A stretch of DNA of 64,000 nt from a virus. This document shows positions 1 to 64,000 of the stretch, piece after piece. The notes under the pieces were generated by a model. The model made no database searches and was not told where the DNA came from. It was given only the letters and a program-made list of their open reading frames with translations. The stretch's first letter is position 1, and each line of letters begins with the position of its first letter. The DNA is taken from positions 1 to 64,000 of IMG/VR virus record IMGVR_UViG_3300009103_000008; one strand, 5' to 3'. The position numbers were made by a program, and so were the translations under genes.

Positions 1-566
1 GTAATTGTTCCAGCAGTTGTTCCGATTCCAGCAGAAGAAGTAATGGTTGCGTTTCCACCACCAACTGTATCTACTATTGTTGAACCACCTGCGTGAGCTA
101 CAGCATTTGCACCAAAACTCAATACATCATCAGCATTAGTCGCAGCGTTTGCAGCTCCGATTGCTAATGAGAAAGTGAGTTGGTTAGTTGTTGAACCTGA
201 AGCGTATACTAATACATGTGGGCCTCTACCTGATCCACTACCTTGGTTTCCGTTAGTAACGGATAAAGTAGGTGAACCTGTAACGGTAACAGCTTCGTTA
301 TAACTTACTGTTGCAGATAATGTTCCACCAGCACTCTTATCGAATTCTGTTGATACCCAATCTATAGCAGTAATGTCTGCTTGGCCAATATCTGTTGCAA
401 GACCAGTATTACTTCCGACTGCTACTAAAAGTTCCTCTTGGGTTCTAGACCCTACAACTTTTCTTAGCACCCAACCGGCTGCACTTGCAAATGTATTAGA
501 TTTATCTGTTGCTGATAAGTATTTTGGTTTTGCTTCATCAGCGTCTGATACTCCCCATAATGCCAT
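1..566 (-). CDS. Structural protein, partial (runs off the window)
   Basis: The open frame starts at an ATG at 566, preceded by the Shine-Dalgarno-like AGAGAGGA, and continues past base 1, so the C-terminus is missing. The first ~50 residues (MALWGVSDADEAKPKYLSAT onward) look like a small folded head domain. After it come Thr/Ser/Gly/Val-rich beta segments such as 'SYNEAVTVTGSPTLSVTNG', resembling bacterial Ig-like or cadherin-like repeats found in phage tail and capsid decoration proteins. No enzyme motif is visible. It is the last gene of the first late block in this window. A virion surface or fibre role is inferred from composition only. Confidence 0.6.
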   Translation of the reverse strand, partial: MALWGVSDADEAKPKYLSATDKSNTFASAAGWVLRKVVGSRTQEELLVAVGSNTGLATDIGQADITAIDWVSTEFDKSAGGTLSATVSYNEAVTVTGSPTLSVTNGNQGSGSGRGPHVLVYASGSTTNQLTFSLAIGAANAATNADDVLSFGANAVAHAGGSTIVDTVGGGNATITSSAGIGTTAGTI

Positions 567-581
567 TTTATTTTCCTCTCT

Positions 582-1157
582 TTATGATGCGACTTTTAAA
601 ATATCTTTAAAAGTCTTTTTAAATGATTTTGCGTCTTTTTGCAATAGTCTAGTGTATTTATCACGAATGGGAGCCTTAAGAGTCATTAAAGCGTCATGAA
701 CTTTGATTGCATCTTTATATTTGACTTTAATCTTTTTCATGTCGTCTGTTCTGACTTCATCATTCCTTTTCGTGTCAGTAAACTTCCTTAATTGCATTAA
801 CATGTTTGCATCAGGTCTTAATTGCATTCCCTGTGCTTTACTGTTAAATGCATCGATAGCTCTATCTATTACTTCGTCTTCTTGAGCTTCAGAATATTTA
901 TTTCCTCCACCCATATTAGCAATTTTATCTATCTTTGCAAGAAGGTCTTTCTCGTTCTTTGCCTTTGCAACTGCTCGGGCAATCTTCTTATTACCAGCAT
1001 CGGACATCATTCCGAAGTCTGCAGTCTTTTCCATAACTGCATTGACTAACTTAGCGTCCTTTACATAACCTAACTTCTTTAACTTTTCCTTAAAGAGCTT
1101 AGTTCTAGCGTCTGTAGTAAGAATTTTTTGAACTTCTGCTGCCGTCAACTTATCCAT
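582..1157 (-). CDS. Hypothetical Lys-rich protein, 191 aa
   Basis: Not recognised. It is a predominantly helical, lysine-rich protein without membrane segment or signal peptide. The start at 1157 has AGGGA upstream. It lies 9 bases downstream of the 597-residue gene and belongs to the same run of unfamiliar genes, several of which look like head-internal proteins. The C-terminus 'KDAKSFKKTFKDILKVAS' is strongly basic, which would suit DNA binding inside a capsid, but this is inference. Confidence 0.6.
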   Translation of the reverse strand: MDKLTAAEVQKILTTDARTKLFKEKLKKLGYVKDAKLVNAVMEKTADFGMMSDAGNKKIARAVAKAKNEKDLLAKIDKIANMGGGNKYSEAQEDEVIDRAIDAFNSKAQGMQLRPDANMLMQLRKFTDTKRNDEVRTDDMKKIKVKYKDAIKVHDALMTLKAPIRDKYTRLLQKDAKSFKKTFKDILKVAS

Positions 1158-1166
1158 GGTAGTTCC

Positions 1167-2960
1167 CTACTTGTATAAGTGTCCACCGTGATATGCACGA
1201 GGATATTTAGCAACATAGTCTATGTATCTTTGGTCTGTGACATTACCTCTTGCCCCTTTTGCTGGTGCTTTCCAGCCGGCTGGTTTAAATATGTCACCTG
1301 TTTCTATTTCTATAAATGCATGGATAGAACCTGCTCTGCCCATTTCATGTTCTTCAACACGGTAATATTTACTAGCCTTTCTGGCTACTATTTTGGTTCC
1401 TCTTTCTTTATGCATCTTTGCAAACTCACCACTGTTGATCTGTTTGTTAATGGCATCTTCATACTTCTTAACACCATCTTCAATAGAATGGTCAGATTGC
1501 ACTCCACCAGTCATTGTTGATGGTAATACTGGTGCTTCTTGGATACTCTGTATGGGTTTTTCCTCCCCAGCTTTCCAACTCTCTTCCTGTAAACTCATAT
1601 TTCTGAAAGAATCCATAACATTTAACTGTTCTTGGTAAGGATAGCCCTTTTTCTTAAGTGGATTTTGGAATTTCTTTGCACCTAATGAATCGTCGCCTTC
1701 ACTAATTGATTCTTCTTTAAATAAAGCACCGATATCTCCGCCTGAAACATAATCTGGCAACATTTTTTCTAAATCATTATGAGTGACTTTTTTCATCTTC
1801 TTAACTTTAGAAGCAAACCCTTTCATTGTTTTGGACTTCATCATCTTCTTAGCAATGTCTTGGCCATTATGAGGTGTGTCCATAGGGTCTTTCTTCTCAA
1901 CGACTTTTCTTTGGTCTTTTTCTGCAACTCTTCGTCTTGCACCGTCTTTAGATATCCACTCGTTTTGTTCGTCTTCCTCTTTCATGCCCATAACTTTATG
2001 TGCAAGTTTAACTAGAGTTTCTAGAGGTGCCTTTTCGATTTTCTTTTTGTTTGAATCGTTGACTTTATCGTATGCTTTTACTACAACACTTGCAGTAAAC
2101 ATGTCAACCATGGTTCCTTTAATCTTTTGTGCTTGTTTGTTTTTAACTATGTCTTGCATTACTGCAAATGCAGAAGCTTCCATTAAAGTTTTTCCGTCAC
2201 CATAATCAAAACTGTTGTATTGAATCAATGATAACTTAGGCATATTCATTAGTCTTCTTCCAGTAGACATTATCTTTCTCATACTATTGAGAACTTTATC
2301 AACATCTTTTTCTTTACCAACTACTATGAATGAGTCATTACCAACTATTCCACCATGTTTCATTGGGCCATTATATCCTAATAGTCCTTTCTTTGCAGCT
2401 GCCTTTAACATTTTCTCTGCTTTTTCAGGGTCAGAAGAATTGAATTGAATCTTAACTAATTGGTCTAGGAAAGGTTCTGCTCCTTCGGGAAGGGTATTAT
2501 CTAACCACTGGTCAAATTCATCAGGGTCGTCTGTTTTGATTTCACCATTTTTGATTGCCCAGTATGCAAATGCCATTGCAGCGTCTTGTGATAGACCTTT
2601 ATTGTTGTTGTAATTCTTAATATCCTTTTTAAACATTTGGAATAATTGTTTGAGGGATTTTCCTTCATTGATTTCATAAGATTCGTTTGCATACTTCAAT
2701 GCAAATTTAACTTCTTTGGAGTTTCTTACCTTTTTTCCGTAGAACTTTTGAATTTCTTTTCCAGCGACATCCATTGCTCCACCAAGGTCTAATGCAACCT
2801 CGACAGCCTTTCTAATTTCAGGGTCTTTAACTTTGTATTTACGGAAATATGCAGAAACTTCTTTACCCGAGAGTTTTGATTTACCCATAGGCCCTAGAGC
2901 ATCGACTTTACCGTCTTTGTCTAGAATTTTTCTTTCTTTTAGGTCTTGCCAGATATTCAT
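1167..2960 (-). CDS. Large hypothetical, candidate head-internal protein, 597 aa
   Basis: Not recognised as a named family. The start at 2960 has an AGGAG box. The protein is charged and helical. It contains several matches to the T4 prohead protease rule (small hydrophobic-x-Glu before Gly or Ala): INE/G at residues 97-100, and ISE/G and IQE/AP in the disordered stretch around residues 420-485. The segment 'SIQEAPVLPSTMTGG' resembles the 'EEAAPLNSTG' junction of the major capsid protein in this window. The C-terminal ~90 residues look folded ('YRVEEHEMGRAGSIHAFIE'). I infer that it is packaged in the prohead and processed; the function is unknown. Confidence 0.6.
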   Translation of the reverse strand: MNIWQDLKERKILDKDGKVDALGPMGKSKLSGKEVSAYFRKYKVKDPEIRKAVEVALDLGGAMDVAGKEIQKFYGKKVRNSKEVKFALKYANESYEINEGKSLKQLFQMFKKDIKNYNNNKGLSQDAAMAFAYWAIKNGEIKTDDPDEFDQWLDNTLPEGAEPFLDQLVKIQFNSSDPEKAEKMLKAAAKKGLLGYNGPMKHGGIVGNDSFIVVGKEKDVDKVLNSMRKIMSTGRRLMNMPKLSLIQYNSFDYGDGKTLMEASAFAVMQDIVKNKQAQKIKGTMVDMFTASVVVKAYDKVNDSNKKKIEKAPLETLVKLAHKVMGMKEEDEQNEWISKDGARRRVAEKDQRKVVEKKDPMDTPHNGQDIAKKMMKSKTMKGFASKVKKMKKVTHNDLEKMLPDYVSGGDIGALFKEESISEGDDSLGAKKFQNPLKKKGYPYQEQLNVMDSFRNMSLQEESWKAGEEKPIQSIQEAPVLPSTMTGGVQSDHSIEDGVKKYEDAINKQINSGEFAKMHKERGTKIVARKASKYYRVEEHEMGRAGSIHAFIEIETGDIFKPAGWKAPAKGARGNVTDQRYIDYVAKYPRAYHGGHLYK

Positions 2961-2969
2961 AGGGGTCTC

Positions 2970-3629
2970 CTAGTATCCGAACATCATATCGAATAGTTCA
3001 GGGTCATGTTTGTCTATGATTTGACCAATTTCTTCTCTAGGCATTGTTTCCATACCCATGAATAATTTGTCCATCAATTTGATAGACCTCTTACTAAGGA
3101 TTTCCATGTCATCATACATTTCTGTCTCGATGCCTTTCTTGAATTCCTTAATAAATTGTTCGATCTCTTTAGTATCAAACCCTTCTTTCTTCTCTCTCTT
3201 TAAGATTTTGGTAGTATCTTGAACTATTTTATTTGCTTTCGGGGATTTGTATTTGCCTTTCTTAGCTTCATCTAAAGACTCGTCTTTTGTCCAATTCTTT
3301 TCAATGTAGTTATAGAATTCTTTTTCTTTATCACCTTTAAGTTCTGATGGAGAACTAACACCAAACTTTTTCAGTGCAGCTTTAAAGAACTTTTGATATG
3401 CAGACTGGTCATCTTCTTCGATGCCCAATTTCTTCATTTCTTTTCCGATTTTCTTATCGATTTTTAGGACTGATGCAGAAGTAGGTTTTTGACCATCTCC
3501 TATTAGTCTAGCTTTTTGTAGTAATAGGTCTGAATATTTAAGGTATTTACCTTCATTCATTTCTTCTTGATATAGTAAGAGCTCCTTAACGGAATCAACT
3601 AATCCAGCTGGTAAATCTTTTATACTCAT
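2970..3629 (-). CDS. Hypothetical helical protein with prohead-protease-like sites, 219 aa
   Basis: Not recognised. The start ATG at 3629 overlaps the upstream stop as ATGA, with GGAGAA upstream. The protein is very rich in Lys and Glu and mostly helical. Two sites fit the T4 gp21 pattern: MNE/G at residues 24-27 and LDE/A at 119-122, the second just before a basic linker 'KKGKYKSPKANK'. It is translationally coupled to the 142-residue gene upstream. A head-internal role is inferred from these sites and from neighbours that share them. Confidence 0.6.
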   Translation of the reverse strand: MSIKDLPAGLVDSVKELLLYQEEMNEGKYLKYSDLLLQKARLIGDGQKPTSASVLKIDKKIGKEMKKLGIEEDDQSAYQKFFKAALKKFGVSSPSELKGDKEKEFYNYIEKNWTKDESLDEAKKGKYKSPKANKIVQDTTKILKREKKEGFDTKEIEQFIKEFKKGIETEMYDDMEILSKRSIKLMDKLFMGMETMPREEIGQIIDKHDPELFDMMFGY

Positions 3630-4054
3630 TGTTGGAGTTCTCCTTTCTCAAAGTAGTTAAACATTTTCTGTTTACCTTCTTCATTGAGCTTTAATTGCTT
3701 TGCAAGACGGCCTAACATGTTTCTTTCTGTTAGTTTTTCGATAGTCTTTTCAACTGAAACTTTTTCTTCTTTTACTTGTTTATCAACACCGTCTGAATCA
3801 GGGTCAATACCGTCTGAATCTTTGTCGATTTCTTCTTCAACAGACTCTTCTTGTGCTTCTGCAACGATTTCCTGACCACATGACTCACATGTTTCGGGTT
3901 TTTCAGCTGCTTCAGCAAATGCAGTCTTTAACTCTTCTTCGATTTGATCGTTTAAAATATCGTCTGCACTTTTCTCTACTGAACCTTCTTTTAGTGCGAC
4001 ATGATTTCTAACTTGTGCTAGTTTATCTTTCCAGTTTTCTGATTTGAATGTCAT
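3626..4054 (-). CDS. Acidic hypothetical protein with DxDxDG repeats, 142 aa
   Basis: Not recognised. Residues 1-24 end in LKE/G, a possible prohead-protease site. The middle holds a single CESC pair and a tandem calcium-loop-like stretch 'DKDSDGIDPDSDGVD', like EF-hand or thrombospondin type 3 loops. The C-terminus is a helical segment 'MLGRLAKQLKLNEEGKQKM'. The gene has an exact TATAAATA late promoter 8 bases upstream of the ATG and no Shine-Dalgarno sequence in that gap. It heads the coupled pair with the 219-residue gene. Confidence 0.6.
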   Translation of the reverse strand: MTFKSENWKDKLAQVRNHVALKEGSVEKSADDILNDQIEEELKTAFAEAAEKPETCESCGQEIVAEAQEESVEEEIDKDSDGIDPDSDGVDKQVKEEKVSVEKTIEKLTERNMLGRLAKQLKLNEEGKQKMFNYFEKGELQQ

Positions 4055-4062
4055 AACAGTAT

Positions 4063-4070
4063 TATTTATA
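4063..4070 (-). promoter_or_regulatory. T4-type late promoter TATAAATA
   Basis: Exact TATAAATA on the minus strand, 8 bases before the ATG at 4054. With T4 late spacing, the transcript would begin about 3 bases before the start codon. Confidence 0.7.
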
Positions 4071-4338
4071 TAATCTCCAACCTAACGACAAGATTTCCTT
4101 GACCTTTAAGGACACGGTAAAACTTGTTTTTAGGAATATTATATTGTTTTCCTATCTCCATGATTACTGGTTGGTCTTCACCTATCTGTAATTCCCAACC
4201 GTTGCTTGTAAATACTCTAACTCTTTTAGTGTCCTTTTCTTTAAACCATAAGTCATCACATTCGTTTTCGAAAGTTCTAATTGTATAGGACTGGTTTGTC
4301 CCATGTTTTATAAAGCTCTCTTCTGTATATGGTTTCAT
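4066..4338 (-). CDS. Hypothetical protein, 90 aa
   Basis: Not recognised. I prefer the ATG at 4338 (MKPYTEESFIKHG), since the longer frame begins at a GTG. It is a mostly beta protein ending 'KFYRVLKGQGNLVVRLEII', which has the feel of a small cupin or OB-like barrel, although no diagnostic motif is present. Its stop lies within the late promoter of the next gene. A weak late-like CTAAATA lies just upstream, near 4350. Confidence 0.5.
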   Translation of the reverse strand: MKPYTEESFIKHGTNQSYTIRTFENECDDLWFKEKDTKRVRVFTSNGWELQIGEDQPVIMEIGKQYNIPKNKFYRVLKGQGNLVVRLEII

Positions 4339-4362
4339 GGTCACTAAAGTATTTAGTGTGGT

Positions 4363-4971
4363 CTATTTTACCTCTATATCCTCATTGTATGGATAGTCCT
4401 TTAAAGGATTGCCAAATACTTGAGAAAAATGTTTCTTAACCTTGTTCTTTTGTTCTTGAAAGAATTTTGTTTGCACTTCTATATACTCGTCCATGTCTTG
4501 GCCGGGCGTATCTTCTTGATAGGCTTTTCTTATCTCGTCTGTTCCCATCTCATGGACTCCGTTATCGTGTTTATTACCGTATGATTCCCACCTCTTTCTA
4601 AGACCTTCGTCCTTCTTTTTCTTTTTCATTGTGGGAGGCATTGATATACTTGGCCCTGTGGAATTCATTGGTGCTTCTTCTACCATATCACCTTCTTTAC
4701 TTGAGGTGACCCATACCCTAGACCCTTTGGTCTCGTTATGTAGTTTCAGCATGTCTTCTTTAGACCCTGTTTTAACTACTTTGTTATCTACAACTAATGC
4801 ATAGGTTATCTCATCAGAAGTTTTACCTATTGCGTCTTCACCTACTTTGATAGTTTTTGACTCTTTTTTAAATTGTTTCCAAAAGGCAGCTCTTACTTTT
4901 TTAGATATCCTTGCTCTACCTTCCCAATCAGAAGACCTCTGTTTCAATCTATTTTCTCCAAATGACTTCAT
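4363..4971 (-). CDS. Hypothetical protein with capsid-junction-like motif, 202 aa
   Basis: Not recognised as a family. The start overlaps the previous stop as ATGA. Residues 1-95 are basic and end in a small beta region ('YALVVDNKVVKTGSKEDM'), reminiscent of short domains in other marine T4-like phage proteins. Residues 97-110 read VEE/APMNSTGPSIS, almost the same as residues 50-64 of the major capsid protein here (LEE/AAPLNSTGSSIS), which spans its expected prohead-protease site. The C-terminal half is helical and charged. I infer a head-associated protein cleaved by gp21. Confidence 0.6.
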   Translation of the reverse strand: MKSFGENRLKQRSSDWEGRARISKKVRAAFWKQFKKESKTIKVGEDAIGKTSDEITYALVVDNKVVKTGSKEDMLKLHNETKGSRVWVTSSKEGDMVEEAPMNSTGPSISMPPTMKKKKKDEGLRKRWESYGNKHDNGVHEMGTDEIRKAYQEDTPGQDMDEYIEVQTKFFQEQKNKVKKHFSQVFGNPLKDYPYNEDIEVK

Positions 4972-5297
4972 TCTATTTCCTCATGTTCGTCCACATGATC
5001 ATCAAATTCTTCTTGTAATTTCTTAACATCGTCTTGTAGATATTCAATATTTAAATCTTGAACGGCATCATCAGGTAAAGCTCCCAGCTCACCTCTTGGC
5101 CATTTGATTCTAAATTCTTCATTCATTTCCACTGCATCTTGCATACGAATTACATCTAACTGTAACTGAGCTATTTGACCTGTTAATGTGAAATAGACTC
5201 CAGCTATAGATAATATTACAGCAAGTATTCCTATTAGACTTTTTACATCTATAGTTACTTGACTATTTTCTGTTATCGGTTTTACCTTGGGGCTCAT
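4968..5297 (-). CDS. Small membrane protein with coiled coil, 109 aa
   Basis: The start at 5297 (MSPKVKPIT) is chosen because it overlaps the upstream stop as ATGA and follows GGAAGGA. One strong membrane segment (about residues 21-45, 'LIGILAVILSIAGVYFTL') is followed by a long acidic coiled coil rich in Asp and Glu. This single-TM plus coil layout recurs at 28.9, 29.2 and 62.2 kb. The role is unknown; an anchored adaptor or lysis accessory is possible. Confidence 0.6.
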   Translation of the reverse strand: MSPKVKPITENSQVTIDVKSLIGILAVILSIAGVYFTLTGQIAQLQLDVIRMQDAVEMNEEFRIKWPRGELGALPDDAVQDLNIEYLQDDVKKLQEEFDDHVDEHEEIE

Positions 5298-6043
5298 TGT
5301 GCGTCCTTCCATGCAGCGAATGCCATTTGTCTAATCTTCTTATCAGACTTACCTTTGAATTGTGGTGCGTCTGATTTCCTAAAATCTTTTATGTAATCTC
5401 CAACATCTGCATCTGCACCTAATGCCTCTGTTACTTTAAGTCCCAATTTCTTTTGATACTTATTAATCTGTTTTAATATTTTCTTTTTCTCGTTCTTATT
5501 CTTTGTATTAAGATACTTCTGCATAAGGTCAATCATTGCATCAGAATCGATACCTTCATTAACTTCTTCGTTCTGTGCAGCTTTTCTAGCGGATTCTCTC
5601 TCTGCTTCTATTGCCTTATTCTGTGCTTCTTTTTCTTTATCTAATGCAATCTTCTCGTTTTCTCTTTCATGTCTCTCTTTCATAGCATCCATTTCTTCCA
5701 CTTGTTTTCTCTTAAGTGCTTCCATTTCCTCTACTTGTTGTGCTTTTAACTTTGCAGCTCTAACAGCAGCGTCTTCTTCGTTAAGTATTTCTTCGGTAAG
5801 GTTATCACCAAACTTAAGGAATAGTTTTCCTTGCTCTTGTTTCTTGTCTGTGACTTTGAAGTTAATCATTGCACCAATAGTATTAATATCTGCAATACCC
5901 CTCTCTCTATTCTTTTGAAAACTTTTCGTGAGTTTCTTTCCAAGGGTCTCCAAAAGAAACTTAAGAATCTTATTCCATTCCATAACAAGCTTACCCTCGT
6001 CTAAAGGGTTTTTGAACTCTTCTCTGTATCTTTTAGTAGCCAT
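5294..6043 (-). CDS. Coiled-coil protein with three prohead-protease-like sites, 249 aa
   Basis: Not recognised. Residues 90-160 form a long charged coiled coil ('VEEMEALKRKQVEEMDAMKE'). Three matches to the gp21 rule sit at domain edges: LDE/G at 14-17, VNE/G at 161-164 and VTE/A at 204-207. The ATG has no Shine-Dalgarno sequence. Instead, ATAAATA lies exactly five bases upstream, over the stop codon of the preceding gene, so a leaderless late mRNA is predicted. It is probably packaged in the head with its neighbours. Confidence 0.6.
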   Translation of the reverse strand: MATKRYREEFKNPLDEGKLVMEWNKILKFLLETLGKKLTKSFQKNRERGIADINTIGAMINFKVTDKKQEQGKLFLKFGDNLTEEILNEEDAAVRAAKLKAQQVEEMEALKRKQVEEMDAMKERHERENEKIALDKEKEAQNKAIEAERESARKAAQNEEVNEGIDSDAMIDLMQKYLNTKNKNEKKKILKQINKYQKKLGLKVTEALGADADVGDYIKDFRKSDAPQFKGKSDKKIRQMAFAAWKDAQ

Positions 6044-6047
6044 AATA

Positions 6048-7337
6048 CTATTTATCCCCTTTCTTCCTTAATAACATGCGTTCACGCCATTTCAGTGCAA
6101 GTTTGTTTGAGGGAAACTTAGAAGTCCATGTCATTAATTTACCATATAATGTGTTTGCTTTCTTATCTAAAGAAGCTAGGTCATCGTCATTCTTAATCTC
6201 TATGAAATCCTTTTTGAATATAGATTTATATTCGGCTGCATTCTTTTGTGCAGCGTCCCAGTCACCTTTAACAATTTCGGGTGGGAGTTTTCTTGCACGA
6301 AGTTGATTTCTTTTCTGTGCATTGTCGAGACTTGCATTTACAAATACCATTTTGTATTCGTATCCTAACTTATCTAATAGTTTCTTATATCCTTTAATTT
6401 TAGATGATCTTGCACTGGTAGTATCAAAGATTAATCCTAACCTTCCACCAATATAACTTTCTAAACTTTTCTTTGTAATTGCTTTTGCCTTTGCACGAAT
6501 TGGGTCACGAAGGGCAGCGTCCATATCTCTTAAATCGAGACTAAGTCCAGCCTTCTTAAGTCCATTCTCAAATGCTTTATCAGTGTTGACCATTCTTAGT
6601 CCTAGTGCTTTCAGAGCTAACTTCTTAACAACTGCAGATTTACCACTGCCCGGCCCACCTGATAGGAATACTGCTTTGAATATACCTTGGTCATATACTC
6701 CTTCTTTAACTAAGTCTTCTAGGATATATGTGGGTAGGACTCCTTCATTGATTCCCATACCCTTTCTAATTGCTTTGTATAGTGCCTCTTGGTCTCTCTT
6801 ATTCTTAGAAGGGACTCCTTGTTTAAAGTTATCAAAGTCATCGTCTTCTGCATATGCTCTCATTTTACTTGCAGACATTCCTGATACATCATCTGCGTCA
6901 GGGTCACGCTCTCCAGCTGATACAATGTTAATTGATTTGAAGTTATAAAACCCGTGTCTTGCTTTTACATTATTGTATTTTGTTATAAGGTTCTGAAATT
7001 CTTTTACTCTATCTGAACCGACAACCATGTTAATTGAACTATATCCTTTTTCATGTAAGAAATTACAAATGTCAAATACAGTTCTTATAGCTGAATCATT
7101 AATCATAACTTTCTTACCAAAGAACTTCTTAAGATATTTTATCTTGTCTTTGTGTGTAAGAGGATTCTTTTTCTTATCATTAGAATGAGAAGTAAATAAC
7201 ATAATGTCATCTGCTCTAACCTTTCTTAGTTTCTCTACTAATTTTGCGTGTCCTGTGGTGGGTGGATTAAAGCGACCAAAAGTGAATGTCACACTTTTAT
7301 CTTTTGCTTCTGTTAGCCATTTACCAAATTGTTTCAT
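6048..7337 (-). CDS. Nucleotidyltransferase-kinase fusion with internal-protein-like N-terminus
   Basis: This is a two-domain enzyme of 429 residues. Residues 15-165 are a cytidylyltransferase/NMNAT-like domain: the GRFNPPTTGH motif at 21-30 and SGMSASKMR at 152-160, equivalent to the SSTxxR signature. Residues 220-400 are a P-loop kinase with Walker A GGPGSGKS at 227-234, of the AAA_33/zeta-toxin type. The layout recalls NadR (NMN adenylyltransferase plus nicotinamide riboside kinase), but the substrate is not established. The N-terminus MKQFGKWLTE/AK looks like the capsid-targeting peptide of T4 internal proteins. Further sites, INE/G (196-199) and VKE/G (210-213), fall exactly between the domains. 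The start overlaps the upstream stop (ATGA), after GGAGG. Confidence 0.75.
   Translation of the reverse strand: MKQFGKWLTEAKDKSVTFTFGRFNPPTTGHAKLVEKLRKVRADDIMLFTSHSNDKKKNPLTHKDKIKYLKKFFGKKVMINDSAIRTVFDICNFLHEKGYSSINMVVGSDRVKEFQNLITKYNNVKARHGFYNFKSINIVSAGERDPDADDVSGMSASKMRAYAEDDDFDNFKQGVPSKNKRDQEALYKAIRKGMGINEGVLPTYILEDLVKEGVYDQGIFKAVFLSGGPGSGKSAVVKKLALKALGLRMVNTDKAFENGLKKAGLSLDLRDMDAALRDPIRAKAKAITKKSLESYIGGRLGLIFDTTSARSSKIKGYKKLLDKLGYEYKMVFVNASLDNAQKRNQLRARKLPPEIVKGDWDAAQKNAAEYKSIFKKDFIEIKNDDDLASLDKKANTLYGKLMTWTSKFPSNKLALKWRERMLLRKKGDK
6049..6055 (-). promoter_or_regulatory. Late promoter, leaderless type (ATAAATA-N5-ATG)
   Basis: GATAAATA followed by GTATT and then the ATG at 6043. T4 late promoters occupy -13 to -6, so +1 falls on the A of ATG. 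The box overlaps the TAG stop of the upstream gene. Confidence 0.65.
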
Positions 7338-8077
7338 ACGCCCTCCATGATTAATGTAGGGTGAAAATCTTGTTTAAAAAACATGTTATATTTTCTAAAA
7401 TTTGCTCTGACTATTCCTCTTTTATGAAAAAAGAATGCAAAAATACTTTTAAAGGTTTTCCCTTTCCATAGTTGTTTATCGTGTTTTAACATCATAAGTG
7501 AAATAACAAATGCAGTATAAAAGAGACCTAAACTTTTCCTTAACATGATTCTCTTTCTTGATTTTGAATCTCCTGACACCTGATTATAAACATCAAATGC
7601 AACTGACTTGTGTTCGATTTCTTCTGTAGCATGCCATTCCCAAAGTTTTGCTACGGGATTTTTATTATAACGGGAAAGGTTTAAATAATAATAACTCTGT
7701 AATGCAGTTAAGTGTTCCATGCCTACAGTGGTTGCTAACTTAGTAAGTTTATCTTCATTTGCAAAGAGTCTTTGATATTTCTTTTCAAATTTTTCTTGGT
7801 CATATCCTCTAAGGTCACATAATAGTTTATTATACTTTGTATGTTCTCGAATATGCATGGCTTCTTGTTTGCAAAAGAGGTCTATATCTTTTAATAATTT
7901 TTTGTCTGTAATATCATTTCTGTATGCTCTTACTGACGCAATAAATGATTTCTCACCTTCGGGAAAACTAAGACTTATTGCATTATAGAATGCAGTGAAA
8001 AATTTATTATTAAAATTCCAATCCTTTAATAACCAATCTTCTAAATCAAACTTCATGTCTCTAACTACCATTGTCAT
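7334..8077 (-). CDS. Ferritin-like diiron protein (predicted metal-dependent hydrolase family)
   Basis: A four-helix ferritin-like protein of 247 residues matching the 'predicted metal-dependent hydrolase' family (PF10118 type). Likely metal ligands are E40/E42 in FPEGEKS, E72 and H75 in EAMHIREH, E121-H122 in EHLTALQ, and the cluster H149, E152, E155, H156 in HATEEIEH. A hydrophobic helix lies near residues 183-200. The reaction is unknown for the family. It starts right after the TAA of the ligase-like gene and overlaps the fusion gene by ATGA, so the three genes form a coupled set. The family assignment is fairly sure; the role in infection is unknown. Confidence 0.75.
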   Translation of the reverse strand: MTMVVRDMKFDLEDWLLKDWNFNNKFFTAFYNAISLSFPEGEKSFIASVRAYRNDITDKKLLKDIDLFCKQEAMHIREHTKYNKLLCDLRGYDQEKFEKKYQRLFANEDKLTKLATTVGMEHLTALQSYYYLNLSRYNKNPVAKLWEWHATEEIEHKSVAFDVYNQVSGDSKSRKRIMLRKSLGLFYTAFVISLMMLKHDKQLWKGKTFKSIFAFFFHKRGIVRANFRKYNMFFKQDFHPTLIMEGV

Positions 8078-9286
8078 TTACTTGTCCCAACTCTTGATTG
8101 CAGTAAAGTTATTATAGGCAAACTCCATTCTGTCAACGAGTTTAACTGCTTTGCCTTTCCTATCGATTGCAACATAACCTTCGGGGTTGACAACTTCAAA
8201 CCCAGTTGCAGTCTTTTTAAAGGTTCCTATGCTCTTTACTCTATTTAGGGCAACGATAATAATCTGCTTTGCTATAACCAACTGTTCCATGAACTTGGTA
8301 AGGTTGGTTATGAATTTTTTAAGTGAAAGTAGTTCGCTGAATATTTGTTCACCAATTTCTCTTTTAATTTCTTTTGTCTTTTCCATTTTAACTTTACCAA
8401 CTACTTTATCTCTCCAGTAGTTTTCAAAATGTTTTAAATACCCGTCAGCTGTGGGTTTATAATTACCAGCACGGATTAATGAATTTGTGTATGTTTTATA
8501 TGAAGCACCAGCAGCTCCCTTTGCACCCATAGCAGTTTGTAATTCCTGAAACTTTTTCAAGTCATTCTTCTTGATACCATGAAATGCTTTACCTACTAGA
8601 GATAATGTTTTACTTAATTTAACACTCTCCTTTGCAGTCATAGTAGAATTACCACTCACATCTTTATAGGTTGCATCGTCAACCCACACATCATTATTGT
8701 GTCCTAGTTTAGATATATTTGCACCAAAAGAAGCACCAAGGTCTTCTATGGTTGAACCTGTATATGAGGTATGAAATACTATGCCTAGTTTTGCATTTGC
8801 AATCTTAGCTCCTAGGTCTGACTCTATGTCTACTGCATAAAGAATAGTATTGGGTTGGAATGTAACATAAGATTTACCGTCTATTGTCTGCATTTTCTTA
8901 TCAGAAGAGGTAAACATTAGGTCACCTTGTAGTATCTTGTCAAATGATAACTTTGAAAGATACTTAAAGGATTGTAGGAACTTATCTTGTAGGTCACCCG
9001 AGAGTTCAGGTGCGTCTTTTATTGCTTTTTCAGAAGTGTAATGTAGTTGTTGTTTGGTGAATAATGATTTCTTTGCAACAAAGAATTGTCCAGTCTCGGG
9101 GTGTTTGCCTGCCCAAATTGCTGGAGCTCCGTCCCATTTTACAGTCATGTTGACTTTACTATTGGAATTCCCTTTCATCATGTCTCTAAGACCTTGAAGA
9201 AAGTTTATTGCACCACGACCACCATCAATACCTTGATTGATAATTTCGTCTTCTAAATGCTCTAAATGTAGATTTTTCGCTGCCAT
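8078..9286 (-). CDS. Ligase/nucleotidyltransferase-like protein (DUF6267-like)
   Basis: A 402-residue protein of a family common in T4-like marine phages and usually left unnamed; I associate it with DUF6267 from memory. The sequence shows KWDGAP at residues 50-55, the KxDG form of motif I in ATP-dependent DNA/RNA ligases and capping enzymes. It also has GDLMF at 121-125 (motif III-like) and EGYVAI followed by KAVKLV near 369-384 (motif IV/V-like). Residues 310-350 are hydrophobic and helical. I infer a covalent nucleotidyltransferase fold, with the substrate (nucleic acid or not) unknown. It is expressed from a late promoter about 40 bases upstream, behind a hairpin. Confidence 0.6.
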   Translation of the reverse strand: MAAKNLHLEHLEDEIINQGIDGGRGAINFLQGLRDMMKGNSNSKVNMTVKWDGAPAIWAGKHPETGQFFVAKKSLFTKQQLHYTSEKAIKDAPELSGDLQDKFLQSFKYLSKLSFDKILQGDLMFTSSDKKMQTIDGKSYVTFQPNTILYAVDIESDLGAKIANAKLGIVFHTSYTGSTIEDLGASFGANISKLGHNNDVWVDDATYKDVSGNSTMTAKESVKLSKTLSLVGKAFHGIKKNDLKKFQELQTAMGAKGAAGASYKTYTNSLIRAGNYKPTADGYLKHFENYWRDKVVGKVKMEKTKEIKREIGEQIFSELLSLKKFITNLTKFMEQLVIAKQIIIVALNRVKSIGTFKKTATGFEVVNPEGYVAIDRKGKAVKLVDRMEFAYNNFTAIKSWDK

Positions 9287-9287
9287 A

Positions 9288-9328
9288 ATAGTATTCTATC
9301 ACAAATGTTGTGGAATACTACTATTTAT
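9288..9328 (-). promoter_or_regulatory. Late promoter CATAAATA plus leader hairpin
   Basis: CATAAATA (minus, 9329-9322) is followed by a leader containing the inverted repeat AGTATTC (9319-9313)/GAATACT (9296-9290) just before the ATG at 9286. The same promoter-then-hairpin layout is seen at 62.06-62.09 kb. Confidence 0.55.
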
Positions 9329-9344
9329 GCTTTTTTATAATTTA

Positions 9345-9761
9345 CTAAAGTGCGATATCGGGTGCATCGTTATCGATGTTATCTTGTAGATTATCAGAAT
9401 CCGCTTGGTAAACTGCCAAGTCTGCCTTTAGTTTGGTCAGAGCAGCTGCACCTTCTTGAGCTGCGACATCTTCACCATTGTCACTCCAATTTTTCCACAC
9501 CTTATAGACTCCCCTAACTAAGGAAGTTGCTCTAGTGCTACCACCAGTTGTGGTTTCATCAGCTGTCGGAAATTGAGTTCTCCACCATGCAAAATACGCA
9601 TCACCACCACCCGTTGTTGTAGTTGTGTGTGCTAATGCCTCCGCATCAGTATCTCCATTTGGGCCAAAGGTATTTGAATTAACACCTTCTATCCAGTCAA
9701 TGGCTCTTTGGATTCCTAAAATTTTTTCATCTACACTTGCTTTTTCATCTGCATATGCCAT
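9345..9761 (-). CDS. Hypothetical Thr/Ala/Asp-rich protein, 138 aa
   Basis: Not recognised. It has a strong AGGAGG ribosome site. The sequence is acidic and low in Lys, with a Thr/Gly patch 'ALAHTTTTTGGGDAY' near residue 45 and a helical C-terminus ending 'DNDAPDIAL'. Composition resembles small virion or tail accessory proteins, and a late-like CTAAATA stands upstream within a hairpin. No enzyme motif is visible. Confidence 0.55.
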   Translation of the reverse strand: MAYADEKASVDEKILGIQRAIDWIEGVNSNTFGPNGDTDAEALAHTTTTTGGGDAYFAWWRTQFPTADETTTGGSTRATSLVRGVYKVWKNWSDNGEDVAAQEGAAALTKLKADLAVYQADSDNLQDNIDNDAPDIAL

Positions 9762-9764
9762 ATG

Positions 9765-9792
9765 CTTCCTCCTAAATATAGAACTATTTAGG
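9765..9792 (-). promoter_or_regulatory. Late-like promoter inside a perfect inverted repeat that reaches the SD
   Basis: CCTAAATA (9792-9785) and TATTTAGG (9778-9771) form a perfect 8-bp inverted repeat with a 6-base loop. The right arm runs into the AGGAGG ribosome site of the gene starting at 9761, so folding of the mRNA could hide it. Confidence 0.45.
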
Positions 9793-9967
9793 TTTTCGAA
9801 AGGGGTGAGGAGTGAAGTTTATCTTCTAATTGATCTATTTTTAGCTGAATAAGTTGAACCTTGCGTTCTTCCCCATTAGTCTTAGCTTCTTTCAATTTTT
9901 TCTTGAGCGCAATTTTATGTGTTATCGTTTCAATAACTTCGTCTGATTTTAAAGTCTTTCTTATCAT
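9788..9967 (-). CDS. Small Lys-rich helical protein, 59 aa
   Basis: Not recognised. The start at 9967 (MIRKTLKSDEVIE) overlaps the stop of the lipoprotein gene as TGATG, so it is translationally coupled. A longer frame from 9985 exists but would overlap the lipoprotein more. One long amphipathic helix or coiled coil ('KVQLIQLKIDQLEDKLHSS') makes up most of the protein. Confidence 0.5.
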   Translation of the reverse strand: MIRKTLKSDEVIETITHKIALKKKLKEAKTNGEERKVQLIQLKIDQLEDKLHSSPLSKT

Positions 9968-10182
9968 CACGCCACCATTATGCACGATTCTAATTGCTCT
10001 TCTAAAGACTCTAATGGATTACATAGTGGTTCCTCAATAGGCTCTTGAATTGGTATCTCTTCTAGTTCAGGTGGACATAGAAATGTCCCTTCTCTGTCAT
10101 TATAACAAAGTCCGTCCAATACTTCCATAGAACCACATGCAAATAACGATGCTGTCAGAAATAATATAGTCAAAATTCTCAT
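9967..10182 (-). CDS. Small lipoprotein, 71 aa
   Basis: The ATG at 10182 gives MRILTILFLTASLFAC-G, a classic lipoprotein signal peptide with lipobox LFAC and lipidated Cys16. The mature part is short and acidic, with four further cysteines (LCYN, FLCP, LCNP, SCIM) and a Glu/Pro stretch. A phage lipoprotein of this size could be an Rz1-like outer spanin or a superinfection-exclusion lipoprotein; neither is shown. CTAAATA lies five bases before the ATG, so a leaderless late mRNA is likely. Confidence 0.65.
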   Translation of the reverse strand: MRILTILFLTASLFACGSMEVLDGLCYNDREGTFLCPPELEEIPIQEPIEEPLCNPLESLEEQLESCIMVA

Positions 10183-10187
10183 AATAC

Positions 10188-10194
10188 TATTTAG
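10188..10194 (-). promoter_or_regulatory. Late-like promoter, leaderless type (CTAAATA-N5-ATG)
   Basis: CTAAATA, then GTATT, then the ATG at 10182. The sequence next to the ATG is identical to that at 6043 and 40746. Confidence 0.5.
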
Positions 10195-10201
10195 GGTTAC
10201 T

Positions 10202-10645
10202 TTAGAAGTCTCCATCTGCAACTTGAACTACAGTGGTTCCTCTTGCTCTCCACATATCAACGACTTTGTTCCTATCGTCAAATACAAGGTCAATTTTACC
10301 ACCAATTTCTTCAAACTTGTCAGCAAGTTCTGCTTTGAATACTTCATCAGGGTCATATGAACCATCAGGTCTAAGAAAAAGACCTTGATGACCATCACCA
10401 ATCCACTCATGAATTTGTGATTCGGTAACAGCTCTTTCTGACTCATTCCTTGCTGAAAAGAATGCAACTTGGTCACCAGCTGCAATGAATCTTTTTGCAA
10501 TGTTACAAACCCATTCAACTGGTGTATCGAAGGCTGTTTGCCTCCTAAATTCATTCCAATCTTTAGGCTGAGAACCGTCTACCAAATGTCTCCTATGTTC
10601 ACAATCGGCAATAGTTCCGTCTACATCAAAAATTACTGTTTTCAT
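10202..10645 (-). CDS. HAD-family phosphatase (polynucleotide 3'-phosphatase-like)
   Basis: The 147-residue protein begins MKTVIFDVDGTIAD, the HAD motif I with nucleophile D7 and acid/base D9. FFSARNE near residue 65 is motif II, and DLVFDDRNKVVDMW near 120-133 is motif III/IV. The fold and size match the phosphatase half of T4 polynucleotide kinase/phosphatase, without the kinase half. It may act as a 3'-phosphatase or a 5'-nucleotidase. It has its own early-type promoter with the -10 box exactly six bases from the ATG. Confidence 0.8.
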   Translation of the reverse strand: MKTVIFDVDGTIADCEHRRHLVDGSQPKDWNEFRRQTAFDTPVEWVCNIAKRFIAAGDQVAFFSARNESERAVTESQIHEWIGDGHQGLFLRPDGSYDPDEVFKAELADKFEEIGGKIDLVFDDRNKVVDMWRARGTTVVQVADGDF

Positions 10646-10651
10646 ACCTAT

Positions 10652-10681
10652 ATATTATCAAAAAATGACACCCATTGTCAA
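10652..10681 (-). promoter_or_regulatory. Early sigma70-type promoter, leaderless (TTGACA-18-TAATAT-N6-ATG)
   Basis: TTGACA at 10681-10676, an 18-base spacer, TAATAT at 10657-10652, and six bases to the ATG at 10645. It shares CCTTGACAATG and a T-rich spacer end with the promoters at 34.88, 37.79 and 37.94 kb. Confidence 0.7.
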
Positions 10682-10683
10682 GG

Positions 10684-12066
10684 CTAAATCTTAAAATCGG
10701 AGTATCTATCTCGTCCTCTATCTGCTACTGGAACTGAATCGTCAAAATCTTCTTCAGCTGAATCTATCAACTCTTCTTGTGCTTCTTGTTCACAATCATA
10801 AAGTTTCATGCGACTTCTATCTACACCTATAACAAATCGTTTAAATATTGTAGGGTCATTGTATCTGTTCTTTAATTGTTTGACTACTAACTGGTCTAAA
10901 TCTTCTAGTTCGTCACTGGTAATCAGTGCAAACATTAAATCTGCAGTTGCAGGCAGTCCAAAAGATTCCGAAGTGTCTTCGAGTCCAATATCTGTGGAAC
11001 CATAGCCACTTCGGGTTGTCTGTGTTGCACTCACAATAGGAACATCATATTCCACTGCAAGTCCTCTTAATTCTTCTGCGATACTCTTAACTAATGTGTA
11101 AGAGTTTGCACCAGCTCCCGGCCGAATTCTATGTGATGCACATATATTTAGATAATCAATGAAGATAATGTCGGGCTGAAAGTCTTTTTTAATATTCAAC
11201 TCTTGTAATAAATGTCTGAAATGACCAGCGTGAGCAGCTGCAGTAGGATATTCTTTTACAATAAGTTTACCCTTGGTTTTGTTTTTAAGTTTATCAATCT
11301 TCTTATCAAACATTTTCTTTGATAAGTCAGGCAATTCCTTCATGGGAATATTCAAGGTATTTGCGTCAATCCTTTCTGCAATTCTTTCTTCACTCATTTC
11401 AAGTGTGATATACAATACATTCTTATTCATCATAAGATTTGCAGCTGCACAATGACACATGAATAATGATTTACCAACACCAGTTCCAGCAAGACAAATG
11501 TTTAATGTCTTGTTAGGTAATCCACCCTTGGTAATCTTATTAAAATACTCTAAGTCAAATGGAATCTTCTCTTCTTCCGTATGATAGAATTCAAATCTAT
11601 CGTCTGAATCCTCTATCACATCATGACCAATATGGGTATCAAAGGACACGGAGAGTGCATCTTTAAGAAGTTCAGGTATTTCACCAGTGGAGCGTTGGGA
11701 CTTCTTGTCTATGACTTCGATAGAATCCATGACTGCAATATAGATTGCTCTATCTTTGCACCATTTCTCTGTCTCGTCTACCAACCACTCTTGTGGAGTG
11801 TCATCTCCACCGAAACCTTTAACAATAGTTTTTGCGTCCTTGAGAGTCTTCTCATTAAGGGAAGTGCTATTCTCAAGATTTATGAGAAGTGCTTCTACTG
11901 TTGGTGGTTTAGTATATTTCTGAAAGTAATCGTATGAGAATTCATAGATTGTTTTTTCAGATATATCTGTGAAATACTCTGGCTTCAGAAAAGGTATGCA
12001 CTTCCGTGTAAACTCTTCATTCTGAATCAGATTCTTGAGTATCGTCTGTTCTAGTCTCGTTTCCAT
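10684..12066 (-). CDS. 41: Replicative DNA helicase gp41 (DnaB family)
   Basis: This 460-residue RecA-fold helicase matches T4 gp41 in size and layout: an N-terminal helical domain (1-150), then the motor with Walker A AGTGVGKS around residue 193, the H2-like segment [14 protein letters not shown], Walker B FIDYLNI and the sensor segment VSATQTTR. It unwinds DNA at the fork and works with primase gp61 and clamp-bound gp43. The start overlaps the uvsX end by 50 bases, suggesting coupling; no strong Shine-Dalgarno sequence is seen. The assignment is secure. Confidence 0.92.
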
Positions 12067-13069
12067 ATTTAAAATAATCTCTCACTACTACCTCAAGCCT
12101 TTCCATTACATCAGGTGTAAAGAACTTCTCGGGGTTATTATTAATCGTTTTTGCAAATTCAGTTTTACCGTTTGGTAATTCCACTCGTGTTGAGGACTTC
12201 TTGAATATTTCACTTGCAAGAGCAAGGTCAAGTAATCCGTAGTATCTATCCAAACCAGTTTCATAGTTTAGTCGGACATCAACCATTCGGTTTTCCACTG
12301 TAAGTCTTGACTTTGCATTTTTACAGTGAATAATATTTCCGATAACTGTTGTCCCTTCCTTCTCTTTTTTCTTGGACAGATAGATAATAGTTGAAGCTGC
12401 ATACTTCAATCCACTACCACCACCCATTTCTTTTTGAGGGAACATAGAACCAATAACATCATAAGTGTGATTCGTAACTATTAATGGGACGCCTGTCCTT
12501 CCTAGTTTGAGAGTCAATACTCTGAATGTGCCTTTAACAATTTGAGCACGAGTCATGTCTCGGGTTTCTTTACCCTCTGCAGTGTCCTCGATTTCTTTTG
12601 TAGTAGATAACATACCCAAAGAGTCAAGACACATCATCATTGGTGGTCTTTTATCTTTTGGGGTTTCTAGATATTTGTCTAATATAGAAATTGCCTGTTG
12701 TCTGAATTCTTGAACGGTCACTACAGGCACAATGATCATTCTCTTTGAATCAATACCTCTATCTTCAATCATTTCTCTGCTGATTGCAGATTCAGATTCA
12801 AAAAAGATTACAGCTGCGTCTTTATTATCCTCAAGGAATTGTCTAACCATTCCAAGTGCAAAATAAGTTTTACCAGTTGCTGATTCTCCTGCGATTGCAG
12901 TAATTTTGTTTGTTGGTAGTCCACCATATAATGAACCACTCAATAATGCATTGAAAACATAACTACCCGTATCAACGAATGAGTCAACATCTCCAGCACT
13001 TACACCGTCAGAAACGACACTTGCATATTCGTTTCCTGATGATTTAACTAAGTCTTTAATAAATGACAT
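12017..13069 (-). CDS. uvsX: Recombinase UvsX (RecA-like)
   Basis: A RecA/UvsX strand-exchange protein of 350 residues. Walker A GESATGKT lies near residue 62, Walker B MCLDSLG near 145, and the DNA-binding loop region [13 protein letters not shown] near 217. The start is taken as the ATG at 13069 ([11 protein letters not shown]), five bases after GAGGAG; the longer frame would begin at GTG. It drives recombination-dependent replication with UvsY and gp32. A palindrome and a TTTACA-17-TATAAT promoter lie immediately upstream. Confidence 0.93.
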
Positions 13070-13070
13070 A

Positions 13071-13125
13071 AACACTCCTCATAAATGTATACTACTATTA
13101 TACTATTTATGTGGAGTGTTGTAAA
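13071..13125 (-). promoter_or_regulatory. uvsX promoter embedded in a long palindrome covering its RBS
   Basis: TTTACA (13125-13120), 17 bases, TATAAT (13102-13097). Positions 13071-13120 are a near-perfect inverted repeat: AACACTCCaCATAAAT on one arm pairs with ATTTATGaGGAGTGTT on the other. The right arm holds the GAGGAG ribosome site. A transcript entering from upstream would fold and hide the site; one starting at this promoter would carry only part of the left arm. Confidence 0.6.
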
Positions 13126-13134
13126 GGTGGTTTT

Positions 13135-14133
13135 TTAACTTTCTTCTAAGCTTTCTTCGTCATCGTCTGTTATGCCAATGGCTCTGATAAGTGAATGAAC
13201 TTCATCACCACCATCATTGTATAGTTTTTGAAGTCCTCGTCTCAATAGGTTTCTAGCTACTGATTCGATTTTCTTACCAGCAATCAAAGGTTTGATAAAG
13301 TCTGCTTGTGGTGTATTACCACCGTTTGTCATTTCTGCAAATGTGTTTTTGATTTCAGTGATAGACGCAGTGTTAACTGTCACCTCATTTTCATTTGCAC
13401 TTAAGAGTGCAGCCATACCTAATAATAGATTTACTGACATAGTTTTCACATTTGGATATGCTTTCCTGATAACTTCGGAAGCTTCAACCATAAACCTTGA
13501 ATCTACAGATTCCCAGTTTTTGTCGAACATTCCAAAACCACCTAGGTCATATGCATCTGTATCAAGGTTGGTATTACCGACATTCAATTTACATCTTTTT
13601 AGTAATGCAAGTTGATCCATTGCAGTTGAGTCTCTAAAGACAACCTTTGCTCTAAAGATTTCATCAGGTGCCATTGAGGTTTGATCTGCATTACGAGTTT
13701 TAAACATTTTTGCTTCGATTCTTTGACACTTAGCTTCTGAATGAGTAATGTCATGTGTAAATATAGAAGTTTTAATACCTAAAAGACCAACGATTGCAGC
13801 CATGATACTTCTGTGGAATCCGTCCCATACGAACTTTCTTCCATCAGGTCTGACTGCAAGGTCAACATGACCTGCTACTGCTTTATCAAAACCACCGCTG
13901 TCAATCAAACGATTGATTAGTCTTTGGATTTTGAGTTTTCTTTGGTAAGTCAAATCAACATAGATATCAGACAAAGGAATTAAATCCTCACCTGTATATG
14001 GTGATGCTGGTTTGAGTTTTTTAAGAGTGTCAAATTTGAAATTATCTATTTGCAAGATAATCATTATGATATCCGAAAGTTTGACGACTTCCGACATTGC
14101 ACCGATTTGTGCAAACGCTTGTGACTTCTTCAT
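13135..14133 (-). CDS. ParB/sulfiredoxin-like protein, 332 aa
   Basis: Residues 45-120 resemble the ParB N-terminal/sulfiredoxin fold: 'LIPLSDIYVDLTYQRKL' for the first strands, then VDLAVRPDGRKFVWDGFHR, which matches the conserved DGxHR segment. The remainder is helical, with an acidic C-terminus DDDEESLEES. Such proteins bind CTP or DNA, or cleave ATP in other systems; which applies here is unknown. The ATG at 14133 has a strong AAGGAG site. It is upstream of uvsX, so a replication or recombination link is inferred. Confidence 0.55.
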   Translation of the reverse strand: MKKSQAFAQIGAMSEVVKLSDIIMIILQIDNFKFDTLKKLKPASPYTGEDLIPLSDIYVDLTYQRKLKIQRLINRLIDSGGFDKAVAGHVDLAVRPDGRKFVWDGFHRSIMAAIVGLLGIKTSIFTHDITHSEAKCQRIEAKMFKTRNADQTSMAPDEIFRAKVVFRDSTAMDQLALLKRCKLNVGNTNLDTDAYDLGGFGMFDKNWESVDSRFMVEASEVIRKAYPNVKTMSVNLLLGMAALLSANENEVTVNTASITEIKNTFAEMTNGGNTPQADFIKPLIAGKKIESVARNLLRRGLQKLYNDGGDEVHSLIRAIGITDDDEESLEES

Positions 14134-14194
14134 AAGTCTTTCTCCTTGTTGTTTCCAACAGTTGTTATTAACATATTCCGCTAGGAATACTACT

Positions 14195-14223
14195 ATTATA
14201 TAGTGTGCTTGGGAGTTTGACTA
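14195..14223 (-). promoter_or_regulatory. Promoter TAGTCA-17-TATAAT
   Basis: TAGTCA at 14223-14218 and TATAAT at 14200-14195, with ACCCTC immediately upstream. The same ACCCTCTAGTCAAA block and spacing recur at 21085-21113. The -35 box is a weak sigma70 match, so a phage-modified polymerase is possible. Confidence 0.5.
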
Positions 14224-14409
14224 GAGGGTTTTTCTCTTTTCTTTTCTTTCTTTTCTTTCTTGTCTGATGTCTTTAATAGTGTCGTTTCTTGCTAAAGACT
14301 TCTCTATCATAGTTTTGATTAGATAAATTTGACATTCCAAATGAATAATAAAACCAAAGATAACCGCTATCATGGCAATGTAGAAACAGTCTAGAAATTC
14401 AATAACCAT
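14221..14409 (-). CDS. Small membrane protein, 62 aa
   Basis: One N-terminal membrane helix ('FYIAMIAVIFGFIIHLECQI') is followed by a very basic tail (ERKERKEKRKTL). The start overlaps the nuclease gene stop as TAATG, so it is coupled. The function is unknown. Confidence 0.55.
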   Translation of the reverse strand: MVIEFLDCFYIAMIAVIFGFIIHLECQIYLIKTMIEKSLARNDTIKDIRQERKERKEKRKTL

Positions 14410-14873
14410 TATGATACCTCGTCAATTTGTTCTTGGGTGACTGTTCCCTTTTCTAATAGAAGCTTGCGGTGGATTAAATGTTGTTCTTGGATTTCTTCTT
14501 TATTACCACCAGCATAATCAACTGCATGGTGGTCTGCAATCATTTGTTGATTTATACTAACTTTACCTTTCACATGACCATCTCTTAAATTTGCTTCATG
14601 TTTAACAAATAACTCACCAAGAATTCTACCAAACTTCCCTTTATCATGAGAGATAAGGGTGACATCTTGTTCTTCTAACAAGTGTTGTAAGTGGTATTTT
14701 GATGCCTTGCCAAAGAGCTTTTCGACTTTATCTCGTGTGCGAGATTCAGGGGTATCTATACCCTTTAGCCTCACTCTTTGTTTCTTATAAACCATTCCGA
14801 ATCCTAAATCGATATCTACATCAACTGTGTCACCATCAACCACGCGGGTAACATTTACATTATATTCGTACAT
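14409..14873 (-). CDS. Staphylococcal-nuclease-like endonuclease
   Basis: A thermonuclease (SNase-fold) of 154 residues: VVDGDTVDVDIDLG at 11-24 gives the Ca2+ ligands, RVRLKGIDTPESR at 33-45 carries the catalytic Arg and Glu, and GRILGELFV around 82-90 the second Arg. There is no signal peptide, so it probably acts inside the host or virocell, for instance in host DNA or RNA breakdown. CTAAATA lies five bases before the ATG, predicting leaderless late expression. Confidence 0.85.
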   Translation of the reverse strand: MYEYNVNVTRVVDGDTVDVDIDLGFGMVYKKQRVRLKGIDTPESRTRDKVEKLFGKASKYHLQHLLEEQDVTLISHDKGKFGRILGELFVKHEANLRDGHVKGKVSINQQMIADHHAVDYAGGNKEEIQEQHLIHRKLLLEKGTVTQEQIDEVS

Positions 14874-14878
14874 ACCCT

Positions 14879-14885
14879 TATTTAG
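14879..14885 (-). promoter_or_regulatory. Late-like promoter, leaderless type (CTAAATA-N5-ATG)
   Basis: CTAAATA, then AGGGT, then the ATG at 14873. It is one base different from the TATAAATA consensus. Confidence 0.45.
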
Positions 14886-14897
14886 GATATTCTTGAA

Positions 14898-15326
14898 TTA
14901 TAGGTTACTTTTATTGTGGTTTCTATGTTCGATTTTTGATTCCCAGTCCTTTACTGCTTGTGAAATTGAATCTTCTGCAAGAACTGAACAGTGAAGTTTA
15001 ATTGGTGGGAGCTCTAGTTTTTCTGCAATGTCCTTATCTTCGATAAGTTTTGCTTGTTCTATTGTTAATCCCATTAACATATCAACAAATAATGAAGAGG
15101 AAGCGATTGCACTACCACAACCATAAGTTTTAAACTTAACATCTTCTATAACATCTGTTTCGGGATTAATTTTTAAATCAAGTTTCATGACATCGCCACA
15201 AGCTGGTGCTCCAGTCATTCCTGTTGCAACATTTGGGTCTTTGGGGTCGAATCTACCTACACCGTGTTTATCGGGGTTGTTGAGGACATTGTTGAATCTA
15301 TCTACAACCTTTTTACTGTATGCCAT
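14898..15326 (-). CDS. iscU: IscU-like iron-sulfur cluster scaffold
   Basis: A complete IscU/NifU-N protein of 142 residues with all scaffold residues: C43 and D45 in GAPACGDVM, C70 in YGCGSA, and H112-C113 in LHCSVLAED. It should assemble or hold an Fe-S cluster and pass it to apo-proteins. No IscS, IscA or ferredoxin is seen in the window, so it would rely on host partners. It sits immediately downstream of DNA polymerase (18-base gap). An auxiliary metabolic gene that supports Fe-S enzymes during infection is the simplest reading. Confidence 0.9.
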   Translation of the reverse strand: MAYSKKVVDRFNNVLNNPDKHGVGRFDPKDPNVATGMTGAPACGDVMKLDLKINPETDVIEDVKFKTYGCGSAIASSSLFVDMLMGLTIEQAKLIEDKDIAEKLELPPIKLHCSVLAEDSISQAVKDWESKIEHRNHNKSNL

Positions 15327-15343
15327 ACTCTATATAGGTAAAC

Positions 15344-17848
15344 TTATCCAAAAAATGAGTCAAGACTAGCAACTGGTTCAACATTCCAGCCAATTAAACT
15401 AATAACAACCTTCAAAGGGTCTACGAATGCTTTATCAAATTGCATATCGTAATCTATAAATCTATGTAAATCTAATTCTCTAGGTAATACATTAAGGAAT
15501 GCAATGACATTCTCATTAATAGGATTAGGGGTTGACAAATAACTGAAATGTATCTTCTCACCATTCTTAACCATTTCATATCTTCTATCGATATTCTTCT
15601 TCTTAAGGTGGTGGTTATATAACAAGGAACCTCTTACATGAATCGGAGTTCCTTTTGAATAGATATGTGTTGGGTCTGCATACTGAACTAATCCTTTACA
15701 CCCTCTAGGAAATGCAACTTCCTCGGGTGGTAAATTCCTAAACTCTTTTCGGGCATTCTCAACAAACTCCCACAAGTCTGTTTCTTCACCATTCATAACA
15801 ACTTGAAAAGCCTCTGTGAGTTTTCCTCTAACCCATTGTGGTGTTGAACTCTTTGCAGTTTCAATACCCATCATTTTAAGTTTAGGAGTTTTTAATCTGA
15901 CCCCTTCGTTATCATGCACATTAAGAATATATCGTTTCTTTGCAGTCCAAATACCACGGTCTGCAATAATCTCTCTGCCCATTTCCATTTTGTTTTGATA
16001 TGCATTTGTATATTCTGCAAGTTCGTCAAACCCTTCAGCAAGAACTTTCTCAATCAAACCTTCGGAGCTGTTTAAGAAGTCTACAATCTTACCCTTGTTT
16101 GTTTCTTCGGGAAGAACTCTTTGAACTAATTTATCCATAGTAATATAAAGTGAATCAGTATCCATTGCAATTACATAATCTTCATTATCAGTTTCAAGAG
16201 TTTTGTTTAAGAATTCGTTTATGGTTTTCTCAGCCCACTGAATGATTAGTTGCCCGCTAGTGGTGATTGCTTCTGCAAGGTCGACACTAAAGAAAGCAAA
16301 GTATTGATTTGCAAGAGCTCCGTATGCTGAATTGAGTGCAATCTTTCGAACCATTTGATTGTTATTAGCTCTCTTAATTAAAGTATCGAGTTCTTTTCGT
16401 CTTGGTTTATCTGCACTCTGATATTCAATTTGATAGTCAATCATTTTCCTCTTCCAAGCCTTTCTCTCGTCATAGAACTTCTCCATGAGTTCGGGAAGAA
16501 AACCTTGTCGGTTTCGTGTAAACTTTGCACCGTTAGGACAAACAGTATTATTCTCTTTCTTTAAATGACTAAGGTCAACTTCTCTATTGAGTAAAGACTT
16601 AATAGAAACCTCTTCCTTTGCAGACTTAACCATTTTCTCGGGTGAGATATTATGTTGCATAATGATATGTGGGTATAGAGAATTTAAATCAAAACTCACA
16701 ACCCAATCATGTCCACCAACTAATGGTTCTTTAACATATGCACCTATGATACGACTTGTCTTCTCACGAGACATTTTTTGTGGTGGTGTTTGGATATTCT
16801 GTTCTTTTAAGAAGTTATAGATTATGGTTTCCCAATACTTAACCATACCAAATGTATCATTATAATTACACTTTGCATTATAAGACATTGTTTGAACCAA
16901 CTCAATCAGTCCAAGTTTCTCTTCTAGTTCTTCAACTAATACAGCGTCAACAACATTATACTCTAAAAACTTTTCATAATCTTGTCGATAAAGTGTGTGT
17001 AAGTTTCCATACTCTGAATAATCTAACTTACCTTTACCAAGTTCAATGTGTGAAATATGGTTTAATGAATAGGATTCTTGATTTACAAAAGTATGTTTCC
17101 TATAGAGCTCGAGATAATCAAGAACATTAATCCCATAAAGATTGAATACTTGTTGTTTTTGATATCCTTGTGAAACGAATTCTCTAACATCTGACATTCC
17201 CCATGGAGATAATTTCTTATGTTCGTCTTCTCCAATAATTTTATCAATACGATTACAAAGATAAGTTATATCAAAAGAGTTTACATTCCAACCAGTGATA
17301 ATATCGAATGATTCCTTTCTCCAGTATTTGATAAACTGCATTAAAAGGTCTGCTTCATTTGTGCAAGGACGATAATCATAATTCTTACCATGATTCCATT
17401 CACCAAGACCGAATACTACTGGAGGTTTACCAAATGGTTTCATAGTGATTGCATTAACCTTCTCGCCTGCAATCATAGGCTCAGGAAATCCGTCTTCACA
17501 CTCACACTCAATATCGAGTGAAGCTGTCTTAATTAATTTTGGATTGAATTCTATATCACCTTGAAACTTATCTGCAATATAGGTGTAGATATATTTGTCG
17601 TATCCGTGGATTTCAAATCCGTCAACGGCATTATATCTTTCTCGAAACTTTCTTGCACCACCCATGGAGTTAAGATTAACTGCCTCAAGGGGTCTTCCGT
17701 CTAATGCACGGAATGCTGTTTCTCCTTTTTTTGAGGGTATGTAATGGTTGGGACGATATGCAACGGAAAGTTTTAATTGTTTCTTTCCTTTGTATCCCTT
17801 GACTAAAATTTTATCTCGTGTGCGACAAACATTTGTATAAAAATCCAT
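15344..17848 (-). CDS. 43: DNA polymerase gp43 (family B)
   Basis: An 834-residue family B polymerase with proofreading exonuclease. Exo I is SLDIECECEDG near residue 110, Exo II ITGWNVNSFDITYL, palm motif A SFDLNSLYPHI, motif B KIALNSAYGALAN and motif C AMDTDSLYITM. It ends ASLDSFFG, the expected clamp-binding tail. It lacks a clear Shine-Dalgarno sequence; a perfect TTGACA-17-TATAAT promoter lies six bases before the ATG. It is shorter than T4 gp43 (898 aa). The assignment is secure. Confidence 0.96.
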   Translation of the reverse strand: MDFYTNVCRTRDKILVKGYKGKKQLKLSVAYRPNHYIPSKKGETAFRALDGRPLEAVNLNSMGGARKFRERYNAVDGFEIHGYDKYIYTYIADKFQGDIEFNPKLIKTASLDIECECEDGFPEPMIAGEKVNAITMKPFGKPPVVFGLGEWNHGKNYDYRPCTNEADLLMQFIKYWRKESFDIITGWNVNSFDITYLCNRIDKIIGEDEHKKLSPWGMSDVREFVSQGYQKQQVFNLYGINVLDYLELYRKHTFVNQESYSLNHISHIELGKGKLDYSEYGNLHTLYRQDYEKFLEYNVVDAVLVEELEEKLGLIELVQTMSYNAKCNYNDTFGMVKYWETIIYNFLKEQNIQTPPQKMSREKTSRIIGAYVKEPLVGGHDWVVSFDLNSLYPHIIMQHNISPEKMVKSAKEEVSIKSLLNREVDLSHLKKENNTVCPNGAKFTRNRQGFLPELMEKFYDERKAWKRKMIDYQIEYQSADKPRRKELDTLIKRANNNQMVRKIALNSAYGALANQYFAFFSVDLAEAITTSGQLIIQWAEKTINEFLNKTLETDNEDYVIAMDTDSLYITMDKLVQRVLPEETNKGKIVDFLNSSEGLIEKVLAEGFDELAEYTNAYQNKMEMGREIIADRGIWTAKKRYILNVHDNEGVRLKTPKLKMMGIETAKSSTPQWVRGKLTEAFQVVMNGEETDLWEFVENARKEFRNLPPEEVAFPRGCKGLVQYADPTHIYSKGTPIHVRGSLLYNHHLKKKNIDRRYEMVKNGEKIHFSYLSTPNPINENVIAFLNVLPRELDLHRFIDYDMQFDKAFVDPLKVVISLIGWNVEPVASLDSFFG

Positions 17849-17854
17849 TATATA

Positions 17855-17883
17855 ATTATACTACGGAAGGTCTATTCTGTCAA
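17855..17883 (-). promoter_or_regulatory. Consensus sigma70 promoter, leaderless (TTGACA-17-TATAAT-N6-ATG)
   Basis: TTGACA at 17883-17878 and TATAAT at 17860-17855, with exact consensus boxes and spacing. Six bases (TATATA) separate the -10 box from the gp43 ATG, placing +1 on the start codon. The -35 box lies inside the end of the upstream 73-residue gene. Confidence 0.8.
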
Positions 17884-18093
17884 TGTAGTTCTTGTTGGGT
17901 GTAAGAGGTTTTTTACTGTTTCTAGTTTATCTTCTGCGTCAGCAAGTTTTGTAACTTCCATATCCATTGCAGCGACAACATCAGGGTGTTCTCCAATTCC
18001 TACTGGGTTTGATTGATAAACTTCAATATTTGCAGTTGCAGCTGCAATATCACCTTCGTATCTCTTCACTAATGCTCTTAATAAATCAGTCAT
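17872..18093 (-). CDS. Conserved helical protein, 73 aa
   Basis: Not assigned a function. It starts immediately after the lysozyme stop (TAA then ATG), with TTAGGAG upstream. The sequence is all-helical ('MTDLLRALVKRYEGDIAAA' and 'HPDVVAAMDMEVTKLADAED'). I recall similar small proteins from marine T4-like phages, beside the polymerase. A replication accessory is possible but unproven. Confidence 0.6.
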   Translation of the reverse strand: MTDLLRALVKRYEGDIAAATANIEVYQSNPVGIGEHPDVVAAMDMEVTKLADAEDKLETVKNLLHPTRTTLTE

Positions 18094-18534
18094 TTATACT
18101 CCTAAAACTTGTTCTTGTAATTCTTTAGACCTACGGCCTACTTGTCTAAACCAACGGCTATCTTCCATTTGAGCTGCCATTTCTTTCCAGTCTCTAATCT
18201 CAACTGCATGAAGCATATTTTTAAATTTACCTAATCTGTTTGCACCAAGATTAAAACACATATTCACTAATACATGTTGTATGTTTTCGGGTAAAGTATC
18301 AAAATCTGATACTAAGTGTTTTGCTTCAATTACATGTTTGTCAAAGTCGTCATCATAATATATGTCAACTACTTCTTGACTAACTGGGGTTCCTGCTGGT
18401 TTTCCGTATTCGGGGTCAGACTTCTGTATCAAATGTCCAACACCAAGTGTAAGGTATCCAAGGGAGTCTTCATATATTTCTAAGACCTCGCCTTCGTGTC
18501 TCTTAATCTGTTCCTTCAATACTTCTCTGTTCAT
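18094..18534 (-). CDS. T4-type lysozyme (endolysin)
   Basis: A muramidase of the T4 lysozyme family (146 aa). The catalytic triad has exact T4 spacing: E14 in RHEGE, D23 in YEDSLG and T29 in LTLGVGH. It hydrolyses the MurNAc-GlcNAc bond of peptidoglycan. There is no signal peptide, so a holin or a baseplate is needed for delivery; as a short stand-alone gene it is more likely the endolysin than a gp5 fragment. The start at 18534 has GAGAGGGA and overlaps the 104-residue gene by 32 bases. Confidence 0.9.
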   Translation of the reverse strand: MNREVLKEQIKRHEGEVLEIYEDSLGYLTLGVGHLIQKSDPEYGKPAGTPVSQEVVDIYYDDDFDKHVIEAKHLVSDFDTLPENIQHVLVNMCFNLGANRLGKFKNMLHAVEIRDWKEMAAQMEDSRWFRQVGRRSKELQEQVLGV

Positions 18535-18817
18535 TTTTGTCCCTCTCGACTTGTTCCTCTAGGAGTTCCACTAGGATATCTCCCATAAGCTTTTCTAATG
18601 TATCATTATTTAGTAGTTCGTCCATTGTCAAATTTTCATCGTTAGGAAGTCTACGAATTGTTCGTTGAAAATTTAAATGTGGTTTACCTTCAACAAACTC
18701 CACATTACCATACTGATACACTAACCCTTCAAATTCTCCACTGACTATTTCTATGCCAGCATCTTTCTCATGTGGATTTTCTACCACTTGAAATACATTT
18801 TTAAATAATTTTGACAT
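18503..18817 (-). CDS. Hypothetical protein between dioxygenase and lysozyme, 104 aa
   Basis: Not recognised. It starts TAATG at the dioxygenase stop, with TTAGGAG, so it is coupled. It has a small beta-rich N-terminal part ('LVYQYGNVEFVEGKPHLNFQ') and an acidic helical C-terminus. It is always worth considering with the modification pair, because it is co-translated with it, but no motif supports a function. Confidence 0.55.
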   Translation of the reverse strand: MSKLFKNVFQVVENPHEKDAGIEIVSGEFEGLVYQYGNVEFVEGKPHLNFQRTIRRLPNDENLTMDELLNNDTLEKLMGDILVELLEEQVERDKNEQRSIEGTD

Positions 18818-19833
18818 TAGTCTCCTAAGAAACTATCTAAGCTACCATGTTTGTCTCTATGATGGTGTCCGATAGGATTCTCTGTTTTACCTCTTACACC
18901 TTTTGTTGCAACATCACTTCCACAATATGCAACACATGTATGTCTGACACCTTCACCTTTAATTTGAGTCACACCATGCAATTCATTTGAATCTGCAATA
19001 ATAACATCACCATCATCTGCATCGATACCAATTCCATATCTTGGGAATGATAGATATGCGCCTTCAAAATCTCCACAACGAAATACACACATTGTTGTCA
19101 TTCCAAAATCTAAATCGTCACCGTCAATATGTGCAGACATTTTTCCAGCACCTTCAACATATGAATATTTGTTTGCAGATATAGAAGTGAACGGAGCTCC
19201 TTGCAACCAGTATTTTTCTTCAACACACTCATCACAAAAATCTCTTTGTTTTTTCCAAACTTCGGGGGCCCCTATTTTTAATGCTTGTTCATTTAGAACT
19301 GCTATCTCTTGCATGCTTTCCCACTTCTCTTGGTTTCTTTTTAGTTTTGCCCAACCACTTAAACCAATCATTCCCGTAAATCTTCCTCTCTTATGTCCCA
19401 TAAAAATAGAATGAATAGGGTTTGCTTCTGCAATTCGATTGAACTCACCATTTTTCTTTAGTGGATAGTATGAGTTTGCAGTTCTTAATTTATAATGAAC
19501 TCCCTCTATCATACCTTTCTTTGCCATTTCATCTTTATCAATAGGGCCAGCTGCATTTGCACGAAGTGTAGATACATCTTCAATAGATTGAACTGTTGAC
19601 CTTAATTCTTCTAACTTCTCACCTTCGTATACGCCTTTAACAATACATGCAAGTAGAGGTGGTTCCTCTCCAAGTGTAGATACTGGTTTATAAATCTTGG
19701 TTAACTCGTGGTCTGTTCCCACGGTAGATACTAGGTCTGTGACTTCACTTCCGTCTAACCACTGACCGTTATACTTCTCCATAGTTTCTTTAAAACCATG
19801 GTCAACTGTTGGTGTGTGTGTTCTAATTGACAT
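18817..19833 (-). CDS. TET/JBP-like 2OG-Fe(II) dioxygenase
   Basis: A 338-residue dioxygenase with the facial triad H235-x-D237 (SAHIDGDD) and H286 (SNELHGV), and the 2-oxoglutarate-binding Arg at 297 (GEGVRHTC). The surrounding text, FRCGDFEGAYLSFPRYGIGI, is like the TET/JBP branch that oxidises 5-methylpyrimidines in DNA. It overlaps a cytosine-C5 methyltransferase gene by 11 bases, so it probably converts 5mC to 5hmC in phage DNA. The C-terminus GSLDSFLGD closely matches the clamp-binding tail of the DNA polymerase here (ASLDSFFG). A general protein or nucleotide hydroxylase remains possible. Ribosome site GGAGAAG. Confidence 0.75.
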   Translation of the reverse strand: MSIRTHTPTVDHGFKETMEKYNGQWLDGSEVTDLVSTVGTDHELTKIYKPVSTLGEEPPLLACIVKGVYEGEKLEELRSTVQSIEDVSTLRANAAGPIDKDEMAKKGMIEGVHYKLRTANSYYPLKKNGEFNRIAEANPIHSIFMGHKRGRFTGMIGLSGWAKLKRNQEKWESMQEIAVLNEQALKIGAPEVWKKQRDFCDECVEEKYWLQGAPFTSISANKYSYVEGAGKMSAHIDGDDLDFGMTTMCVFRCGDFEGAYLSFPRYGIGIDADDGDVIIADSNELHGVTQIKGEGVRHTCVAYCGSDVATKGVRGKTENPIGHHHRDKHGSLDSFLGD

Positions 19834-21064
19834 TATACTTCTCCAAAATATTTTCTAAGACACTTTCAACTAATGCCTTAAGACAAAGTGGTGCGACCAT
19901 TAATCCTATTCTTGCACCCTTGTCGTTATAATCTCCCGTACTCCTATAGTCATCGGGAAGAGTCATAATCCTTTGTAATTCCTTTGGAGTATATATCCTT
20001 TCTCCACTGGGGTGAAAATGATTACCACCCATAAACTTTGGTTGACACCCTTGTTCAGTTAATGAATGTGCAGCTTGAGTCCAAGGTACAATCCTTGACA
20101 TGTAATAAGAATGTTTTTCATCTTCGGGGTCAATGATACCCCTTGCAATTTGTTCTTTGAACCACGGGCCAACGATATCGTCTCCAATACTAACAACCCT
20201 TTCCATATTATTTATGCCCCTCATACCTAAGCATGGGCCCGAGTTGGGATAGTCAGGGTGAGTATCAAATCCAAATACCCAATGAGCCTTTGAAGAATGT
20301 CTCAAAGATTCTTCTAGGTATTTTGCATCGGTTATGTTTTGTTCGTCATCTTGTAAGTCTTCTATTGCATCTCTTACAGTCCATTCTTTTTGAGAAGGTT
20401 CAGGAAATACACTTCCTAAAACCATCCATGGCATTCCAATTTTATCTAATACATCATTACGAACTGCAAGTATAAATGTTCTTTCTCTTTTTTGTGGAAC
20501 TCCATGTTGGGCTGCATTCATAACTTTATAAACTGCAGAATATCCTTGTGCTTCAAAGTCTGTAATCATTCTATTCAAATGGTCTCTTGCATAGTCCATT
20601 GTAAGACCTTTTACATTTTCACAAATAACAATCTTGGGTTGGAGTTCACCAGTAATTCTAATTACTTCCCAAGTTAAATCTTCAATGTTTTCTTGCTTCA
20701 TTCCATATGCAATCTTCTCTTTGTTCCAACCTTCTCGTTTTGATCCAGCCATTGAAAATGGCGGACAAGGTGGACTTGCATCTAGAATATCTATTTCACC
20801 AACTCCTAGTCCACTAAGTTCCATGATATCTTTACCAGTAACTTTTTTAATGTCTTTACATTCGTGAACTGTGTTTGGGAAATTTAAAAGGTAGGTATCA
20901 ACATGAAGTTGTTGAAATTCATTCATGTATTTACAATCTCCACCTAAGAGTTTGTATGCACATGAAGAACCGCCTCCGCCAGCAAAGAAAGTTATATAAT
21001 TAAACTTCTTTGTTGAAGCACCTTCTTCAAGGTCTGATAATCTATATCTAAAATATTCGTTCAT
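19823..21064 (-). CDS. DNA cytosine-C5 methyltransferase
   Basis: A 413-residue Dcm/M.HhaI-type enzyme. Motif I is TFFAGGGGSS (25-34), motif IV ASPPCPPFS with catalytic C100, motif VI ICENVKG (E149) and motif VIII QKRERTF (191-197). The target-recognition region is about 200-330, and the C-terminal motifs resume at YTPKELQRIMTLPDDY. No restriction enzyme gene is adjacent, so it is an orphan methyltransferase. With the overlapping dioxygenase it would supply 5mC for oxidation. Recognition sequence unknown. Its promoter (TAGTCA-17-TATAAT) is of the early/middle type. Confidence 0.92.
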   Translation of the reverse strand: MNEYFRYRLSDLEEGASTKKFNYITFFAGGGGSSCAYKLLGGDCKYMNEFQQLHVDTYLLNFPNTVHECKDIKKVTGKDIMELSGLGVGEIDILDASPPCPPFSMAGSKREGWNKEKIAYGMKQENIEDLTWEVIRITGELQPKIVICENVKGLTMDYARDHLNRMITDFEAQGYSAVYKVMNAAQHGVPQKRERTFILAVRNDVLDKIGMPWMVLGSVFPEPSQKEWTVRDAIEDLQDDEQNITDAKYLEESLRHSSKAHWVFGFDTHPDYPNSGPCLGMRGINNMERVVSIGDDIVGPWFKEQIARGIIDPEDEKHSYYMSRIVPWTQAAHSLTEQGCQPKFMGGNHFHPSGERIYTPKELQRIMTLPDDYRSTGDYNDKGARIGLMVAPLCLKALVESVLENILEKYNVN

Positions 21065-21084
21065 AAAAAAATCCCACTAAACAT

Positions 21085-21113
21085 ATTATATTATATTTAG
21101 CGAGATTTGACTA
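21085..21113 (-). promoter_or_regulatory. Promoter TAGTCA-17-TATAAT for the DNA modification operon
   Basis: TAGTCA at 21113-21108 and TATAAT at 21090-21085, preceded by AAACCCTC. It has the same upstream block and spacing as 14195-14223. It lies in the 59-base gap in front of the methyltransferase gene. Confidence 0.5.
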
Positions 21114-21123
21114 GAGGGTTTTA

Positions 21124-21633
21124 CTATCCAACGAAGTCCTCGCCTTCGTTCCATGCACAACCAGTTAGTCCACCAGCTTGTAGTGCCCTTACAGTTCTTA
21201 GAACTTCTTGTGGGTTTCTACCAGTGTCTAATGCATTGCTTGATGCATGTTGGATTACTCCATCAGGGTCGATAATAAATGTTGCTCTATAGCATACACC
21301 ATTTTCTATATCTACCACACCAAGGTCGCTTGATAATCTAAGTCCAGTGTCAGCTGCAAGCGTATGTTGAATATTACCTATCAACTCATTATCTTGTTTC
21401 CATGCTAATTTACAAAACTCGTTATCACCACTGATACCGATAACTGATACACCCGCGTCTACCAATGCATCAAATCCAGCAATCTCTGTTGGACAGATAA
21501 AAGTAAAGTCTTTTGGATAAAAGTAAACCACTGACCAACCTTGAAGCCAGTCATTGTCTGCTGTCACAAATTCATTAAACTTATTAATCCCCTCTAATGA
21601 GAAGTCGGGGAATTGTTCACCTACTGTTTTCAT
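21124..21633 (-). CDS. 2-Cys peroxiredoxin (AhpC/TSA family)
   Basis: A 169-residue peroxiredoxin starting at the ATG at 21633 (MKTVGEQFPDFSL), chosen for the AAGGGAG site and ATGA overlap. The peroxidatic C47 lies in FYPKDFTFICPTE, and the resolving Cys in GLTGCAWNEGE near the C-terminus. It reduces hydrogen peroxide and organic peroxides using a host thiol donor. In a phage this is an auxiliary gene, presumably protecting the infected cell. Confidence 0.92.
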   Translation of the reverse strand: MKTVGEQFPDFSLEGINKFNEFVTADNDWLQGWSVVYFYPKDFTFICPTEIAGFDALVDAGVSVIGISGDNEFCKLAWKQDNELIGNIQHTLAADTGLRLSSDLGVVDIENGVCYRATFIIDPDGVIQHASSNALDTGRNPQEVLRTVRALQAGGLTGCAWNEGEDFVG

Positions 21634-21824
21634 AACATCTCCCTTAAAGGATTCCAACTATAATCGTAAGTGGAGAGTGTTCTAGTCCCACCTTGACTTG
21701 CTATAGTATTACATAACTTAATCATTTCTCTATCTGTCAAATCATTAAGATATTTGTTTAGGTCTGCTTCTATTGCGACTCTGTCATTTTTTGCACACTC
21801 TTGTATGCCCTCTTCTTTTTTCAT
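21630..21824 (-). CDS. Small hypothetical protein, 64 aa
   Basis: Not recognised. The start at 21824 (MKKEEGIQECAKNDR) follows GGAG; its stop overlaps the peroxiredoxin start as ATGA. It has two cysteines and a helical middle. Co-expression with peroxiredoxin is clear from the overlap. Confidence 0.5.
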   Translation of the reverse strand: MKKEEGIQECAKNDRVAIEADLNKYLNDLTDREMIKLCNTIASQGGTRTLSTYDYSWNPLREML

Positions 21825-21890
21825 AATTACTCCATAATAAAATGATACCACCATTATATCACATAACAGTGGTATCTGTATAGTGGGTTT

Positions 21891-22301
21891 CTATGAAATT
21901 TTGATAGAAACTGGTTTGTCTTCTTCGGGAATGACTCTCTCTAAGTTGACACTCAATATACCGTTTTTATACACTGCACTGGCGATTTCTACATCGTCTG
22001 CAAGTGTAAATCTACGGTTGAATGCTCTAGAAGCTAATCCTTTATGGACAAAGTCCTTCTCAGAATCTTCTGAACTACCCTCGATAACAAGAATGTTTTT
22101 CTCTTTAGTAACAGAAATTTCCTTCTTATCGAATCCAGCAACAGCAAGTTCAACGGTGAAATTTTCATCGTCTACTTTTACCACATTGTATGGTGGATAG
22201 TTTGATTGTGAGATTGTAGACATTCTTTCGAGGTCTTCGAAATATCTATCAAATCCTATTGCGAACGGTCTGAATTGACCAAATATATCTAAATGCGTCA
22301 T
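21891..22301 (-). CDS. hsp20: Small heat shock protein Hsp20
   Basis: An alpha-crystallin domain protein of 136 residues, IbpA-like: 'YPPYNVVKVDDENFTVELAV' starts the domain, AGFDKKEISV continues it, and AYKNGILSVNLERVIPE-type text ends it ('VYKNGILSVNLERVIP'). The C-terminal I-x-I motif (VSIKIS) is present for oligomer contacts. It holds unfolding proteins and is common in marine T4-like phages. It has an AAGGAG ribosome site and two stacked promoters upstream. Confidence 0.93.
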   Translation of the reverse strand: MTHLDIFGQFRPFAIGFDRYFEDLERMSTISQSNYPPYNVVKVDDENFTVELAVAGFDKKEISVTKEKNILVIEGSSEDSEKDFVHKGLASRAFNRRFTLADDVEIASAVYKNGILSVNLERVIPEEDKPVSIKIS

Positions 22302-22362
22302 ATTTTTCTCCTTTAATTAAGCAAGTTAATATATGTAATCCTCTATTGAGCAATTACTAAAG

Positions 22363-22412
22363 TATTTATAATACTTATATACCTATTATATGGGTTTTTT
22401 CAAAAATTTCAA
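22363..22412 (-). promoter_or_regulatory. Dual promoter of hsp20: sigma70-like plus exact late TATAAATA
   Basis: TTGAAA (22412-22407), 16 bases and TATAAT (22390-22385) form a sigma70-like promoter with AACCCTC upstream. Downstream in the leader, TATAAATA (22370-22363) is an exact late promoter box set inside a small inverted repeat AAGTAT/ATACTT. Expression in both phases is implied. Confidence 0.6.
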
Positions 22413-24286
22413 GAGGGTTTTTGTAATTTTCTTAATTTCCTATCAATTAAAGGTGCATATATCTTAACTGGAATTTCCTTTCCTTTAACATTTATTTCGT
22501 CAAGATACTGCCATTCACAATCAACTTGTTTCTTTGTGAACTCTGACATTATAATTGGAGTGTCATATTGCCTTGTTTGGACTTCGAGTCTAGCTGCAAG
22601 GTTAACAGCGTCACCGACAACTGAATAATCGAATCGTGCTTCACTTCCCATGTTTCCGACAATGCATGGGCCTGTATTAATTCCCGTGCCAATGACTACT
22701 GGTGGTAAATCTAATCCTTCCCTTTCTATATCTATATTCATTTGTTCTGTTAATAGTTCTATTTCTATTGCAGATTTCAAAGCCATTTGTGCATGGTCAG
22801 GGCAATCAAGAGGAGCTCCCCAAAATGCCATCAAGCAGTCACCCATATATTTGTCGATGGTTCCACCATTTGCTAGGACAATTTTAGACATACCGTCTAG
22901 GAATCTATTAATTAGTTCCACTAATCCTTCGGGGTCGTCATTCTTCATGTATGCTTCTGATATTGGAGTGAACCCAACTATGTCTGCGAAGAGGAATGAA
23001 AGTTCTCTTCTATCTCCACCAAGTTTCAATAATTCAGGGTTTTTTTGGAGTTCTTCAACCATGTCAGGAGATAAATATTTTTGAAACTGCTTCTTAATAA
23101 GTTCTTTGAGTTGATAAGTTGTATAGTATTTGTTGAAGGAAGCATGTCCGAAAACTATAATGGAGGCAATCGATGAGTAGAAAGTATCGAAAAGAACGAG
23201 AGATGAAGACCACCAATAGAGAGACCCACCCACCTGAAATCCAACGAAGACTAGAGAAGCTATCCCCGCAACGGCTGTGGGAAGTGTGTAGACCATTACC
23301 AATATTCCTAGAAGGACTGTCAGCAGAAGAGCGAGAGATAAGAATTCAAGATAGTAGGATTGTTGTATTCGAACATCTTGCAAAACGGTTTGGAGAAGTG
23401 AGGCTTGAACTTTATGAGGATACATTACACCCACTGGGGTTGAAACTGGATTATTAAGTCCCTCTGCAGTTAATCCCCAAATCAGTATCTTACCTTCAAG
23501 GTCTGAGTTGGGTAAATCCATTGCAGATATTCTCTCAAAATCGAACCAGTATCCAATTTGAACATCTGCAGTTGAGGTTGTTTCTATGGGAGGGCTCCTA
23601 CCCATTCGAATCCACTCGATTCCAGCTTCTTCCGTGACTCGTGTTTGATAATTCTTATGGTCACCAAATGCACGAAGAACCTCTAGTGCAACCGAAGGAT
23701 ATACAACATCATTTGCAGATACTATTAATGGTGCTGAACGGATTGTCCCGTCAAAGTTTGGTGTTCCTGAAATACTAGGTGTTGTGACTGTCACTCCTGA
23801 ACCATACGAATTCTGTTTCAGGATATCAACTGGTGAAGCAATGCCAGAGAAGCTCCAAATATGGTCTTTTATCTCGCCGTCACCGAACACCGAAGTCTTA
23901 ACAAATGGTGCAGACCCAGTATCTAATTGAGTTGTGGGTGCAGCTGATAAAATCGATAGCCGATTAACTAATCCTTCTGCAAAAGCTTCGTCCCCTGAAA
24001 ACCTATCAGGGTTTTTAAACAACTGGGTAAATACATGAGTGTTGGTATAATGTGATTCCAACATTATATCTGCATAGATATTTCTCGGCCATGGGTATTG
24101 ACCATACTTCTGTAGTGACTTCTCGTCTATGTCTACTAGAACTATGTTATCGGTTTGTTCTATTTCTTTTGATTGGTGTAGGAAGTCAAACCAAGACCAT
24201 GTAACATTCTCAATAAGATATGGATTCCATACCTTAAGTCCGAATAATAACGAGACAGTTATTAATACTGTCTTCCACGAGTACAT
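22409..24286 (-). CDS. CHASE2-domain class III nucleotidyl cyclase
   Basis: A 625-residue membrane sensor cyclase. The ATG at 24286 (MYSWKTVLITV) overlaps the upstream stop as TAATG. It has an N-terminal membrane helix (~5-20), an exported CHASE2 sensor (~30-300; 'NIVLVDIDEKSLQKYGQYPW' is typical), three membrane helices (~311-390) and a class III cyclase (~425-615). All catalytic residues are visible: metal Asp D435 (FADIVGFT) and D483 (YMGDCLMAF), purine-selecting K479 and D553, and N562/R566 (VNLAARLE). Lys and Asp at the selector sites favour ATP, so cAMP is the likely product. It is the last gene of the curli-like operon, which is unusual for a phage. Confidence 0.92.
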   Translation of the reverse strand: MYSWKTVLITVSLLFGLKVWNPYLIENVTWSWFDFLHQSKEIEQTDNIVLVDIDEKSLQKYGQYPWPRNIYADIMLESHYTNTHVFTQLFKNPDRFSGDEAFAEGLVNRLSILSAAPTTQLDTGSAPFVKTSVFGDGEIKDHIWSFSGIASPVDILKQNSYGSGVTVTTPSISGTPNFDGTIRSAPLIVSANDVVYPSVALEVLRAFGDHKNYQTRVTEEAGIEWIRMGRSPPIETTSTADVQIGYWFDFERISAMDLPNSDLEGKILIWGLTAEGLNNPVSTPVGVMYPHKVQASLLQTVLQDVRIQQSYYLEFLSLALLLTVLLGILVMVYTLPTAVAGIASLVFVGFQVGGSLYWWSSSLVLFDTFYSSIASIIVFGHASFNKYYTTYQLKELIKKQFQKYLSPDMVEELQKNPELLKLGGDRRELSFLFADIVGFTPISEAYMKNDDPEGLVELINRFLDGMSKIVLANGGTIDKYMGDCLMAFWGAPLDCPDHAQMALKSAIEIELLTEQMNIDIEREGLDLPPVVIGTGINTGPCIVGNMGSEARFDYSVVGDAVNLAARLEVQTRQYDTPIIMSEFTKKQVDCEWQYLDEINVKGKEIPVKIYAPLIDRKLRKLQKPS

Positions 24287-24450
24287 TATGTTATCCAACA
24301 AACTGGATATACACACCAGTAAGGATTAGCTACTCCTAAAAGCCACAATATAAAAATCCATAAGGGAATCTGTATCCAAGTTTTTCCTTTAGACCATTCC
24401 CTGAACCTGATGGCGTGCGGAACCATCTTATTAAACAACCATTGTTTCAT
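24286..24450 (-). CDS. Small membrane protein, 54 aa
   Basis: The start at 24450 (MKQWLFNKMVPHAIRFREW) is chosen because it overlaps the stop of the preceding small frame as TAATG; a longer frame from 24519 has no ribosome site. It has a basic N-terminus, then a membrane helix 'IPLWIFILWLLGVANPYW' and a short tail with two cysteines. It directly precedes, and is coupled to, the CHASE2 cyclase gene, so a partner subunit is possible. Confidence 0.5.
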   Translation of the reverse strand: MKQWLFNKMVPHAIRFREWSKGKTWIQIPLWIFILWLLGVANPYWCVYPVCWIT

Positions 24451-24557
24451 TAGGAGACCAGTCGATAAAACGACAGTGCTAATCCAACCAATAAGGTTCC
24501 TAATACTATAAAAACCCATTTGATATGAAATTTATAATTTATTATTTTATCCCACAT
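24450..24557 (-). CDS. Very small membrane protein, 35 aa
   Basis: A short frame, MWDKIINYKFHIKWVFIVLG and onward to YRLVS, with one membrane helix. It begins 3 bases after the curlin-like gene stop and ends in a TAATG overlap with the next gene, so it fills the gap exactly. No strong Shine-Dalgarno sequence; support is the tight coupling and the hydrophobic profile. Moderate confidence only. Confidence 0.4.
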   Translation of the reverse strand: MWDKIINYKFHIKWVFIVLGTLLVGLALSFYRLVS

Positions 24558-24560
24558 AAT

Positions 24561-25400
24561 TTAATCTTGTGTTACTGTAATTGTGCAACCGCCGACTGTA
24601 TAACAAGCTTGAGACAAAGTATATGACTGAGCTGAGCCTGCGTGTTGCGTTAAATCTAAAGTAGTTCCATAAGTACCATTCAAAGTAATATTTGCAGTAT
24701 GTTGAGCATTACCGTCTTGAAGATAGTCAACAATATTAGAGTCATTATGAACTGTTAAGTTTAATGTCTTTGAACTGTCTCCTTTCTGTTTTCCAAACAC
24801 ATCATTGTCATCTCCATAGAGATAGATTCTTGCTGAATGTCCGTCACAATTATTGTTTGCACAATTCCTTTGCTGTCCTTTTATTGAATTATCACTACCA
24901 TGGATATCTATGGTGACAGTATGATTACCGCCGTCATTATTATCTATTGACCATGTAGTGTCGTTACGGTTTGAGAATTCATATCCTTGGGCCCACCAAA
25001 GTGTATTGTCATCTCCATATGCTATGTGGAACTGAATGTCGTTTTTACCGCAGGACGAATTTTTCGTGCAGTTTTGGTAGAGTTTAAGTGATTGTCTTTC
25101 TCCGTCAATATCGCCACCCCAACCATAACCTGAGCCCCAGCTGGGGGAATCATTTGCGTATCCAATTTCATTATTGTTTCCTTTTTGTAAGATTTCTATA
25201 TCGTAATCGTCTCCGTCTCCAAGTGAGAAAAAGATATTGTTGTTGAATCCTTCTTGGTCGATAGTTAGGTCGAGATTATCTCCACCCGCTGTGACCTGAT
25301 TAATATTGATACGGTTATCATCATCAGCAAATGCTTTAATTGCTGAAAATAACACCATGAGTGTAAAACACCCTATGAATAATTTTGCTGACCAGTCCAA
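24561..25400 (-). CDS. Secreted curlin-like repeat protein, 279 aa (TTG start)
   Basis: There is no usable ATG. A TTG at 25400 follows TGAGGGAAAA, a strong ribosome site, and yields the signal peptide MDWSAKLFIGCFTLMVLFSA ending AFA-DDD. The mature protein is Asn/Gln/Asp/Gly-rich with imperfect repeats of the curlin type (Q-x-G-x-x-N-x-I): IDQEGFNNNIFF and ILQKGNNNEIGY, then degenerate copies. Four paired cysteines (YQNCTKNSSC, RNCANNNC) are unusual for curlin. It shares the operon with CsgG and CsgF, so export through the CsgG pore is likely. Amyloid formation is inferred. Confidence 0.7.
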   Translation of the reverse strand: MDWSAKLFIGCFTLMVLFSAIKAFADDDNRININQVTAGGDNLDLTIDQEGFNNNIFFSLGDGDDYDIEILQKGNNNEIGYANDSPSWGSGYGWGGDIDGERQSLKLYQNCTKNSSCGKNDIQFHIAYGDDNTLWWAQGYEFSNRNDTTWSIDNNDGGNHTVTIDIHGSDNSIKGQQRNCANNNCDGHSARIYLYGDDNDVFGKQKGDSSKTLNLTVHNDSNIVDYLQDGNAQHTANITLNGTYGTTLDLTQHAGSAQSYTLSQACYTVGGCTITVTQD

Positions 25401-25417
25401 TTTTCCCTCAGTTTGTT

Positions 25418-25567
25418 TCACCCACAAATCCACCAAACAAGTAAAACAAGAATTACACCTTCAGCCCATGCTATCCAAAGTGCTTGGTAATCTGTAAGGT
25501 TGAATCTATCGATAAACTTCCAACAAAGTCTTTCGTGCCATTCTAAAAAGTCCTTTAAATATTTCAT
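25418..25567 (-). CDS. Small membrane protein, 49 aa
   Basis: A short gene with a clear TTAGGAG site ahead of the ATG at 25567. It reads MKYLKDFLEWHERLCWKFID at the N-terminus and ends in a membrane helix 'WAEGVILVLLVWWICG'. It fits exactly between the FecR-like gene and the ribosome site of the curlin-like gene. The function is unknown; it is one of five small membrane proteins in this operon. Confidence 0.6.
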   Translation of the reverse strand: MKYLKDFLEWHERLCWKFIDRFNLTDYQALWIAWAEGVILVLLVWWICG

Positions 25568-25589
25568 ATTTACTCCTAATGTCTTTTAT

Positions 25590-26732
25590 TTAGTTAGTTT
25601 GCCTGATTACAATTTCAATATTGGTGTCTCCTTGACCGAAATCAATAATCCCTTCATACCCGTCTAAAGTTAAATCTAAGTATCCTAAACCTCCAGCTGC
25701 AATGATTATCTCAATCTTTCCATTCACATCTCTATAGAGATATAGGTCTCCGTCTTGGACAAATACATTAAACTGTGAGTCTTTATTGAATCCTTGGACT
25801 GCACCTTTAATATTGAATTGTCCTAGGGTTGCTCCACCACCAGTTGAGCCTGACCCTTTAATCTTTTTATCTAGTGCTTCTACCACATCTAATAAATCTG
25901 TCAAGAAGTCAACTCCAAGCATATCTATATCAAGCTCAGTGAAATCATCTTCCATGGTATCTTCGAGTTCGTCTGACTCTAAATCATTGAACTCTAAAAA
26001 GTCTACATCTAGTATTCCAGTATCGTCATTTTGGTCGTCAGCGACAGCGTCTTCTATTGCTTGTTTAACTTCCGCAGGTGGAGAAACAATAAACATGTTA
26101 TCAATCATTGAAGGTGTTATGTTTTGAATAATAACATTTTGTGTTGGAGGAGATTCCAAAGTAGAAACCATAGTTGCCTGATATGGAAGATTGAGTAAGG
26201 TTTCTCCACCCTCATTAAATACTTTTATCTCACCACTAGAACCACCTGTTTCATCAGGTAGCAGAATCACGAGTGTTCTCCCGAGCTCGTCAATAGTAGT
26301 TGTAAAATCTGTGCCGTTGATTGCTATTTGAGCTGTCGGCGTTGAAATATCTATGTTTGCTTTCTTTATTTTTTTCCCTTTCCCTGAAGCAAACCTTGCT
26401 GTTCCTTGAACCATTCTCAAGGACATTTTTGATAATGAGGGATTAGGGTCATAGTATACTTCGTCTATGTATACTACTGTGTGTTCGATTAAATCAAGTT
26501 CCTCTTCGTCTAAGAACTCAATCTTCATTCTGCCGTTTACTGTTTCGGCTTCGTCATACAAAAAAATGTCACCACCGACATTATTCTGTTGCACTTCATT
26601 GTTTCTAACTATCTGGCCTATACCAGTAGACTCAACAATGTCTCCAATGGGGTCTGCAAATGCGACCCCACTGAATAACAATATATTAAGAATCGTTAGC
26701 TGCGTCTTTCTGATTGATTTGAATAACTGCAT
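25590..26732 (-). CDS. Secreted FecR-domain protein, 380 aa
   Basis: The start is the ATG at 26732 (MQLFKSIRKTQLTILNILLF), giving a signal peptide cut after FADA-type text (VAFA-DPIG). Residues 20-190 match the FecR domain: an early beta stretch 'GDIFLYDEAETVNGRMKIEF', then PTAQIAINGTDFTT and TLVILLP. The middle (~210-270) is a very acidic low-complexity linker, and the C-terminus is beta-rich, ending IVIRQTN. It overlaps the curlin-like gene upstream by 47 bases. FecR proteins relay signals across the envelope; next to a CHASE2 cyclase a sensing role is plausible. Confidence 0.75.
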   Translation of the reverse strand: MQLFKSIRKTQLTILNILLFSGVAFADPIGDIVESTGIGQIVRNNEVQQNNVGGDIFLYDEAETVNGRMKIEFLDEEELDLIEHTVVYIDEVYYDPNPSLSKMSLRMVQGTARFASGKGKKIKKANIDISTPTAQIAINGTDFTTTIDELGRTLVILLPDETGGSSGEIKVFNEGGETLLNLPYQATMVSTLESPPTQNVIIQNITPSMIDNMFIVSPPAEVKQAIEDAVADDQNDDTGILDVDFLEFNDLESDELEDTMEDDFTELDIDMLGVDFLTDLLDVVEALDKKIKGSGSTGGGATLGQFNIKGAVQGFNKDSQFNVFVQDGDLYLYRDVNGKIEIIIAAGGLGYLDLTLDGYEGIIDFGQGDTNIEIVIRQTN

Positions 26733-27432
26733 TATCACTTGTTATATCTAATGTAATTAAAGCATTTGGAGTTGCACAACTGTTTCCAGCTCCACTTACA
26801 CATGTTCCTGATATCTGATTGATATCCACATCTGCACTATCTCCTGTTAATTCAACCGTCATTTCGTTTGCACCATCTTTCTGTAATGTATTAACATTAT
26901 TTGAGTCACCAGTTATATCCCAGTTCCAAACAACATCATCGGATTCAAAATCCAAATCAAATACATTCGAAGAACCCACTAAGACTAAATCTGCATTTAA
27001 TCTTTCTGCTCCTAAACCATATCCTTGGTCAATGTCAAAGATGTTTGAATCTCCTTGAACAGTGAAAAGATAATCAGTAGCATCTGCTGACCCTACATTA
27101 CCAATGTTCCAGTCTATCTTGTTCGAATCACCTGTGAAGGTTAATGTATATTTCGAACTGTCTGCAACAACGGGCCCGAATAAGACATTCTGATTACCAG
27201 TAAAGTCTAAATCGAACTCCAAAGTTTGTCCTGTAATAAGCATGGCGGTTATGCTTCCGCTGGAACCATCGTTACCACCTATCTTATTACCAAAACCTAT
27301 TTGGTCAATGTATATTTTTAATGTATCACCCGTTTGGGTAATCTTAATTTCATTGTCATCAGTGGCTGCTCCGAAAACGATAGGCGAAGCCAATAATAAT
27401 ATTGCTCCTAATAAACTAATTAGTTTCTTCAT
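26686..27432 (-). CDS. Secreted curlin-like repeat protein, 248 aa
   Basis: The start at 27432 gives a clean signal peptide MKKLISLLGAILLLASPIVF-GA. The mature protein is built from Asn/Gln/Asp/Gly repeats: IYIDQIGFGNKIGG, FTGNQNVLF, VQGDSNIFDIDQGYG, TGDSNNVNTLQKDGAN and DINQISG. These fit the curlin pattern of a Gln, a Gly and an Asn per strand-turn unit, though divergent from E. coli CsgA. One Cys pair lies near the C-terminus. It is the first curlin-like gene after csgG, overlapping it by 17 bases. Probably the main or nucleating subunit. Confidence 0.72.
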   Translation of the reverse strand: MKKLISLLGAILLLASPIVFGAATDDNEIKITQTGDTLKIYIDQIGFGNKIGGNDGSSGSITAMLITGQTLEFDLDFTGNQNVLFGPVVADSSKYTLTFTGDSNKIDWNIGNVGSADATDYLFTVQGDSNIFDIDQGYGLGAERLNADLVLVGSSNVFDLDFESDDVVWNWDITGDSNNVNTLQKDGANEMTVELTGDSADVDINQISGTCVSGAGNSCATPNALITLDITSDNAVIQINQKDAANDS

Positions 27433-28345
27433 TTTCGTTATACCCCTCGGGGAACTTTTCGTCATACCCCGTTATGTTCCAAAAACCTCTTTCGTGTCCT
27501 TGGTATACTAATTCCAGCACTCCAGCTTCAATAGCTGTTCGCACTGCGTAAGTCACTGACTCATTATTTCCAATGCCATCCTCTATCTCTATTAATTGAG
27601 TTCCTTGTTCTACGAAACGGAAAACATCGCCTCCCGTTCCATAACTCAATATAGTCTTTCGAGTTTGGACATTTAATAAAACCTCTCCAGTAAGAACTGA
27701 TACAGCTCTTATTGAAATGGTCACGACATCTTGACGATATCGTTTACTATAACCAATACCTAGTGTCCGTGCGCCTCGTCCACCTGTTCTTATATTGGTA
27801 TCATAACCAATTACTCCACCCTCTATTATCATACCCGCAAAGAGTAGTGGTTGTATTCCTTCGGCTTCGTCTTTACCTTCAGCCTTAGCAAATTCTGTTC
27901 TTGCAGACCTAATAATCTGCCTTTCTCTAACTAAGTGGTCTATACCACTTCGTTCTACTACCCTAAACCAAGTACCATTTCCAGCCGTTTTAAGAGCGTC
28001 TATGACCATTTCTTGTCCACCTTGGGTCACTGCAGTAGAGAAGCTTGCAATGTTGTCTACGGACTTCCTCTGTCCAGTCTTATCTAAGAACTGATAAACT
28101 GCAACTACTGGCATCTCTTCTGCTGGTGGTAATCTTAATAGTTCAAGAAATGAGGGTAGTCTTACTACTTCGGGGTCTTCCACACAAATATATTTTCGTG
28201 CAAACTGTTTCTTTACCCCAGTGTATACATCTTTCTTAAACCCTTCGTCCCAGCGACCACAATTTTGTGGGTCGTCTGTCCACTTAGGAATTGAAGCACA
28301 GCTACTCAATACTAAAAGTAATGCTAATGAAAGAACCTTAATCAT
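27416..28345 (-). CDS. csgG: CsgG-like curli secretion pore lipoprotein
   Basis: A 309-residue CsgG-family lipoprotein: signal peptide with lipobox LSSC and lipidated C16. It then has the conserved 'MPVVAVYQFLDKTGQRK', 'WFRVVERSGIDHLVRERQII', 'LLFAGMIIEGGVIGYDTN', 'GARTLGIGYSKRYRQDVVTI' and VLLNVQTRKTI. CsgG forms the nonameric outer-membrane channel for curli subunits. The transmembrane hairpin segments (around RTGGRGARTLGIGYSKRYRQ) are intact. It starts TAATG at the csgF-like stop. It is full length compared with E. coli CsgG (277 aa), with ~30 extra residues. Confidence 0.93.
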   Translation of the reverse strand: MIKVLSLALLLVLSSCASIPKWTDDPQNCGRWDEGFKKDVYTGVKKQFARKYICVEDPEVVRLPSFLELLRLPPAEEMPVVAVYQFLDKTGQRKSVDNIASFSTAVTQGGQEMVIDALKTAGNGTWFRVVERSGIDHLVRERQIIRSARTEFAKAEGKDEAEGIQPLLFAGMIIEGGVIGYDTNIRTGGRGARTLGIGYSKRYRQDVVTISIRAVSVLTGEVLLNVQTRKTILSYGTGGDVFRFVEQGTQLIEIEDGIGNNESVTYAVRTAIEAGVLELVYQGHERGFWNITGYDEKFPEGYNENEETN

Positions 28346-28881
28346 TAGGTTCCTCCGTCGCCACCCCCGCCATCGACAGGAATCGCGTCAGGGTCTTGTG
28401 CAAAATTACCAGTTCCTATAGGTATTTCAATAATGGTTGATGTTCCGTCTTCACCTATAATGGTCATTCGTATGAACTCAACCCCTGCTTCATCTGTTAA
28501 TACTTCCCAAGTAATAGTGTTTCCTTCTAGAATAAATGAACCAAATGAACTTGAATTATCATTTGAGAACATAGATTCAACTAACTGTTTTGCAAGTGTA
28601 GCATAAATTCTGCTTTCTAAGTTTCTAATAAATTTTGCAAGAACCGTATTGTCTGCTTCTCTTTCTGCAGCTTTCCTAGCTGACTCCAAAGCATCTTCGA
28701 TTTGTTTCTTCCGAGAAAATTCCTGATTCTCGATAGTTAAATAATGAGCACCCTGACCCTGTTTACTAAACGATGGATTTCCAAATTTATGAACAATCTC
28801 ATCTGCGTAAACATTCGTTGCATGTAGAAATAAAACCCCTACAATGATAATGCTACTTACGACTTTTTTTATTACTGACAT
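28345..28881 (-). CDS. csgF: CsgF-like curli assembly factor
   Basis: A 178-residue secreted protein: signal peptide ending VYA-DEI, then 'IVHKFGNPSFSKQGQGAHYL', equivalent to the CsgF N-terminal peptide that plugs into the CsgG channel. It continues with a helical region and a beta C-terminal domain (SFGSFILEGNTITWEV, STIIEIPIG). It has a Gly-rich end, GGGGDGGT. It is longer than E. coli CsgF (138 aa). Ribosome site AAGAGGAA; it overlaps the membrane gene upstream by 29 bases. In curli systems CsgF anchors the nucleator at the cell surface. Confidence 0.85.
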   Translation of the reverse strand: MSVIKKVVSSIIIVGVLFLHATNVYADEIVHKFGNPSFSKQGQGAHYLTIENQEFSRKKQIEDALESARKAAEREADNTVLAKFIRNLESRIYATLAKQLVESMFSNDNSSSFGSFILEGNTITWEVLTDEAGVEFIRMTIIGEDGTSTIIEIPIGTGNFAQDPDAIPVDGGGGDGGT

Positions 28882-29131
28882 TCTTTTCCTCTTGTTCTTG
28901 CTGTTCCTTATATTCTAGCACTGTGTTAACCTTCTGCTGTAAACGAATCAAGTCGTTATCTAACATTCTAATTTGGTCAAGAAGTCTTATAAGGATTGTA
29001 TTAGATTTTCCTAGAGCAGGTTTTAGTTCTTGTGTGACAAATTTCCACACAAAAAATATAAAATACCCCATGCCCAGTGCGAGAACCACGGGAAAACCGA
29101 ATTCTGCAATCATCTGAGCTATGGTATTCAT
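28853..29131 (-). CDS. Membrane-anchored coiled-coil protein, 92 aa
   Basis: One membrane helix ('FPVVLALGMGYFIFFVWKFV') is followed by a coiled coil 'LLDQIRMLDNDLIRLQQKVN' and a charged tail. The start overlaps the previous stop as TAATG. It looks like a paralogue of the next gene upstream (same TM-coil layout, shared 'RMxxND' region). Not recognised; an inner-membrane partner of the export system is possible. Confidence 0.6.
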   Translation of the reverse strand: MNTIAQMIAEFGFPVVLALGMGYFIFFVWKFVTQELKPALGKSNTILIRLLDQIRMLDNDLIRLQQKVNTVLEYKEQQEQEEKNVSNKKSRK

Positions 29132-29424
29132 TAGTCCCTACGAGAATCTATCTTCTCATCTTCTATAAAATTCTCTGCACGAGCAATTCTATCAATGTCT
29201 GGCTTTAAATCTAAAGCCGAAGAAACCAATAAGTCAATCTTAATCATATCATTGTTCATCATTCGAACACGATTCTCTAAAGATTCCATAATACCAGCCA
29301 ATCCTTTTACTTGTCCTACCACTGACTCTAAAATATACTTCAAAGTCAGGAATATAAAGAAGGCCATAATCACTGCACTTCCTATAGGAATGCCCACTTC
29401 ACTCAAAAATGTTAATATATCCAT
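29131..29424 (-). CDS. Membrane-anchored coiled-coil protein, 97 aa; first gene of the curli operon
   Basis: It has an N-terminal membrane helix 'GSAVIMAFFIFLTLKYILES' and a coiled coil 'IMESLENRVRMMNNDMIKID'. Similar in layout to the 92-residue gene that follows it. The ATG lies five bases after CATAAATA, so the operon's mRNA should start at this start codon. The function is unknown. Confidence 0.6.
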   Translation of the reverse strand: MDILTFLSEVGIPIGSAVIMAFFIFLTLKYILESVVGQVKGLAGIMESLENRVRMMNNDMIKIDLLVSSALDLKPDIDRIARAENFIEDEKIDSRRD

Positions 29425-29429
29425 ACCAT

Positions 29430-29437
29430 TATTTATG
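29430..29437 (-). promoter_or_regulatory. Late promoter of the curli/cyclase operon, leaderless type (CATAAATA-N5-ATG)
   Basis: CATAAATA, then ATGGT, then the ATG at 29424. A factor-independent terminator ends 42 bases upstream, so this promoter heads an isolated late operon. Confidence 0.65.
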
Positions 29438-29478
29438 AAAATGAGCTCTGCTTTGGAACAAATATTCCAAAATTGAAC

Positions 29479-29507
29479 AAAAAAAAGGAGACCGAAGCCT
29501 CCTTTTT
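29479..29507 (-). terminator. Rho-independent terminator
   Basis: On the minus strand AAAAAGGAGGC-TTCG-GTCTCC is followed by seven or more T: a GC stem with a UUCG loop and a U tract. It ends the 87-residue gene's unit, before the curli/cyclase operon. Confidence 0.85.
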
Positions 29508-29525
29508 AGTTCTTGTAAATAAGAT

Positions 29526-29789
29526 TTATTTCAGTTGTGAATGTATTTCACTAATGACAGCAGCTTTATTACCTGACTTTTTAACCTTTAGAGAGCGTTT
29601 CTCTGCGAAATCAAAAAGTTGACCCTTAGTTAGTTTTCCAAGTTCTGCTTTAGAGACAACACCATTGTTGTTCCTGTCAGCAGTCACTACTGGTTTGGAA
29701 GTTTGGGTCTTCTTAGAACCCTGTTCCTTCCATACTAGAAAAGCAACTACGGCTACGATAATTAAAACTACGATACTTGAAGTTTCCAT
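29526..29789 (-). CDS. Membrane protein with EF-hand-like loop and SAP-like domain, 87 aa
   Basis: An N-terminal membrane helix (SSIVVLIIVAVVAFLVW) is followed by a canonical 12-residue EF-hand loop DRNNNGVVSKAE. Then comes a helix-extended loop-helix region of SAP/HeH type, 'LTKGQLFDFAEKRSLKVKKS' and on to the end. This would place a Ca2+-binding and possibly DNA-binding module at the inner membrane. Such a combination in 87 residues is unusual; the function is not known. A terminator follows. Confidence 0.6.
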   Translation of the reverse strand: METSSIVVLIIVAVVAFLVWKEQGSKKTQTSKPVVTADRNNNGVVSKAELGKLTKGQLFDFAEKRSLKVKKSGNKAAVISEIHSQLK

Positions 29790-29827
29790 AATCTATTTCC
29801 TCATAATTAATTAATTAATACTCTTAT

Positions 29828-30001
29828 TTAGTCCTTAGCTTTACCAACATTTATTGCTACCCAGTCTATTACTTTATAGCACTTTTTAACGATGCCGTCA
29901 TCTACTGGTGTTGGAGTTAAAGCTGCAACTAATGAAGCACCCATAACTAACCAAGGTATCACTTGAATCCATGCTATAATCCATTGTAGGAATTCTAACA
30001 T
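29828..30001 (-). CDS. Small conserved membrane protein, 57 aa
   Basis: The ATG at 30001 follows AAGGAGAAAAT. The protein begins MLEFLQWIIAWIQVIPWLVM, with one hydrophobic helix to about residue 30, then 'PTPVDDGIVKKCYKVIDWVA'. I recall near-identical small proteins in marine T4-like phages, still without function. A hairpin (CGAAAG/CTTTCG) precedes the ribosome site, with a late-like CTAAATA before it. Confidence 0.65.
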   Translation of the reverse strand: MLEFLQWIIAWIQVIPWLVMGASLVAALTPTPVDDGIVKKCYKVIDWVAINVGKAKD

Positions 30002-30043
30002 ATTTTCTCCTTCGAAAGAAATAAAAGTCTTTCGTAGGTATAT

Positions 30044-30454
30044 TTAGGAGTTATTACTACCTATTGAGTATTTAGTAGTTAACTTCCAATTAGATTTTTC
30101 CTTGAACGGAATGATTTTTATCTGTGAAAGTGGAGCTCTTGGTTCTGCTATTTGTTGTGTATTCACGACAGAAACTAACTTCCATTGTTCTAATAAAGAA
30201 ACAATAGTGTTCCTTCGTCCTATATCGGACTCATCAATGTTGGTAGGTTTACCATCTAATTTGAATAGTTCTTTGAAATGGGTAATGTAATACTTACCGC
30301 GTTTGTGTAATATATGACACGACTGGAAAAGTTCTTGCTCTCTTCTAGAGGCAACACCTATGCGTGAGAGAGTCTCTCTTATCTTGAGAAAGTCGTCTTT
30401 TTCAGGGAATGTGACCTCGACTAGGTCTTTGACTATAGCTTCTTGGCTATCCAT
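30044..30454 (-). CDS. regA: Translational repressor RegA
   Basis: RegA-family RNA-binding repressor, 136 residues. 'FPEKDDFLKIRETLSRIGVA', 'LFQSCHILHKRGKYYITHFK' and the end 'EKSNWKLTTKYSIGSNNS' follow T4 RegA (122 aa) closely. It blocks translation of early phage mRNAs by binding around start codons. The start at 30454 overlaps gp62 by 8 bases (ATGGATAG). Placement after gp62 matches T4. Confidence 0.93.
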   Translation of the reverse strand: MDSQEAIVKDLVEVTFPEKDDFLKIRETLSRIGVASRREQELFQSCHILHKRGKYYITHFKELFKLDGKPTNIDESDIGRRNTIVSLLEQWKLVSVVNTQQIAEPRAPLSQIKIIPFKEKSNWKLTTKYSIGSNNS

Positions 30455-30839
30455 TATCCTTACCACCAATATTCATTCTGTTTTTCAATTCTCGAATCTG
30501 TTTATCAGACAATAGATTAACATACTCTTTAGCCTCTTTTGTTGATATCTGATAATATTGTTTTACAGTATCGATTTTCTTACTAATATATGGTTTAGAC
30601 CACTGTGAAAATCTTTGTCTTTTCCTAAGAGTATTTAGGAAAAAGACATATTGGAGGCGGGTATCGACTCCGTGTCTCACATTCATTTCGTTAGTAAGGA
30701 AAACAGAATCTTGGTGATAAGATAATGCTTTGTTGATTAAAAATGGTTGATATGCTTTTTCTTCGACCTCATCAACCATGAGGTCTTTTTTTGTATACGA
30801 AACTGACTTAACAAAGTCAAATGGATTTCGTTTGGTCAT
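30447..30839 (-). CDS. 62: Clamp loader small subunit gp62
   Basis: 130 residues starting MTKRNPFDFVKSVSYTKKD at the TAATG overlap. The text 'NEMNVRHGVDTRLQYVFFLN' and RKRQRFSQWSKPYI matches gp62 of marine T4-like phages; similarity to T4 gp62 itself is low. It forms the 4:1 clamp loader with gp44 that opens the gp45 ring. Identification rests on these family features and position before regA. Confidence 0.8.
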   Translation of the reverse strand: MTKRNPFDFVKSVSYTKKDLMVDEVEEKAYQPFLINKALSYHQDSVFLTNEMNVRHGVDTRLQYVFFLNTLRKRQRFSQWSKPYISKKIDTVKQYYQISTKEAKEYVNLLSDKQIRELKNRMNIGGKDNG

Positions 30840-31126
30840 TACTGGGTATTGGGTGAACCATGGCGAATCCACTCGCTTAAGAGTTCGTCACCTTTGAGTT
30901 GGTCACCCATAACAACAATCTCTCCAGTATCTAATTCTCTACGGATTACACCATTGTTATATTGGGTATCTACGACTCTTCTCGTGCCGTTAGCAGTGTC
31001 TTCGGGTCTTTGGTCATACCAACATGAATCTAATGAATGTGCATGATATGCTTTAATACCTTTAGCCCATTTCTCGGCAACTAACATACTTCTTTGTTTC
31101 TCCACTCGGTCTTCATATTGTGTCAT
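30839..31126 (-). CDS. Hypothetical protein between gp44 and gp62, 95 aa
   Basis: Not recognised. ATGA overlap at the start and TAATG at the end tie it to both neighbours. It is hydrophilic, with 'HAHSLDSCWYDQRPEDTANG' and a beta part 'YNNGVIRRELDTGEIVVMGD'. No motif supports a function. Confidence 0.55.
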   Translation of the reverse strand: MTQYEDRVEKQRSMLVAEKWAKGIKAYHAHSLDSCWYDQRPEDTANGTRRVVDTQYNNGVIRRELDTGEIVVMGDQLKGDELLSEWIRHGSPNTQ

Positions 31127-31296
31127 TTTTTCTCCACTGGTTTATATAATGCTTTCAAAATTGCATTATGTTTTTTCTTATCTTCTTCCTCTTGTCCTTG
31201 AGTTAAATTAACTAGAGCTTCTCGTTGTCTCTCTTCTTGTATCATATCTGCATACCTCAATCGGTAAATAAAATTCCACCCTATTGAATCGTTCAT
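31123..31296 (-). CDS. Small hypothetical protein, 57 aa
   Basis: The start at 31296 (MNDSIGWNFIYRLRYADM) is chosen because it overlaps the lipoprotein stop as ATGA; a longer frame would run far into the lipoprotein. It is helical with a basic tail (KALYKPVEKK). Unknown function. Confidence 0.5.
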   Translation of the reverse strand: MNDSIGWNFIYRLRYADMIQEERQREALVNLTQGQEEEDKKKHNAILKALYKPVEKK

Positions 31297-31514
31297 CTGG
31301 CTAACTGCTCCAGTATACTTCTTTGTTCTCTCCATTCTAAGCATACACAAGTCATAGTTGACCTTTGTCTTCCTTCACAAAAAGCAAAATAACCAACGGG
31401 ACATGAGAACCTATCGGGGTGCCTATAATATCTATCATTCACTGCATTATAATTGCCATAACTTTGACAACCACTTAGACCACAAAATAGTAATCCCATT
31501 AAAAATTTATTCAT
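31293..31514 (-). CDS. Lipoprotein inserted between gp44 and gp62, 73 aa
   Basis: The signal peptide MNKFLMGLLFCGLSGC-QS has a lipobox LSGC at C16. The mature part is short, with cysteines in RFSCPVGYFAFCEG and MTCVCLEW. It overlaps the gp44 stop by 4 bases (ATGA). An outer-membrane lipoprotein among replication genes is odd. Superinfection exclusion or envelope protection are possible roles; neither is shown. Confidence 0.65.
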   Translation of the reverse strand: MNKFLMGLLFCGLSGCQSYGNYNAVNDRYYRHPDRFSCPVGYFAFCEGRQRSTMTCVCLEWREQRSILEQLAR

Positions 31515-32452
31515 TTAAATTTACACTCGCTCATAATTTCTGTTAAACATGCAACGAAATTGATTTCACTATCCATTGCAAATGCTGATTTGTATTGATA
31601 GTCAGCAATGAACAAGACAGCAGCTGGAACAGAAGTCGGTTCTAATCTCAACTCAAGTGCGTTAAATAACTTTCGATACAAAGTATTAAAGTCGTTATCG
31701 GAATTCTTACCAACCCATTTCCTCATACCAGTCCAATTCTTTTCTTTAATCATATCGATTAATGGTGTTAACTTCTCTTCGTTTAAAGTGGTGAGAAGCC
31801 CACTATCGATTACACCACTTACACCATATCTTTGGACTTCGTTTATACACCTTCTATAATCAGGAAAGAATTTAATAACCAGTTCAACTAGAACTTTTTG
31901 GTCATATGTAATTCCTTCGGTTGTGCATATCTCCATAAGTCTTGCAAGAAACACTGACGCAAGTCTTTGTTTCTCATCAGGTGTCATGGTAAAATCTATG
32001 ACTGTAGTTCTAGAATGTAATGGTGGAATAATCCTATTCTTATAATTACAAGTAAAAATGAATCTACAGTTAGAAGAAAACTCTTCTATAAAATTTCTAA
32101 GTGCTGGTTGAACTGAATCTGCAGATATGTAATCGGCCTCGTCCAGTATAACCACCTTTGGTGCATCTGACAATGAAACTGTCGATGCAAAGTTCTTTAT
32201 CTTCGTTCTAAGGGTATCTATGAGTCTCCCCTCGTCACTACCATTGATTACGATAAAGTCGGCCCCTAGCTCGTTACAGAGTGCCTTAGCGACCGTTGTT
32301 TTACCTACACCAGCAGACCCACACAACATCAAGTTAGGGACTTCCCCTTGTTTTACAAACTCTTGGAATGTGGATTTTAGGTGAACTGGTAGTATCGTGT
32401 CCTCAATAGTTTGAGGTCTATACTTTTCAACGAATAAATATTCTTCTTTCAT
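31511..32452 (-). CDS. 44: Clamp loader large subunit gp44
   Basis: An AAA+ ATPase of 313 residues starting MKEEYLFVEKYRPQTIED at 32452. Walker A is CGSAGVGKT (44-52), Walker B ILDEADYI (102-109), and sensor 1 SNCRFIFTCNYKNRI carries the arginine-finger region. It loads the gp45 clamp with gp62. The longer frame upstream is rejected because KYRP is the normal N-terminus of this family. No good Shine-Dalgarno sequence; a 41-codon frame ends 2 bases upstream. Confidence 0.93.
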   Translation of the reverse strand: MKEEYLFVEKYRPQTIEDTILPVHLKSTFQEFVKQGEVPNLMLCGSAGVGKTTVAKALCNELGADFIVINGSDEGRLIDTLRTKIKNFASTVSLSDAPKVVILDEADYISADSVQPALRNFIEEFSSNCRFIFTCNYKNRIIPPLHSRTTVIDFTMTPDEKQRLASVFLARLMEICTTEGITYDQKVLVELVIKFFPDYRRCINEVQRYGVSGVIDSGLLTTLNEEKLTPLIDMIKEKNWTGMRKWVGKNSDNDFNTLYRKLFNALELRLEPTSVPAAVLFIADYQYKSAFAMDSEINFVACLTEIMSECKFK

Positions 32453-32454
32453 AA

Positions 32455-32580
32455 TTAAGGTTGTAGATTCCCCGCCGAGTCTACAGTGCAATCCACCCTT
32501 GAAGATTGATGAGATTGGATTACTCCCGAAAATATTGCAGAGACTGGCACAATATTAACACTAATATATAGGTCAAGCAT
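32455..32580 (-). CDS. Candidate coupling ORF between gp45 and gp44, 41 codons
   Basis: A frame starting MLDLYISVNIVPVSAIF overlaps the gp45 stop by 8 bases and ends 2 bases before the gp44 ATG, filling the 120-base gap exactly. It has no ribosome site apart from coupling to gp45. The same stretch has inverted repeats (GTAGA/TCTAC near 32460-32482; AATCC/GGATT), so it could instead be a structured leader. I report it as possible, not established. Confidence 0.3.
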   Translation of the reverse strand: MLDLYISVNIVPVSAIFSGVIQSHQSSRVDCTVDSAGNLQP

Positions 32581-33238
32581 TGTAATTTGAGTCAGGCTCC
32601 AACGCAATAAAATACTCTAAATCGATATCTGTATTGTTAAAATGAGATATTCCTTTAGAAGAAACTGAAACTGTATAGTTTCCGTCTAGAACTTTAAGAT
32701 TTTCCATTTTAAAATTCATTGTATATGTAGAACCATTACCTTCACCTACAATTCTTGAGAATGTATTTGAAGTCGTATTCTTCTTATCAGTTACTTCTAA
32801 CTTGATAGTGGTTCCGTCACTGGATAAAACTAAATCATTCACTCCAAGAACACTTCCAGCTTTCTGTAATTCAGAAAGAAGAGTAGAACTAATATCAAGA
32901 GTGATTTCTGCTTCAGGCATTGTTATCATTTTATCAGGTGCGGTGACCATACCTTCGCTTGCATAGAAATATGCAAGACTTGAATCGTCATCTGCAACAG
33001 TCAAACTTGCGTCTCCAAATGTAAACTCGGGGTCAGACAACAAAGATGTTGCACCCAAAAATTCAGGCAAGTTATATATACTAAAATCTTGAGGGAACGA
33101 TTCATCTACCGTTGCCACTGCAAGAATGTTTTTCATATTGGAAATAGTTTCTAATTTATTTCCAGTCTTAACTCGGATACCCGAATTAATAGTTGAGAAA
33201 TTTTTTAAGACATTCCTCGTGTCATTACTAATTTTCAT
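32573..33238 (-). CDS. 45: Sliding clamp gp45
   Basis: The 221-residue clamp starts at the ATG at 33238 (MKISNDTRNVLKNFSTINSG), overlapping the upstream stop as TGATG. The N-terminus and 'VATVDESFPQDFSIYNLPEF' and 'NFKMENLKVLDGNYTVSVSS' match T4 gp45. It encircles DNA, holds the polymerase and activates late transcription through gp55/gp33. At least three proteins in the window end in clamp-tail-like peptides (gp43, gp55, the TET-like enzyme). Confidence 0.93.
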   Translation of the reverse strand: MKISNDTRNVLKNFSTINSGIRVKTGNKLETISNMKNILAVATVDESFPQDFSIYNLPEFLGATSLLSDPEFTFGDASLTVADDDSSLAYFYASEGMVTAPDKMITMPEAEITLDISSTLLSELQKAGSVLGVNDLVLSSDGTTIKLEVTDKKNTTSNTFSRIVGEGNGSTYTMNFKMENLKVLDGNYTVSVSSKGISHFNNTDIDLEYFIALEPDSNYNA

Positions 33239-33525
33239 CACTTGTTAGCCTCCTTTATATGCGTGTCGTGATTATATAAAGCAAGGAACCCATAATGTAT
33301 GACTTTTAATAAGTCTGCACGATTGTATCCGTCTTTCTTACCGTAGCGTTGTGCATACTTTAAGATATTTCCGATACAGAATCCCTCTCCATGTCCACCG
33401 TCCATGATAAATTCAGTTGCCTGAAACTTATCCTTGGAATAGTGTTGTTCATAGGTCTTATCTACATACTTCATGAATTCACTTAATAGTTCCTTCTCAT
33501 TGTATTTGTAGTTAATTCCAGTCAT
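33238..33525 (-). CDS. DUF3310 (SaV-like) protein, 95 aa
   Basis: The segment GFCIGNILKYAQRYGKKDGYN followed by RADLLKVIHYGFLAL is the signature of DUF3310, small proteins common in phages ('GNxxKYxxRxxxKxxxxDLxKxxxY') with no agreed function. I prefer the ATG at 33525 (MTGINYKYN): the other ATG at 33534 lies in the -10 box of the promoter. It is coupled to gp45. Confidence 0.75.
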   Translation of the reverse strand: MTGINYKYNEKELLSEFMKYVDKTYEQHYSKDKFQATEFIMDGGHGEGFCIGNILKYAQRYGKKDGYNRADLLKVIHYGFLALYNHDTHIKEANK

Positions 33526-33532
33526 TGTTACC

Positions 33533-33561
33533 ATTATACTCTATCTTATCTTTCCTGACAA
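33533..33561 (-). promoter_or_regulatory. Sigma70-type promoter TTGTCA-17-TATAAT for the gp45 operon
   Basis: TTGTCA at 33561-33556 and TATAAT at 33538-33533, with AACCCTA upstream. Seven bases separate the -10 box from the ATG at 33525, so the mRNA would have almost no leader. Confidence 0.65.
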
Positions 33562-33580
33562 TAGGGTTTTTGTAGATTTC

Positions 33581-34834
33581 TTAGTAGTCGGTGTCTGAGT
33601 CTAAGATGTCATCTTCAATGACCGTGTCTTCTTCGACTTCAGCATTAAGGTCAACACCAGCGTCAACCTTAGTGTAGAGGTCAAGGATTGAAGCCCTTGT
33701 TTCCTCATCGAACCTTGAGATACACATGGTGATTGATTTGATTTTGTCGTTAAACATTCTAAATGCATTCACTATGTGAACCAGTCTTCTAGTGGTGACA
33801 ACATCATCAATACCACCTTCGTAGTATGTTTTTCTGATTATGTCAGCCCAGTCAACAAGCTTCTCACAAAACTCATCATCAACTTCACCAGTCAGAGCCA
33901 TTTCTTTTTTAAGAATGGTTCTTTCAGTTTTCACTGGTGGATATTCTTGACCCATTGTGATTGCAAACCTTTCCAACATGGCTTCATTCATGATTTGAGT
34001 TCCAATGAACTTTCCATCTTCGGAACCTTGTCCTTTAGTGTTTGCAGTAGCAAGGATAGTGAAACCAGCTTTAGGACTCACCCACTCACCAGTTTTCTTG
34101 ATTAGGTAACCTTTACCTTCAAGAACTGATTGTAAGCACATTAATTTGTTTGAACCCAAGTCAACTTCGTCAAGAAGAAGGACAGCTCCTTTCCTCATTG
34201 CTTTGATAACTGGGCCTTCTCTAAAGACAATGTTTCCATTGACCAGTGAATGTCCACCCATTAAATCATCTTCGTCAGTCTCAATCGTAATGTTGACTCT
34301 GTAAAGCTCTCTTTTTAATTGGGCACAAACTTGTTCAACCATTAAGGTTTTACCGTTACCACTCAAACCAGTTACAAAAACTGGGAAAAAGATTTTAGAT
34401 TTAATGATGTTTTTCACATCTTTGAAATGACCAAATGGAACATAGTTAACCATTTTCTCGGGAATGATTTTCACATTCTCATCAAGAAGATTAACACTTT
34501 CAGTTGCAGCAGCAACTGGCATGTTCATGGGGTCTGCTGTTGCCCTTACTGGGACAACTTTAACTGGTGTCTCACCACCGTGAGAATAACCACCGTTATA
34601 ACCCTCGATAACTTGGGTAATATTATAAAGAAGAGGGCCAGAACTCTGTTCCTCTTTGAACCCAAATTTGTTATCTTTCAACCATGAAGGGAAATATCCA
34701 CCCATAGCTTCTTTGATTTCAGCCCTAGTAAAACTGGTCTGTGAACCAAATTTAGAAACCAGTTCGTCTAAAAACTCCGTCCTATCGGGAGTGTAGGTGA
34801 ACTTATTTCCGTTAATTTCTGTCGAATCTGTCAT
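33581..34834 (-). CDS. cobS: CobS/MoxR-like AAA+ ATPase
   Basis: A 417-residue MoxR-class ATPase: Walker A GLSGNGKT (156-163), Walker B LLLDEVD (219-225), sensor region FTILATANTKGQG and the arginine region LERFAI. Residues 1-115 include a small helical domain. Marine T4-like phages carry this gene under the name cobS, from the cobaltochelatase ATPase. Here a VWA/metalloprotease gene sits 0.5 kb upstream, as in MoxR-VWA and CobS-CobT pairs. Chelatase activity is not supported by other genes. Ribosome site AAGGAG. Confidence 0.88.
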   Translation of the reverse strand: MTDSTEINGNKFTYTPDRTEFLDELVSKFGSQTSFTRAEIKEAMGGYFPSWLKDNKFGFKEEQSSGPLLYNITQVIEGYNGGYSHGGETPVKVVPVRATADPMNMPVAAATESVNLLDENVKIIPEKMVNYVPFGHFKDVKNIIKSKIFFPVFVTGLSGNGKTLMVEQVCAQLKRELYRVNITIETDEDDLMGGHSLVNGNIVFREGPVIKAMRKGAVLLLDEVDLGSNKLMCLQSVLEGKGYLIKKTGEWVSPKAGFTILATANTKGQGSEDGKFIGTQIMNEAMLERFAITMGQEYPPVKTERTILKKEMALTGEVDDEFCEKLVDWADIIRKTYYEGGIDDVVTTRRLVHIVNAFRMFNDKIKSITMCISRFDEETRASILDLYTKVDAGVDLNAEVEEDTVIEDDILDSDTDY

Positions 34835-34863
34835 TTTGTCTCCTTATTTCTCATCATATATAC

Positions 34864-34893
34864 ATTTTATCAAAAAGCGAGAGGCATTGTCAA
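34864..34893 (-). promoter_or_regulatory. Early promoter TTGACA-18-TAAAAT for cobS
   Basis: TTGACA at 34893-34888, 18 bases, TAAAAT at 34869-34864. The block GGCCTTGACAATGCC and the spacer end GCTTTTTGA are shared with the promoters at 37.79 and 37.94 kb. Confidence 0.75.
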
Positions 34894-34897
34894 GGCC

Positions 34898-35164
34898 TTA
34901 TTTAATAGGTTCAAGATATGTTCCCATCTTTTTGATACATTTAATCTCACCTTTTGCACTCTTTTCGGTCAAATATTTCTCACCATTATTGACCCATGTT
35001 CTAAATGCAAAACATTCTACTTCTTTTTCTTTACAATTATCGTATTGTGGACACTTATGGAATACACAAGGACTTGGCCCTACATCCATAACTGCGTCAG
35101 CAAACTTACTGTAATCAGGATTTACCGTATGGTAATATGCTGGGTCTACTTTAAGATGTGGCAT
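34898..35164 (-). CDS. Cysteine-containing hypothetical protein, 88 aa
   Basis: Five cysteines in two clusters, PCVFHKCPQYDNCKEKEVEC and KCIKK, could hold zinc or an iron-sulfur cluster. The start overlaps the 66-residue gene and follows GGAGAC. It lies between the cobT-like and cobS genes in one unit, so it may serve that system. No family recognised. Confidence 0.55.
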   Translation of the reverse strand: MPHLKVDPAYYHTVNPDYSKFADAVMDVGPSPCVFHKCPQYDNCKEKEVECFAFRTWVNNGEKYLTEKSAKGEIKCIKKMGTYLEPIK

Positions 35165-35351
35165 TTTTATATGTCTCCGTCCATTTAATGAACACGAGGT
35201 TCGATTGTTCTCTACTTAATCCCATGTTGTCTCTCAACCACTTGGGGGCTGCATACATATTCATCACACCCATTTCTCTTATCGTATCGAGTGTATCAAA
35301 ATATTCAGACGGTTCGAATTCTATGCCGTCAACATTTATTGTTTCATCCAT
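35151..35351 (-). CDS. Small hypothetical protein, 66 aa
   Basis: It starts directly after the cobT-like stop (TAA, ATG) with GGAGATAG upstream. Acidic N-terminus, then a helical part 'WLRDNMGLSREQSNLVFIKW'. Not recognised. Confidence 0.5.
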   Translation of the reverse strand: MDETINVDGIEFEPSEYFDTLDTIREMGVMNMYAAPKWLRDNMGLSREQSNLVFIKWTETYKNATS

Positions 35352-37769
35352 TTATGCTATCTCCTTTATGAATTCATTAGTTAAGAACCTAGATGTTGAT
35401 TTTGCATTTTGGTTCTTTTTAAATCTTGCAGTCAGTGTTGCTTTCTTTGCACCGATTAATTCATCGTCCAAAGTCTCTTCACCGTCAGTTCCAATCGCTG
35501 AACTCGCTGTCAAGAATAATTTATTGTAGCCATGAACTTTGTAGACTGCTCCTTCTTTTCTAGCTTTTTTCCATTCAGTAGTATAATCCAACCAACCAAC
35601 ATCACTTTGAACTTCGTAGAGAAGTTGAGACATATCGCTCTTTCTTCCACAAACAAAGTATCCAGTAACTATAACCCCAGTCTCTTCTGATAACCAGTGT
35701 AAAAGATTTTGGGTTTTTCTAAAATACTGTCCACCACTTCTTCCTTCGTAAGGATAAACTCTTCCACTAATCGGGTCGATTAATTCTCTTTCTTTTTTGT
35801 AGTTCCAGCTCTCACCTTCACTTTGTTCTTTAATTTCTTTGGTCTCTTCATCACTATGTCTAAGAATGTTTGCACTGTGAGAATACCCATCAGTGATTAC
35901 TGTTAAGATTGATTTCTCAACTGCATATCTTTTGTTAAACTCGGGAAGGATTTTTCTCAATGCAACCAAAGTAGTATCCAGTGGAGTTCCACCTAGTCCG
36001 TATCTTTGAGGATAATACTCATCAGGAAGGTCAATGTATCCACCTTGAGAGCCGTCAACATATTCACAACCACTGAACCATTCATTCCAAACCGCAAGGT
36101 TCTTTTGAAAATGTCTGCCCCACCTAGTAACTGATTCACCAAAGTAACAGTTCCAAATGTTCATGACATATTTGAATGCTTCTCTATAATCCTTGGTGTT
36201 CATTTCATTAGAGAAGATTTCGATTAGGTTACCGTCACTACCCCAGCTATCATTAAATCTATCAGAAAATAAGTAAACTCTATGAGGGATACCAACTTTT
36301 CTACAGAACATGGTAAGGATAATTGATTGTTCTAAAAGGTCTCTTACTTCCTTATAAATTGAACCACTCCAGTCAATCATGATATTCACACCATGGTTTT
36401 CACCTTCTGGCATGTAAGTCACTCTCTTAAATACATCTTCAACAATCTGATACTTGGCAAGTCTGTTCATATCTAATTTACCAGTCTTACCAGTGAATGC
36501 ATGTTTTGACAACATTGCAGATTGTCTCATTTCAAATTCTTTTGCCATGTGGTTAACAATGGCTTTATTTTTTCTTTCCATTTTTTTCATTGAGTGCATA
36601 GCTCTCAATGCTTGTTGTGGAAATTTTGCAACCATAAATTTGTTAAGGTCACTACCGTCTTCATATTTACCGTCATTAAAAAAGTTTCTAAAATCATTAA
36701 TGAAAGTTTTGTAAGGAATGATAGTTTTATCAGCATGTTCATTGAACCCTTTATTCTTTAAATCGATTTGAGTTCTGATTATGTTAGTATCTGAAATGAA
36801 CTGCTCTTCGTTGTTGTGTGCAGCGTGTTCTGTAATAGACTCCCTTGCACCATCTTCATCATCATAATCTTCGGGTCTTTCAGGCATGTCATTAGATTTA
36901 CCACCAGTAGTTTTTTTACCAGCACCTTGATTTTCACCGTCTTCGTCTGACTCACCTTCTTCACTTTCAGATTCTTCACCACCTTCACTAGGAGCTTCTT
37001 CTTCCTCTACATCAGGAAGAGAGTCTTCATCTTCGTCTGACTCTTCACCTTGGTCACCTTTGGCACCGTCACCTTCTTCTTCGGAAGTTTCGGATTCACC
37101 CCATGAAATCTCTTCCATGTCTTCACCGTCTTCATCTTCGTCTTCTTCGTCACCAACATCAAACATTTGTGGAACTAACTTTTCGTCAGCTTCAGTTCTT
37201 GTTTCATTAGTCTTAGACCACTCATAAATTGCAGTAGCACATTCTTCAACTTCGTCCCAAGACTCACACCTTTCGGCCCAGTCTAAAAAGACTTGTTCTT
37301 CTTTTGAAAGTTTGATTTGAATTCTAGAACCACATTTAGTGATAAGGTTAATTTTATCAATCAATGATAAATCTTTATTAAGGTCTCTATCTTTAACACC
37401 AAAAAAGTCCATTCCCATTAACTCATTATAAGCAGTGTAGAATGATTTTCTCAATCCTTGGTATTTGTTTCTAATATTTTTTTCAATCCTAACATCTTCT
37501 ATAACATTAAGATATCCTTTAAGTGTTTTGTTCTTAGTCACTGCAGAGTGAACACCCTCATATGGAGTCCATAATGCATGACCAACTTCATGACCCATGA
37601 AAAGGTCATAGAGTTCGGAAGAAATGTCGTCCTTAAATATAGGACAACAAAGTAATCTATTCTTTAAATCAAAATATGCAGTAGGAGTTTTCCTATGCAC
37701 TATAGTGAGATTTTCAGACGCCATTAATTTGGCAAGATTGTCTTTTTGGTTCTTTAATTTCTCACTCAT
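35352..37769 (-). CDS. CobT-like protein: HExxH metallopeptidase motif, acidic linker, VWA domain
   Basis: An 805-residue protein. Residues 50-140 carry MGHEVGHALWTP (H60, E61, H64), a zinc-peptidase motif, with a possible third ligand E94 in NVIEDVRIEKN. Residues ~200-320 are a very acidic low-complexity linker. The C-terminal ~440-790 is a VWA domain with MIDAS start MIDWSGSI and later TVITDGYSH. This is the CobT layout with an added peptidase-like head, as in MoxR-associated VWA proteins. With CobS it should form an ATPase-VWA remodelling machine. An early promoter ends six bases before the ATG. Confidence 0.82.
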   Translation of the reverse strand: MSEKLKNQKDNLAKLMASENLTIVHRKTPTAYFDLKNRLLCCPIFKDDISSELYDLFMGHEVGHALWTPYEGVHSAVTKNKTLKGYLNVIEDVRIEKNIRNKYQGLRKSFYTAYNELMGMDFFGVKDRDLNKDLSLIDKINLITKCGSRIQIKLSKEEQVFLDWAERCESWDEVEECATAIYEWSKTNETRTEADEKLVPQMFDVGDEEDEDEDGEDMEEISWGESETSEEEGDGAKGDQGEESDEDEDSLPDVEEEEAPSEGGEESESEEGESDEDGENQGAGKKTTGGKSNDMPERPEDYDDEDGARESITEHAAHNNEEQFISDTNIIRTQIDLKNKGFNEHADKTIIPYKTFINDFRNFFNDGKYEDGSDLNKFMVAKFPQQALRAMHSMKKMERKNKAIVNHMAKEFEMRQSAMLSKHAFTGKTGKLDMNRLAKYQIVEDVFKRVTYMPEGENHGVNIMIDWSGSIYKEVRDLLEQSIILTMFCRKVGIPHRVYLFSDRFNDSWGSDGNLIEIFSNEMNTKDYREAFKYVMNIWNCYFGESVTRWGRHFQKNLAVWNEWFSGCEYVDGSQGGYIDLPDEYYPQRYGLGGTPLDTTLVALRKILPEFNKRYAVEKSILTVITDGYSHSANILRHSDEETKEIKEQSEGESWNYKKERELIDPISGRVYPYEGRSGGQYFRKTQNLLHWLSEETGVIVTGYFVCGRKSDMSQLLYEVQSDVGWLDYTTEWKKARKEGAVYKVHGYNKLFLTASSAIGTDGEETLDDELIGAKKATLTARFKKNQNAKSTSRFLTNEFIKEIA

Positions 37770-37775
37770 GTATAC

Positions 37776-37805
37776 ATTATCTCAAAAAGCGAGGGGCATT
37801 GTCAA
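37776..37805 (-). promoter_or_regulatory. Early promoter, leaderless (TTGACA-18-GATAAT-N6-ATG)
   Basis: TTGACA at 37805-37800, 18 bases, GATAAT at 37781-37776, then GTATAC and the ATG at 37769. It belongs to the CCTTGACAATG repeat family. Confidence 0.75.
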
Positions 37806-37823
37806 GGCCTGATTTATAGGGAT

Positions 37824-37898
37824 TGGCGGTCTGTAAGGGAATCGAACCCTTCTCTCCACCGTGACAGGGTGGCATACTTACCGATATACTAACAGACC
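37824..37898 (-). tRNA. tRNA-Asp (GUC), with encoded CCA
   Basis: The minus strand folds into a full cloverleaf: acceptor GGTCTGT/ACAGACC, D-arm with GGTAAG, anticodon stem CCACC/GGTGG around loop CTGTCAC (anticodon GTC at 37865-37863), T-arm AAGGG-TTCGATT-CCCTT, discriminator G and encoded CCA. The identity is Asp. It has its own early promoter 23 bases upstream. Confidence 0.93.
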
Positions 37899-37920
37899 GA
37901 TTTTTCCAATTCATACAACC

Positions 37921-37950
37921 ATTATATCAAAAAGCTGAAGGCATTGTCAA
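37921..37950 (-). promoter_or_regulatory. Early promoter TTGACA-18-TATAAT for tRNA-Asp
   Basis: TTGACA at 37950-37945 and TATAAT at 37926-37921, the best match in the CCTTGACAATG family. It points into the tRNA gene and onward to the cobT-like gene. Confidence 0.75.
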
Positions 37951-37969
37951 GGCCCGTGTTTACTGGGTT

Positions 37970-38737
37970 TTAGGAGTTTTTAGAGATTTTCTTCCATTCT
38001 GCCCACGAGCGTGGGTCTCGGGTAGGGTCTTTTCCTTCGAATATTATATCGTCTAAAGTGTATTGAAGTTCGGGTTTTATGGTGTTTTCATTAAAACCGA
38101 GATCACTGACTGGTCTTTGGGTCATTGCTTTACCTAGGTCTTCTGTAAACCACAATGCAAGGGTATGTCTTTCAGTTCTTCTTACTTTAAATACACCATG
38201 AGCATGATATATTCCTTGGAAAATTAGACCGTCACCAACTTCCTTTTCGATTTGGTGGCCAAATGGATAGTAATCAGACGGTGGAAAATAGGTTTCACCA
38301 CCTGTGTATTGGTCATTTAAATATAGAATACAAGTCCATTCCCTTGAAGGTTGCTCTTCACCACTCTCAACTCTCTGTTCTATATTAGGGTCTATGTCTT
38401 GTTCTTGATTTGAATAAGTATCTAAATGTGGGTCTTGATATCCACCATTCCACCATCTACATATAGTAGACATTTCAGTGTAAAATGGTTTACCAGTCGC
38501 TTTATAGATTTCACCTATACAAGTATTTTCGACCTTTTGAAATAGCGAACGGACATACTCATTATTAATATGTAATTTTCTGATACCTTGGTAGTCTGTA
38601 TCAGACCCTACGGTTTCTAAATGCCTATGACTGTTGTGCCATCGTATCAGGCTCTGACACTCTTCCTTCGTTAGTATCGGAATCACTTTGTGATTGAACA
38701 CTTTGGAGTTGTCTAGCAATTTCCATTCTTCGCTCAT
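37970..38737 (-). CDS. 2OG-Fe(II) oxygenase, prolyl-4-hydroxylase type, 255 aa
   Basis: The double-stranded beta-helix core shows H-x-D in DPHLDTY (~residue 103), the distal His in YHAHGVFKV (~180) and Arg in RRTERHTLALWF (~190). 'WTCILYLNDQYTGGETYFPP' is typical of P4H-like enzymes. The substrate could be a protein or small molecule. The start region overlaps the deformylase gene by 113 bases; the family's N-terminus ('ILTKEECQSLIRWHNSH') lies inside this overlap. GTG at 38686 is an alternative start. Confidence 0.82.
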   Translation of the reverse strand: MSEEWKLLDNSKVFNHKVIPILTKEECQSLIRWHNSHRHLETVGSDTDYQGIRKLHINNEYVRSLFQKVENTCIGEIYKATGKPFYTEMSTICRWWNGGYQDPHLDTYSNQEQDIDPNIEQRVESGEEQPSREWTCILYLNDQYTGGETYFPPSDYYPFGHQIEKEVGDGLIFQGIYHAHGVFKVRRTERHTLALWFTEDLGKAMTQRPVSDLGFNENTIKPELQYTLDDIIFEGKDPTRDPRSWAEWKKISKNS

Positions 38738-39239
38738 AATCTAATCGTTTTCTTCTCTCTTTTGGTCTGGCTTTTAATGCTCTTTCTATCTTGAATTGAG
38801 ATGCTCTTTGTAAAAATATGATACCATTCAAATGGTCTATTTCATGTTGAACACATCTTGCACCAATGCCGTCTAATTGTAATGTATGTTTCTCTCCATC
38901 AGAATCTATAAAGTCAAACTCAATAACTTTTGCTCGCTTTATCATTAAGTATATATCGGGGAAAGAAAGGCAGCCTTCTTTAAGTAACTCTGTTTCTTGG
39001 GATACTTTTGTAAGTTCGGGATTAAAGAATGCCATAGTCCCTTTATCTGCAGTTCTCATTACAAAACACCTGTATTTCAATCCTAATTGATTTGCAGACA
39101 AACCTAGACCACCAAACCTTCCCATTACCTCAGCAAGGTTCTTTTCTATCTCTTTGGGGTCTTCGGGTGGGTTTTCAAAGTCGAATAAGTCTGTGGGTTC
39201 TCGTAAGACCTTAGAGGCTTCTTCTATCAATTTGTGCAT
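38625..39239 (-). CDS. def: Peptide deformylase
   Basis: All three deformylase motifs are present: GLGLSANQ (44-51), EGCLS (88-92) and QHEIDH (131-136, metal ligands H132, H136 with C90, catalytic E133). It removes formyl groups from nascent proteins. At 204 residues it has a long tail after residue ~165 (basic, then Ser/Gln/Asp-rich), which is the part overlapping the oxygenase gene. Phage deformylases are known from marine T4-like phages. Confidence 0.92.
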   Translation of the reverse strand: MHKLIEEASKVLREPTDLFDFENPPEDPKEIEKNLAEVMGRFGGLGLSANQLGLKYRCFVMRTADKGTMAFFNPELTKVSQETELLKEGCLSFPDIYLMIKRAKVIEFDFIDSDGEKHTLQLDGIGARCVQHEIDHLNGIIFLQRASQFKIERALKARPKERRKRLDYERRMEIARQLQSVQSQSDSDTNEGRVSEPDTMAQQS

Positions 39240-39243
39240 AATT

Positions 39244-40746
39244 CTAAGCTAATAAGTGGAAGTCGGGACTACTTATACCATGTGTATCTTTAACATTGTC
39301 AATTTCTATTCCAAAAAACTTTAATAATTCCCTGAAAAATTTTCTACCCATACTAGCAATCTTCTTTAACCAAGACCATATCTTTTTCATTGCAGCCTTC
39401 AATGCCTTTTCAAAGGCTTTCCATGCCTTTTGTCCCATTTCTTTTGCCCAATCTCCAGCTCTTTTTATAGTATCAAATACACCTTCTTCTAACATGTCTT
39501 CTGTTAGGAACTGTGCAAACCCGTCTATATTATTTAATTCACTTAATATAATACTTGTTGCAGTTGTTGGTGTATATTCATCTTTTAATGCAAGTTGGAA
39601 TGCAGAATAAGCTGCAGAACCACCACCACCTTTCTTAAATGAAACATACGGTTTTAATCTTTCTGCATTTTTTGCTATAACAGGTGAATCAGGATTCTTC
39701 ATTTCATGATATTCAACTTTCCCACTTAAACTAAATTTTGCAAGTCTGTTTGCAGCTGGGTGTTTGTCTCTACCATCAAACTTTGCAGCCCCAGTAGAAG
39801 CTTCATAAAGAACACATCTTGCAAATGTTCCACCTATTTTTTTATCTTTTGCAAATATATCGGTAAGTTCTTGAGATAATTCTCTATTTGCATCGTCTAC
39901 CTTCTTCCAATTTTGAGTGGCTGCATCTCTGTCACCGTCCTTATATCTTGCCTTTAAGGAACTTGCATTCTCTTTAGAGATTAAGTGTTCCATTTTATTA
40001 CCCATATTGGTAACAAGAGATTTTGCCCAAGTCTTATCCTCTTCTCCAGCTAATTCAAGTGCAGCGTTGACTATTGCTATTGCTTCTTTCTTTTCAGGAG
40101 TAGCTGATCTAGAACCACCTTCTTTCTTTAGTGAAATTCTTTCGGAAAAGCTAGAGTTTGCAATATCAGTTTTTGGTGTAGTATTAGATGCACCAGCATT
40201 TTTCCAGTGTTTACCTAATTTTTTAGATAAACCACCCTGACCAGTATGAACTAATTGATTACCACCTACTTTTCCATTAAAACTTTTTGCAACTTTCTTT
40301 GCTATGTCATGGTGTTGAGTTCCAAATTTTTCGTAGGTTTCAATAACTTTAGGGTGTGTATCTGTTTTATTTAAATCATTATATTCTTTAATAATTAATT
40401 CTTCCCATTCTGCCCCACTTGGTGGTGACCCACTTTCTTTAACATGAGTGAAACTTCCTACACTGGTTGTGTCTGCTTTGATATGTAAAATCTTACCATT
40501 CGGCCCTCGTAGATATGCTTCATATTCTGAACCGCGGTCTTCTACTCCAGCTGGGTTTTTAACTGGGTTTACCTTTTCTACTACAGTGCCCTCTTTCCAC
40601 TCTAGACCAAATGCTTGAATTTGTTTTGATAGTCCACCCTTATAATAAAACTTATGCCCAACGACATAATCCAGTTTTAATACTGAACCCTCTAATAATA
40701 AGTTCTCTCTTCTTTCTTTTATAAGTCTGTGGATTGTTTCTGACAT
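39244..40746 (-). CDS. Hypothetical protein with processing sites and amphipathic C-terminus, 500 aa
   Basis: Not recognised. Residues 17-20 give LLE/G and a site near 430 gives LEE/G (DMLEEGVFD), both fitting the prohead-protease rule. The ~70-residue tail released by the second site is a run of basic amphipathic helices 'KAFEKALKAAMKKIWSWLKK', which could attack membranes or bind DNA. The middle is mixed, Lys-rich, with a Gly-rich loop near 370. The ATG lies five bases after GATAAATA, so leaderless late expression is predicted. I infer a head-internal protein. Confidence 0.6.
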   Translation of the reverse strand: MSETIHRLIKERRENLLLEGSVLKLDYVVGHKFYYKGGLSKQIQAFGLEWKEGTVVEKVNPVKNPAGVEDRGSEYEAYLRGPNGKILHIKADTTSVGSFTHVKESGSPPSGAEWEELIIKEYNDLNKTDTHPKVIETYEKFGTQHHDIAKKVAKSFNGKVGGNQLVHTGQGGLSKKLGKHWKNAGASNTTPKTDIANSSFSERISLKKEGGSRSATPEKKEAIAIVNAALELAGEEDKTWAKSLVTNMGNKMEHLISKENASSLKARYKDGDRDAATQNWKKVDDANRELSQELTDIFAKDKKIGGTFARCVLYEASTGAAKFDGRDKHPAANRLAKFSLSGKVEYHEMKNPDSPVIAKNAERLKPYVSFKKGGGGSAAYSAFQLALKDEYTPTTATSIILSELNNIDGFAQFLTEDMLEEGVFDTIKRAGDWAKEMGQKAWKAFEKALKAAMKKIWSWLKKIASMGRKFFRELLKFFGIEIDNVKDTHGISSPDFHLLA

Positions 40747-40751
40747 AATAC

Positions 40752-40758
40752 TATTTAT
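40752..40758 (-). promoter_or_regulatory. Late promoter, leaderless type (ATAAATA-N5-ATG)
   Basis: GATAAATA, GTATT, then the ATG at 40746; the 15 bases are identical to those at 6043. It overlaps the last codons of gp46. Confidence 0.65.
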
Positions 40759-42474
40759 CTAATCTGCGATACGACTAAAGTTTTTATACTTCTCAAACCT
40801 AACAACATTCTCAAATTTATCATATAATATGTCACCTTTGTGAGATATAATGAATGCATTTGTGTTTTCTGTCAAGGTATTTAGCATTTTCATAAATTCA
40901 TCTGTTCCAGCTGCGTCTAATGAACTATCAAACACTTCGTCTAATACTAATAGATTTGTATTCACGGAGTTCTTCATTCTTGCAACTGCTCTCCATGTGA
41001 AGAGTAATGCAAGGTCAATTCTCATTTTCTCACCTTGAGAGAAGTTTTCATATTTAAATACATCTCTAAATCTAGATTTGATTGTCTCGTCAAACGATTC
41101 GTCCAGTTCGAACCCAACATAGAATTCTAATTGTGCAAGATACTTATTAATAAGTTTATTCATAATAGGAACATACTGTTTAATAATCTTTTCCTTAACA
41201 CCTTGGTCTCTTAATAAGAGAGTTGCAATTTCTAGATAATGACCATGGTCGGATAAGTGTTCCTTCTTCTTTAACAGTGTAGATAAATCGTCTTCGGCCT
41301 TATTAACTTGTTCGTGTGCGTCAGTATTACCTTCTTGTTCTTCTTCAAGGTCTTTGATTTCACCTTGTAGTTTATTGATATACTTTTGATTCGATACAAT
41401 TTCAGTTTGTTTTAATCCAATTTCTTTTTGGATTCCTTCGATTGTGTCTTGGATTTTTCTGATTCTTTCGAGCTCGTCATGAAGTCCTCTAATTTGAGAG
41501 TCAATAGTTGCGACCGCTTCCTTGATCTCCTTTGCCTTAGCAGTTTTTTCCTCAATGTGTTTCTTCTTGTGTTTTTCATCTAATCCTTGTTTGCATGTGG
41601 GACAGTTGTCGTTGTTCTCATAGAATTCAATATCTTTAATTGCTTTATTTCGAGCTGTCTCCAGTTGTTTCTCCAACTCAACCGTTTGTTTGAGTCGATT
41701 TTCCGTATCATCTTTATCCTTGATAAGTCGTGTTTGCGCCACCACATCTTTCGTCTTTTCATCAACCTCTCCTAATAAGTTGTCAATGTTAGTTTGAGTT
41801 TGATTAATAGTGCCTTCAAATTTAGAAATCTTTTCATCTCTATTCTCACGAAGTGCATTGATTTGTGAATTAAGACCATTAATCCTTTCTTCAAGAATTG
41901 CAATCTCATGTTGATTTTCCTTAATGTCTAATGCATGATTAGATTTTCGTTTTCTCAACAATAGCATCATAGTTGTAAAAATAGTTATATCCAAAAGGTC
42001 TTCCACTAACTTTCTTCTATCCTTTGCTTTTAATTGCATGAATGGAGTGAAGTTTGCTGACCCTAGAATTGCCACCTGTGTGAATGAACGATAGCTCATT
42101 TTGAGTATATTATTCTCTAGGTGGTCTTGGTAATCCCTGACACTTGCATCTTGATTAATCAAAATGTCATTACACCAAATTTCAAATTTATTTGGTTTTG
42201 CGCCACGGACTAATTTATAGTCCTTCTTACCAATAGTAAAGTCCAACTCTACGAGCAGTTCTTTTTGATTGATTGAATTGATTAGAAGGTCTTTCTTAAG
42301 ATTTCGAAACCCACGGCCATACAATGCATAACATAATGCATCTAATAATGTTGATTTACCAGCACCGTTTTCACCCAAGATTAGGGTTGTTTGATGAGAG
42401 TCAAGTAGTATCTTTGTAAACTTGTTTCCCGATGATAGTAAATTCTTATATCTTACTTCCTTGAATTTTATCAT
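40759..42474 (-). CDS. 46: Recombination nuclease subunit gp46 (Rad50/SbcC-like)
   Basis: A 571-residue SMC-like ATPase: Walker A LGENGAGKS (33-41), a coiled coil with zinc hook NCPTCKQG near 290, signature FSQGEKMRIDLALLF and Walker B LLVLDEVFD near the C-terminus. With gp47 it resects DNA ends for recombination-dependent replication. It overlaps gp47 by 4 bases. Size is close to T4 gp46 (560 aa). Confidence 0.95.
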   Translation of the reverse strand: MIKFKEVRYKNLLSSGNKFTKILLDSHQTTLILGENGAGKSTLLDALCYALYGRGFRNLKKDLLINSINQKELLVELDFTIGKKDYKLVRGAKPNKFEIWCNDILINQDASVRDYQDHLENNILKMSYRSFTQVAILGSANFTPFMQLKAKDRRKLVEDLLDITIFTTMMLLLRKRKSNHALDIKENQHEIAILEERINGLNSQINALRENRDEKISKFEGTINQTQTNIDNLLGEVDEKTKDVVAQTRLIKDKDDTENRLKQTVELEKQLETARNKAIKDIEFYENNDNCPTCKQGLDEKHKKKHIEEKTAKAKEIKEAVATIDSQIRGLHDELERIRKIQDTIEGIQKEIGLKQTEIVSNQKYINKLQGEIKDLEEEQEGNTDAHEQVNKAEDDLSTLLKKKEHLSDHGHYLEIATLLLRDQGVKEKIIKQYVPIMNKLINKYLAQLEFYVGFELDESFDETIKSRFRDVFKYENFSQGEKMRIDLALLFTWRAVARMKNSVNTNLLVLDEVFDSSLDAAGTDEFMKMLNTLTENTNAFIISHKGDILYDKFENVVRFEKYKNFSRIAD

Positions 42475-43538
42475 AGATAAGTGTGTTCGTCTAATGCTTC
42501 ATTATACAACGAAGTCATTAAATCGGTAAGTGGCTTTTTCTTACCTTGTATCTCCATACCCTCAACATACTTGTTTAATATCGTTAATGTATCTTCTACA
42601 TTTTCAACATCACTATCGTCCATTAAGTCCATATGTTTATGGTCATCTACTACTTGTAAATGTAATGGAGCTGCAGTATGTATCTTGTCTAGAAATGAAT
42701 CGAACCAATATGGATTATCCTTATTAACAACAATTACTTTTGTAAATTTCCCAGTGACATTACTATAGTCTTTATTACTAATGGTTTCAAAATTTTCCTT
42801 TGTATCGTCATAGAAAACTTTTTCAAAAATTCTAATCGGGTTGTGAACTGGTAACATTTCTTGTGTATCAGTATCATAGATATGGAAGTATTTTGTATCC
42901 CCATAATCCGACCAAGTGAATTCCATTTGGGAACCGAGATAAACTATATTTGCAAACGCAGATTTTTGGTGGAAGTGACCACTATAACATACATCAAATC
43001 TTTTTACATATGAATGGTCAAGGCCATGTTGACATGTCATATTAGGCATCATTAATGCACCTTCAAATTCAAAGTGTCCCATACAAATAGGTGCATTTGC
43101 AGACATAAGAAACTCAACTGAGTCTGCATAGTTATCACTATTAATCCATGGACTCAATGCAATATTTGCCCCGTCATATTCCTTTACTATAGGTTCAGTA
43201 ATAATATTAATATTATCATGCTCGAATAATAATAATTCAGGTGCATTTACATCGTTAGTGTTCTTATAATAGGTGTCGTGATTACCAATAACTAAATCCA
43301 TTGTCATGTTATTATCTAACATAGGCTGGATAAAGTGTTCTCGATTTGCTTTTAAAGAAGAGAAATTGATATATTTCCTACGGTCAAAGTAATCACCCAA
43401 ATGTAGAATATGGGTTATGCCATGCTCTATTAGATAGGGGAAAAATACTTCCGTATAAAATCGTCCTTGATAATCTGCCATTGCCTGCATATCACCACGG
43501 ACACCTGCGTGTGTGTCGTTAAGAATTGCTATCTTCAT
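42471..43538 (-). CDS. 47: Recombination nuclease subunit gp47 (Mre11/SbcD-like)
   Basis: A 355-residue metallophosphoesterase: NDTHAG (7-12), HLGDYFDRR, VIGNHDTYY, MGHFEFEG and SGHFHQKS give the five metal-binding motifs. It forms the nuclease complex with gp46. It overlaps the gp55 stop as ATGA. T4 gp47 is 339 aa. Confidence 0.95.
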   Translation of the reverse strand: MKIAILNDTHAGVRGDMQAMADYQGRFYTEVFFPYLIEHGITHILHLGDYFDRRKYINFSSLKANREHFIQPMLDNNMTMDLVIGNHDTYYKNTNDVNAPELLLFEHDNINIITEPIVKEYDGANIALSPWINSDNYADSVEFLMSANAPICMGHFEFEGALMMPNMTCQHGLDHSYVKRFDVCYSGHFHQKSAFANIVYLGSQMEFTWSDYGDTKYFHIYDTDTQEMLPVHNPIRIFEKVFYDDTKENFETISNKDYSNVTGKFTKVIVVNKDNPYWFDSFLDKIHTAAPLHLQVVDDHKHMDLMDDSDVENVEDTLTILNKYVEGMEIQGKKKPLTDLMTSLYNEALDEHTYL

Positions 43539-44095
43539 TCAGAAAATTTTTCTAGGTTTGTTTCTTTTTTTACTTTTTTTGTTCGTTTTGATTTTCGAGG
43601 TTCATAGACAACACGATTCATGTTCTCTTGCATCCACTCAACATTGGTGTTTGTAAGAGTCGGGTCGTGTTCACCGTCTATAGTTGTGTATGAGTCCATT
43701 GTAATATTTGATTCTTCGATTTGTTTTTGTTTGATAAAAACTTGTTTCTTCTCCTTTTGTATCCTTCGAAGAAATGCATAATAACAAATTTGGGTTACAT
43801 ATGCAAACGCATTGTTTGACTTTTCGGTATTGAAGTTGCCTATGTATTGGATACAATTCTCTATTGCATCACATATCATTTCATCACGGTATGTGTAATT
43901 AATGAAGTTAGGACGAGTGGATAATCGGGTTGCAATCTTATAGATACACTCCCCAATGTATTCAGTCATTCTAGGCGGTTCCTTACCTTTTGATTCTGCG
44001 AGTTTACATGCTTTGTTATACTCGGAGACTGCTAATGTGAACTCTTTGTTGTTAACATAGTGTTCTGCTTTTTTACGGTCTTTTTTAGTAGTCAT
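43535..44095 (-). CDS. 55: Late sigma factor gp55
   Basis: A sigma70-region-2-like protein of 186 residues: 'MTEYIGECIYKIATRLSTRP', 'RDEMICDAIENCIQYIGNFN' and FAYVTQICYYAFLRRIQKEKKQ is the core used to melt TATAAATA promoters. The C-terminus NLEKFSE resembles the hydrophobic-acidic clamp-binding tail through which gp55 contacts gp45. The promoter TTGCTA-17-TATAAT ends six bases before the ATG. Confidence 0.92.
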   Translation of the reverse strand: MTTKKDRKKAEHYVNNKEFTLAVSEYNKACKLAESKGKEPPRMTEYIGECIYKIATRLSTRPNFINYTYRDEMICDAIENCIQYIGNFNTEKSNNAFAYVTQICYYAFLRRIQKEKKQVFIKQKQIEESNITMDSYTTIDGEHDPTLTNTNVEWMQENMNRVVYEPRKSKRTKKVKKETNLEKFSE

Positions 44096-44101
44096 GGTAA
44101 T

Positions 44102-44130
44102 ATTATACTAGAAGTACCCCTATTTAGCAA
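44102..44130 (-). promoter_or_regulatory. Sigma70-type promoter of gp55, leaderless (TTGCTA-17-TATAAT-N6-ATG)
   Basis: TTGCTA at 44130-44125, TATAAT at 44107-44102, ATTACC, then the ATG at 44095. The rest of the 189-base gap (44131-44284) is AT-rich with no gene that I can see. Confidence 0.7.
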
Positions 44131-44284
44131 GAGGCTTTCTAATATTTATTTTTTTATATTTTTTAGCAAAACCCTCTTGCGTTTTGAGAATTTTGTGGTA
44201 AAATGATATTGTATCCAAGGGATACTATAATATATAACATATATCTCTTTAGGTATACTTCCTTTGTATATATTTATTGCGTCT

Positions 44285-44398
44285 TTAGAAGTATATTACA
44301 CCGATCATATATCCGCAGAAAAAGAAAGCTGCAGCCCAAACGGGTTCTTGCTTTGCAAATTCCCAAACATTTAACCAATATTCGATAAAAAATTTCAT
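44285..44398 (-). CDS. Very small membrane protein, 37 aa
   Basis: The start at 44398 (MKFFIEYWLNVWEFAKQEPV) follows AGGAG by five bases; the longer frame is therefore unlikely. The C-terminal half is a membrane helix AAAFFFCGYMIGVIYF. Function unknown. Confidence 0.55.
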   Translation of the reverse strand: MKFFIEYWLNVWEFAKQEPVWAAAFFFCGYMIGVIYF

Positions 44399-44436
44399 GA
44401 CATCTCCTGTCTGTGGAGTTGCCATAATCACTCTGG

Positions 44437-44616
44437 CTACATTGGATAGTTGGCGTTGACCGTAATCCAAATTAAGCCAAATGGTAATAGTATTGGAAGA
44501 GACAGTAGTATGACAAATTCTACGACTTCACAAGTTCTCTGATATGCATCAGTCCTTCTTAGGTTTTCGAGATGTTTCCCTATGCTCTTCGCAAATTGTA
44601 AAACTGCTGTGGTCAT
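44437..44616 (-). CDS. Small membrane protein, 59 aa
   Basis: The start at 44616 (MTTAVLQFAKSIGKHLENL) follows AAGGA. One membrane helix 'VVEFVILLSLPILLPFGLIW' near the C-terminus. It is paired with the 37-residue membrane gene downstream. Holin-like by size, but only one helix is seen. Confidence 0.5.
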   Translation of the reverse strand: MTTAVLQFAKSIGKHLENLRRTDAYQRTCEVVEFVILLSLPILLPFGLIWITVNANYPM

Positions 44617-44690
44617 GGGTTCCTTAATATTAAACATTCATAGGTGTTATACCGTTATATAACACTGATTTATTTATATAAGAAATAATC

Positions 44691-45215
44691 CTAGTGGATT
44701 TTTTTCTTGTCGGTAGGTTGTACCATGTGTTCAAAGTCTGCCATCTGTTCATCAAACTCATCCCACTCTTCTTCTTCAATTCTCTCTAACATTCTTTGTT
44801 CCCTTGGAGTAATAGGCCCGCCTGTTTGTTCCATTAGGTCTTGGATAATTCTATCCATATATGCTCTGTGTAATTCCTTTCTATCTTTTGTTAAAGGGAT
44901 TGTTCCATTTTCAACCATGTCGAACCATCTAGAAGAAGCTTCATCATAAAAAGGAACGAACTGTTGATTCAATAAATTTCTGTGTGCAACCATATCATGA
45001 GGTATGATTACGGTTGGGTCAGAAGACATTGGTGAATAGGGATAGAAAGTTGCAAGTGTTTGTTGCTGAGCTGTAATAAGTTCTAGTTTACATATCATAG
45101 GTAAAGTAACTGCAATACCGTTTTGATTTTCTTTAGTCATGCCTACAATCTCTTGACCAGTCTTAAGTTTTAAGACTTCGTATTTGGTAGGAGAGACTAA
45201 GTCGTTAGGGTTCAT
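44691..45215 (-). CDS. Conserved phage protein, LSm-like N-terminus, 174 aa
   Basis: The first ~60 residues, 'YEVLKLKTGQEIVGMTKENQ' then GIAVTLPMICKLE, look like a small five-strand barrel of LSm type. The rest is helical and ends acidic then basic. I recall the type from marine T4-like genomes, next to uvsW, without function. It overlaps the UvsW stop by 11 bases. Confidence 0.6.
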   Translation of the reverse strand: MNPNDLVSPTKYEVLKLKTGQEIVGMTKENQNGIAVTLPMICKLELITAQQQTLATFYPYSPMSSDPTVIIPHDMVAHRNLLNQQFVPFYDEASSRWFDMVENGTIPLTKDRKELHRAYMDRIIQDLMEQTGGPITPREQRMLERIEEEEWDEFDEQMADFEHMVQPTDKKKIH

Positions 45216-46620
45216 TTAAATCAAATTGTTTAATTTCGTAAGAAAAATTTTCCTCGTTGTATATATTTATACGATCTTTAAGGTGACTAAGGGTATAATT
45301 CTTATATTGAAGGTCGTCTGCGATATCAAATAACCTCATGTTTTCCTTACCTTCCACTTTACGAAGGCCTCTACCAATCGATTGTAGATTCCGTATTCTA
45401 GATTTAGAAGGACTTGCAAAAACAATATTATCGATTCTTTTTATATTAACTCCAGTTGAGAAAGTTCCATATGAAGCTAGTATAACACTCTCTTTAGCTT
45501 TCTCTACTAATTCTCTAACCTGTTCTCTATCTTCTGTATCTGTTCCACCATAGACATAATGTAATTTCTCTCCTAGTCTTTTAAACATTTTCTTATGAAG
45601 TAAGACACCGTGCTTCTCAACGAACTGAAATAAGACTAAGGTGTTTCCTTTTAGACTATAAACAAGATTACATATGAATTCATTTCTTGCTTCACTACCT
45701 ACAAGGTAATCCATCTCATCTTGGTAAGACATTTTCTTTTGTTTAGTATGACGAAGTATGACACAATCGATATCAATTTTAGCAATAGTCCCATCGTCCA
45801 TTAACTCTTTCGAAGAAACTACTTTCTTGACTGGGCCGAACATTCCTTCCAGCTGAAGTCTATGACATTCTGAACCGTCAAGTGTTCCTGTAGTTCCAAT
45901 ACGAATTGCAGTCTTACTCATTTTTTCAAGTATACCTTTTAGTGTTTGTGCTTTGAATAAATGAGCTTCGTCTCCAACAACAACATCAAATGATTGCATT
46001 ACATTCTTGGGTGCTTTACTAAATGACTGCCATGTAGTAACTGTTATTTCTGAATCGAATACTTCCTTTCCACTATAGATTTTACATATGGGTTTATCGT
46101 ATCCATAGTCTGCAAAGTCTTTAGCCATTTGCTCAACCAAAGCAGTTGTAGGAACAATGATAACCGTTTTCTTATTGTAATATCTTGCAAGTAAATAAAT
46201 GATTAAAGACTTACCACTTGCAGTAGGTGAAAGTAAGAGTTGCCTACCATACTGAACAGCTGTTCTGAATGCGTCTAATTGATAGTCTCTTGGTGCGAAG
46301 GGTAAGTTTAATTCTTTAATAAAGTTTTCATCAGGTTCTCTTTCCTTGTCGCCAATGATATCACTTATACCATTTATTTCGTATCCTCTTTCTCTGCAGA
46401 ACTCATCTACATAAGGGAGCAATCCAATATAAATTTTATTTGTTTTGATTGAGAAGAGCCTGACCTTACCGTCCCAGTATCTATTTCTTACCGAGGGCAT
46501 GAACTTTGCATTAGGAACAGTGAACGAGAAAAAATCGAAGAGGTCTCTTTTTAACCCATCGTCACATTGAACTTGCATGAAGACTTCGTCTGTCTTCTTG
46601 AGAGTTATTTCAGAGGCCAT
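45205..46620 (-). CDS. uvsW: Recombination helicase UvsW
   Basis: A superfamily 2 helicase of 471 residues beginning MASEITLKKTDEVFMQVQCD, chosen to match the known UvsW N-terminal domain ('DFFSFTVPNAKFMPSVRNRY' then WDGKVRL). Motif I SPTASGKS, motif II GDEAH, motif III GTTGTL and motif VI QSIGRGLRK are all present. It branch-migrates recombination intermediates and removes R-loops. It overlaps the oxygenase upstream by 16 bases. Confidence 0.93.
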   Translation of the reverse strand: MASEITLKKTDEVFMQVQCDDGLKRDLFDFFSFTVPNAKFMPSVRNRYWDGKVRLFSIKTNKIYIGLLPYVDEFCRERGYEINGISDIIGDKEREPDENFIKELNLPFAPRDYQLDAFRTAVQYGRQLLLSPTASGKSLIIYLLARYYNKKTVIIVPTTALVEQMAKDFADYGYDKPICKIYSGKEVFDSEITVTTWQSFSKAPKNVMQSFDVVVGDEAHLFKAQTLKGILEKMSKTAIRIGTTGTLDGSECHRLQLEGMFGPVKKVVSSKELMDDGTIAKIDIDCVILRHTKQKKMSYQDEMDYLVGSEARNEFICNLVYSLKGNTLVLFQFVEKHGVLLHKKMFKRLGEKLHYVYGGTDTEDREQVRELVEKAKESVILASYGTFSTGVNIKRIDNIVFASPSKSRIRNLQSIGRGLRKVEGKENMRLFDIADDLQYKNYTLSHLKDRINIYNEENFSYEIKQFDLNEP

Positions 46621-47303
46621 CCAGTATTCCAAACAACTAAAGATTTTCTTGTTCCGTGTGTGACTGGAGTCACTTGGTGGTGTAACCATGAAGGAAATAC
46701 TACCATTGAACCTAAAGTTTTTCCACTAAAGGGAGTAGTATGAATTAACTCATCGGGTCTTATTGCCGAATCCCTTGTTTTTAAACTATCAAAAACACGC
46801 ATAGATTCTAACCATTGAAAATATCCACCCTCATATTCTTCGGGATTTGATAATTGAACTGAACAAGATATCTTTCTAGTTCTACCATCTTTGTAAGTGT
46901 CGGCACCTGCGTCTGTATGCCAAGTATAGAAGTCTCCAGTTGGTCTATCAGGTTGAGCTTCGTATATAGTATACTGCCATGCCTCCATACCATCTACTTC
47001 GTAATTCCAACCCGCCACTTGATTTGCATGAACCATTCCGTCAAATATTTTTTGTTTTAACACTTGGTCAAAATCACCTAGTTCGGCACCGTGTTCTAAC
47101 CACTTATTAGTAGACTGTCTTATTGAATAATCTTGACTACCACTCTTACCTTCTGTTCGGTGCTGTATTCCGTCTTTGTCTTTTCCACCAAAACCCAACC
47201 TTCCCTCTTGGACGGGAAGCTTAAAAGCATATCCATGGATATAATCTACTTCTTCTTGAGTTAGAAACCCCTCAAGAATAACTACATATTGTTTATATAA
47301 CAT
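46605..47303 (-). CDS. 2OG-Fe(II) oxygenase, PKHD type, 232 aa
   Basis: H-x-D is in FYTWHTDAGAD (~129-131), the distal His in SWLHHQVTPV (~212) and the cosubstrate Arg in HGTRKSLVVW (~222). 'RKISCSVQLSNPEEYEGGYF' is typical for PKHD hydroxylases. It lies between UvsY and UvsW, coupled to both. Substrate unknown. Confidence 0.85.
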   Translation of the reverse strand: MLYKQYVVILEGFLTQEEVDYIHGYAFKLPVQEGRLGFGGKDKDGIQHRTEGKSGSQDYSIRQSTNKWLEHGAELGDFDQVLKQKIFDGMVHANQVAGWNYEVDGMEAWQYTIYEAQPDRPTGDFYTWHTDAGADTYKDGRTRKISCSVQLSNPEEYEGGYFQWLESMRVFDSLKTRDSAIRPDELIHTTPFSGKTLGSMVVFPSWLHHQVTPVTHGTRKSLVVWNTGWPLK

Positions 47304-47746
47304 TAGGAACCCGCCATAAACTTACGCCATTCAATGGTATTCTTAATAGTTTGGTGTCTCCATGTTATATTTTCCATACACCTCTTTAAGAAATCAATCG
47401 TTATCTGTGCATACTCGGTCTGTGCATTTATAGTTTGCAAGTCTTTATCTGCATTAAAGAATATCTGCATATCGTTTTTCATAATTTTAAGTCCGTCAAA
47501 TGGGTCGTCTGACCAACCAAGTTCTTTGATTCTGTCTTCGTCCATTTTACCATTGAACCATAACCATTTATCTTTAAGAAGTATAGAATATCTAAGGTTT
47601 AGATTCTTATGCCTAATAACAGCGTCAGTTAAGAGTTCGGAGTATTTTGCGTGGAGTCTTGGAAGTTCTAAAGACGACTTATCTAGTTCGATATCGTCAA
47701 TTTCACAATCCTTCTTCCACTCTTCTTTCAATTCATCTAGAGTCAT
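47303..47746 (-). CDS. uvsY: Recombination mediator UvsY
   Basis: A 147-residue helical protein with family text 'LPRLHAKYSELLTDAVIRHK' and 'DKWLWFNGKMDEDRIKELGW'. UvsY loads UvsX onto gp32-covered single strands. T4 UvsY is 137 aa. The gene stop and the next start overlap (TAATG-like) with the PKHD gene. Confidence 0.9.
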   Translation of the reverse strand: MTLDELKEEWKKDCEIDDIELDKSSLELPRLHAKYSELLTDAVIRHKNLNLRYSILLKDKWLWFNGKMDEDRIKELGWSDDPFDGLKIMKNDMQIFFNADKDLQTINAQTEYAQITIDFLKRCMENITWRHQTIKNTIEWRKFMAGS

Positions 47747-47791
47747 AATATACCTATTATACCATATTTATGGTCTTTAGGGAAGGGGATT

Positions 47792-48337
47792 TTAGGAAGT
47801 GGTAGCTATGTCGTAATATGTAAATCTGAATTCAACGGTTGCAACAACGGTCTCACCGTCTGCACCTGATTCTAATTCTATACCACTTAAGGATATGGGG
47901 AATGCGTCATGGAATCTAAAGTATCTATTTGGTATATTTTTGTTTGTGTTTGTAACCAATGTGATATCTGAATACTGATTAACATCTGCATCAATAGAAC
48001 TTAACTCCCCTGTAGTAGTTTTCTGAGCTTGAACTAAGTCACGAAACTTAGTTGGGTCGGAAACTGGAACAATTTGATCCATCCAATCGAAAATTTCTTT
48101 GAAGTTTGTAAGGTCTTCGTCTACTAAGAATCCAACTGATAATGAATCAAAGGTAATCTTATCGCCGGGAAAATATGCGTCTAAACCAATTCCCGCTGCA
48201 AGAACTGTCTCGGTAAATTGAAGGCCGGGAATATTTACAGTCTTAACAAAGAATTCTGTATTAGGAACCTTATCAATAAGTAACCTAAAGTTATTCTTAC
48301 TTAATAATGATTTATTAATTAGTGAAGTATCAGCCAT
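47792..48337 (-). CDS. Tail tube-like protein (gp19 family paralogue), 181 aa
   Basis: 'KNNFRLLIDKVPNTEFFVKT' followed by VNIPGLQFTE and the C-terminal AFPISLSGIELESGADG...VEFRFTYYDI match the phage tail tube fold, as in the gp19 at 54.3 kb, but the sequence is diverged. In related marine T4-like phages this slot, between gp23 and uvsY, is often annotated gp3 (tail terminator). I therefore call the family but leave the exact role open. Confidence 0.75.
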   Translation of the reverse strand: MADTSLINKSLLSKNNFRLLIDKVPNTEFFVKTVNIPGLQFTETVLAAGIGLDAYFPGDKITFDSLSVGFLVDEDLTNFKEIFDWMDQIVPVSDPTKFRDLVQAQKTTTGELSSIDADVNQYSDITLVTNTNKNIPNRYFRFHDAFPISLSGIELESGADGETVVATVEFRFTYYDIATTS

Positions 48338-48467
48338 CTTTTTTCTCTAAATGATAGGGTATATCGTTATACCTGTAAAATTTCCTAGTCGGCCAAAACC
48401 AAAACCAACCCCTATACTTGTGTTGGTCTAAAGGTATTTTCGATTCTACATAATTTTTTCGTTCCAT
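48330..48467 (-). CDS. Small aromatic protein, 45 aa
   Basis: A short frame beginning MERKNYVESKIPLDQHKYRG and continuing WFWFWPTRKFYRY. The ATG lies exactly five bases after CATAAATA, like other late genes here, and the stop overlaps the tail tube-like gene by 8 bases (ATGGCTGA). Promoter and coupling are the support. Rich in Trp, Phe, Tyr and basic residues; function unknown. Confidence 0.55.
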   Translation of the reverse strand: MERKNYVESKIPLDQHKYRGWFWFWPTRKFYRYNDIPYHLEKKDG

Positions 48468-48472
48468 AGAAC

Positions 48473-48480
48473 TATTTATG
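48473..48480 (-). promoter_or_regulatory. Late promoter, leaderless type (CATAAATA-N5-ATG)
   Basis: CATAAATA, GTTCT, then the ATG at 48467. It immediately follows a terminator hairpin. Confidence 0.6.
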
Positions 48481-48502
48481 TAAAGTGGGGCCGAAGCCCC
48501 AC
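48481..48502 (-). terminator. Terminator-like hairpin
   Basis: GTGGGGC-TTCG-GCCCCAC on the minus strand followed by TTTA; strong 7-bp stem but a short T run. It lies 11 bases after the stop of the 71-residue gene. Confidence 0.65.
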
Positions 48503-48513
48503 AATCTCGACAC

Positions 48514-48729
48514 TTACTTCTCGTTTACAAACTCGTTAAGTTGTCTAGCAGTCGCAATGACTTCTTCCGTAGAAACGAATTGGTCACCTAATGGTTTCTT
48601 ATCGTTTGGGAAGTTTTCATTATGAATACCAACGGACTCATTGATTCTGTAGATGTTTCCTTCTAACAGACCTTGAGCTTGAGATAGTAAGTCGGCTCGG
48701 ATTTCGAACCCTGATTTTGTTGTTGACAT
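48514..48729 (-). CDS. Conserved small protein downstream of gp23, 71 aa
   Basis: Starts MSTTKSGFEIRADLLSQAQG with a strong AGGAGG site. Helical; ends RQLNEFVNEK. I recall similar proteins after gp23 in marine T4-like phages, function not known. It has its own late promoter ~100 bases upstream and a terminator behind it. Confidence 0.65.
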   Translation of the reverse strand: MSTTKSGFEIRADLLSQAQGLLEGNIYRINESVGIHNENFPNDKKPLGDQFVSTEEVIATARQLNEFVNEK

Positions 48730-48831
48730 AATTTCCTCCTGTGTGTGTGTTTTCTGTCAATAATAAGGGGCATCCTGTTGTGATGCTCGGAAATATTGTG
48801 GTAACTTTAGCAATGTCACCCCCCTGTATTA

Positions 48832-48839
48832 TATTTATA
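48832..48839 (-). promoter_or_regulatory. Late promoter TATAAATA, long leader
   Basis: Exact TATAAATA just after the gp23 terminator. It gives a ~95-base leader to the 71-residue gene; the leader has a G-rich run (AGGGGGG) and an ACACACAC repeat before the ribosome site. Confidence 0.65.
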
Positions 48840-48841
48840 GC

Positions 48842-48870
48842 AAAAAAAAGGTCTCCGAAGAGACCTTTTT
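48842..48870 (-). terminator. Rho-independent terminator after gp23
   Basis: AAAAAGGTCTC-TTCG-GAGACC followed by eight T on the minus strand, 20 bases after the gp23 stop. The loop and layout match the terminator at 29479-29507. Confidence 0.88.
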
Positions 48871-48889
48871 CACTCGAAACGAAATTCGA

Positions 48890-50194
48890 TTACAGAATAT
48901 TGCTTACTGCCATTTTTCTGTAGTATTGATTTGTTCCTGCCGTAGCCATTCCATTTGATGGAGTAGAGCCAACGAAAGGATTACTAACCATACCGTAACG
49001 GGTTTTGAAACCAATTTTTGGTTGGAAAGTGTTTTCGCCAACTGCTCTCACCATTTGAAGTGGAACATATGGGCAATAGAACATACCAGCGTCATAAGGA
49101 TTTGAACCCCTGTAACCAACTGTCATATAATCAACACCAGCATATGGGTCGATGTATACTTTAACTCTTCCGTTAAGAACTCCAGCAAATGTATTGCCAG
49201 TGTCATCAACATTAAGTCCAGTTGATAGAGCAGGTGCATAATCCAATACTCCACTCATAGAAAGAGCAGATGCAACATCACTAGAACAAAGAATAAAGTT
49301 ACCTTTACCTCTTCGTGTTTCTTGTGCTATTGTATTAGCTTCTCTTTCGATTTGGAATAATAGACCTTTGAATTTCTCAACAGACCATCTACCGTTGGCA
49401 TCAACATCTAAGTTGAAAGTTCCAGCAGTAGCAGTGTCAGCAGCACCAGTCTTCGCTTGAAGATTGACATTACGGACTACTTCTCTGTTGATTTCAGCCA
49501 GAATCTCACTTGAAAGAATATTTGCAAGTTCTGATTCTGCGTCAAGACCGTGGATTGCTTTGAGGTCTTGTGCTAATTCTAATGTGTACTCTGCTTTGAG
49601 TGCTCTTGACTTCGCTGTCACAGTTGCTTTCTCAATAGTGAAAGACATCTGTGCAAAGTGATTACCCGCTGCGTCACCTAGACTTTCTGCAGCTGCAGTG
49701 GTCATACCACTACCAGTTGTATCTGCATAAGAAGGTGAAGAAGTGTCGAATGGATCACTTATTGGGTCTGAACCAGCTGGGCCAGCTGTTGGGTCTGCAC
49801 CACTTGAATAAGCTGAACGAGCTTCACCGTGTAGGGCTTCACTGTTATTCAGTCTAGTTTCAGTTGGATAATCGTTGTATCTTGCTTTCATAGCAAAGAT
49901 AAGACCTGTAGGGCCTGTCATTGGTTGAACACCGCAAATGTCGTATGCAACGAGATTTGGCATAGCTCTACGCACTAATGAGATCAAAATTGGATCCCAG
50001 TTAGATATAGAACTACCAGTAGAGTTTAAAGGTGCAGCTTCCTCAAGAGTTGCTCTGTCTTCGTTAAGAGCTTTCTCTTGGTTTTCAAGTATTACTGCAG
50101 TGACGGCCTTCTTGTAGTTGTCTTCGATCTTAGGTAGATCGGAGTGCTCTAGAATTGGCTCCCACTTCTCTTGTAAGTTTTCTGATAAAAACAT
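48890..50194 (-). CDS. 23: Major capsid protein gp23
   Basis: A 434-residue HK97-fold capsid protein of the T4 gp23 type: ILISLVRRAMPNLVAYDICG, VQPMTGPTGLIFAMKARYND, and the C-terminal 'MFYCPYVPLQMVRAVGENTF' and KIGFKTRYGMVSNPF. The N-terminal ~52 residues should be removed by gp21 at LEE/AAPLNSTG (50-60). It forms the head lattice. Ribosome site AAGGGG. It is shorter than T4 gp23 (521 aa), as in marine relatives. Confidence 0.96.
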   Translation of the reverse strand: MFLSENLQEKWEPILEHSDLPKIEDNYKKAVTAVILENQEKALNEDRATLEEAAPLNSTGSSISNWDPILISLVRRAMPNLVAYDICGVQPMTGPTGLIFAMKARYNDYPTETRLNNSEALHGEARSAYSSGADPTAGPAGSDPISDPFDTSSPSYADTTGSGMTTAAAESLGDAAGNHFAQMSFTIEKATVTAKSRALKAEYTLELAQDLKAIHGLDAESELANILSSEILAEINREVVRNVNLQAKTGAADTATAGTFNLDVDANGRWSVEKFKGLLFQIEREANTIAQETRRGKGNFILCSSDVASALSMSGVLDYAPALSTGLNVDDTGNTFAGVLNGRVKVYIDPYAGVDYMTVGYRGSNPYDAGMFYCPYVPLQMVRAVGENTFQPKIGFKTRYGMVSNPFVGSTPSNGMATAGTNQYYRKMAVSNIL

Positions 50195-50213
50195 ACTGTT
50201 ATACCCCTTAAAT

Positions 50214-51590
50214 TTAACCTAATGGTTTTAGTTTAGTTAATGCCTCGGAATACCTAGCAATAGTTGGGTCAAGGACTTCTTCTACAGTAGTAGAGAATTC
50301 ACCTGTTCCTTCCTCTTCCTTGGTTTCTTCCGAGATGGATTCACCGTCAACACCGAAATAAGCTTCTTTGATTTCTGCAACTTTCTCTTCGAAATCTGCT
50401 TCGTCAGTGAAATCTATTCCATTTGATAATGATTCCATTTTCTCTTTTTGTGATTCAGACAAGTCTTCACATGCCTTTCTCACAACATTTTGTCTTTTAA
50501 GACCACCAATCTCTTCTGTTATTTCCATATTCTTGGAAACTTCAGCATCAAGTTTGGATTCCATCTCGTCAAGACGATTTGCGAGTTCGTCAACGACATT
50601 ATACTTATCTTCGGGAACTTCAACATAATGTTCTACGAACAATTTTTTGAGTCCTTCAATAAAGTTTTCAGTCATTTCTGATCTCAAACCCCTTTCTATT
50701 GCGAGTTCGTTTTCTTTCGACCACTCTTCAGCACAATATGTTAAGTATTTGTCAACAGAACCAGTTAGTTCTTCTTTGACAGTCTCAACTTGGGTTTTTA
50801 AATTCTCTGAATACTGCTCTTCTAGCTCTTTCTTGACTTCGTCAACTTTGCTATGAACTGCAGCTTTGAAGATAGTTTTTGCTTTTTCAGCATTCTCTTC
50901 TGATAAATCTAGTGATTCCGAGATTTTAGATAGGTCGTCATCTATTTCAATCTCAACTAATGAAGATTCTACTTCAGCGGAAGCTTCTTCTTTGACGGAT
51001 TCTTCTTTCTCGTCTTCTTCATCTTTTGATTCAGTTTGTTCTGCAGAAAGTGATTCTACAAACTTTTTAACTTCTTCTTGAGATGAAGCCTTTAATGCTT
51101 CTACTATTTTTCGTGCAACTTCTGCCTTAGTCAAGGATTCATCGACCTCGTCTTCTGACAATGAAGCGAACAACTTGTTCATTTCTTCTTTGTTCAGACC
51201 TTTCATACTGTCGACTGCAGCCTTGATTAGTTCCATTTTAGATTCAACTGGAGCTTCTTCTTCTTTAGTTTCTGCTACAACCTCGTCTTCTTCTGAACTT
51301 TCCTCATCTTCTTTGAGTTTCTCGGGCTTCTCTGCTTTGCCAGCATTCTTGTTTACTGCATCTTTAGCTTCTTTCGAACCTTTTTCTGCAGCTTTAATAC
51401 TTGCAACAGCTTTGTCAACAGGATTTTCATCAGGTTTGACGACTTCGCCTTTACCGCTTTCGATTTTCTCTTCAGCAGACGAACCTTGTTTGTGAGCAGA
51501 CTTGTCACCCTTTTCGGCACCTTTAGTAGGTTCTTCCACGATGGAATCAACCTCTTCGGTGTTCTCTACTTGGTTTTCTAAATCTGACAT
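50214..51590 (-). CDS. 22: Prohead scaffold gp22
   Basis: A 458-residue acidic, Lys/Glu/Ser-rich, coiled-coil protein between gp21 and gp23, in the place of gp22. It assembles inside the prohead and is degraded by gp21. The N-terminal ~150 residues are a low-complexity charged region ('AEKGDKSAHKQGSSAEEKIE'), making it much longer than T4 gp22 (269 aa). The C-terminus ends 'EVLDPTIARYSEALTKLKPL'. The assignment comes from position and composition. Confidence 0.85.
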   Translation of the reverse strand: MSDLENQVENTEEVDSIVEEPTKGAEKGDKSAHKQGSSAEEKIESGKGEVVKPDENPVDKAVASIKAAEKGSKEAKDAVNKNAGKAEKPEKLKEDEESSEEDEVVAETKEEEAPVESKMELIKAAVDSMKGLNKEEMNKLFASLSEDEVDESLTKAEVARKIVEALKASSQEEVKKFVESLSAEQTESKDEEDEKEESVKEEASAEVESSLVEIEIDDDLSKISESLDLSEENAEKAKTIFKAAVHSKVDEVKKELEEQYSENLKTQVETVKEELTGSVDKYLTYCAEEWSKENELAIERGLRSEMTENFIEGLKKLFVEHYVEVPEDKYNVVDELANRLDEMESKLDAEVSKNMEITEEIGGLKRQNVVRKACEDLSESQKEKMESLSNGIDFTDEADFEEKVAEIKEAYFGVDGESISEETKEEEGTGEFSTTVEEVLDPTIARYSEALTKLKPLG

Positions 51591-51627
51591 AAATTTCTCC
51601 TGTTTATGTAATAATTGATTACTTTTT

Positions 51628-51635
51628 TATTTATA
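51628..51635 (-). promoter_or_regulatory. Late promoter TATAAATA for gp22
   Basis: Exact TATAAATA, then a 37-base leader ending AACAGGAGAAA before the ATG. The whole leader is similar to that of gp18 (56816-56861). Confidence 0.8.
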
Positions 51636-51637
51636 TG

Positions 51638-52291
51638 TTACAGGCTTTCAACAAACCTTTTCCATAGTTCCAATTTGGTTTCTTCCAACTGATTTAGCTT
51701 TGCAGTCCTCAATTCTGACTGCATTTTGTCTAAATCCTTTGCTTTTAAGATACCACTCTCATAGACCCATTCAACTCCTTCCATTATTCCTTCAACGAAG
51801 GCTTCAGGTGCAGAAGGGTCTGCTACGATATCAGCAGCAGTTGCTAACTGAAAATCGTCTTTTACATACTGAGCATTTCCTTTAGACTCTAGTGAACCTA
51901 GTCCTCTAGAAGAAACTCCCAGTTTAGCACCATCATCAATCAAGTTTTTAACTATCTGTCCGTTTGGTGTTGATAAAATCTTTGCTCTTCCCACATAGTT
52001 GTTTCCATCTTCTTCCAACTTGGTTATCATGTGAGATACTTTGTCAAGATTGATCGTTGGGCCTTCGGGGTGTCCTAGTTCTCCAAACGCTCTATCTTCT
52101 TTTATGAATTCTTTGTTATACCTTTTAACTTCTGTTTGTATAACTTCTTTGGGGTATATGCGGCCATTACGATTCTTAATTTCAGCTTGCATAAAGATAC
52201 CTTCGATAAAGTAATCTTTCTTACCGTCTTTGTTTTCTTCTACAATTACAGGACTAACCCCGTAATCTTGAAATTCAGATATTAATTTCAT
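51638..52291 (-). CDS. 21: Prohead protease gp21
   Basis: A 217-residue serine protease of the herpesvirus assemblin-like fold: catalytic His74 in GELGHPE and Ser in GVSSRGLG (127/128). 'FIEGIFMQAEIKNRNGRIYP' is characteristic. It cleaves head proteins after Glu in (Leu/Ile)-x-Glu sites. Several such sites are seen in unfamiliar genes of this window. It overlaps the gp68-position gene by 17 bases. Confidence 0.95.
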   Translation of the reverse strand: MKLISEFQDYGVSPVIVEENKDGKKDYFIEGIFMQAEIKNRNGRIYPKEVIQTEVKRYNKEFIKEDRAFGELGHPEGPTINLDKVSHMITKLEEDGNNYVGRAKILSTPNGQIVKNLIDDGAKLGVSSRGLGSLESKGNAQYVKDDFQLATAADIVADPSAPEAFVEGIMEGVEWVYESGILKAKDLDKMQSELRTAKLNQLEETKLELWKRFVESL

Positions 52292-52568
52292 TCGTAATTT
52301 CCTCTATTGATATACCTTCTTCGGACATGTCTTGCAATATTTGCTTCACACTCTGCATACCAATTTTTAAGGACTCTTCGTCCCCGAAGGTTTCTTGTAT
52401 TTCATGTCCGTTAAGAAATACTGAAATACCCTCTTTACACTCGGTGTAATATATATTTATAGCTTCTGCACCAAGTTTTAAACTTTCTGTTCGAATCAAC
52501 TCATGCCCATCGGGACAAACAAACTTTGCCTCATGGAGCTCCTGAGCCAACTCCTTAAAATCTTTCAT
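52275..52568 (-). CDS. Prohead core protein, gp68 position, 97 aa
   Basis: The N-terminus MKDFKELAQELHE/AKF has a prohead-protease site at residue 13, like internal and core proteins. The rest is small and mixed ('YYTECKEGISVFLNGHEIQE'). Placed between gp67 position and gp21 as in T4. Similarity to T4 gp68 is not evident, so the call is positional. Confidence 0.6.
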   Translation of the reverse strand: MKDFKELAQELHEAKFVCPDGHELIRTESLKLGAEAINIYYTECKEGISVFLNGHEIQETFGDEESLKIGMQSVKQILQDMSEEGISIEEITNEINI

Positions 52569-52756
52569 TAAGACTCCTCTGTTTCAGAAGGTTCGGGTTG
52601 ATTATCTGCCCAATTAACAGACTTCTCAACTCGTTTCATATCAACAACTTCTGCAGCTTTCTGTTTGATTCCGTCAAAAACATCTGTCTTTGCTTGTTCT
52701 AACTTTCCTGCTTCAATTCCGTCAACTATCTTTCTTGATATGTTTTCTTCGCTCAT
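52568..52756 (-). CDS. Prohead core protein, gp67 position, 62 aa
   Basis: Starts MSEENISRKIVDGIEAGKLE at 52756, overlapping the gp20 stop as TAATG. Helical then acidic (PEPSETEES). In T4 the small core protein gp67 lies exactly here. Assignment by position and size. Confidence 0.6.
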   Translation of the reverse strand: MSEENISRKIVDGIEAGKLEQAKTDVFDGIKQKAAEVVDMKRVEKSVNWADNQPEPSETEES

Positions 52757-54291
52757 TACCATCCCCCGTCATCTTGAGAACTATCGTCACCGCCTTCCGC
52801 TTCACCTTCACTGGCAATTTGTTTGTCGATGAGTTTAATATCCTCTTCGGTTTGTCTTAACACATACTTTCTAATGTACTCATTAGAGTAGTATTTACCA
52901 ACATAGTCTCCTATGGTTGAAAGAGTATCTAATCTCTCTCTTAAAATTTCTGCTTCTTTCAACTCTGTAAAGTGGTTGTCAGTCGCAAAATCAAACTGTA
53001 TGAAGTCTTTGACTTTATCAAACTCTTCACCAGTTACAATTTCCTTAAGAACCAAATGTGTCTTAAGGACATCTGTAAAAATTCTTGCAAACTTCTTTTG
53101 AAGTCTGTTTGTGAACTTATTAAACTTAAGTTCATCTCTTGAGATTTCAGAAGCACGACCCATATTGAATCCGTTATCTGCTTCCATTCTCGTTGCAGGC
53201 ACATTTAAAGATTGATATAACTTCTTCTTGAAGTATTCAATATCATCTATGTCTGCAAGGTTTTGACCGCCTGGCAATGTGGTAATCTCTGTTCCTCTAC
53301 CACCTTCTCTCCGAGGCAACCAAAAGTCCTCTAGCATTGACATGTGTTTTCTATCGTCCTTGATTTCACCTGTCTCTGCATTATACACGAGTTTATTTCT
53401 ATACTTGTGCATAACATCTGTAAGGTATTGTTCTGCCTTTGCTTTTGGCAAGTTACCAACATCAATGTAGAAGATTCTCCTCTCAGGAGCCCTTGAAATC
53501 CTATAGATAACAAGTGCATCTTCCATCATTGCTAACTGGTTTGCAGTCTTCAATGCCTTGTGTAGATAACCTATGACTACATTCCTTGTGTAGTCTAGTA
53601 ATCCACTGGTTGTGTAAGTTACTGCTTCAGGTGCAATCTTAACGGTTGAACCTTCCATTGCAGATGTCTTATCAAAACCTTTGTCGTTAAAGACATAGAA
53701 CTCTTCGACTTTCTCTACTCGTTCTATCTTCGTCTTTGGGTCTTTACCCTTTTCGACATTTCTAACCTTCTTAATTTTAAGAGGGTCAATGTTCCTTAAA
53801 TCTACGATACCTAGTTTTGGGCGTTTAGTATCAACGACTTTATGGAAATAAATCCTGCCGTCAACATACCACTTTCTGAAAATTTCATGAGAGTTCGAAT
53901 TGAACTTCATTAGGGATAAGATGTGTGCAAACTCGTCTTGCATCTTGTTCTTGATGCTGTCCGAGAGTTTGACATCTCGGAGGTCGAGTGCAACTATTCT
54001 ATCCGAAGTATCAGAAGTAATACACTCATTAACTATATCTTCTATTGCTGAGTCACATTCGGGAACTAATGATGTCTCTCTGTATCTTCGAATGAGCTCA
54101 GCCTCATTCTTGATACCACCTTCCATATCAACATAAGCACCATATGCTCCGCCAGATATATATCCAGCTTGTTGTTGAATGACTGGAGTGCCATCATCGT
54201 CAATAGGAGGCACAAACGATTTTGCCGTTTGTGTTTCCTTGACTCGTAACTCGTCTTTCTTCCGAGTTATTTCAAACCCAAATAATTCCAT
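52756..54291 (-). CDS. 20: Portal vertex protein gp20
   Basis: A 511-residue portal: 'VDMEGGIKNEAELIRRYRET', 'IYRISRAPERRIFYIDVGNL' and 'TLPGGQNLADIDDIEYFKKK' are conserved gp20 text. It forms the dodecameric DNA channel and starts head assembly. The ATG lies five bases after CATAAATA without a ribosome site, so even this abundant-expression gene appears leaderless. T4 gp20 is 524 aa. Confidence 0.96.
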   Translation of the reverse strand: MELFGFEITRKKDELRVKETQTAKSFVPPIDDDGTPVIQQQAGYISGGAYGAYVDMEGGIKNEAELIRRYRETSLVPECDSAIEDIVNECITSDTSDRIVALDLRDVKLSDSIKNKMQDEFAHILSLMKFNSNSHEIFRKWYVDGRIYFHKVVDTKRPKLGIVDLRNIDPLKIKKVRNVEKGKDPKTKIERVEKVEEFYVFNDKGFDKTSAMEGSTVKIAPEAVTYTTSGLLDYTRNVVIGYLHKALKTANQLAMMEDALVIYRISRAPERRIFYIDVGNLPKAKAEQYLTDVMHKYRNKLVYNAETGEIKDDRKHMSMLEDFWLPRREGGRGTEITTLPGGQNLADIDDIEYFKKKLYQSLNVPATRMEADNGFNMGRASEISRDELKFNKFTNRLQKKFARIFTDVLKTHLVLKEIVTGEEFDKVKDFIQFDFATDNHFTELKEAEILRERLDTLSTIGDYVGKYYSNEYIRKYVLRQTEEDIKLIDKQIASEGEAEGGDDSSQDDGGW

Positions 54292-54296
54292 AATAT

Positions 54297-54304
54297 TATT
54301 TATG
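54297..54304 (-). promoter_or_regulatory. Late promoter of gp20, leaderless type (CATAAATA-N5-ATG)
   Basis: CATAAATA, ATATT, then the ATG at 54291. It lies in the 42-base gap after gp19. Confidence 0.65.
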
Positions 54305-54333
54305 CCTCGCTAACCGAGGTTATGTCACTGTAA

Positions 54334-54831
54334 TTACTTGACTCTTTCCCAATGAGAATATGTGAAATCAACTGTAAACTCCTCTAATGCATCTACTGTT
54401 TCGTAATTTAATTCGATAGCAGCAATGTTTTTAGGGAACATGTTGAAGAACTCATATCTCGCGAGAACAGCGTCGTCTTTACCTAATTGTTCGACAAACG
54501 CTCTTGAGAGTAGGTAATCATTACTTGCCATACCTACACCTGAATCAAGTTCTTGAATGTCTTGTTGCCAAGCTTCGAGACCACTTCTAGCACTGAATTC
54601 AGAATCATTGATTACGGTAATTGACCAATCTTCGAATGTCCTGTCTCCAGCTAATTTGAGAATATGTCCTCTAAAGTTTAATGCAATTTCACCTAGGGTC
54701 GCAGCTGGTATATTTGCAGCCTTACATAGGAACTCAATCCTATTGCCTGCTCTAGGAATGAAGACTCTGAAACGGTTAGGTCTTGGGCCACCACCAATCA
54801 GTTGTGCTTTAAATTCATCTATTGTTGCCAT
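54334..54831 (-). CDS. 19: Tail tube protein gp19
   Basis: 165 residues: 'GGGPRPNRFRVFIPRAGNRI' then FLCKAANIPAATLGEI, and the end 'NYETVDALEEFTVDFTYSHW'. This is the gp19 tube monomer stacked inside the gp18 sheath. Position between gp18 and gp20 matches T4 (163 aa). Confidence 0.94.
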   Translation of the reverse strand: MATIDEFKAQLIGGGPRPNRFRVFIPRAGNRIEFLCKAANIPAATLGEIALNFRGHILKLAGDRTFEDWSITVINDSEFSARSGLEAWQQDIQELDSGVGMASNDYLLSRAFVEQLGKDDAVLARYEFFNMFPKNIAAIELNYETVDALEEFTVDFTYSHWERVK

Positions 54832-54841
54832 TCTTTACTCC

Positions 54842-56815
54842 TTAAACTGCTCCGTAGATTTCTTCAAACTCAACCCCTGACCTTGCAGCCACGAAGTTAA
54901 GAGTGATAAAGTTAATACTTCTAGCAGGTTTAACAAAGATAGAACAAACAAATTCGTTTCTATCAATAACACTATCCGTGTTGTTTGTTTCGTCACATAA
55001 TACTGTGAAATCTACTAGGCCTCTTCTGTTCTTAACATCTCTTAAGAAAGGTTCTACAGCAGCTCTAAACTGTGCTCTTGTGAATGCATCATTGAATTCA
55101 AAGAGTTGTGATTTAGCAGCTGTTGCTATTGCCTTCTCTAAAACGATGAACAGCCTTCTAACATTTATTCTGTCAAATGCTGAAGGACTTGTTAATGCAG
55201 TCTTATCTCCGAAGAGAACTGTTCCTTGGCCGGGAAATGTGCATATAGGATTGATTCTTGCACTGTATAAATCATCTCTAGATGATTGTGATGGGTTAAA
55301 TGCAAGTTTAGTTATTCCTAGATACTGACCTCTAGAGAATCCCGCTGGTGAATACCAAGGGTCTCGTAATAGGTCTGCTCTGGCCATGATACCTGCTGTA
55401 TGTCCGTTGCCAGGCACCCAAACATATCTGTCATTGTATCTGTCATACTGGTATACCCAGCCTGAATCTAGAACTGCATAAGAACTTGAAGTTACACTTG
55501 AAAAATCAGTTGTAACATTTGAACTTTGAGTTGATTCAGAAGTGACATTAACGACTGATGCTTTTCTAGGTGAAGCAATTACCATACAGTCTTTTCGGTT
55601 TTCTGCAATCTGAATTAATTGATTGACGATAGTGTTGTGGTCTGCTACTATGTCTCCGTTAGAGGTTCTAGTTGAACCTGTTACTAAGAAACTAACATCT
55701 ACTGTTTCGGAATCTCCGAAATTATCTACATATCCAGCATATTTTACTGCTGGTGTAGGTAATGTTCCGTCAGCTCCGTTTGCCAATGATGAGGATATTG
55801 GTGCTGAAGGTCTGCCGAATGCAGTGCTTCCTGAAGCTGCGTGAGTTGTCACACTGTTATTTGCAGCGTGAGTTGATGTTGAGTGACCAGTCCACCAAAT
55901 CCATTTGGATTGATTATTGATTACAGTTTTGTAGTAGTTTGAAGCACCTTCTGAATTTTTTGCATCAGAAGCACAAGAAACAAATCCGTAAGATTCTAAA
56001 ATCTCGTTTTGTTTTCCTGAAATTACTCCGTCTTCGTCTACTACGACTACATGAATCTCGTCTGCACTACCTGATACTGCTGTTGCAGATGCAGATGTGC
56101 CGGGTGCTTTATCAAATTTGTTATAAAACTCCCAATATCTGTGAACTTGTGTTGCGTTAGCTACTGCGGTAACTAACCCAGTTCCAGCTGGTTGGTTAAG
56201 GGCTTCTACGGTTATTGTTCCTGTTGCTTTTGCTGTCACTCTATATTCTTGAGTGTCAGTCCCAAACCTAACTATATCTCTAATTTGGAAACCTGTTTCA
56301 GCAGTTACACTGATAACAGTTTGTCCTATAGCTTCTGCTTCGTCAGTAGTAGTCACATTGTCATTGTAATATGCATCACTTGATGCACAAACACTAACCT
56401 TTAATGAATTACCGATTGCGCCGGGATATTTTGCAGTCCATGCCCCAACCGTTCCAGCAGCACCACCGTCTTCATGAGACGATTGATACCCTGAAAGGTT
56501 TTTAATACTTGCATCGGTGTCTCCACCTATGTTTGCATTGTAAGCTGTTGAACTGGCAACACGAACAACTCTTAATGATGAACCATATCGTAAGAAAGCC
56601 TCTGCAGAATAGAAATCCTCTGCACCAGCGTCTGTGTCTGCTGGTGTAAAGAAGGTATCTACTAAACCTACGCTATCTGAAACTGATACTACTTCATCAA
56701 CAGGGCCCCATCTAAATGAACCCGCGAATCCTCCAGTTGTGGAAGATACTGCAGGCACAACATTTGTCAAGTCTACTTCTTTGACCTGAACGCCTGGTGA
56801 TACTTGAAATGCCAT
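54842..56815 (-). CDS. 18: Contractile tail sheath gp18
   Basis: A 657-residue sheath: N-terminus MAFQVSPGVQVKEVDLTNVV, GGFAGSFRWGPVDEVV, and the C-terminal 'AFTRAQFRAAVEPFLRDVKN' and RRGLVDF...FVKPARSINFITLNFVAARSGVEFEE-type arms. The protease-resistant middle is Ser/Thr/Ala-rich. Size is equal to T4 gp18 (659 aa). Late promoter and AGGAG site upstream. Confidence 0.96.
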   Translation of the reverse strand: MAFQVSPGVQVKEVDLTNVVPAVSSTTGGFAGSFRWGPVDEVVSVSDSVGLVDTFFTPADTDAGAEDFYSAEAFLRYGSSLRVVRVASSTAYNANIGGDTDASIKNLSGYQSSHEDGGAAGTVGAWTAKYPGAIGNSLKVSVCASSDAYYNDNVTTTDEAEAIGQTVISVTAETGFQIRDIVRFGTDTQEYRVTAKATGTITVEALNQPAGTGLVTAVANATQVHRYWEFYNKFDKAPGTSASATAVSGSADEIHVVVVDEDGVISGKQNEILESYGFVSCASDAKNSEGASNYYKTVINNQSKWIWWTGHSTSTHAANNSVTTHAASGSTAFGRPSAPISSSLANGADGTLPTPAVKYAGYVDNFGDSETVDVSFLVTGSTRTSNGDIVADHNTIVNQLIQIAENRKDCMVIASPRKASVVNVTSESTQSSNVTTDFSSVTSSSYAVLDSGWVYQYDRYNDRYVWVPGNGHTAGIMARADLLRDPWYSPAGFSRGQYLGITKLAFNPSQSSRDDLYSARINPICTFPGQGTVLFGDKTALTSPSAFDRINVRRLFIVLEKAIATAAKSQLFEFNDAFTRAQFRAAVEPFLRDVKNRRGLVDFTVLCDETNNTDSVIDRNEFVCSIFVKPARSINFITLNFVAARSGVEFEEIYGAV

Positions 56816-56853
56816 ACTTTTCTCCTGTTAATGTAAAAAGTTGTTTACTGTTT

Positions 56854-56861
56854 TATTTATA
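56854..56861 (-). promoter_or_regulatory. Late promoter TATAAATA for gp18
   Basis: Exact TATAAATA followed by a leader ending AACAGGAGAAA before the ATG at 56815; a near-copy of the gp22 leader. Confidence 0.8.
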
Positions 56862-56881
56862 ACTTTCTTAACTCTAATGAA

Positions 56882-58486
56882 CTACCAATTTATTTCGTTT
56901 TCCATATCTTTGTTAAACCAACGGTCTCCTTCATCATCAACGAAGGTAGTCTCTTCGGGTCTTTCTTCTCCGAAAACACCAGCTGGTAAGACATCATCTT
57001 CTATCAACTTCTGTTGTTCGGCATACAATAAGTCTTTGACTTGTGTATCCGTAAGGTGATAAAAGTATTCAGTAGTAATAAACCAACTGAATAATACGAG
57101 ATTCATAACCATATCATCATGGTATCCTCTGTCAGCTTCAAAGGAATTTCCTTTTGTGACAAAGGTCATAAGTTCTGTTATAGTAGCACGGTCTACAACT
57201 GTTAGTCGGGTTTCTTCTAATAATTCTTTAAGAGTAGAACAACCGACTCGTTTAATTTTTCTGTTTACTGTGACCCCAATATCTTCTGCTTTTAATAAAC
57301 CTTGAGTAAAAACATTGGGATATTCTATATCATAGTGCAACTGATTTGCTACCATTGCACCTTCTGCGTTGTTTTCTATAATAACTAACGCCTCATTATA
57401 TGTCCTTACATACTTATTTATAATATCAGGAAACAGCATGGGACTTATCATACTATCCCTGTATGTTGCAACCTGTTCAAAAGGTTTCGTAGATACATCA
57501 ATTACGGTAAAGGTGGAGTGATCCATACCTCTTCCTTTTGCAACATCTACTGTGCAGATGTATTCATGACCTTCCTTTGGTCTTTTATATATGTTGACCC
57601 CGTCTCTATGCCATTCAGGTTCCCATGCTTTCATACCTAACAAGGTATCTGCATTAATAAGTGTATTTCCTGTTCCTAAGAAACTATTACCATACTCTTG
57701 TTCGAACTGAGCCTCCGAGGTATTTGCAATGGTCATTGCTTTCCATTCTTCATCTCGGTCTGGCACATCAAACCAGTTTATAATAAAATGTCTATATTCT
57801 GATTGTTCATGTACTGCAGATTCATATATTTTATGAAACATATTACCCACACCATTTGCAGTTGAGGTTATAATCACCTTTGAATCTTTACCTGATGTGA
57901 TAACGGGATATGTTGCAGTATAGAATGTATCTGCATCTTCTACGAAAGCGAACTCATCTAGATACAACATATTGATTGACATACCACGAATTGAACTTGA
58001 ACTCGTTGCAGCTGCAACTACTTTAGAATCATTTGAAAATTCTATTGAACCCTTGTTAAGAATCTTAACGCCGGGCTGTAAGAAAAATGGAACAGACTCT
58101 AACATGGTCACGATTCTCGCAATCATTTCCCTCGCAATAGCACCTTTGTTTGCAAGAACAGCAACAGTTACTTCGGGGTGAAATAAGAGATACCACAATA
58201 AGAATGCACAAGAAGTGATTGATTTGCCTGATTGTCTTGCAGCCAATACTACACTAAATCGATTATCATTATAATGGTCTATTAAGTCTTCTTGATATCC
58301 ACGAAGTGCAAAAGGAACCATACCTTCGTCTAGGGATATAATCTGTGTATATGATTCAATGAAATGTTTAGGGTCTTTAGAACACTTCATATATTCTTCC
58401 AACTGTTCTTTGGTATACTGCTCTTCAACACCAGCTCGTTTAATGAGTGTGTTTCCGAGGTATCCTTCGTTAGTTGGTTTAACCAT
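56882..58486 (-). CDS. 17: Terminase large subunit gp17
   Basis: A 534-residue packaging motor. ATPase: Walker A AARQSGKS (82-89), Walker B MLYLDEFAFV (~170-180) and coupling TSTANG. Nuclease: CTVDVAKGRGMDHS, VIIENNAEG and the late Asp in RGYHDDMVM. It cuts and pumps concatemeric DNA. The C-terminal tail is acidic. It overlaps the gene upstream by 8 bases (ATGGTTAA). Confidence 0.96.
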   Translation of the reverse strand: MVKPTNEGYLGNTLIKRAGVEEQYTKEQLEEYMKCSKDPKHFIESYTQIISLDEGMVPFALRGYQEDLIDHYNDNRFSVVLAARQSGKSITSCAFLLWYLLFHPEVTVAVLANKGAIAREMIARIVTMLESVPFFLQPGVKILNKGSIEFSNDSKVVAAATSSSSIRGMSINMLYLDEFAFVEDADTFYTATYPVITSGKDSKVIITSTANGVGNMFHKIYESAVHEQSEYRHFIINWFDVPDRDEEWKAMTIANTSEAQFEQEYGNSFLGTGNTLINADTLLGMKAWEPEWHRDGVNIYKRPKEGHEYICTVDVAKGRGMDHSTFTVIDVSTKPFEQVATYRDSMISPMLFPDIINKYVRTYNEALVIIENNAEGAMVANQLHYDIEYPNVFTQGLLKAEDIGVTVNRKIKRVGCSTLKELLEETRLTVVDRATITELMTFVTKGNSFEADRGYHDDMVMNLVLFSWFITTEYFYHLTDTQVKDLLYAEQQKLIEDDVLPAGVFGEERPEETTFVDDEGDRWFNKDMENEINW

Positions 58487-58931
58487 TTATTCGTTCCATT
58501 TCTTTAAATGCTCTTTGGTGCTTTTGATAGAATTCGCTCATAAAATCGTTACCCTTTATCTGTAGTTTATCACCATACAAATATAAATTAGCTTTGGGCA
58601 ACTCTCCTTGGTTATAATCTCCCCACCTTATATCCCAATTAGGATATAAACCTCTAGTATATACTACTGGCCAGAATTCCTTTTCCACTCCTATAATCTT
58701 TTTTGCACCATATATGTCTGCAATGTGTCCTAATAAACCAATCCCACTTCCTAAAATACATACAATTTTATCTTTAAAATCAAACTCTCTTTCAAGTTTT
58801 GAAATATTTACGGTCTTGTTCCAGTAGTTTGTATACTTTCTTGTCATAAATCCAAGAGACATTACCCACAATGGGTGGTCTTCTGTTACTGGTGGTATCT
58901 TAGTTTGGTAGTCTTTAGCTATCCTGAACAT
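58479..58931 (-). CDS. Rossmann-type (methyltransferase-like) protein between gp16 and gp17, 150 aa
   Basis: VCILGSGIGLLGHIADIYGA (58-77) and IIGVEKE (79-85) look like motif I and the acidic end of strand 2 of a SAM-dependent methyltransferase; the C-terminal half is short, so an active enzyme is uncertain. It overlaps both gp16 (17 bases) and gp17 (8 bases), which is unusual because these two genes are adjacent in T4. Confidence 0.6.
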   Translation of the reverse strand: MFRIAKDYQTKIPPVTEDHPLWVMSLGFMTRKYTNYWNKTVNISKLEREFDFKDKIVCILGSGIGLLGHIADIYGAKKIIGVEKEFWPVVYTRGLYPNWDIRWGDYNQGELPKANLYLYGDKLQIKGNDFMSEFYQKHQRAFKEMERING

Positions 58932-59328
58932 CTTTTTTAGACTCTTTCTTTAAGAACTTCTGCAACTCATGAGTTGACCCCACATATAAGTGATTGTGCT
59001 GTGTTCTTACAGAATCATTCTCCTTTTCTAAATCCTTTAATTTCTTTTGTATGTCTATTAACTTTTCAGCAGTTTCAGATACAGTTTTAATTAACTGGCC
59101 GGCAACCTCATATGCACGAGGGTGTTCCGTTTCTTTGGAGAGTTCTAGTATGCCGTCTATGGCGTCTTGGCCCCGTTCTACAAGGTCGTAGAGGTTCTCA
59201 CGGGCATACCTGTAGTCTGTTTCAATGTTCTTTTCTCTATCAGGAACCTTGACTAACTTGGTTTCTTGTTTGATATTAGAACTAATATCTAGAAGATCAT
59301 CTAATTTTTCGTCTATTTCTTTTGCCAT
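58915..59328 (-). CDS. 16: Terminase small subunit gp16
   Basis: 137 residues, helical: 'DYRYARENLYDLVERGQDAI' followed by DGILELSKETEHPRAYEV and a coiled coil match gp16. It recognises packaging sites and stimulates gp17. T4 gp16 is 164 aa. It begins 2 bases after the gp15 gene. Confidence 0.9.
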   Translation of the reverse strand: MAKEIDEKLDDLLDISSNIKQETKLVKVPDREKNIETDYRYARENLYDLVERGQDAIDGILELSKETEHPRAYEVAGQLIKTVSETAEKLIDIQKKLKDLEKENDSVRTQHNHLYVGSTHELQKFLKKESKKDVQDS

Positions 59329-59330
59329 AA

Positions 59331-60374
59331 TTAACTATCACCAGCCGTATCCTCAGCATATGTAGAGGTCGTGCCTTCATCATAAAAAGTCACCGTTTCA
59401 GCAACCACAAATGTATCGGTTGGGTCAACTGAACCAACAAACTTCAATGTAGTGCCTGCATCAATAGTAATTGCACTACTCAATACCATATTAGTTCCAT
59501 TTTCAGCTCTAGAAACAATGGTTGGGTTAGTTGCTAAGTTTGTTCCAAACACTTCATCACCTACACTTATCTTACTATTTATTGCCGTAGCAAAGGTCAC
59601 TGTCGTGGAATTGGATACTGCATTTGCAGTCTCACCAAAAGCTGGTTCATAATGTTTAACTTCTTTAACCAACCCTGAACCTTGAATTTCACTTGTAGTA
59701 AATCCAGTCTGAACTTGGTCATTAATATATGTTCTTTCAATAACATTTTTAATAACTTCTCCAGTATAAACTGGGCCGAAGAAGTATAACTTCATAGTAA
59801 ACTCTAGGGTATATTCTATAACCCTTCTTTCTTCGAATGCACCTTCATACATATCTTCCATTGTTACAGAATTTAATATGACTGGAACATCTCTCACTTC
59901 GTCCATGCTGTCTACCATTTTCATTGCAACGGTATACTCGGGTTGGAAATATGGAAGTATTTGTTCTACTACCTGAATTGCATCAATAACATTCTTTGCA
60001 AGAACAGAAAGGGAAAAAGATAAATTATAAGGTGCTGGTTGATATTGGAAACCTCTCTTTCCACCAGTTTCTAATAGTCTTTTTTCAGCTCTTATTAATT
60101 TGTTTTGTTGTCTTGTTGAGTCGTATTCTAATCCTGTAAGTTCAAATGCAATCCGAGGTAATGAGATAGAAGTCACACTTCCGTCTCTTGCTTTTGCATC
60201 GTCTTGTAGTCTTAATAAAAACTTTTGCTTTGGGCCATAGGATATCGGGACAATTTGCTGTGTTAATACAGTTCCGTCTGATTGTGTTTTCTTAATGTAG
60301 ATATTATTAAATAGAGTTCCAAAGATTGATATGGCTCTTTTAATAGTCTCGTTGTAAAAATATGTTCCGAACAT
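59331..60374 (-). CDS. 15: Tail completion/sheath stabiliser gp15
   Basis: 347 residues. MFGTYFYNETIKRAISIFG and 'VEQILPYFQPEYTVAMKMVD' match T4 gp15 (272 aa), which caps the tail and joins it to the neck. An extra C-terminal ~90 residues, Thr/Ala/Val-rich beta text ('SNSTTVTFATAINSKISVGD'), is absent from T4 gp15 and looks like an added Ig-like or adhesion module. Confidence 0.92.
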   Translation of the reverse strand: MFGTYFYNETIKRAISIFGTLFNNIYIKKTQSDGTVLTQQIVPISYGPKQKFLLRLQDDAKARDGSVTSISLPRIAFELTGLEYDSTRQQNKLIRAEKRLLETGGKRGFQYQPAPYNLSFSLSVLAKNVIDAIQVVEQILPYFQPEYTVAMKMVDSMDEVRDVPVILNSVTMEDMYEGAFEERRVIEYTLEFTMKLYFFGPVYTGEVIKNVIERTYINDQVQTGFTTSEIQGSGLVKEVKHYEPAFGETANAVSNSTTVTFATAINSKISVGDEVFGTNLATNPTIVSRAENGTNMVLSSAITIDAGTTLKFVGSVDPTDTFVVAETVTFYDEGTTSTYAEDTAGDS

Positions 60375-61234
60375 TATGGTTCACCAAATGGATTTACTTC
60401 ACTAAAGTCTAGATATGAACTATCCTTATCTTCAAATTCTTTATTCTGTGCAGAAGATAAATTGTGGAATGTTTGAGTATCTACTATCGCCCCAATCACT
60501 CTTGCAGTTGAAGAGCTCTTACCCGTGAGTGTATCTCCAACTTGTAGTGTCTTGGTGTTATCCTTAATTGTAAGTTTATTTGATTGTGGTTGCCACAAGA
60601 CTACCTCACCAACTGTATATGTGACTGAATCAATAACCGTAGTTAATTCCTCTCCATGTGTAAAGTTTCCAGCACCAGTATTCATAGTCATTTCGATTGT
60701 GTAAGCTTGGTCTGCTTCTACCAAGTCTGCAGAAGTTCCAGTATCGAAATCTTCTCCACTGTATTCGAACAATGAACATCTCAACTTGAATACAAACATT
60801 TTTCCTAACTGGAAGAATGGGTCTTGGTCTTCTACAAATCTAATTTCAAATAATGACCCTGTTAATGGGAAGTATATAAGGTCTCCTTCATTGGGTCTTA
60901 ATGCAACTGCAAGATTTGAGTCTAGGGAAATAAATCTTTCCCAAGTTCTTAATGATATTATGAATGTTGCTTCTTCTTGAATTTGAACACCGAATTTCGA
61001 GACTAGGTCTCCTTCTCCTTCGAACCCCTCCGTATTCTCCAAATACATATCAACACTGTATGAGTCTCCAAATCTAGCTTGGACATCTTCGGTAAATATA
61101 GTGTCTTCTTCTACTATCGTGCGAGGGAGATATAGAACATCATGACCATAGAATCGTAATGATTCAACGGTTAAGTCTTCATAGAGATGCTGTTCTGATT
61201 TTACAGCATGGTTAAAGTAAACATTCGTAGGCAT
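60374..61234 (-). CDS. 14: Neck protein gp14
   Basis: 286 residues: 'YGHDVLYLPRTIVEEDTIFT' and FGVQIQEEATFIIS are conserved gp14 text. It forms the neck with gp13 after DNA packaging. A beta-rich insertion at ~190-250 ('GEVVLWQPQSNKLTIKDNTK') seems added relative to T4 (256 aa). It starts in a 1-base overlap with gp15. Confidence 0.92.
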   Translation of the reverse strand: MPTNVYFNHAVKSEQHLYEDLTVESLRFYGHDVLYLPRTIVEEDTIFTEDVQARFGDSYSVDMYLENTEGFEGEGDLVSKFGVQIQEEATFIISLRTWERFISLDSNLAVALRPNEGDLIYFPLTGSLFEIRFVEDQDPFFQLGKMFVFKLRCSLFEYSGEDFDTGTSADLVEADQAYTIEMTMNTGAGNFTHGEELTTVIDSVTYTVGEVVLWQPQSNKLTIKDNTKTLQVGDTLTGKSSSTARVIGAIVDTQTFHNLSSAQNKEFEDKDSSYLDFSEVNPFGEP

Positions 61235-61238
61235 TTAA

Positions 61239-62054
61239 TTACCCCATTAAGTCCATGACAGGAAGTTCGTAGTTAAGTCGCGACTCCTCTTCTAATCTTG
61301 TTATCTCCTCTTGTGCCTGTGATTTCATTTCTGTCGAATCCATAGTCACTCCGCCTGGCAATGCAACTCCTTGAAACTTCGAGAGATTCTCTGCCCATTG
61401 GTATTTGACTAATGCAGTTGAATATCTTTTCAACCACATATCATCATAGATATCTGTCATGTCTGTAGGGTCAATCTTTCTAAAGCATTCTATAATAAGA
61501 TACTCGCCTGCTACAAAACTGTCCATATCACCGTCAATGTATAGTCTATTCATATGTTGCTTATATCTAACAGGCATTTGACCTACTAAAATACTATCCA
61601 TCATACTAATGTGTTGTTGCACTTGTTCGTAATATAAAATATTGGTTGCAGTTAAGTCATATAAATCATTTAACCTCATTTGATATCTAAGGTCAAACAT
61701 GTTAAGATTGTGTTTATCGTTGAAAGGGAATATCTTATTTACACCCAAAACAAATTCGGGAAGAACAATATAGTTCTTTTGTTGTTTAACTACTTGATTA
61801 GCATAGTCATGAGTCCCAGCTACATTCTCTACGAATGACTCGTCTGTCTTCATGGTGGCGAGATTGTCTGCGGTAAGTTGGTGTTTTAGATAACATCTTA
61901 TTGAACCGTCATAATGATACTCTTGGAAGTATTGTAATGCTTCGTCCAGTCTATCATCAAACTGCTCATCGTCCACATTAATATCAAGGACGGGCGCACC
62001 CAATTTCCTTTTTACATATTCTTTTAGTGTTGCTTTACTGTTCGGTTTTGCCAT
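61239..62054 (-). CDS. 13: Neck protein gp13
   Basis: 271 residues: KEYVKRKLGAPVLDINVDDE and 'DDRLDEALQYFQEYHYDGSI' open the family, with WLKRYSTALVKYQWAENLSK near 205-225. It joins head and tail with gp14. T4 gp13 is 309 aa. A late promoter with a hairpin leader stands upstream. Confidence 0.9.
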   Translation of the reverse strand: MAKPNSKATLKEYVKRKLGAPVLDINVDDEQFDDRLDEALQYFQEYHYDGSIRCYLKHQLTADNLATMKTDESFVENVAGTHDYANQVVKQQKNYIVLPEFVLGVNKIFPFNDKHNLNMFDLRYQMRLNDLYDLTATNILYYEQVQQHISMMDSILVGQMPVRYKQHMNRLYIDGDMDSFVAGEYLIIECFRKIDPTDMTDIYDDMWLKRYSTALVKYQWAENLSKFQGVALPGGVTMDSTEMKSQAQEEITRLEEESRLNYELPVMDLMG

Positions 62055-62089
62055 AATAGTAGTATCCCTTTCGTATACTACTATTTATA
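62055..62089 (-). promoter_or_regulatory. Late promoter TATAAATA plus leader hairpin for gp13
   Basis: TATAAATA at 62089-62082, then an inverted repeat TAGTAGTAT (62083-62075)/ATACTACTA (62065-62057) around the loop ACGAAAGGG-type sequence, then ATTATG. The AAAGGG ribosome-site candidate sits in the loop, so it would be displayed rather than hidden. Confidence 0.6.
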
Positions 62090-62095
62090 CCTTTT

Positions 62096-62356
62096 CTACT
62101 CTTGGAAAAAAGTTTTATGCTGTAGACGGTCAAGTTTCTCGTCAATCTTCTGAATTGAAGATAAAACTCTCTCAAAATCAGCCTCAATTTGTTCTCTTGT
62201 TGCGTAGTCTCTTGCTATCTCTTCACGAGTTTTATTGACAAGAATGTCTAATCTTTTTTGTTCTGATAATACATTACGAATCAAAAACCCAAGAGGGAGA
62301 ATGATTATAGTCATTATAAGATTCCATAAGATGTATGGTGATATCGTGATTTCCAT
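62096..62356 (-). CDS. Membrane-anchored coiled-coil protein, 86 aa
   Basis: The start at 62356 (MEITISPYILWNLIMTIIIL) is preferred because it lies five bases after CATAAATA. A membrane helix (9-28) is followed by a coiled coil 'KTREEIARDYATREQIEADF' and VLSSIQKIDEKLDRLQ. Could be an inner spanin or a holin-like protein; nothing decides it. Confidence 0.6.
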   Translation of the reverse strand: MEITISPYILWNLIMTIIILPLGFLIRNVLSEQKRLDILVNKTREEIARDYATREQIEADFERVLSSIQKIDEKLDRLQHKTFFQE

Positions 62357-62361
62357 ATGGT

Positions 62362-62369
62362 TATTTATG
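62362..62369 (-). promoter_or_regulatory. Late promoter, leaderless type (CATAAATA-N5-ATG)
   Basis: CATAAATA, ACCAT, then the ATG at 62356. Confidence 0.6.
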
Positions 62370-62373
62370 GAAT

Positions 62374-63054
62374 TCACTTCGTCAGTTCGCCGTCTTCTCC
62401 TATTTCAAACCTGTCCCAAGCTGTATCAATTTCTAAAGGTTCTGACCTTCCTCCAGTCAAATATCGGGTATCTGTATTAAATGCAACACTATATCTATCC
62501 TTATTGGTTGGATTAGGTTCTACCATATGCATCATAGCACTAGGGAACATAAGAAGGGTTCCTGATATTGGTCGAACTTCATGTGATTCACGCTGTCTCA
62601 TGTTATGTGGGAAGTCTGAAACAACTTTTGGGTCTGTATTAATTGCAACAAAATTTCCTTCGTCACCTTCAGCATGAATATATAATGCACCACTATACCA
62701 ACAACCGTTATGCAAATGTGGTTTATTCCACGCAAGGTGGTCATTAATATTAGCCCAAACATTACCAATAGTTACCTGAACTTTACTTAAATCAATACCA
62801 TGAAATCGAACAATATCTTGGTTCAATTTATCTTTCATGACTCTCAACATTTTATTCCATATTGGTCTCCGCTCAACCCCGTCATTAGATTGCCAGCCCG
62901 TATATGCGTTAGATATTCTCCGTCCTACGGGGTCTTTGGCTCTCATGCTATCCATATCTGCTTTCAGTTGTTGCAGATATGTCTCCGTCACTAAACCTTC
63001 TTCAAGTAAGTTATACTCAAACAAAAAGGTAGGAAATAATAATCTAACTGCCAT
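62374..63054 (-). CDS. 2OG-Fe(II) oxygenase, TIGR02466-like, 226 aa
   Basis: 'VQVTIGNVWANINDHLAWNK' and PHLHNGCWYSGALYIH, with the distal region MMHMVEPNPTNKDRYSVAFN, match the phage 2OG-Fe(II) family TIGR02466 (H-x-H/D variant, distal His, Arg). The start at 63054 (MAVRLLFPTFLF) is 2 bases after the upstream TGA. Substrate unknown. Confidence 0.82.
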   Translation of the reverse strand: MAVRLLFPTFLFEYNLLEEGLVTETYLQQLKADMDSMRAKDPVGRRISNAYTGWQSNDGVERRPIWNKMLRVMKDKLNQDIVRFHGIDLSKVQVTIGNVWANINDHLAWNKPHLHNGCWYSGALYIHAEGDEGNFVAINTDPKVVSDFPHNMRQRESHEVRPISGTLLMFPSAMMHMVEPNPTNKDRYSVAFNTDTRYLTGGRSEPLEIDTAWDRFEIGEDGELTK

Positions 63055-63056
63055 AA

Positions 63057-63995
63057 TCAATCTCTGTCTATATTTTCGTTAGACTCCGCACCGTCCCAGT
63101 TTAAATCTGTTTGACTTCTTTGCTTCTCAACGAAATCCATCTCTAACTGATTTTCGTCCTTTTCATGCATAGGACATTCAGGTGGAGGTGATTCTCCTTC
63201 TTTCATATGCTGAAAGAATTTACTTTTTGGATTCCATATCTTAGCCTGTCTATATCCACCAATATTTAATCGAGAGTTCGGAAGTCCAGTTTCTTCGTCC
63301 ACTAACTTTAAATCTCTTTGCCATTTTTGCATCGAATTCTCTGCTATTGCATGTTCATTAAACCAAGTCTCGGACTCCCCATAGAAGTATGTCGATGCCC
63401 ATTCTTCTCTTTTAAAAGGTACTACCTGTAGTATAGGAGTTCCAGTTGGAATTATGAACGAGTAATCTACCCTAGGATAGAATATGATTTGTCCGTTATC
63501 TACGCCAACATTAAATTTATCGGTATCGATAACCCCTTGCCATACTGCAAAGTATTTATTCTGAAATAAAAACGGGTCTATAAACAAAACAGAATAGCCC
63601 GGCGGAGTTGTCATATTCCAATGAGAAGATATTTTAAATGCATCTTTAACTGGTGAATCATCAATATATTGAATAGTATCTGCAAGTTGTGCCGAAGGGT
63701 GTGATTGTGATACTTCTGTTATACCTTCTTCGACTTGCATTTCCTGACTACCGTCTGGCCAATTCCAATCTACTCCGTTTCTTACTGGAATATCCTTAGT
63801 GCAAACAATGTAATAACCCATTGTTAACCAGTCTTGCATTGCTGGACAAGACCTAATAGTTTGAGTCAATCTACCTCTATGGTCAATTCTGACTTTCATC
63901 TTCTTCCACCATTCTGGCTGATAGTCTCTAGCTGCTATTGGTCTAAAGCTTGCATAAGACTCTTCGTCATAAGTTCTAAATTCAATCGTTGGCAT
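63057..63995 (-). CDS. DUF6065-like hypothetical protein, 312 aa
   Basis: 'RLTQTIRSCPAMQDWLTMGY' and IVCTKDIPVRN, and later PTGTPILQVVPFKRE, resemble DUF6065 proteins found near oxygenases, as I recall them. 'SPPPECPMHEKDENQ' near the C-terminus may bind metal. It is upstream of and nearly joined to the oxygenase gene. Its start at 63995 (MPTIEFRTYDEESYASFRP) is close to the window edge, so the upstream context is unknown. Confidence 0.6.
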   Translation of the reverse strand: MPTIEFRTYDEESYASFRPIAARDYQPEWWKKMKVRIDHRGRLTQTIRSCPAMQDWLTMGYYIVCTKDIPVRNGVDWNWPDGSQEMQVEEGITEVSQSHPSAQLADTIQYIDDSPVKDAFKISSHWNMTTPPGYSVLFIDPFLFQNKYFAVWQGVIDTDKFNVGVDNGQIIFYPRVDYSFIIPTGTPILQVVPFKREEWASTYFYGESETWFNEHAIAENSMQKWQRDLKLVDEETGLPNSRLNIGGYRQAKIWNPKSKFFQHMKEGESPPPECPMHEKDENQLEMDFVEKQRSQTDLNWDGAESNENIDRD

Positions 63996-64000
63996 ATCTT

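Follow-up and report, generated by a model that had tools for sequence, protein, structure and literature searches.

A late-type phage operon joins curli-type export genes to a FecR-domain protein and a CHASE2 receptor cyclase

The 64,000-nucleotide stretch of marine phage DNA analyzed here (the window) carries eleven minus-strand genes, identified from ORFs and their translations, that run from position 29424 to 22409 in the order p1, p2, CsgF, CsgG, curlin-like protein 1 (curlin1), FecR-domain protein, a 49-aa transmembrane (TM) protein, curlin-like protein 2 (curlin2), 35-aa and 54-aa TM proteins, and a CHASE2 receptor/cyclase. All eleven lie where, and on the strand on which, a first-pass annotation made from the sequence alone had placed them, and the chaining by TAATG and short overlaps that it described was seen together with two small gaps. 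One-base TAATG overlaps join p1/p2, CsgF/CsgG, 35 aa/54 aa, and 54 aa/cyclase; longer overlaps occur at p2/CsgF, CsgG/curlin1, curlin1/FecR, and 49 aa/curlin2, and the gaps lie 3' of the FecR gene (22 bases) and of curlin2 (3 bases). ORFs were started at their first start codon, so the overlaps are overstated. Pfam families were counted only above their curated cut-offs, and signal peptides and the lipobox were judged by eye.

The intrinsic terminator proposed to precede the operon was borne out at 29482 to 29507 on the minus strand, where a strong hairpin (11-bp stem, T-run, −17.8 kcal/mol, z −5.8; none of 200 shuffles was as good) sets the operon apart from the preceding gene. A T4-type late promoter box, CATAAATA, with one mismatch to TATAAATA, is present at 29430 to 29437 (minus strand), as the first-pass annotation had reported, 13 nt 5' of the p1 ATG, a spacing that would give a leaderless mRNA. 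The core NATAAATA occurs 26 times on the coding strand of the window versus 2 times on the other strand. It lies within 70 nt 5' of p1 in 82 of 106 relatives (at exactly −13 in 39), compared with a background of 47 in 2,980 random 70-mers. The late motif precedes the five interior genes from p2 to FecR in only 4 of 566 cases (p2, 1/109; CsgF, 3/112; CsgG, 0/113; curlin1, 0/117; FecR, 0/115) and curlin2 in 12 of 100. The sequence supports the reading that the eleven genes are transcribed together from a late-type promoter, and we infer the late timing of expression from the motif.

The first two genes encode small proteins with a TM segment and a coil-like region, p1 (97 aa; 29131 to 29424, minus strand) and its paralogue p2 (92 aa; 28853 to 29131, minus strand), both of which match phrog_18771 (8e-27 and 9e-30, respectively) and neither of which matches a Pfam family above its cut-off. 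By position, they are apparently the “histidine kinases” (HK) of a published pelagiphage module (Wittmers et al. 2022, PMC9599517). HisKA and HATPase were matched by none of 19 p1/p2 members at E values up to 0.05, the aligned relatives hold no invariant His column, and a His of any kind is found in only 24 of 106 p1 relatives and in 86 of 109 p2 relatives. p2 has weak matches to the Rz-like spanin family phrog_89 (6.4e-4) and to a holin family (0.068), and one of the 19 members touches YvrJ (0.038); the identification of p1/p2 as holins was dropped because these matches are weak. Three further TM genes, all on the minus strand, are even smaller. The 49-aa protein (25418 to 25567) is matched by BLASTP at the corresponding position in 10 of 28 loci, some of which are near-copies, and among the same 28 loci the 35-aa (24450 to 24557) and 54-aa (24286 to 24450; no PHROG) proteins are matched only in one near-identical locus.

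The CsgG/CsgF pair named in the first-pass annotation exceeds the Pfam cut-off in both families. CsgG (27416 to 28345, minus strand), the outer-membrane lipoprotein channel, matches PF03783 at 1.3e-50 (172 bits versus a cut-off of 20.8) and carries a Leu-Ser-Ser-Cys lipobox, and a profile of eight viral CsgG proteins matches solved CsgG (3x2r, 6l7a) at 1.1e-68. The CsgF-like protein (28345 to 28881, minus strand) matches PF10614 at 2.4e-10 (41.1 bits versus a cut-off of 25.8); no relative of it was found by sequence among solved CsgF proteins. CsgE, which had been called absent, found no match in the whole 106,152-base record at E values up to 1, while the E. coli positive control was found. 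CsgE is not essential for curli (PMC7029224).

The claim of two curlin-like proteins held in part. Curlin1 (26686 to 27432, minus strand; 248 aa from ATG 27432, the likeliest start) and curlin2 (24561 to 25436, minus strand; 291 aa from an uncertain TTG start) both pass the Curlin_rpt cut-off of 20.7 bits, but narrowly and with one repeat each (25.8 and 21.0 bits), and the case for curlin2 is the weaker. Both have N-terminal hydrophobic segments by eye, and neither shows a Gly-rich N-terminal export signal of the kind that we take to be typical of CsgA. In curlin1, GxxN turns recur mostly at 22- or 26-aa intervals; its relatives hold a mean of 7.3 GxxN per protein versus 2.1 in shuffled sequences, with a spacing of 20 to 27 in 223 of 329 cases. 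The spacing is weaker in curlin2 (20 to 27 in 26 of 78), for which no match to a solved curlin was found; the curlin1 profile reaches CsgA (8enq) at 1.7e-4. An AlphaFold2 model of curlin1 is a beta-solenoid (pLDDT 82.4, pTM 0.77). Structurally, it comes closest to SufB/SufD beta-helices, and its Foldseek hits are weak (best E 0.36); no CsgA chain is among these matches, which proves nothing either way. The predicted solenoid is also the curlin fold, and the first-pass annotation's concern that the protein might fold as an unrelated beta-helix is not realized in the model. Curlin2 has a conserved Cys pair close to its C terminus, its ORF ranges from 118 to 466 aa in relatives versus 227 to 293 aa for curlin1, and it went undetected between FecR and cyclase in 11 of 149 operons.

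The FecR-domain protein (25590 to 26738, minus strand) matches PF04773 at 1.2e-7, as the earlier assignment had it, and consists of a signal-peptide-like start, the FecR domain, and a separate C-terminal beta domain. In the model, an N-terminal helix (residues 3 to 21) precedes a FecR fold that starts at residue 32 and resembles the PupR signaling domain (6ovk_R; Z 15.3, rmsd 2.3, 135 aligned). No Pfam match to an anti-sigma domain was found in the protein, and the published label “iron regulator” looks wrong for what is predicted to be a FecR signaling fold without the anti-sigma part. A short C-terminal beta strand with an invariant Gln ends all 53 aligned FecR proteins, that of the window included, versus 7.6% of interior 10-mers that fit the pattern; since the 53 proteins are related, this count is no independent test. 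A profile-profile comparison did not establish the strand as a curlin repeat (12 columns, E 0.13, probability 0.5%), and the resemblance remains a lead.

The last gene (22409 to 24286, minus strand) encodes a CHASE2 receptor/class III nucleotide cyclase, with strong matches to both families (PF05226, 2e-28; PF00211, Guanylate_cyc, 5.7e-18) that agree with the first-pass call. Its likeliest start is ATG 24286, the listed ORF to 24316 being an extension. Numbered from this ATG, the protein has D435, K479, D483, N562, and R566, which we take to be the two metal-binding Asp residues, the purine-site Lys, and the transition-state Asn and Arg; a Ser occupies the second purine site, presumably as in class IIIb enzymes. 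All five residues are kept in 98 of 105 complete cyclases, and in the other 7 Ser replaces the catalytic Asn. The receptor probably makes cyclic AMP. No cNMP-binding domain or cAMP receptor was found in the phage record, which may be incomplete.

Among the matches listed, the viral relatives comprise at least 243 loci and at least 149 non-identical operons; the gene order is broken in none of them, and all the genes lie on one strand. The 149 operons should be read not as species but as clusters without any identical 80-residue protein end in common, and many are partial: 116 hold at least five detected genes and 12 only one. Each viral scan returned its best 80 loci, so distant layouts are under-sampled; such layouts do exist, because the scan from p2 shows the block inverted beside p1-p2 in 21 of 73 loci. 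Scattering of the genes, which the first-pass annotation had suggested looking for, was seen in no sampled relative, the inverted block being the second layout. Judged on these sequences, the shared operon order and promoter are not due to chance.

The operon is not new as a kind, and the novelty claimed for the full set with a cyclase did not stand. The module HK(1-2)-CsgF-CsgG-CsgA/B-FecR-CsgA/B-AC has been described in pelagi-podophages and pelagimyophages (Wittmers et al. 2022, PMC9599517); this type VIII secretion (T8SS) module has the same genes in the same order (CsgF-CsgG-curlin-FecR-curlin-cyclase after one or two small genes) and, like the window, lacks CsgE. The window differs from that account in that p1/p2 have no kinase domain, FecR has no anti-sigma part, and three tiny TM genes lie inside the operon. 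Pelagibacter phage HTVC008M (NC_020484) and Methylophilales phage Melnitz (MZ577097) carry collinear operons from p1 to the cyclase, with identities to the window over the matched parts of 40% and 33% for the cyclase and 50% and 46% for CsgG, respectively. The Melnitz record annotates FecR and two “curlin associated repeat” proteins, contrary to the Melnitz paper, which gives csgA/csgB as lacking and reports no clumping in culture (PMC9004378). Some published gene labels look wrong. No further paper on the operon was found by title in the open-licence PMC literature, where the function of phage curli genes has been called unclear (PMC7029224). What is added here, largely from sequence comparison, is the doubt over the p1-p2 and FecR labels, the conserved promoter, the inverted layout (which may already appear in Fig. 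6 of PMC9599517), the comparison with bacterial modules, and the survey of catalytic residues.

The operon shares the CsgG channel, CsgF, and, tentatively, curlin repeats with bacterial curli (type VIII secretion), from which it differs in lacking CsgE and in adding FecR and the CHASE2 cyclase. No match to FecR, CHASE2, or cyclase was found beside any of 73 plus 38 sampled cellular csgG places. The 73 are the 79 loci found in genome contigs minus six phage-like contigs that carry p1 and/or p2 (L029 to L033, L035); the 38 lie in 37 of 398 sampled Pseudomonadota genomes, of which the Alphaproteobacteria, the donor class named in PMC9599517, may be only a part. The two samples overlap and some flanks are short, and the profiles, built from viral proteins, could miss distant FecR or CHASE2 proteins, yet they do find cellular ones (L208 to L222). 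The possibility that bacteria already own the whole operon was rejected on its absence at these places. Of 19 bacterial FecR places examined, 9 have a CHASE2 protein close by; this is not a rate, the choice being biased: most were picked by ORF size (about 250 to 570 aa) and two were already known to have a neighboring cyclase. Seven of the nine have a cyclase match; L219 has none, and in L211 the CHASE2 protein ends in SpoIIE. In L221 and L222 the FecR and CHASE2 genes are on opposite strands.

As in the phage, a FecR-domain extracytoplasmic protein is encoded near a CHASE2 receptor cyclase in clusters of Campylobacterota (PMC9239204) and in Sinorhizobium meliloti, where the FecR-domain gene smc02177 is numbered beside cyaD1 (SMc02176) (PMC5498481). 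In the passages of these papers on the clusters, a phosphodiesterase and a TPR protein lie alongside in Campylobacterota and the regulator Clr in Sinorhizobium, with no csg genes named for either; the phage record holds no cNMP-binding effector of the Clr kind. Since FecR-CHASE2 pairs occur alone in bacteria but not beside sampled cellular csgG, the phage operon has the appearance of two merged bacterial modules, one for curli export and the other such a pair.

Many marine phages maintain one fixed arrangement of export genes, curlin-type genes, a FecR-domain gene, and a CHASE2 cyclase gene, and we consider the best explanation of the whole, at a probability of about 0.55, to be a late-type operon that would equip the infected cell with an additional export route together with a cyclase that senses the envelope. 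From a single late-type promoter, the cell would gain CsgG and CsgF, which would carry two curlin-like beta-solenoid proteins to the surface late in infection without CsgE. The FecR protein, in the periplasm or at the outer membrane, would use its C-terminal beta domain or its FecR fold to retain or relay either the exported protein or the exporter. The CHASE2 cyclase would sense the state of the envelope and answer with cAMP; FecR could supply its input or could work in parallel with or downstream of it. The altered surface of the doomed cell may repel other phages or hold nearby cells, a guess common to the literature, since superinfection defense and “sibling capture” have already been proposed in PMC9599517.

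A stronger form, in which FecR is no iron regulator or anti-sigma factor but links fiber to signal by anchoring or nucleating the curlin solenoid and also partnering the CHASE2 receptor, so that late in infection export would set cAMP in a closed loop, is tentative and on balance unlikely. The anchoring role would draw on the C-terminal FecR strand, which is like those of the curlins. Among the bacterial csgG places sampled, none pairs curli export with a receptor cyclase in this way. In the S. meliloti work, smc02177 is activated through the cAMP cascade yet dispensable for plant-signal perception by the CHASE2 cyclases (PMC5498481); FecR as receptor input is therefore disfavored in that species, and confidence in both the loop and the main reading is lowered.

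Lysis timing, with the CsgG/CsgF pore as a gated secretin/pinholin (a role proposed for Melnitz in PMC9004378) and p1 and p2 as small holin- or spanin-like membrane proteins, we regard as unlikely. The late-type promoter and the short TM-plus-coil build of p1/p2, with their spanin, holin, and YvrJ matches, would suit it, but those spanin and holin matches are weak, and it does not require the curlin-like pair, FecR, and a cyclase with conserved catalytic residues, all kept in fixed order. Moreover, an outer-membrane pore alone would not collapse the inner-membrane potential. It is likewise doubtful that the solenoids stay unpolymerized and serve, once secreted, as a coat or decoy, masking receptors or binding rival phages, with CsgG being an exporter only: the marginal curlin scores and the far more variable length of curlin2 than of curlin1 point that way, but curlin1 keeps a regular curlin-type spacing and its profile reaches CsgA.

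Uptake of larger nutrients or cofactors through an ungated CsgG channel, as suggested in PMC7029224 and PMC9599517, fits the failure to find the CsgE cap in the record but is improbable, since CsgF and the remaining genes would have no explanation, a point that PMC7029224 itself makes, and a late-type promoter would act when uptake helps least. An iron-citrate-type FecR regulator with small histidine kinases, as labeled in PMC9599517, is very improbable: the FecR domain is real and PupR-like and p2 often has some His, but a signal-peptide-like helix leads straight into the FecR fold with no anti-sigma match, and p1/p2 show neither kinase domains nor an invariant His.

The puzzle is that a phage devotes 7 kb to the export of protein from a cell that is probably near death. 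With the labels questioned, the promoter shown to be conserved, and the export genes set apart from the receptor pair, what was a vague “curli gene set” becomes something whose pieces can be tested. Should the CHASE2 cyclase respond to export, the phage would be supplying its own envelope sensor; otherwise, the choice for these widespread marine phages would be between masking of the surface and timing of lysis.

The window belongs to an IMG/VR virus record of 106,152 bases from a T4-like myophage, with family matches to DNA polymerase, portal, sheath, terminase and SbcCD-like proteins. The closest portals come from Melnitz, Mosig and cyanophages (56% and lower) and the closest polymerases from cyanophages (about 47%). 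A terminator at 29482-29507 on the minus strand precedes a late-type box, CATAAATA (29437-29430), behind which eleven closely spaced ORFs run down to 22409, with Pfam matches to CsgF, CsgG, FecR and CHASE2 plus cyclase. Each of the two curlin-like proteins, curlin1 and curlin2, has one curlin repeat barely above the Pfam cut-off, near the N terminus only. Sequence and Pfam matches thus bear out the late-type operon described in the first-pass annotation, as well as its lack of CsgE, for which the whole record has no match. Peroxiredoxin (AhpC/TSA) and Hsp20 genes come after the operon (21124-22301, minus strand), the latter with its own late box at 22370. At 18817-21064 (minus strand), a C5-cytosine DNA methylase gene (PF00145, 1.1e-49) overlaps that of a TET/JBP-type 2OG oxygenase (PF12851, 1.3e-11), likely a 5mC-to-hydroxymethylcytosine DNA hypermodification pair.

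Searches of IMG/VR from CsgG, cyclase and FecR, together with HTVC008M, Melnitz and six phage-like contigs in bacterial MAGs, gave 243 loci among the matches listed, or 149 non-identical operons. In a recount of these listed operons, the order p1-p2-CsgF-CsgG-curlin1-FecR-curlin2-cyclase was broken in 0 of 149, as the first-pass annotation would have it, and none holds a gene on the opposite strand. All eight genes are held by 63, five or more by 116 and two or more by 137; curlin2 was not detected between FecR and cyclase in 11. The first detected gene is not p1 in 43 operons, 8 of which have more than 1 kb upstream (three start at p2, one at CsgF and four at cyclase), while none of the 29 that stop short of cyclase has more than 2 kb remaining. 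Neighbors overlap or lie at most 10 bases apart for CsgF/CsgG (111/112), CsgG/curlin1 (114/117) and curlin1/FecR (115/115); curlin2/cyclase spacing is looser, with gaps above 300 bases in 27/88. Judged from the sequences, such conservation is no chance arrangement. The same operon was found on contigs in MAGs labeled Sphingobacteriales (two), Synechococcus, Flavobacteriales, Saprospirales and Neomarinimicrobiota (L029-L033, L035). These are probably wrongly binned phage contigs, which, if so, would mislead searches for cellular curli. A 1,499-base phage record labeled “Salmonella phage” (OR851715), whose csgG is 40% identical to that of the window, is probably host DNA.

The operon type is already known, because the available portion of Wittmers et al. 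(PMC9599517) gives the order HK, CsgF, CsgG, CsgA/B, FecR, CsgA/B, adenylate cyclase in podophages and myophages; the full set with cyclase, which the first-pass annotation set apart from the curli genes noted in pelagic myophages, is therefore not new as a type. The same portion reports module expression in metatranscriptomes and hypothesizes superinfection defense, sibling capture or uptake. Excerpts of two other papers describe a csgF-csgG operon with proposed sibling capture (PMC7029224) and propose a role in lysis (PMC9004378). Fibre export under a cAMP-altering sensor, the function suggested for this operon, is plausible and largely in print.

The paralogous p1 and p2 (97 and 92 aa) match a single common PHROG, span 82 to 135 aa in relatives and, by eye, have one TM-like segment and a coil-like helix. 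No kinase family match was found in 19 members, and the “histidine kinase” in the accessible text of PMC9599517 seems to be p1/p2, by position, not by sequence.

In 82 of 106 operons, the motif NATAAATA falls within the 70 nt that precede p1, and in 39 its distance to the start is exactly 13 nt; it occurs in 47 of 2980 random 70-mers from the same loci. Upstream of interior genes it is found for p2 in 1/109, CsgF 3/112, CsgG 0/113, curlin1 0/117, FecR 0/115 and curlin2 12/100. In T4 late promoters, the box spans -13 to -6 counted from the first transcribed base. With the p1 box often at this distance from the start codon, many operons would start with a leaderless late message. Five late boxes in the window are followed by an ATG at a distance of five bases (54304, 48480, 40759, 29437 and 6056, minus strand) and would give leaderless late messages; all except 48480 precede starts of listed genes, and where the remaining boxes are followed by a listed gene, its start is 16 to 69 bases off. 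One such gene, with the box 13 bases before its start, encodes a 500-aa protein (39244-40746, minus strand) that matches neither a PHROG (E up to 1e-5) nor a Pfam family (E up to 1e-3).

A scan from p2 added 73 loci (L507-L579) among the matches listed. The module is on the p1-p2 strand in 48 and inverted in 21: in 20 the two parts converge, so that p1-p2 points at the cyclase end, and in L577 they diverge. In the other 4, p1-p2 stands alone. The block has therefore inverted as a unit, still adjoining p1-p2. Fourteen loci with at least 3 kb downstream had no CsgG in reach, and 8 of the 12 of these records searched in full contain CsgG. At L574:5669-6430, in a 48.8-kb record without CsgG, p1-p2 with a late box are followed by what looks by eye like a short CsgF-like N-terminal remnant; tblastn found no csg gene at the locus. 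We take this as a lost csg module, suggesting a separate use for p1-p2 or a recent loss.

The cyclase domain matches solved class III cyclases such as CyaB. All 105 complete viral cyclases have both metal Asp residues, Lys and Arg; the catalytic Asn is present in 98 and replaced by Ser in 7, as in Melnitz. At the second purine site, 98 carry Ser or Thr and 7 carry Asp, the IIIb pattern of bicarbonate-responsive cyclases. AlphaFold2 models curlin1 as a solenoid (pLDDT 82.4, pTM 0.77), with a structural match to SufB/SufD beta-helices (Z 17); its GxxN turns are mostly spaced 22 or 26 residues apart, and its profile matches CsgA 8enq (1.7e-4). Curlin2 is looser.

The FecR model (53 sequences, mean pLDDT 76.6) comprises an N-terminal helix, a FecR fold at 32-191 (about 80 to 93 per block), a linker of low confidence and, at about 303-380, a well-predicted C-terminal beta domain. 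Residues 59-214 resemble the PupR signaling domain 6ovk (Z 15.3, rmsd 2.3, 135 aligned) and residues 28-123 a “cell surface anchoring domain,” 5ix9 (Z 9.9, rmsd 2.2, 73/76 aligned); no anti-sigma domain was found in the protein. In 398 Pseudomonadota genomes, the best 25 FecR matches include 16 within open frames longer than 1,000 residues, and none of those listed extends past profile position 290; in that sample, the C-terminal domain therefore looks phage-specific.

Of 19 bacterial places fetched, 9 have a CHASE2 protein in the vicinity of FecR, six of these adjacent and on the same strand; the places were chosen with bias and give no rate. FecR-CHASE2 clustering is known in Campylobacterota, according to the excerpt available of PMC9239204. 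In a 1.2-Mb bacterial genome (G364:C1:321500-333500, 32% GC locally), FecR lies 1.3 kb downstream of a CHASE2-SpoIIE protein, not a CHASE2 cyclase, and FecR may therefore accompany CHASE2 proteins with various output domains. On the simplest reading, the operon would have arisen when an ancestor brought together curli export genes and a FecR-CHASE2 pair. In the accessible part of PMC5498481, the Sinorhizobium meliloti FecR-domain gene smc02177 is controlled by a CHASE2-cyclase cascade and required for its output, and dispensable for perceiving the plant signal. By analogy, FecR would more probably act beside or after the cyclase than provide its input. The point worth following is that an export operon incorporates a FecR-CHASE2 pair.
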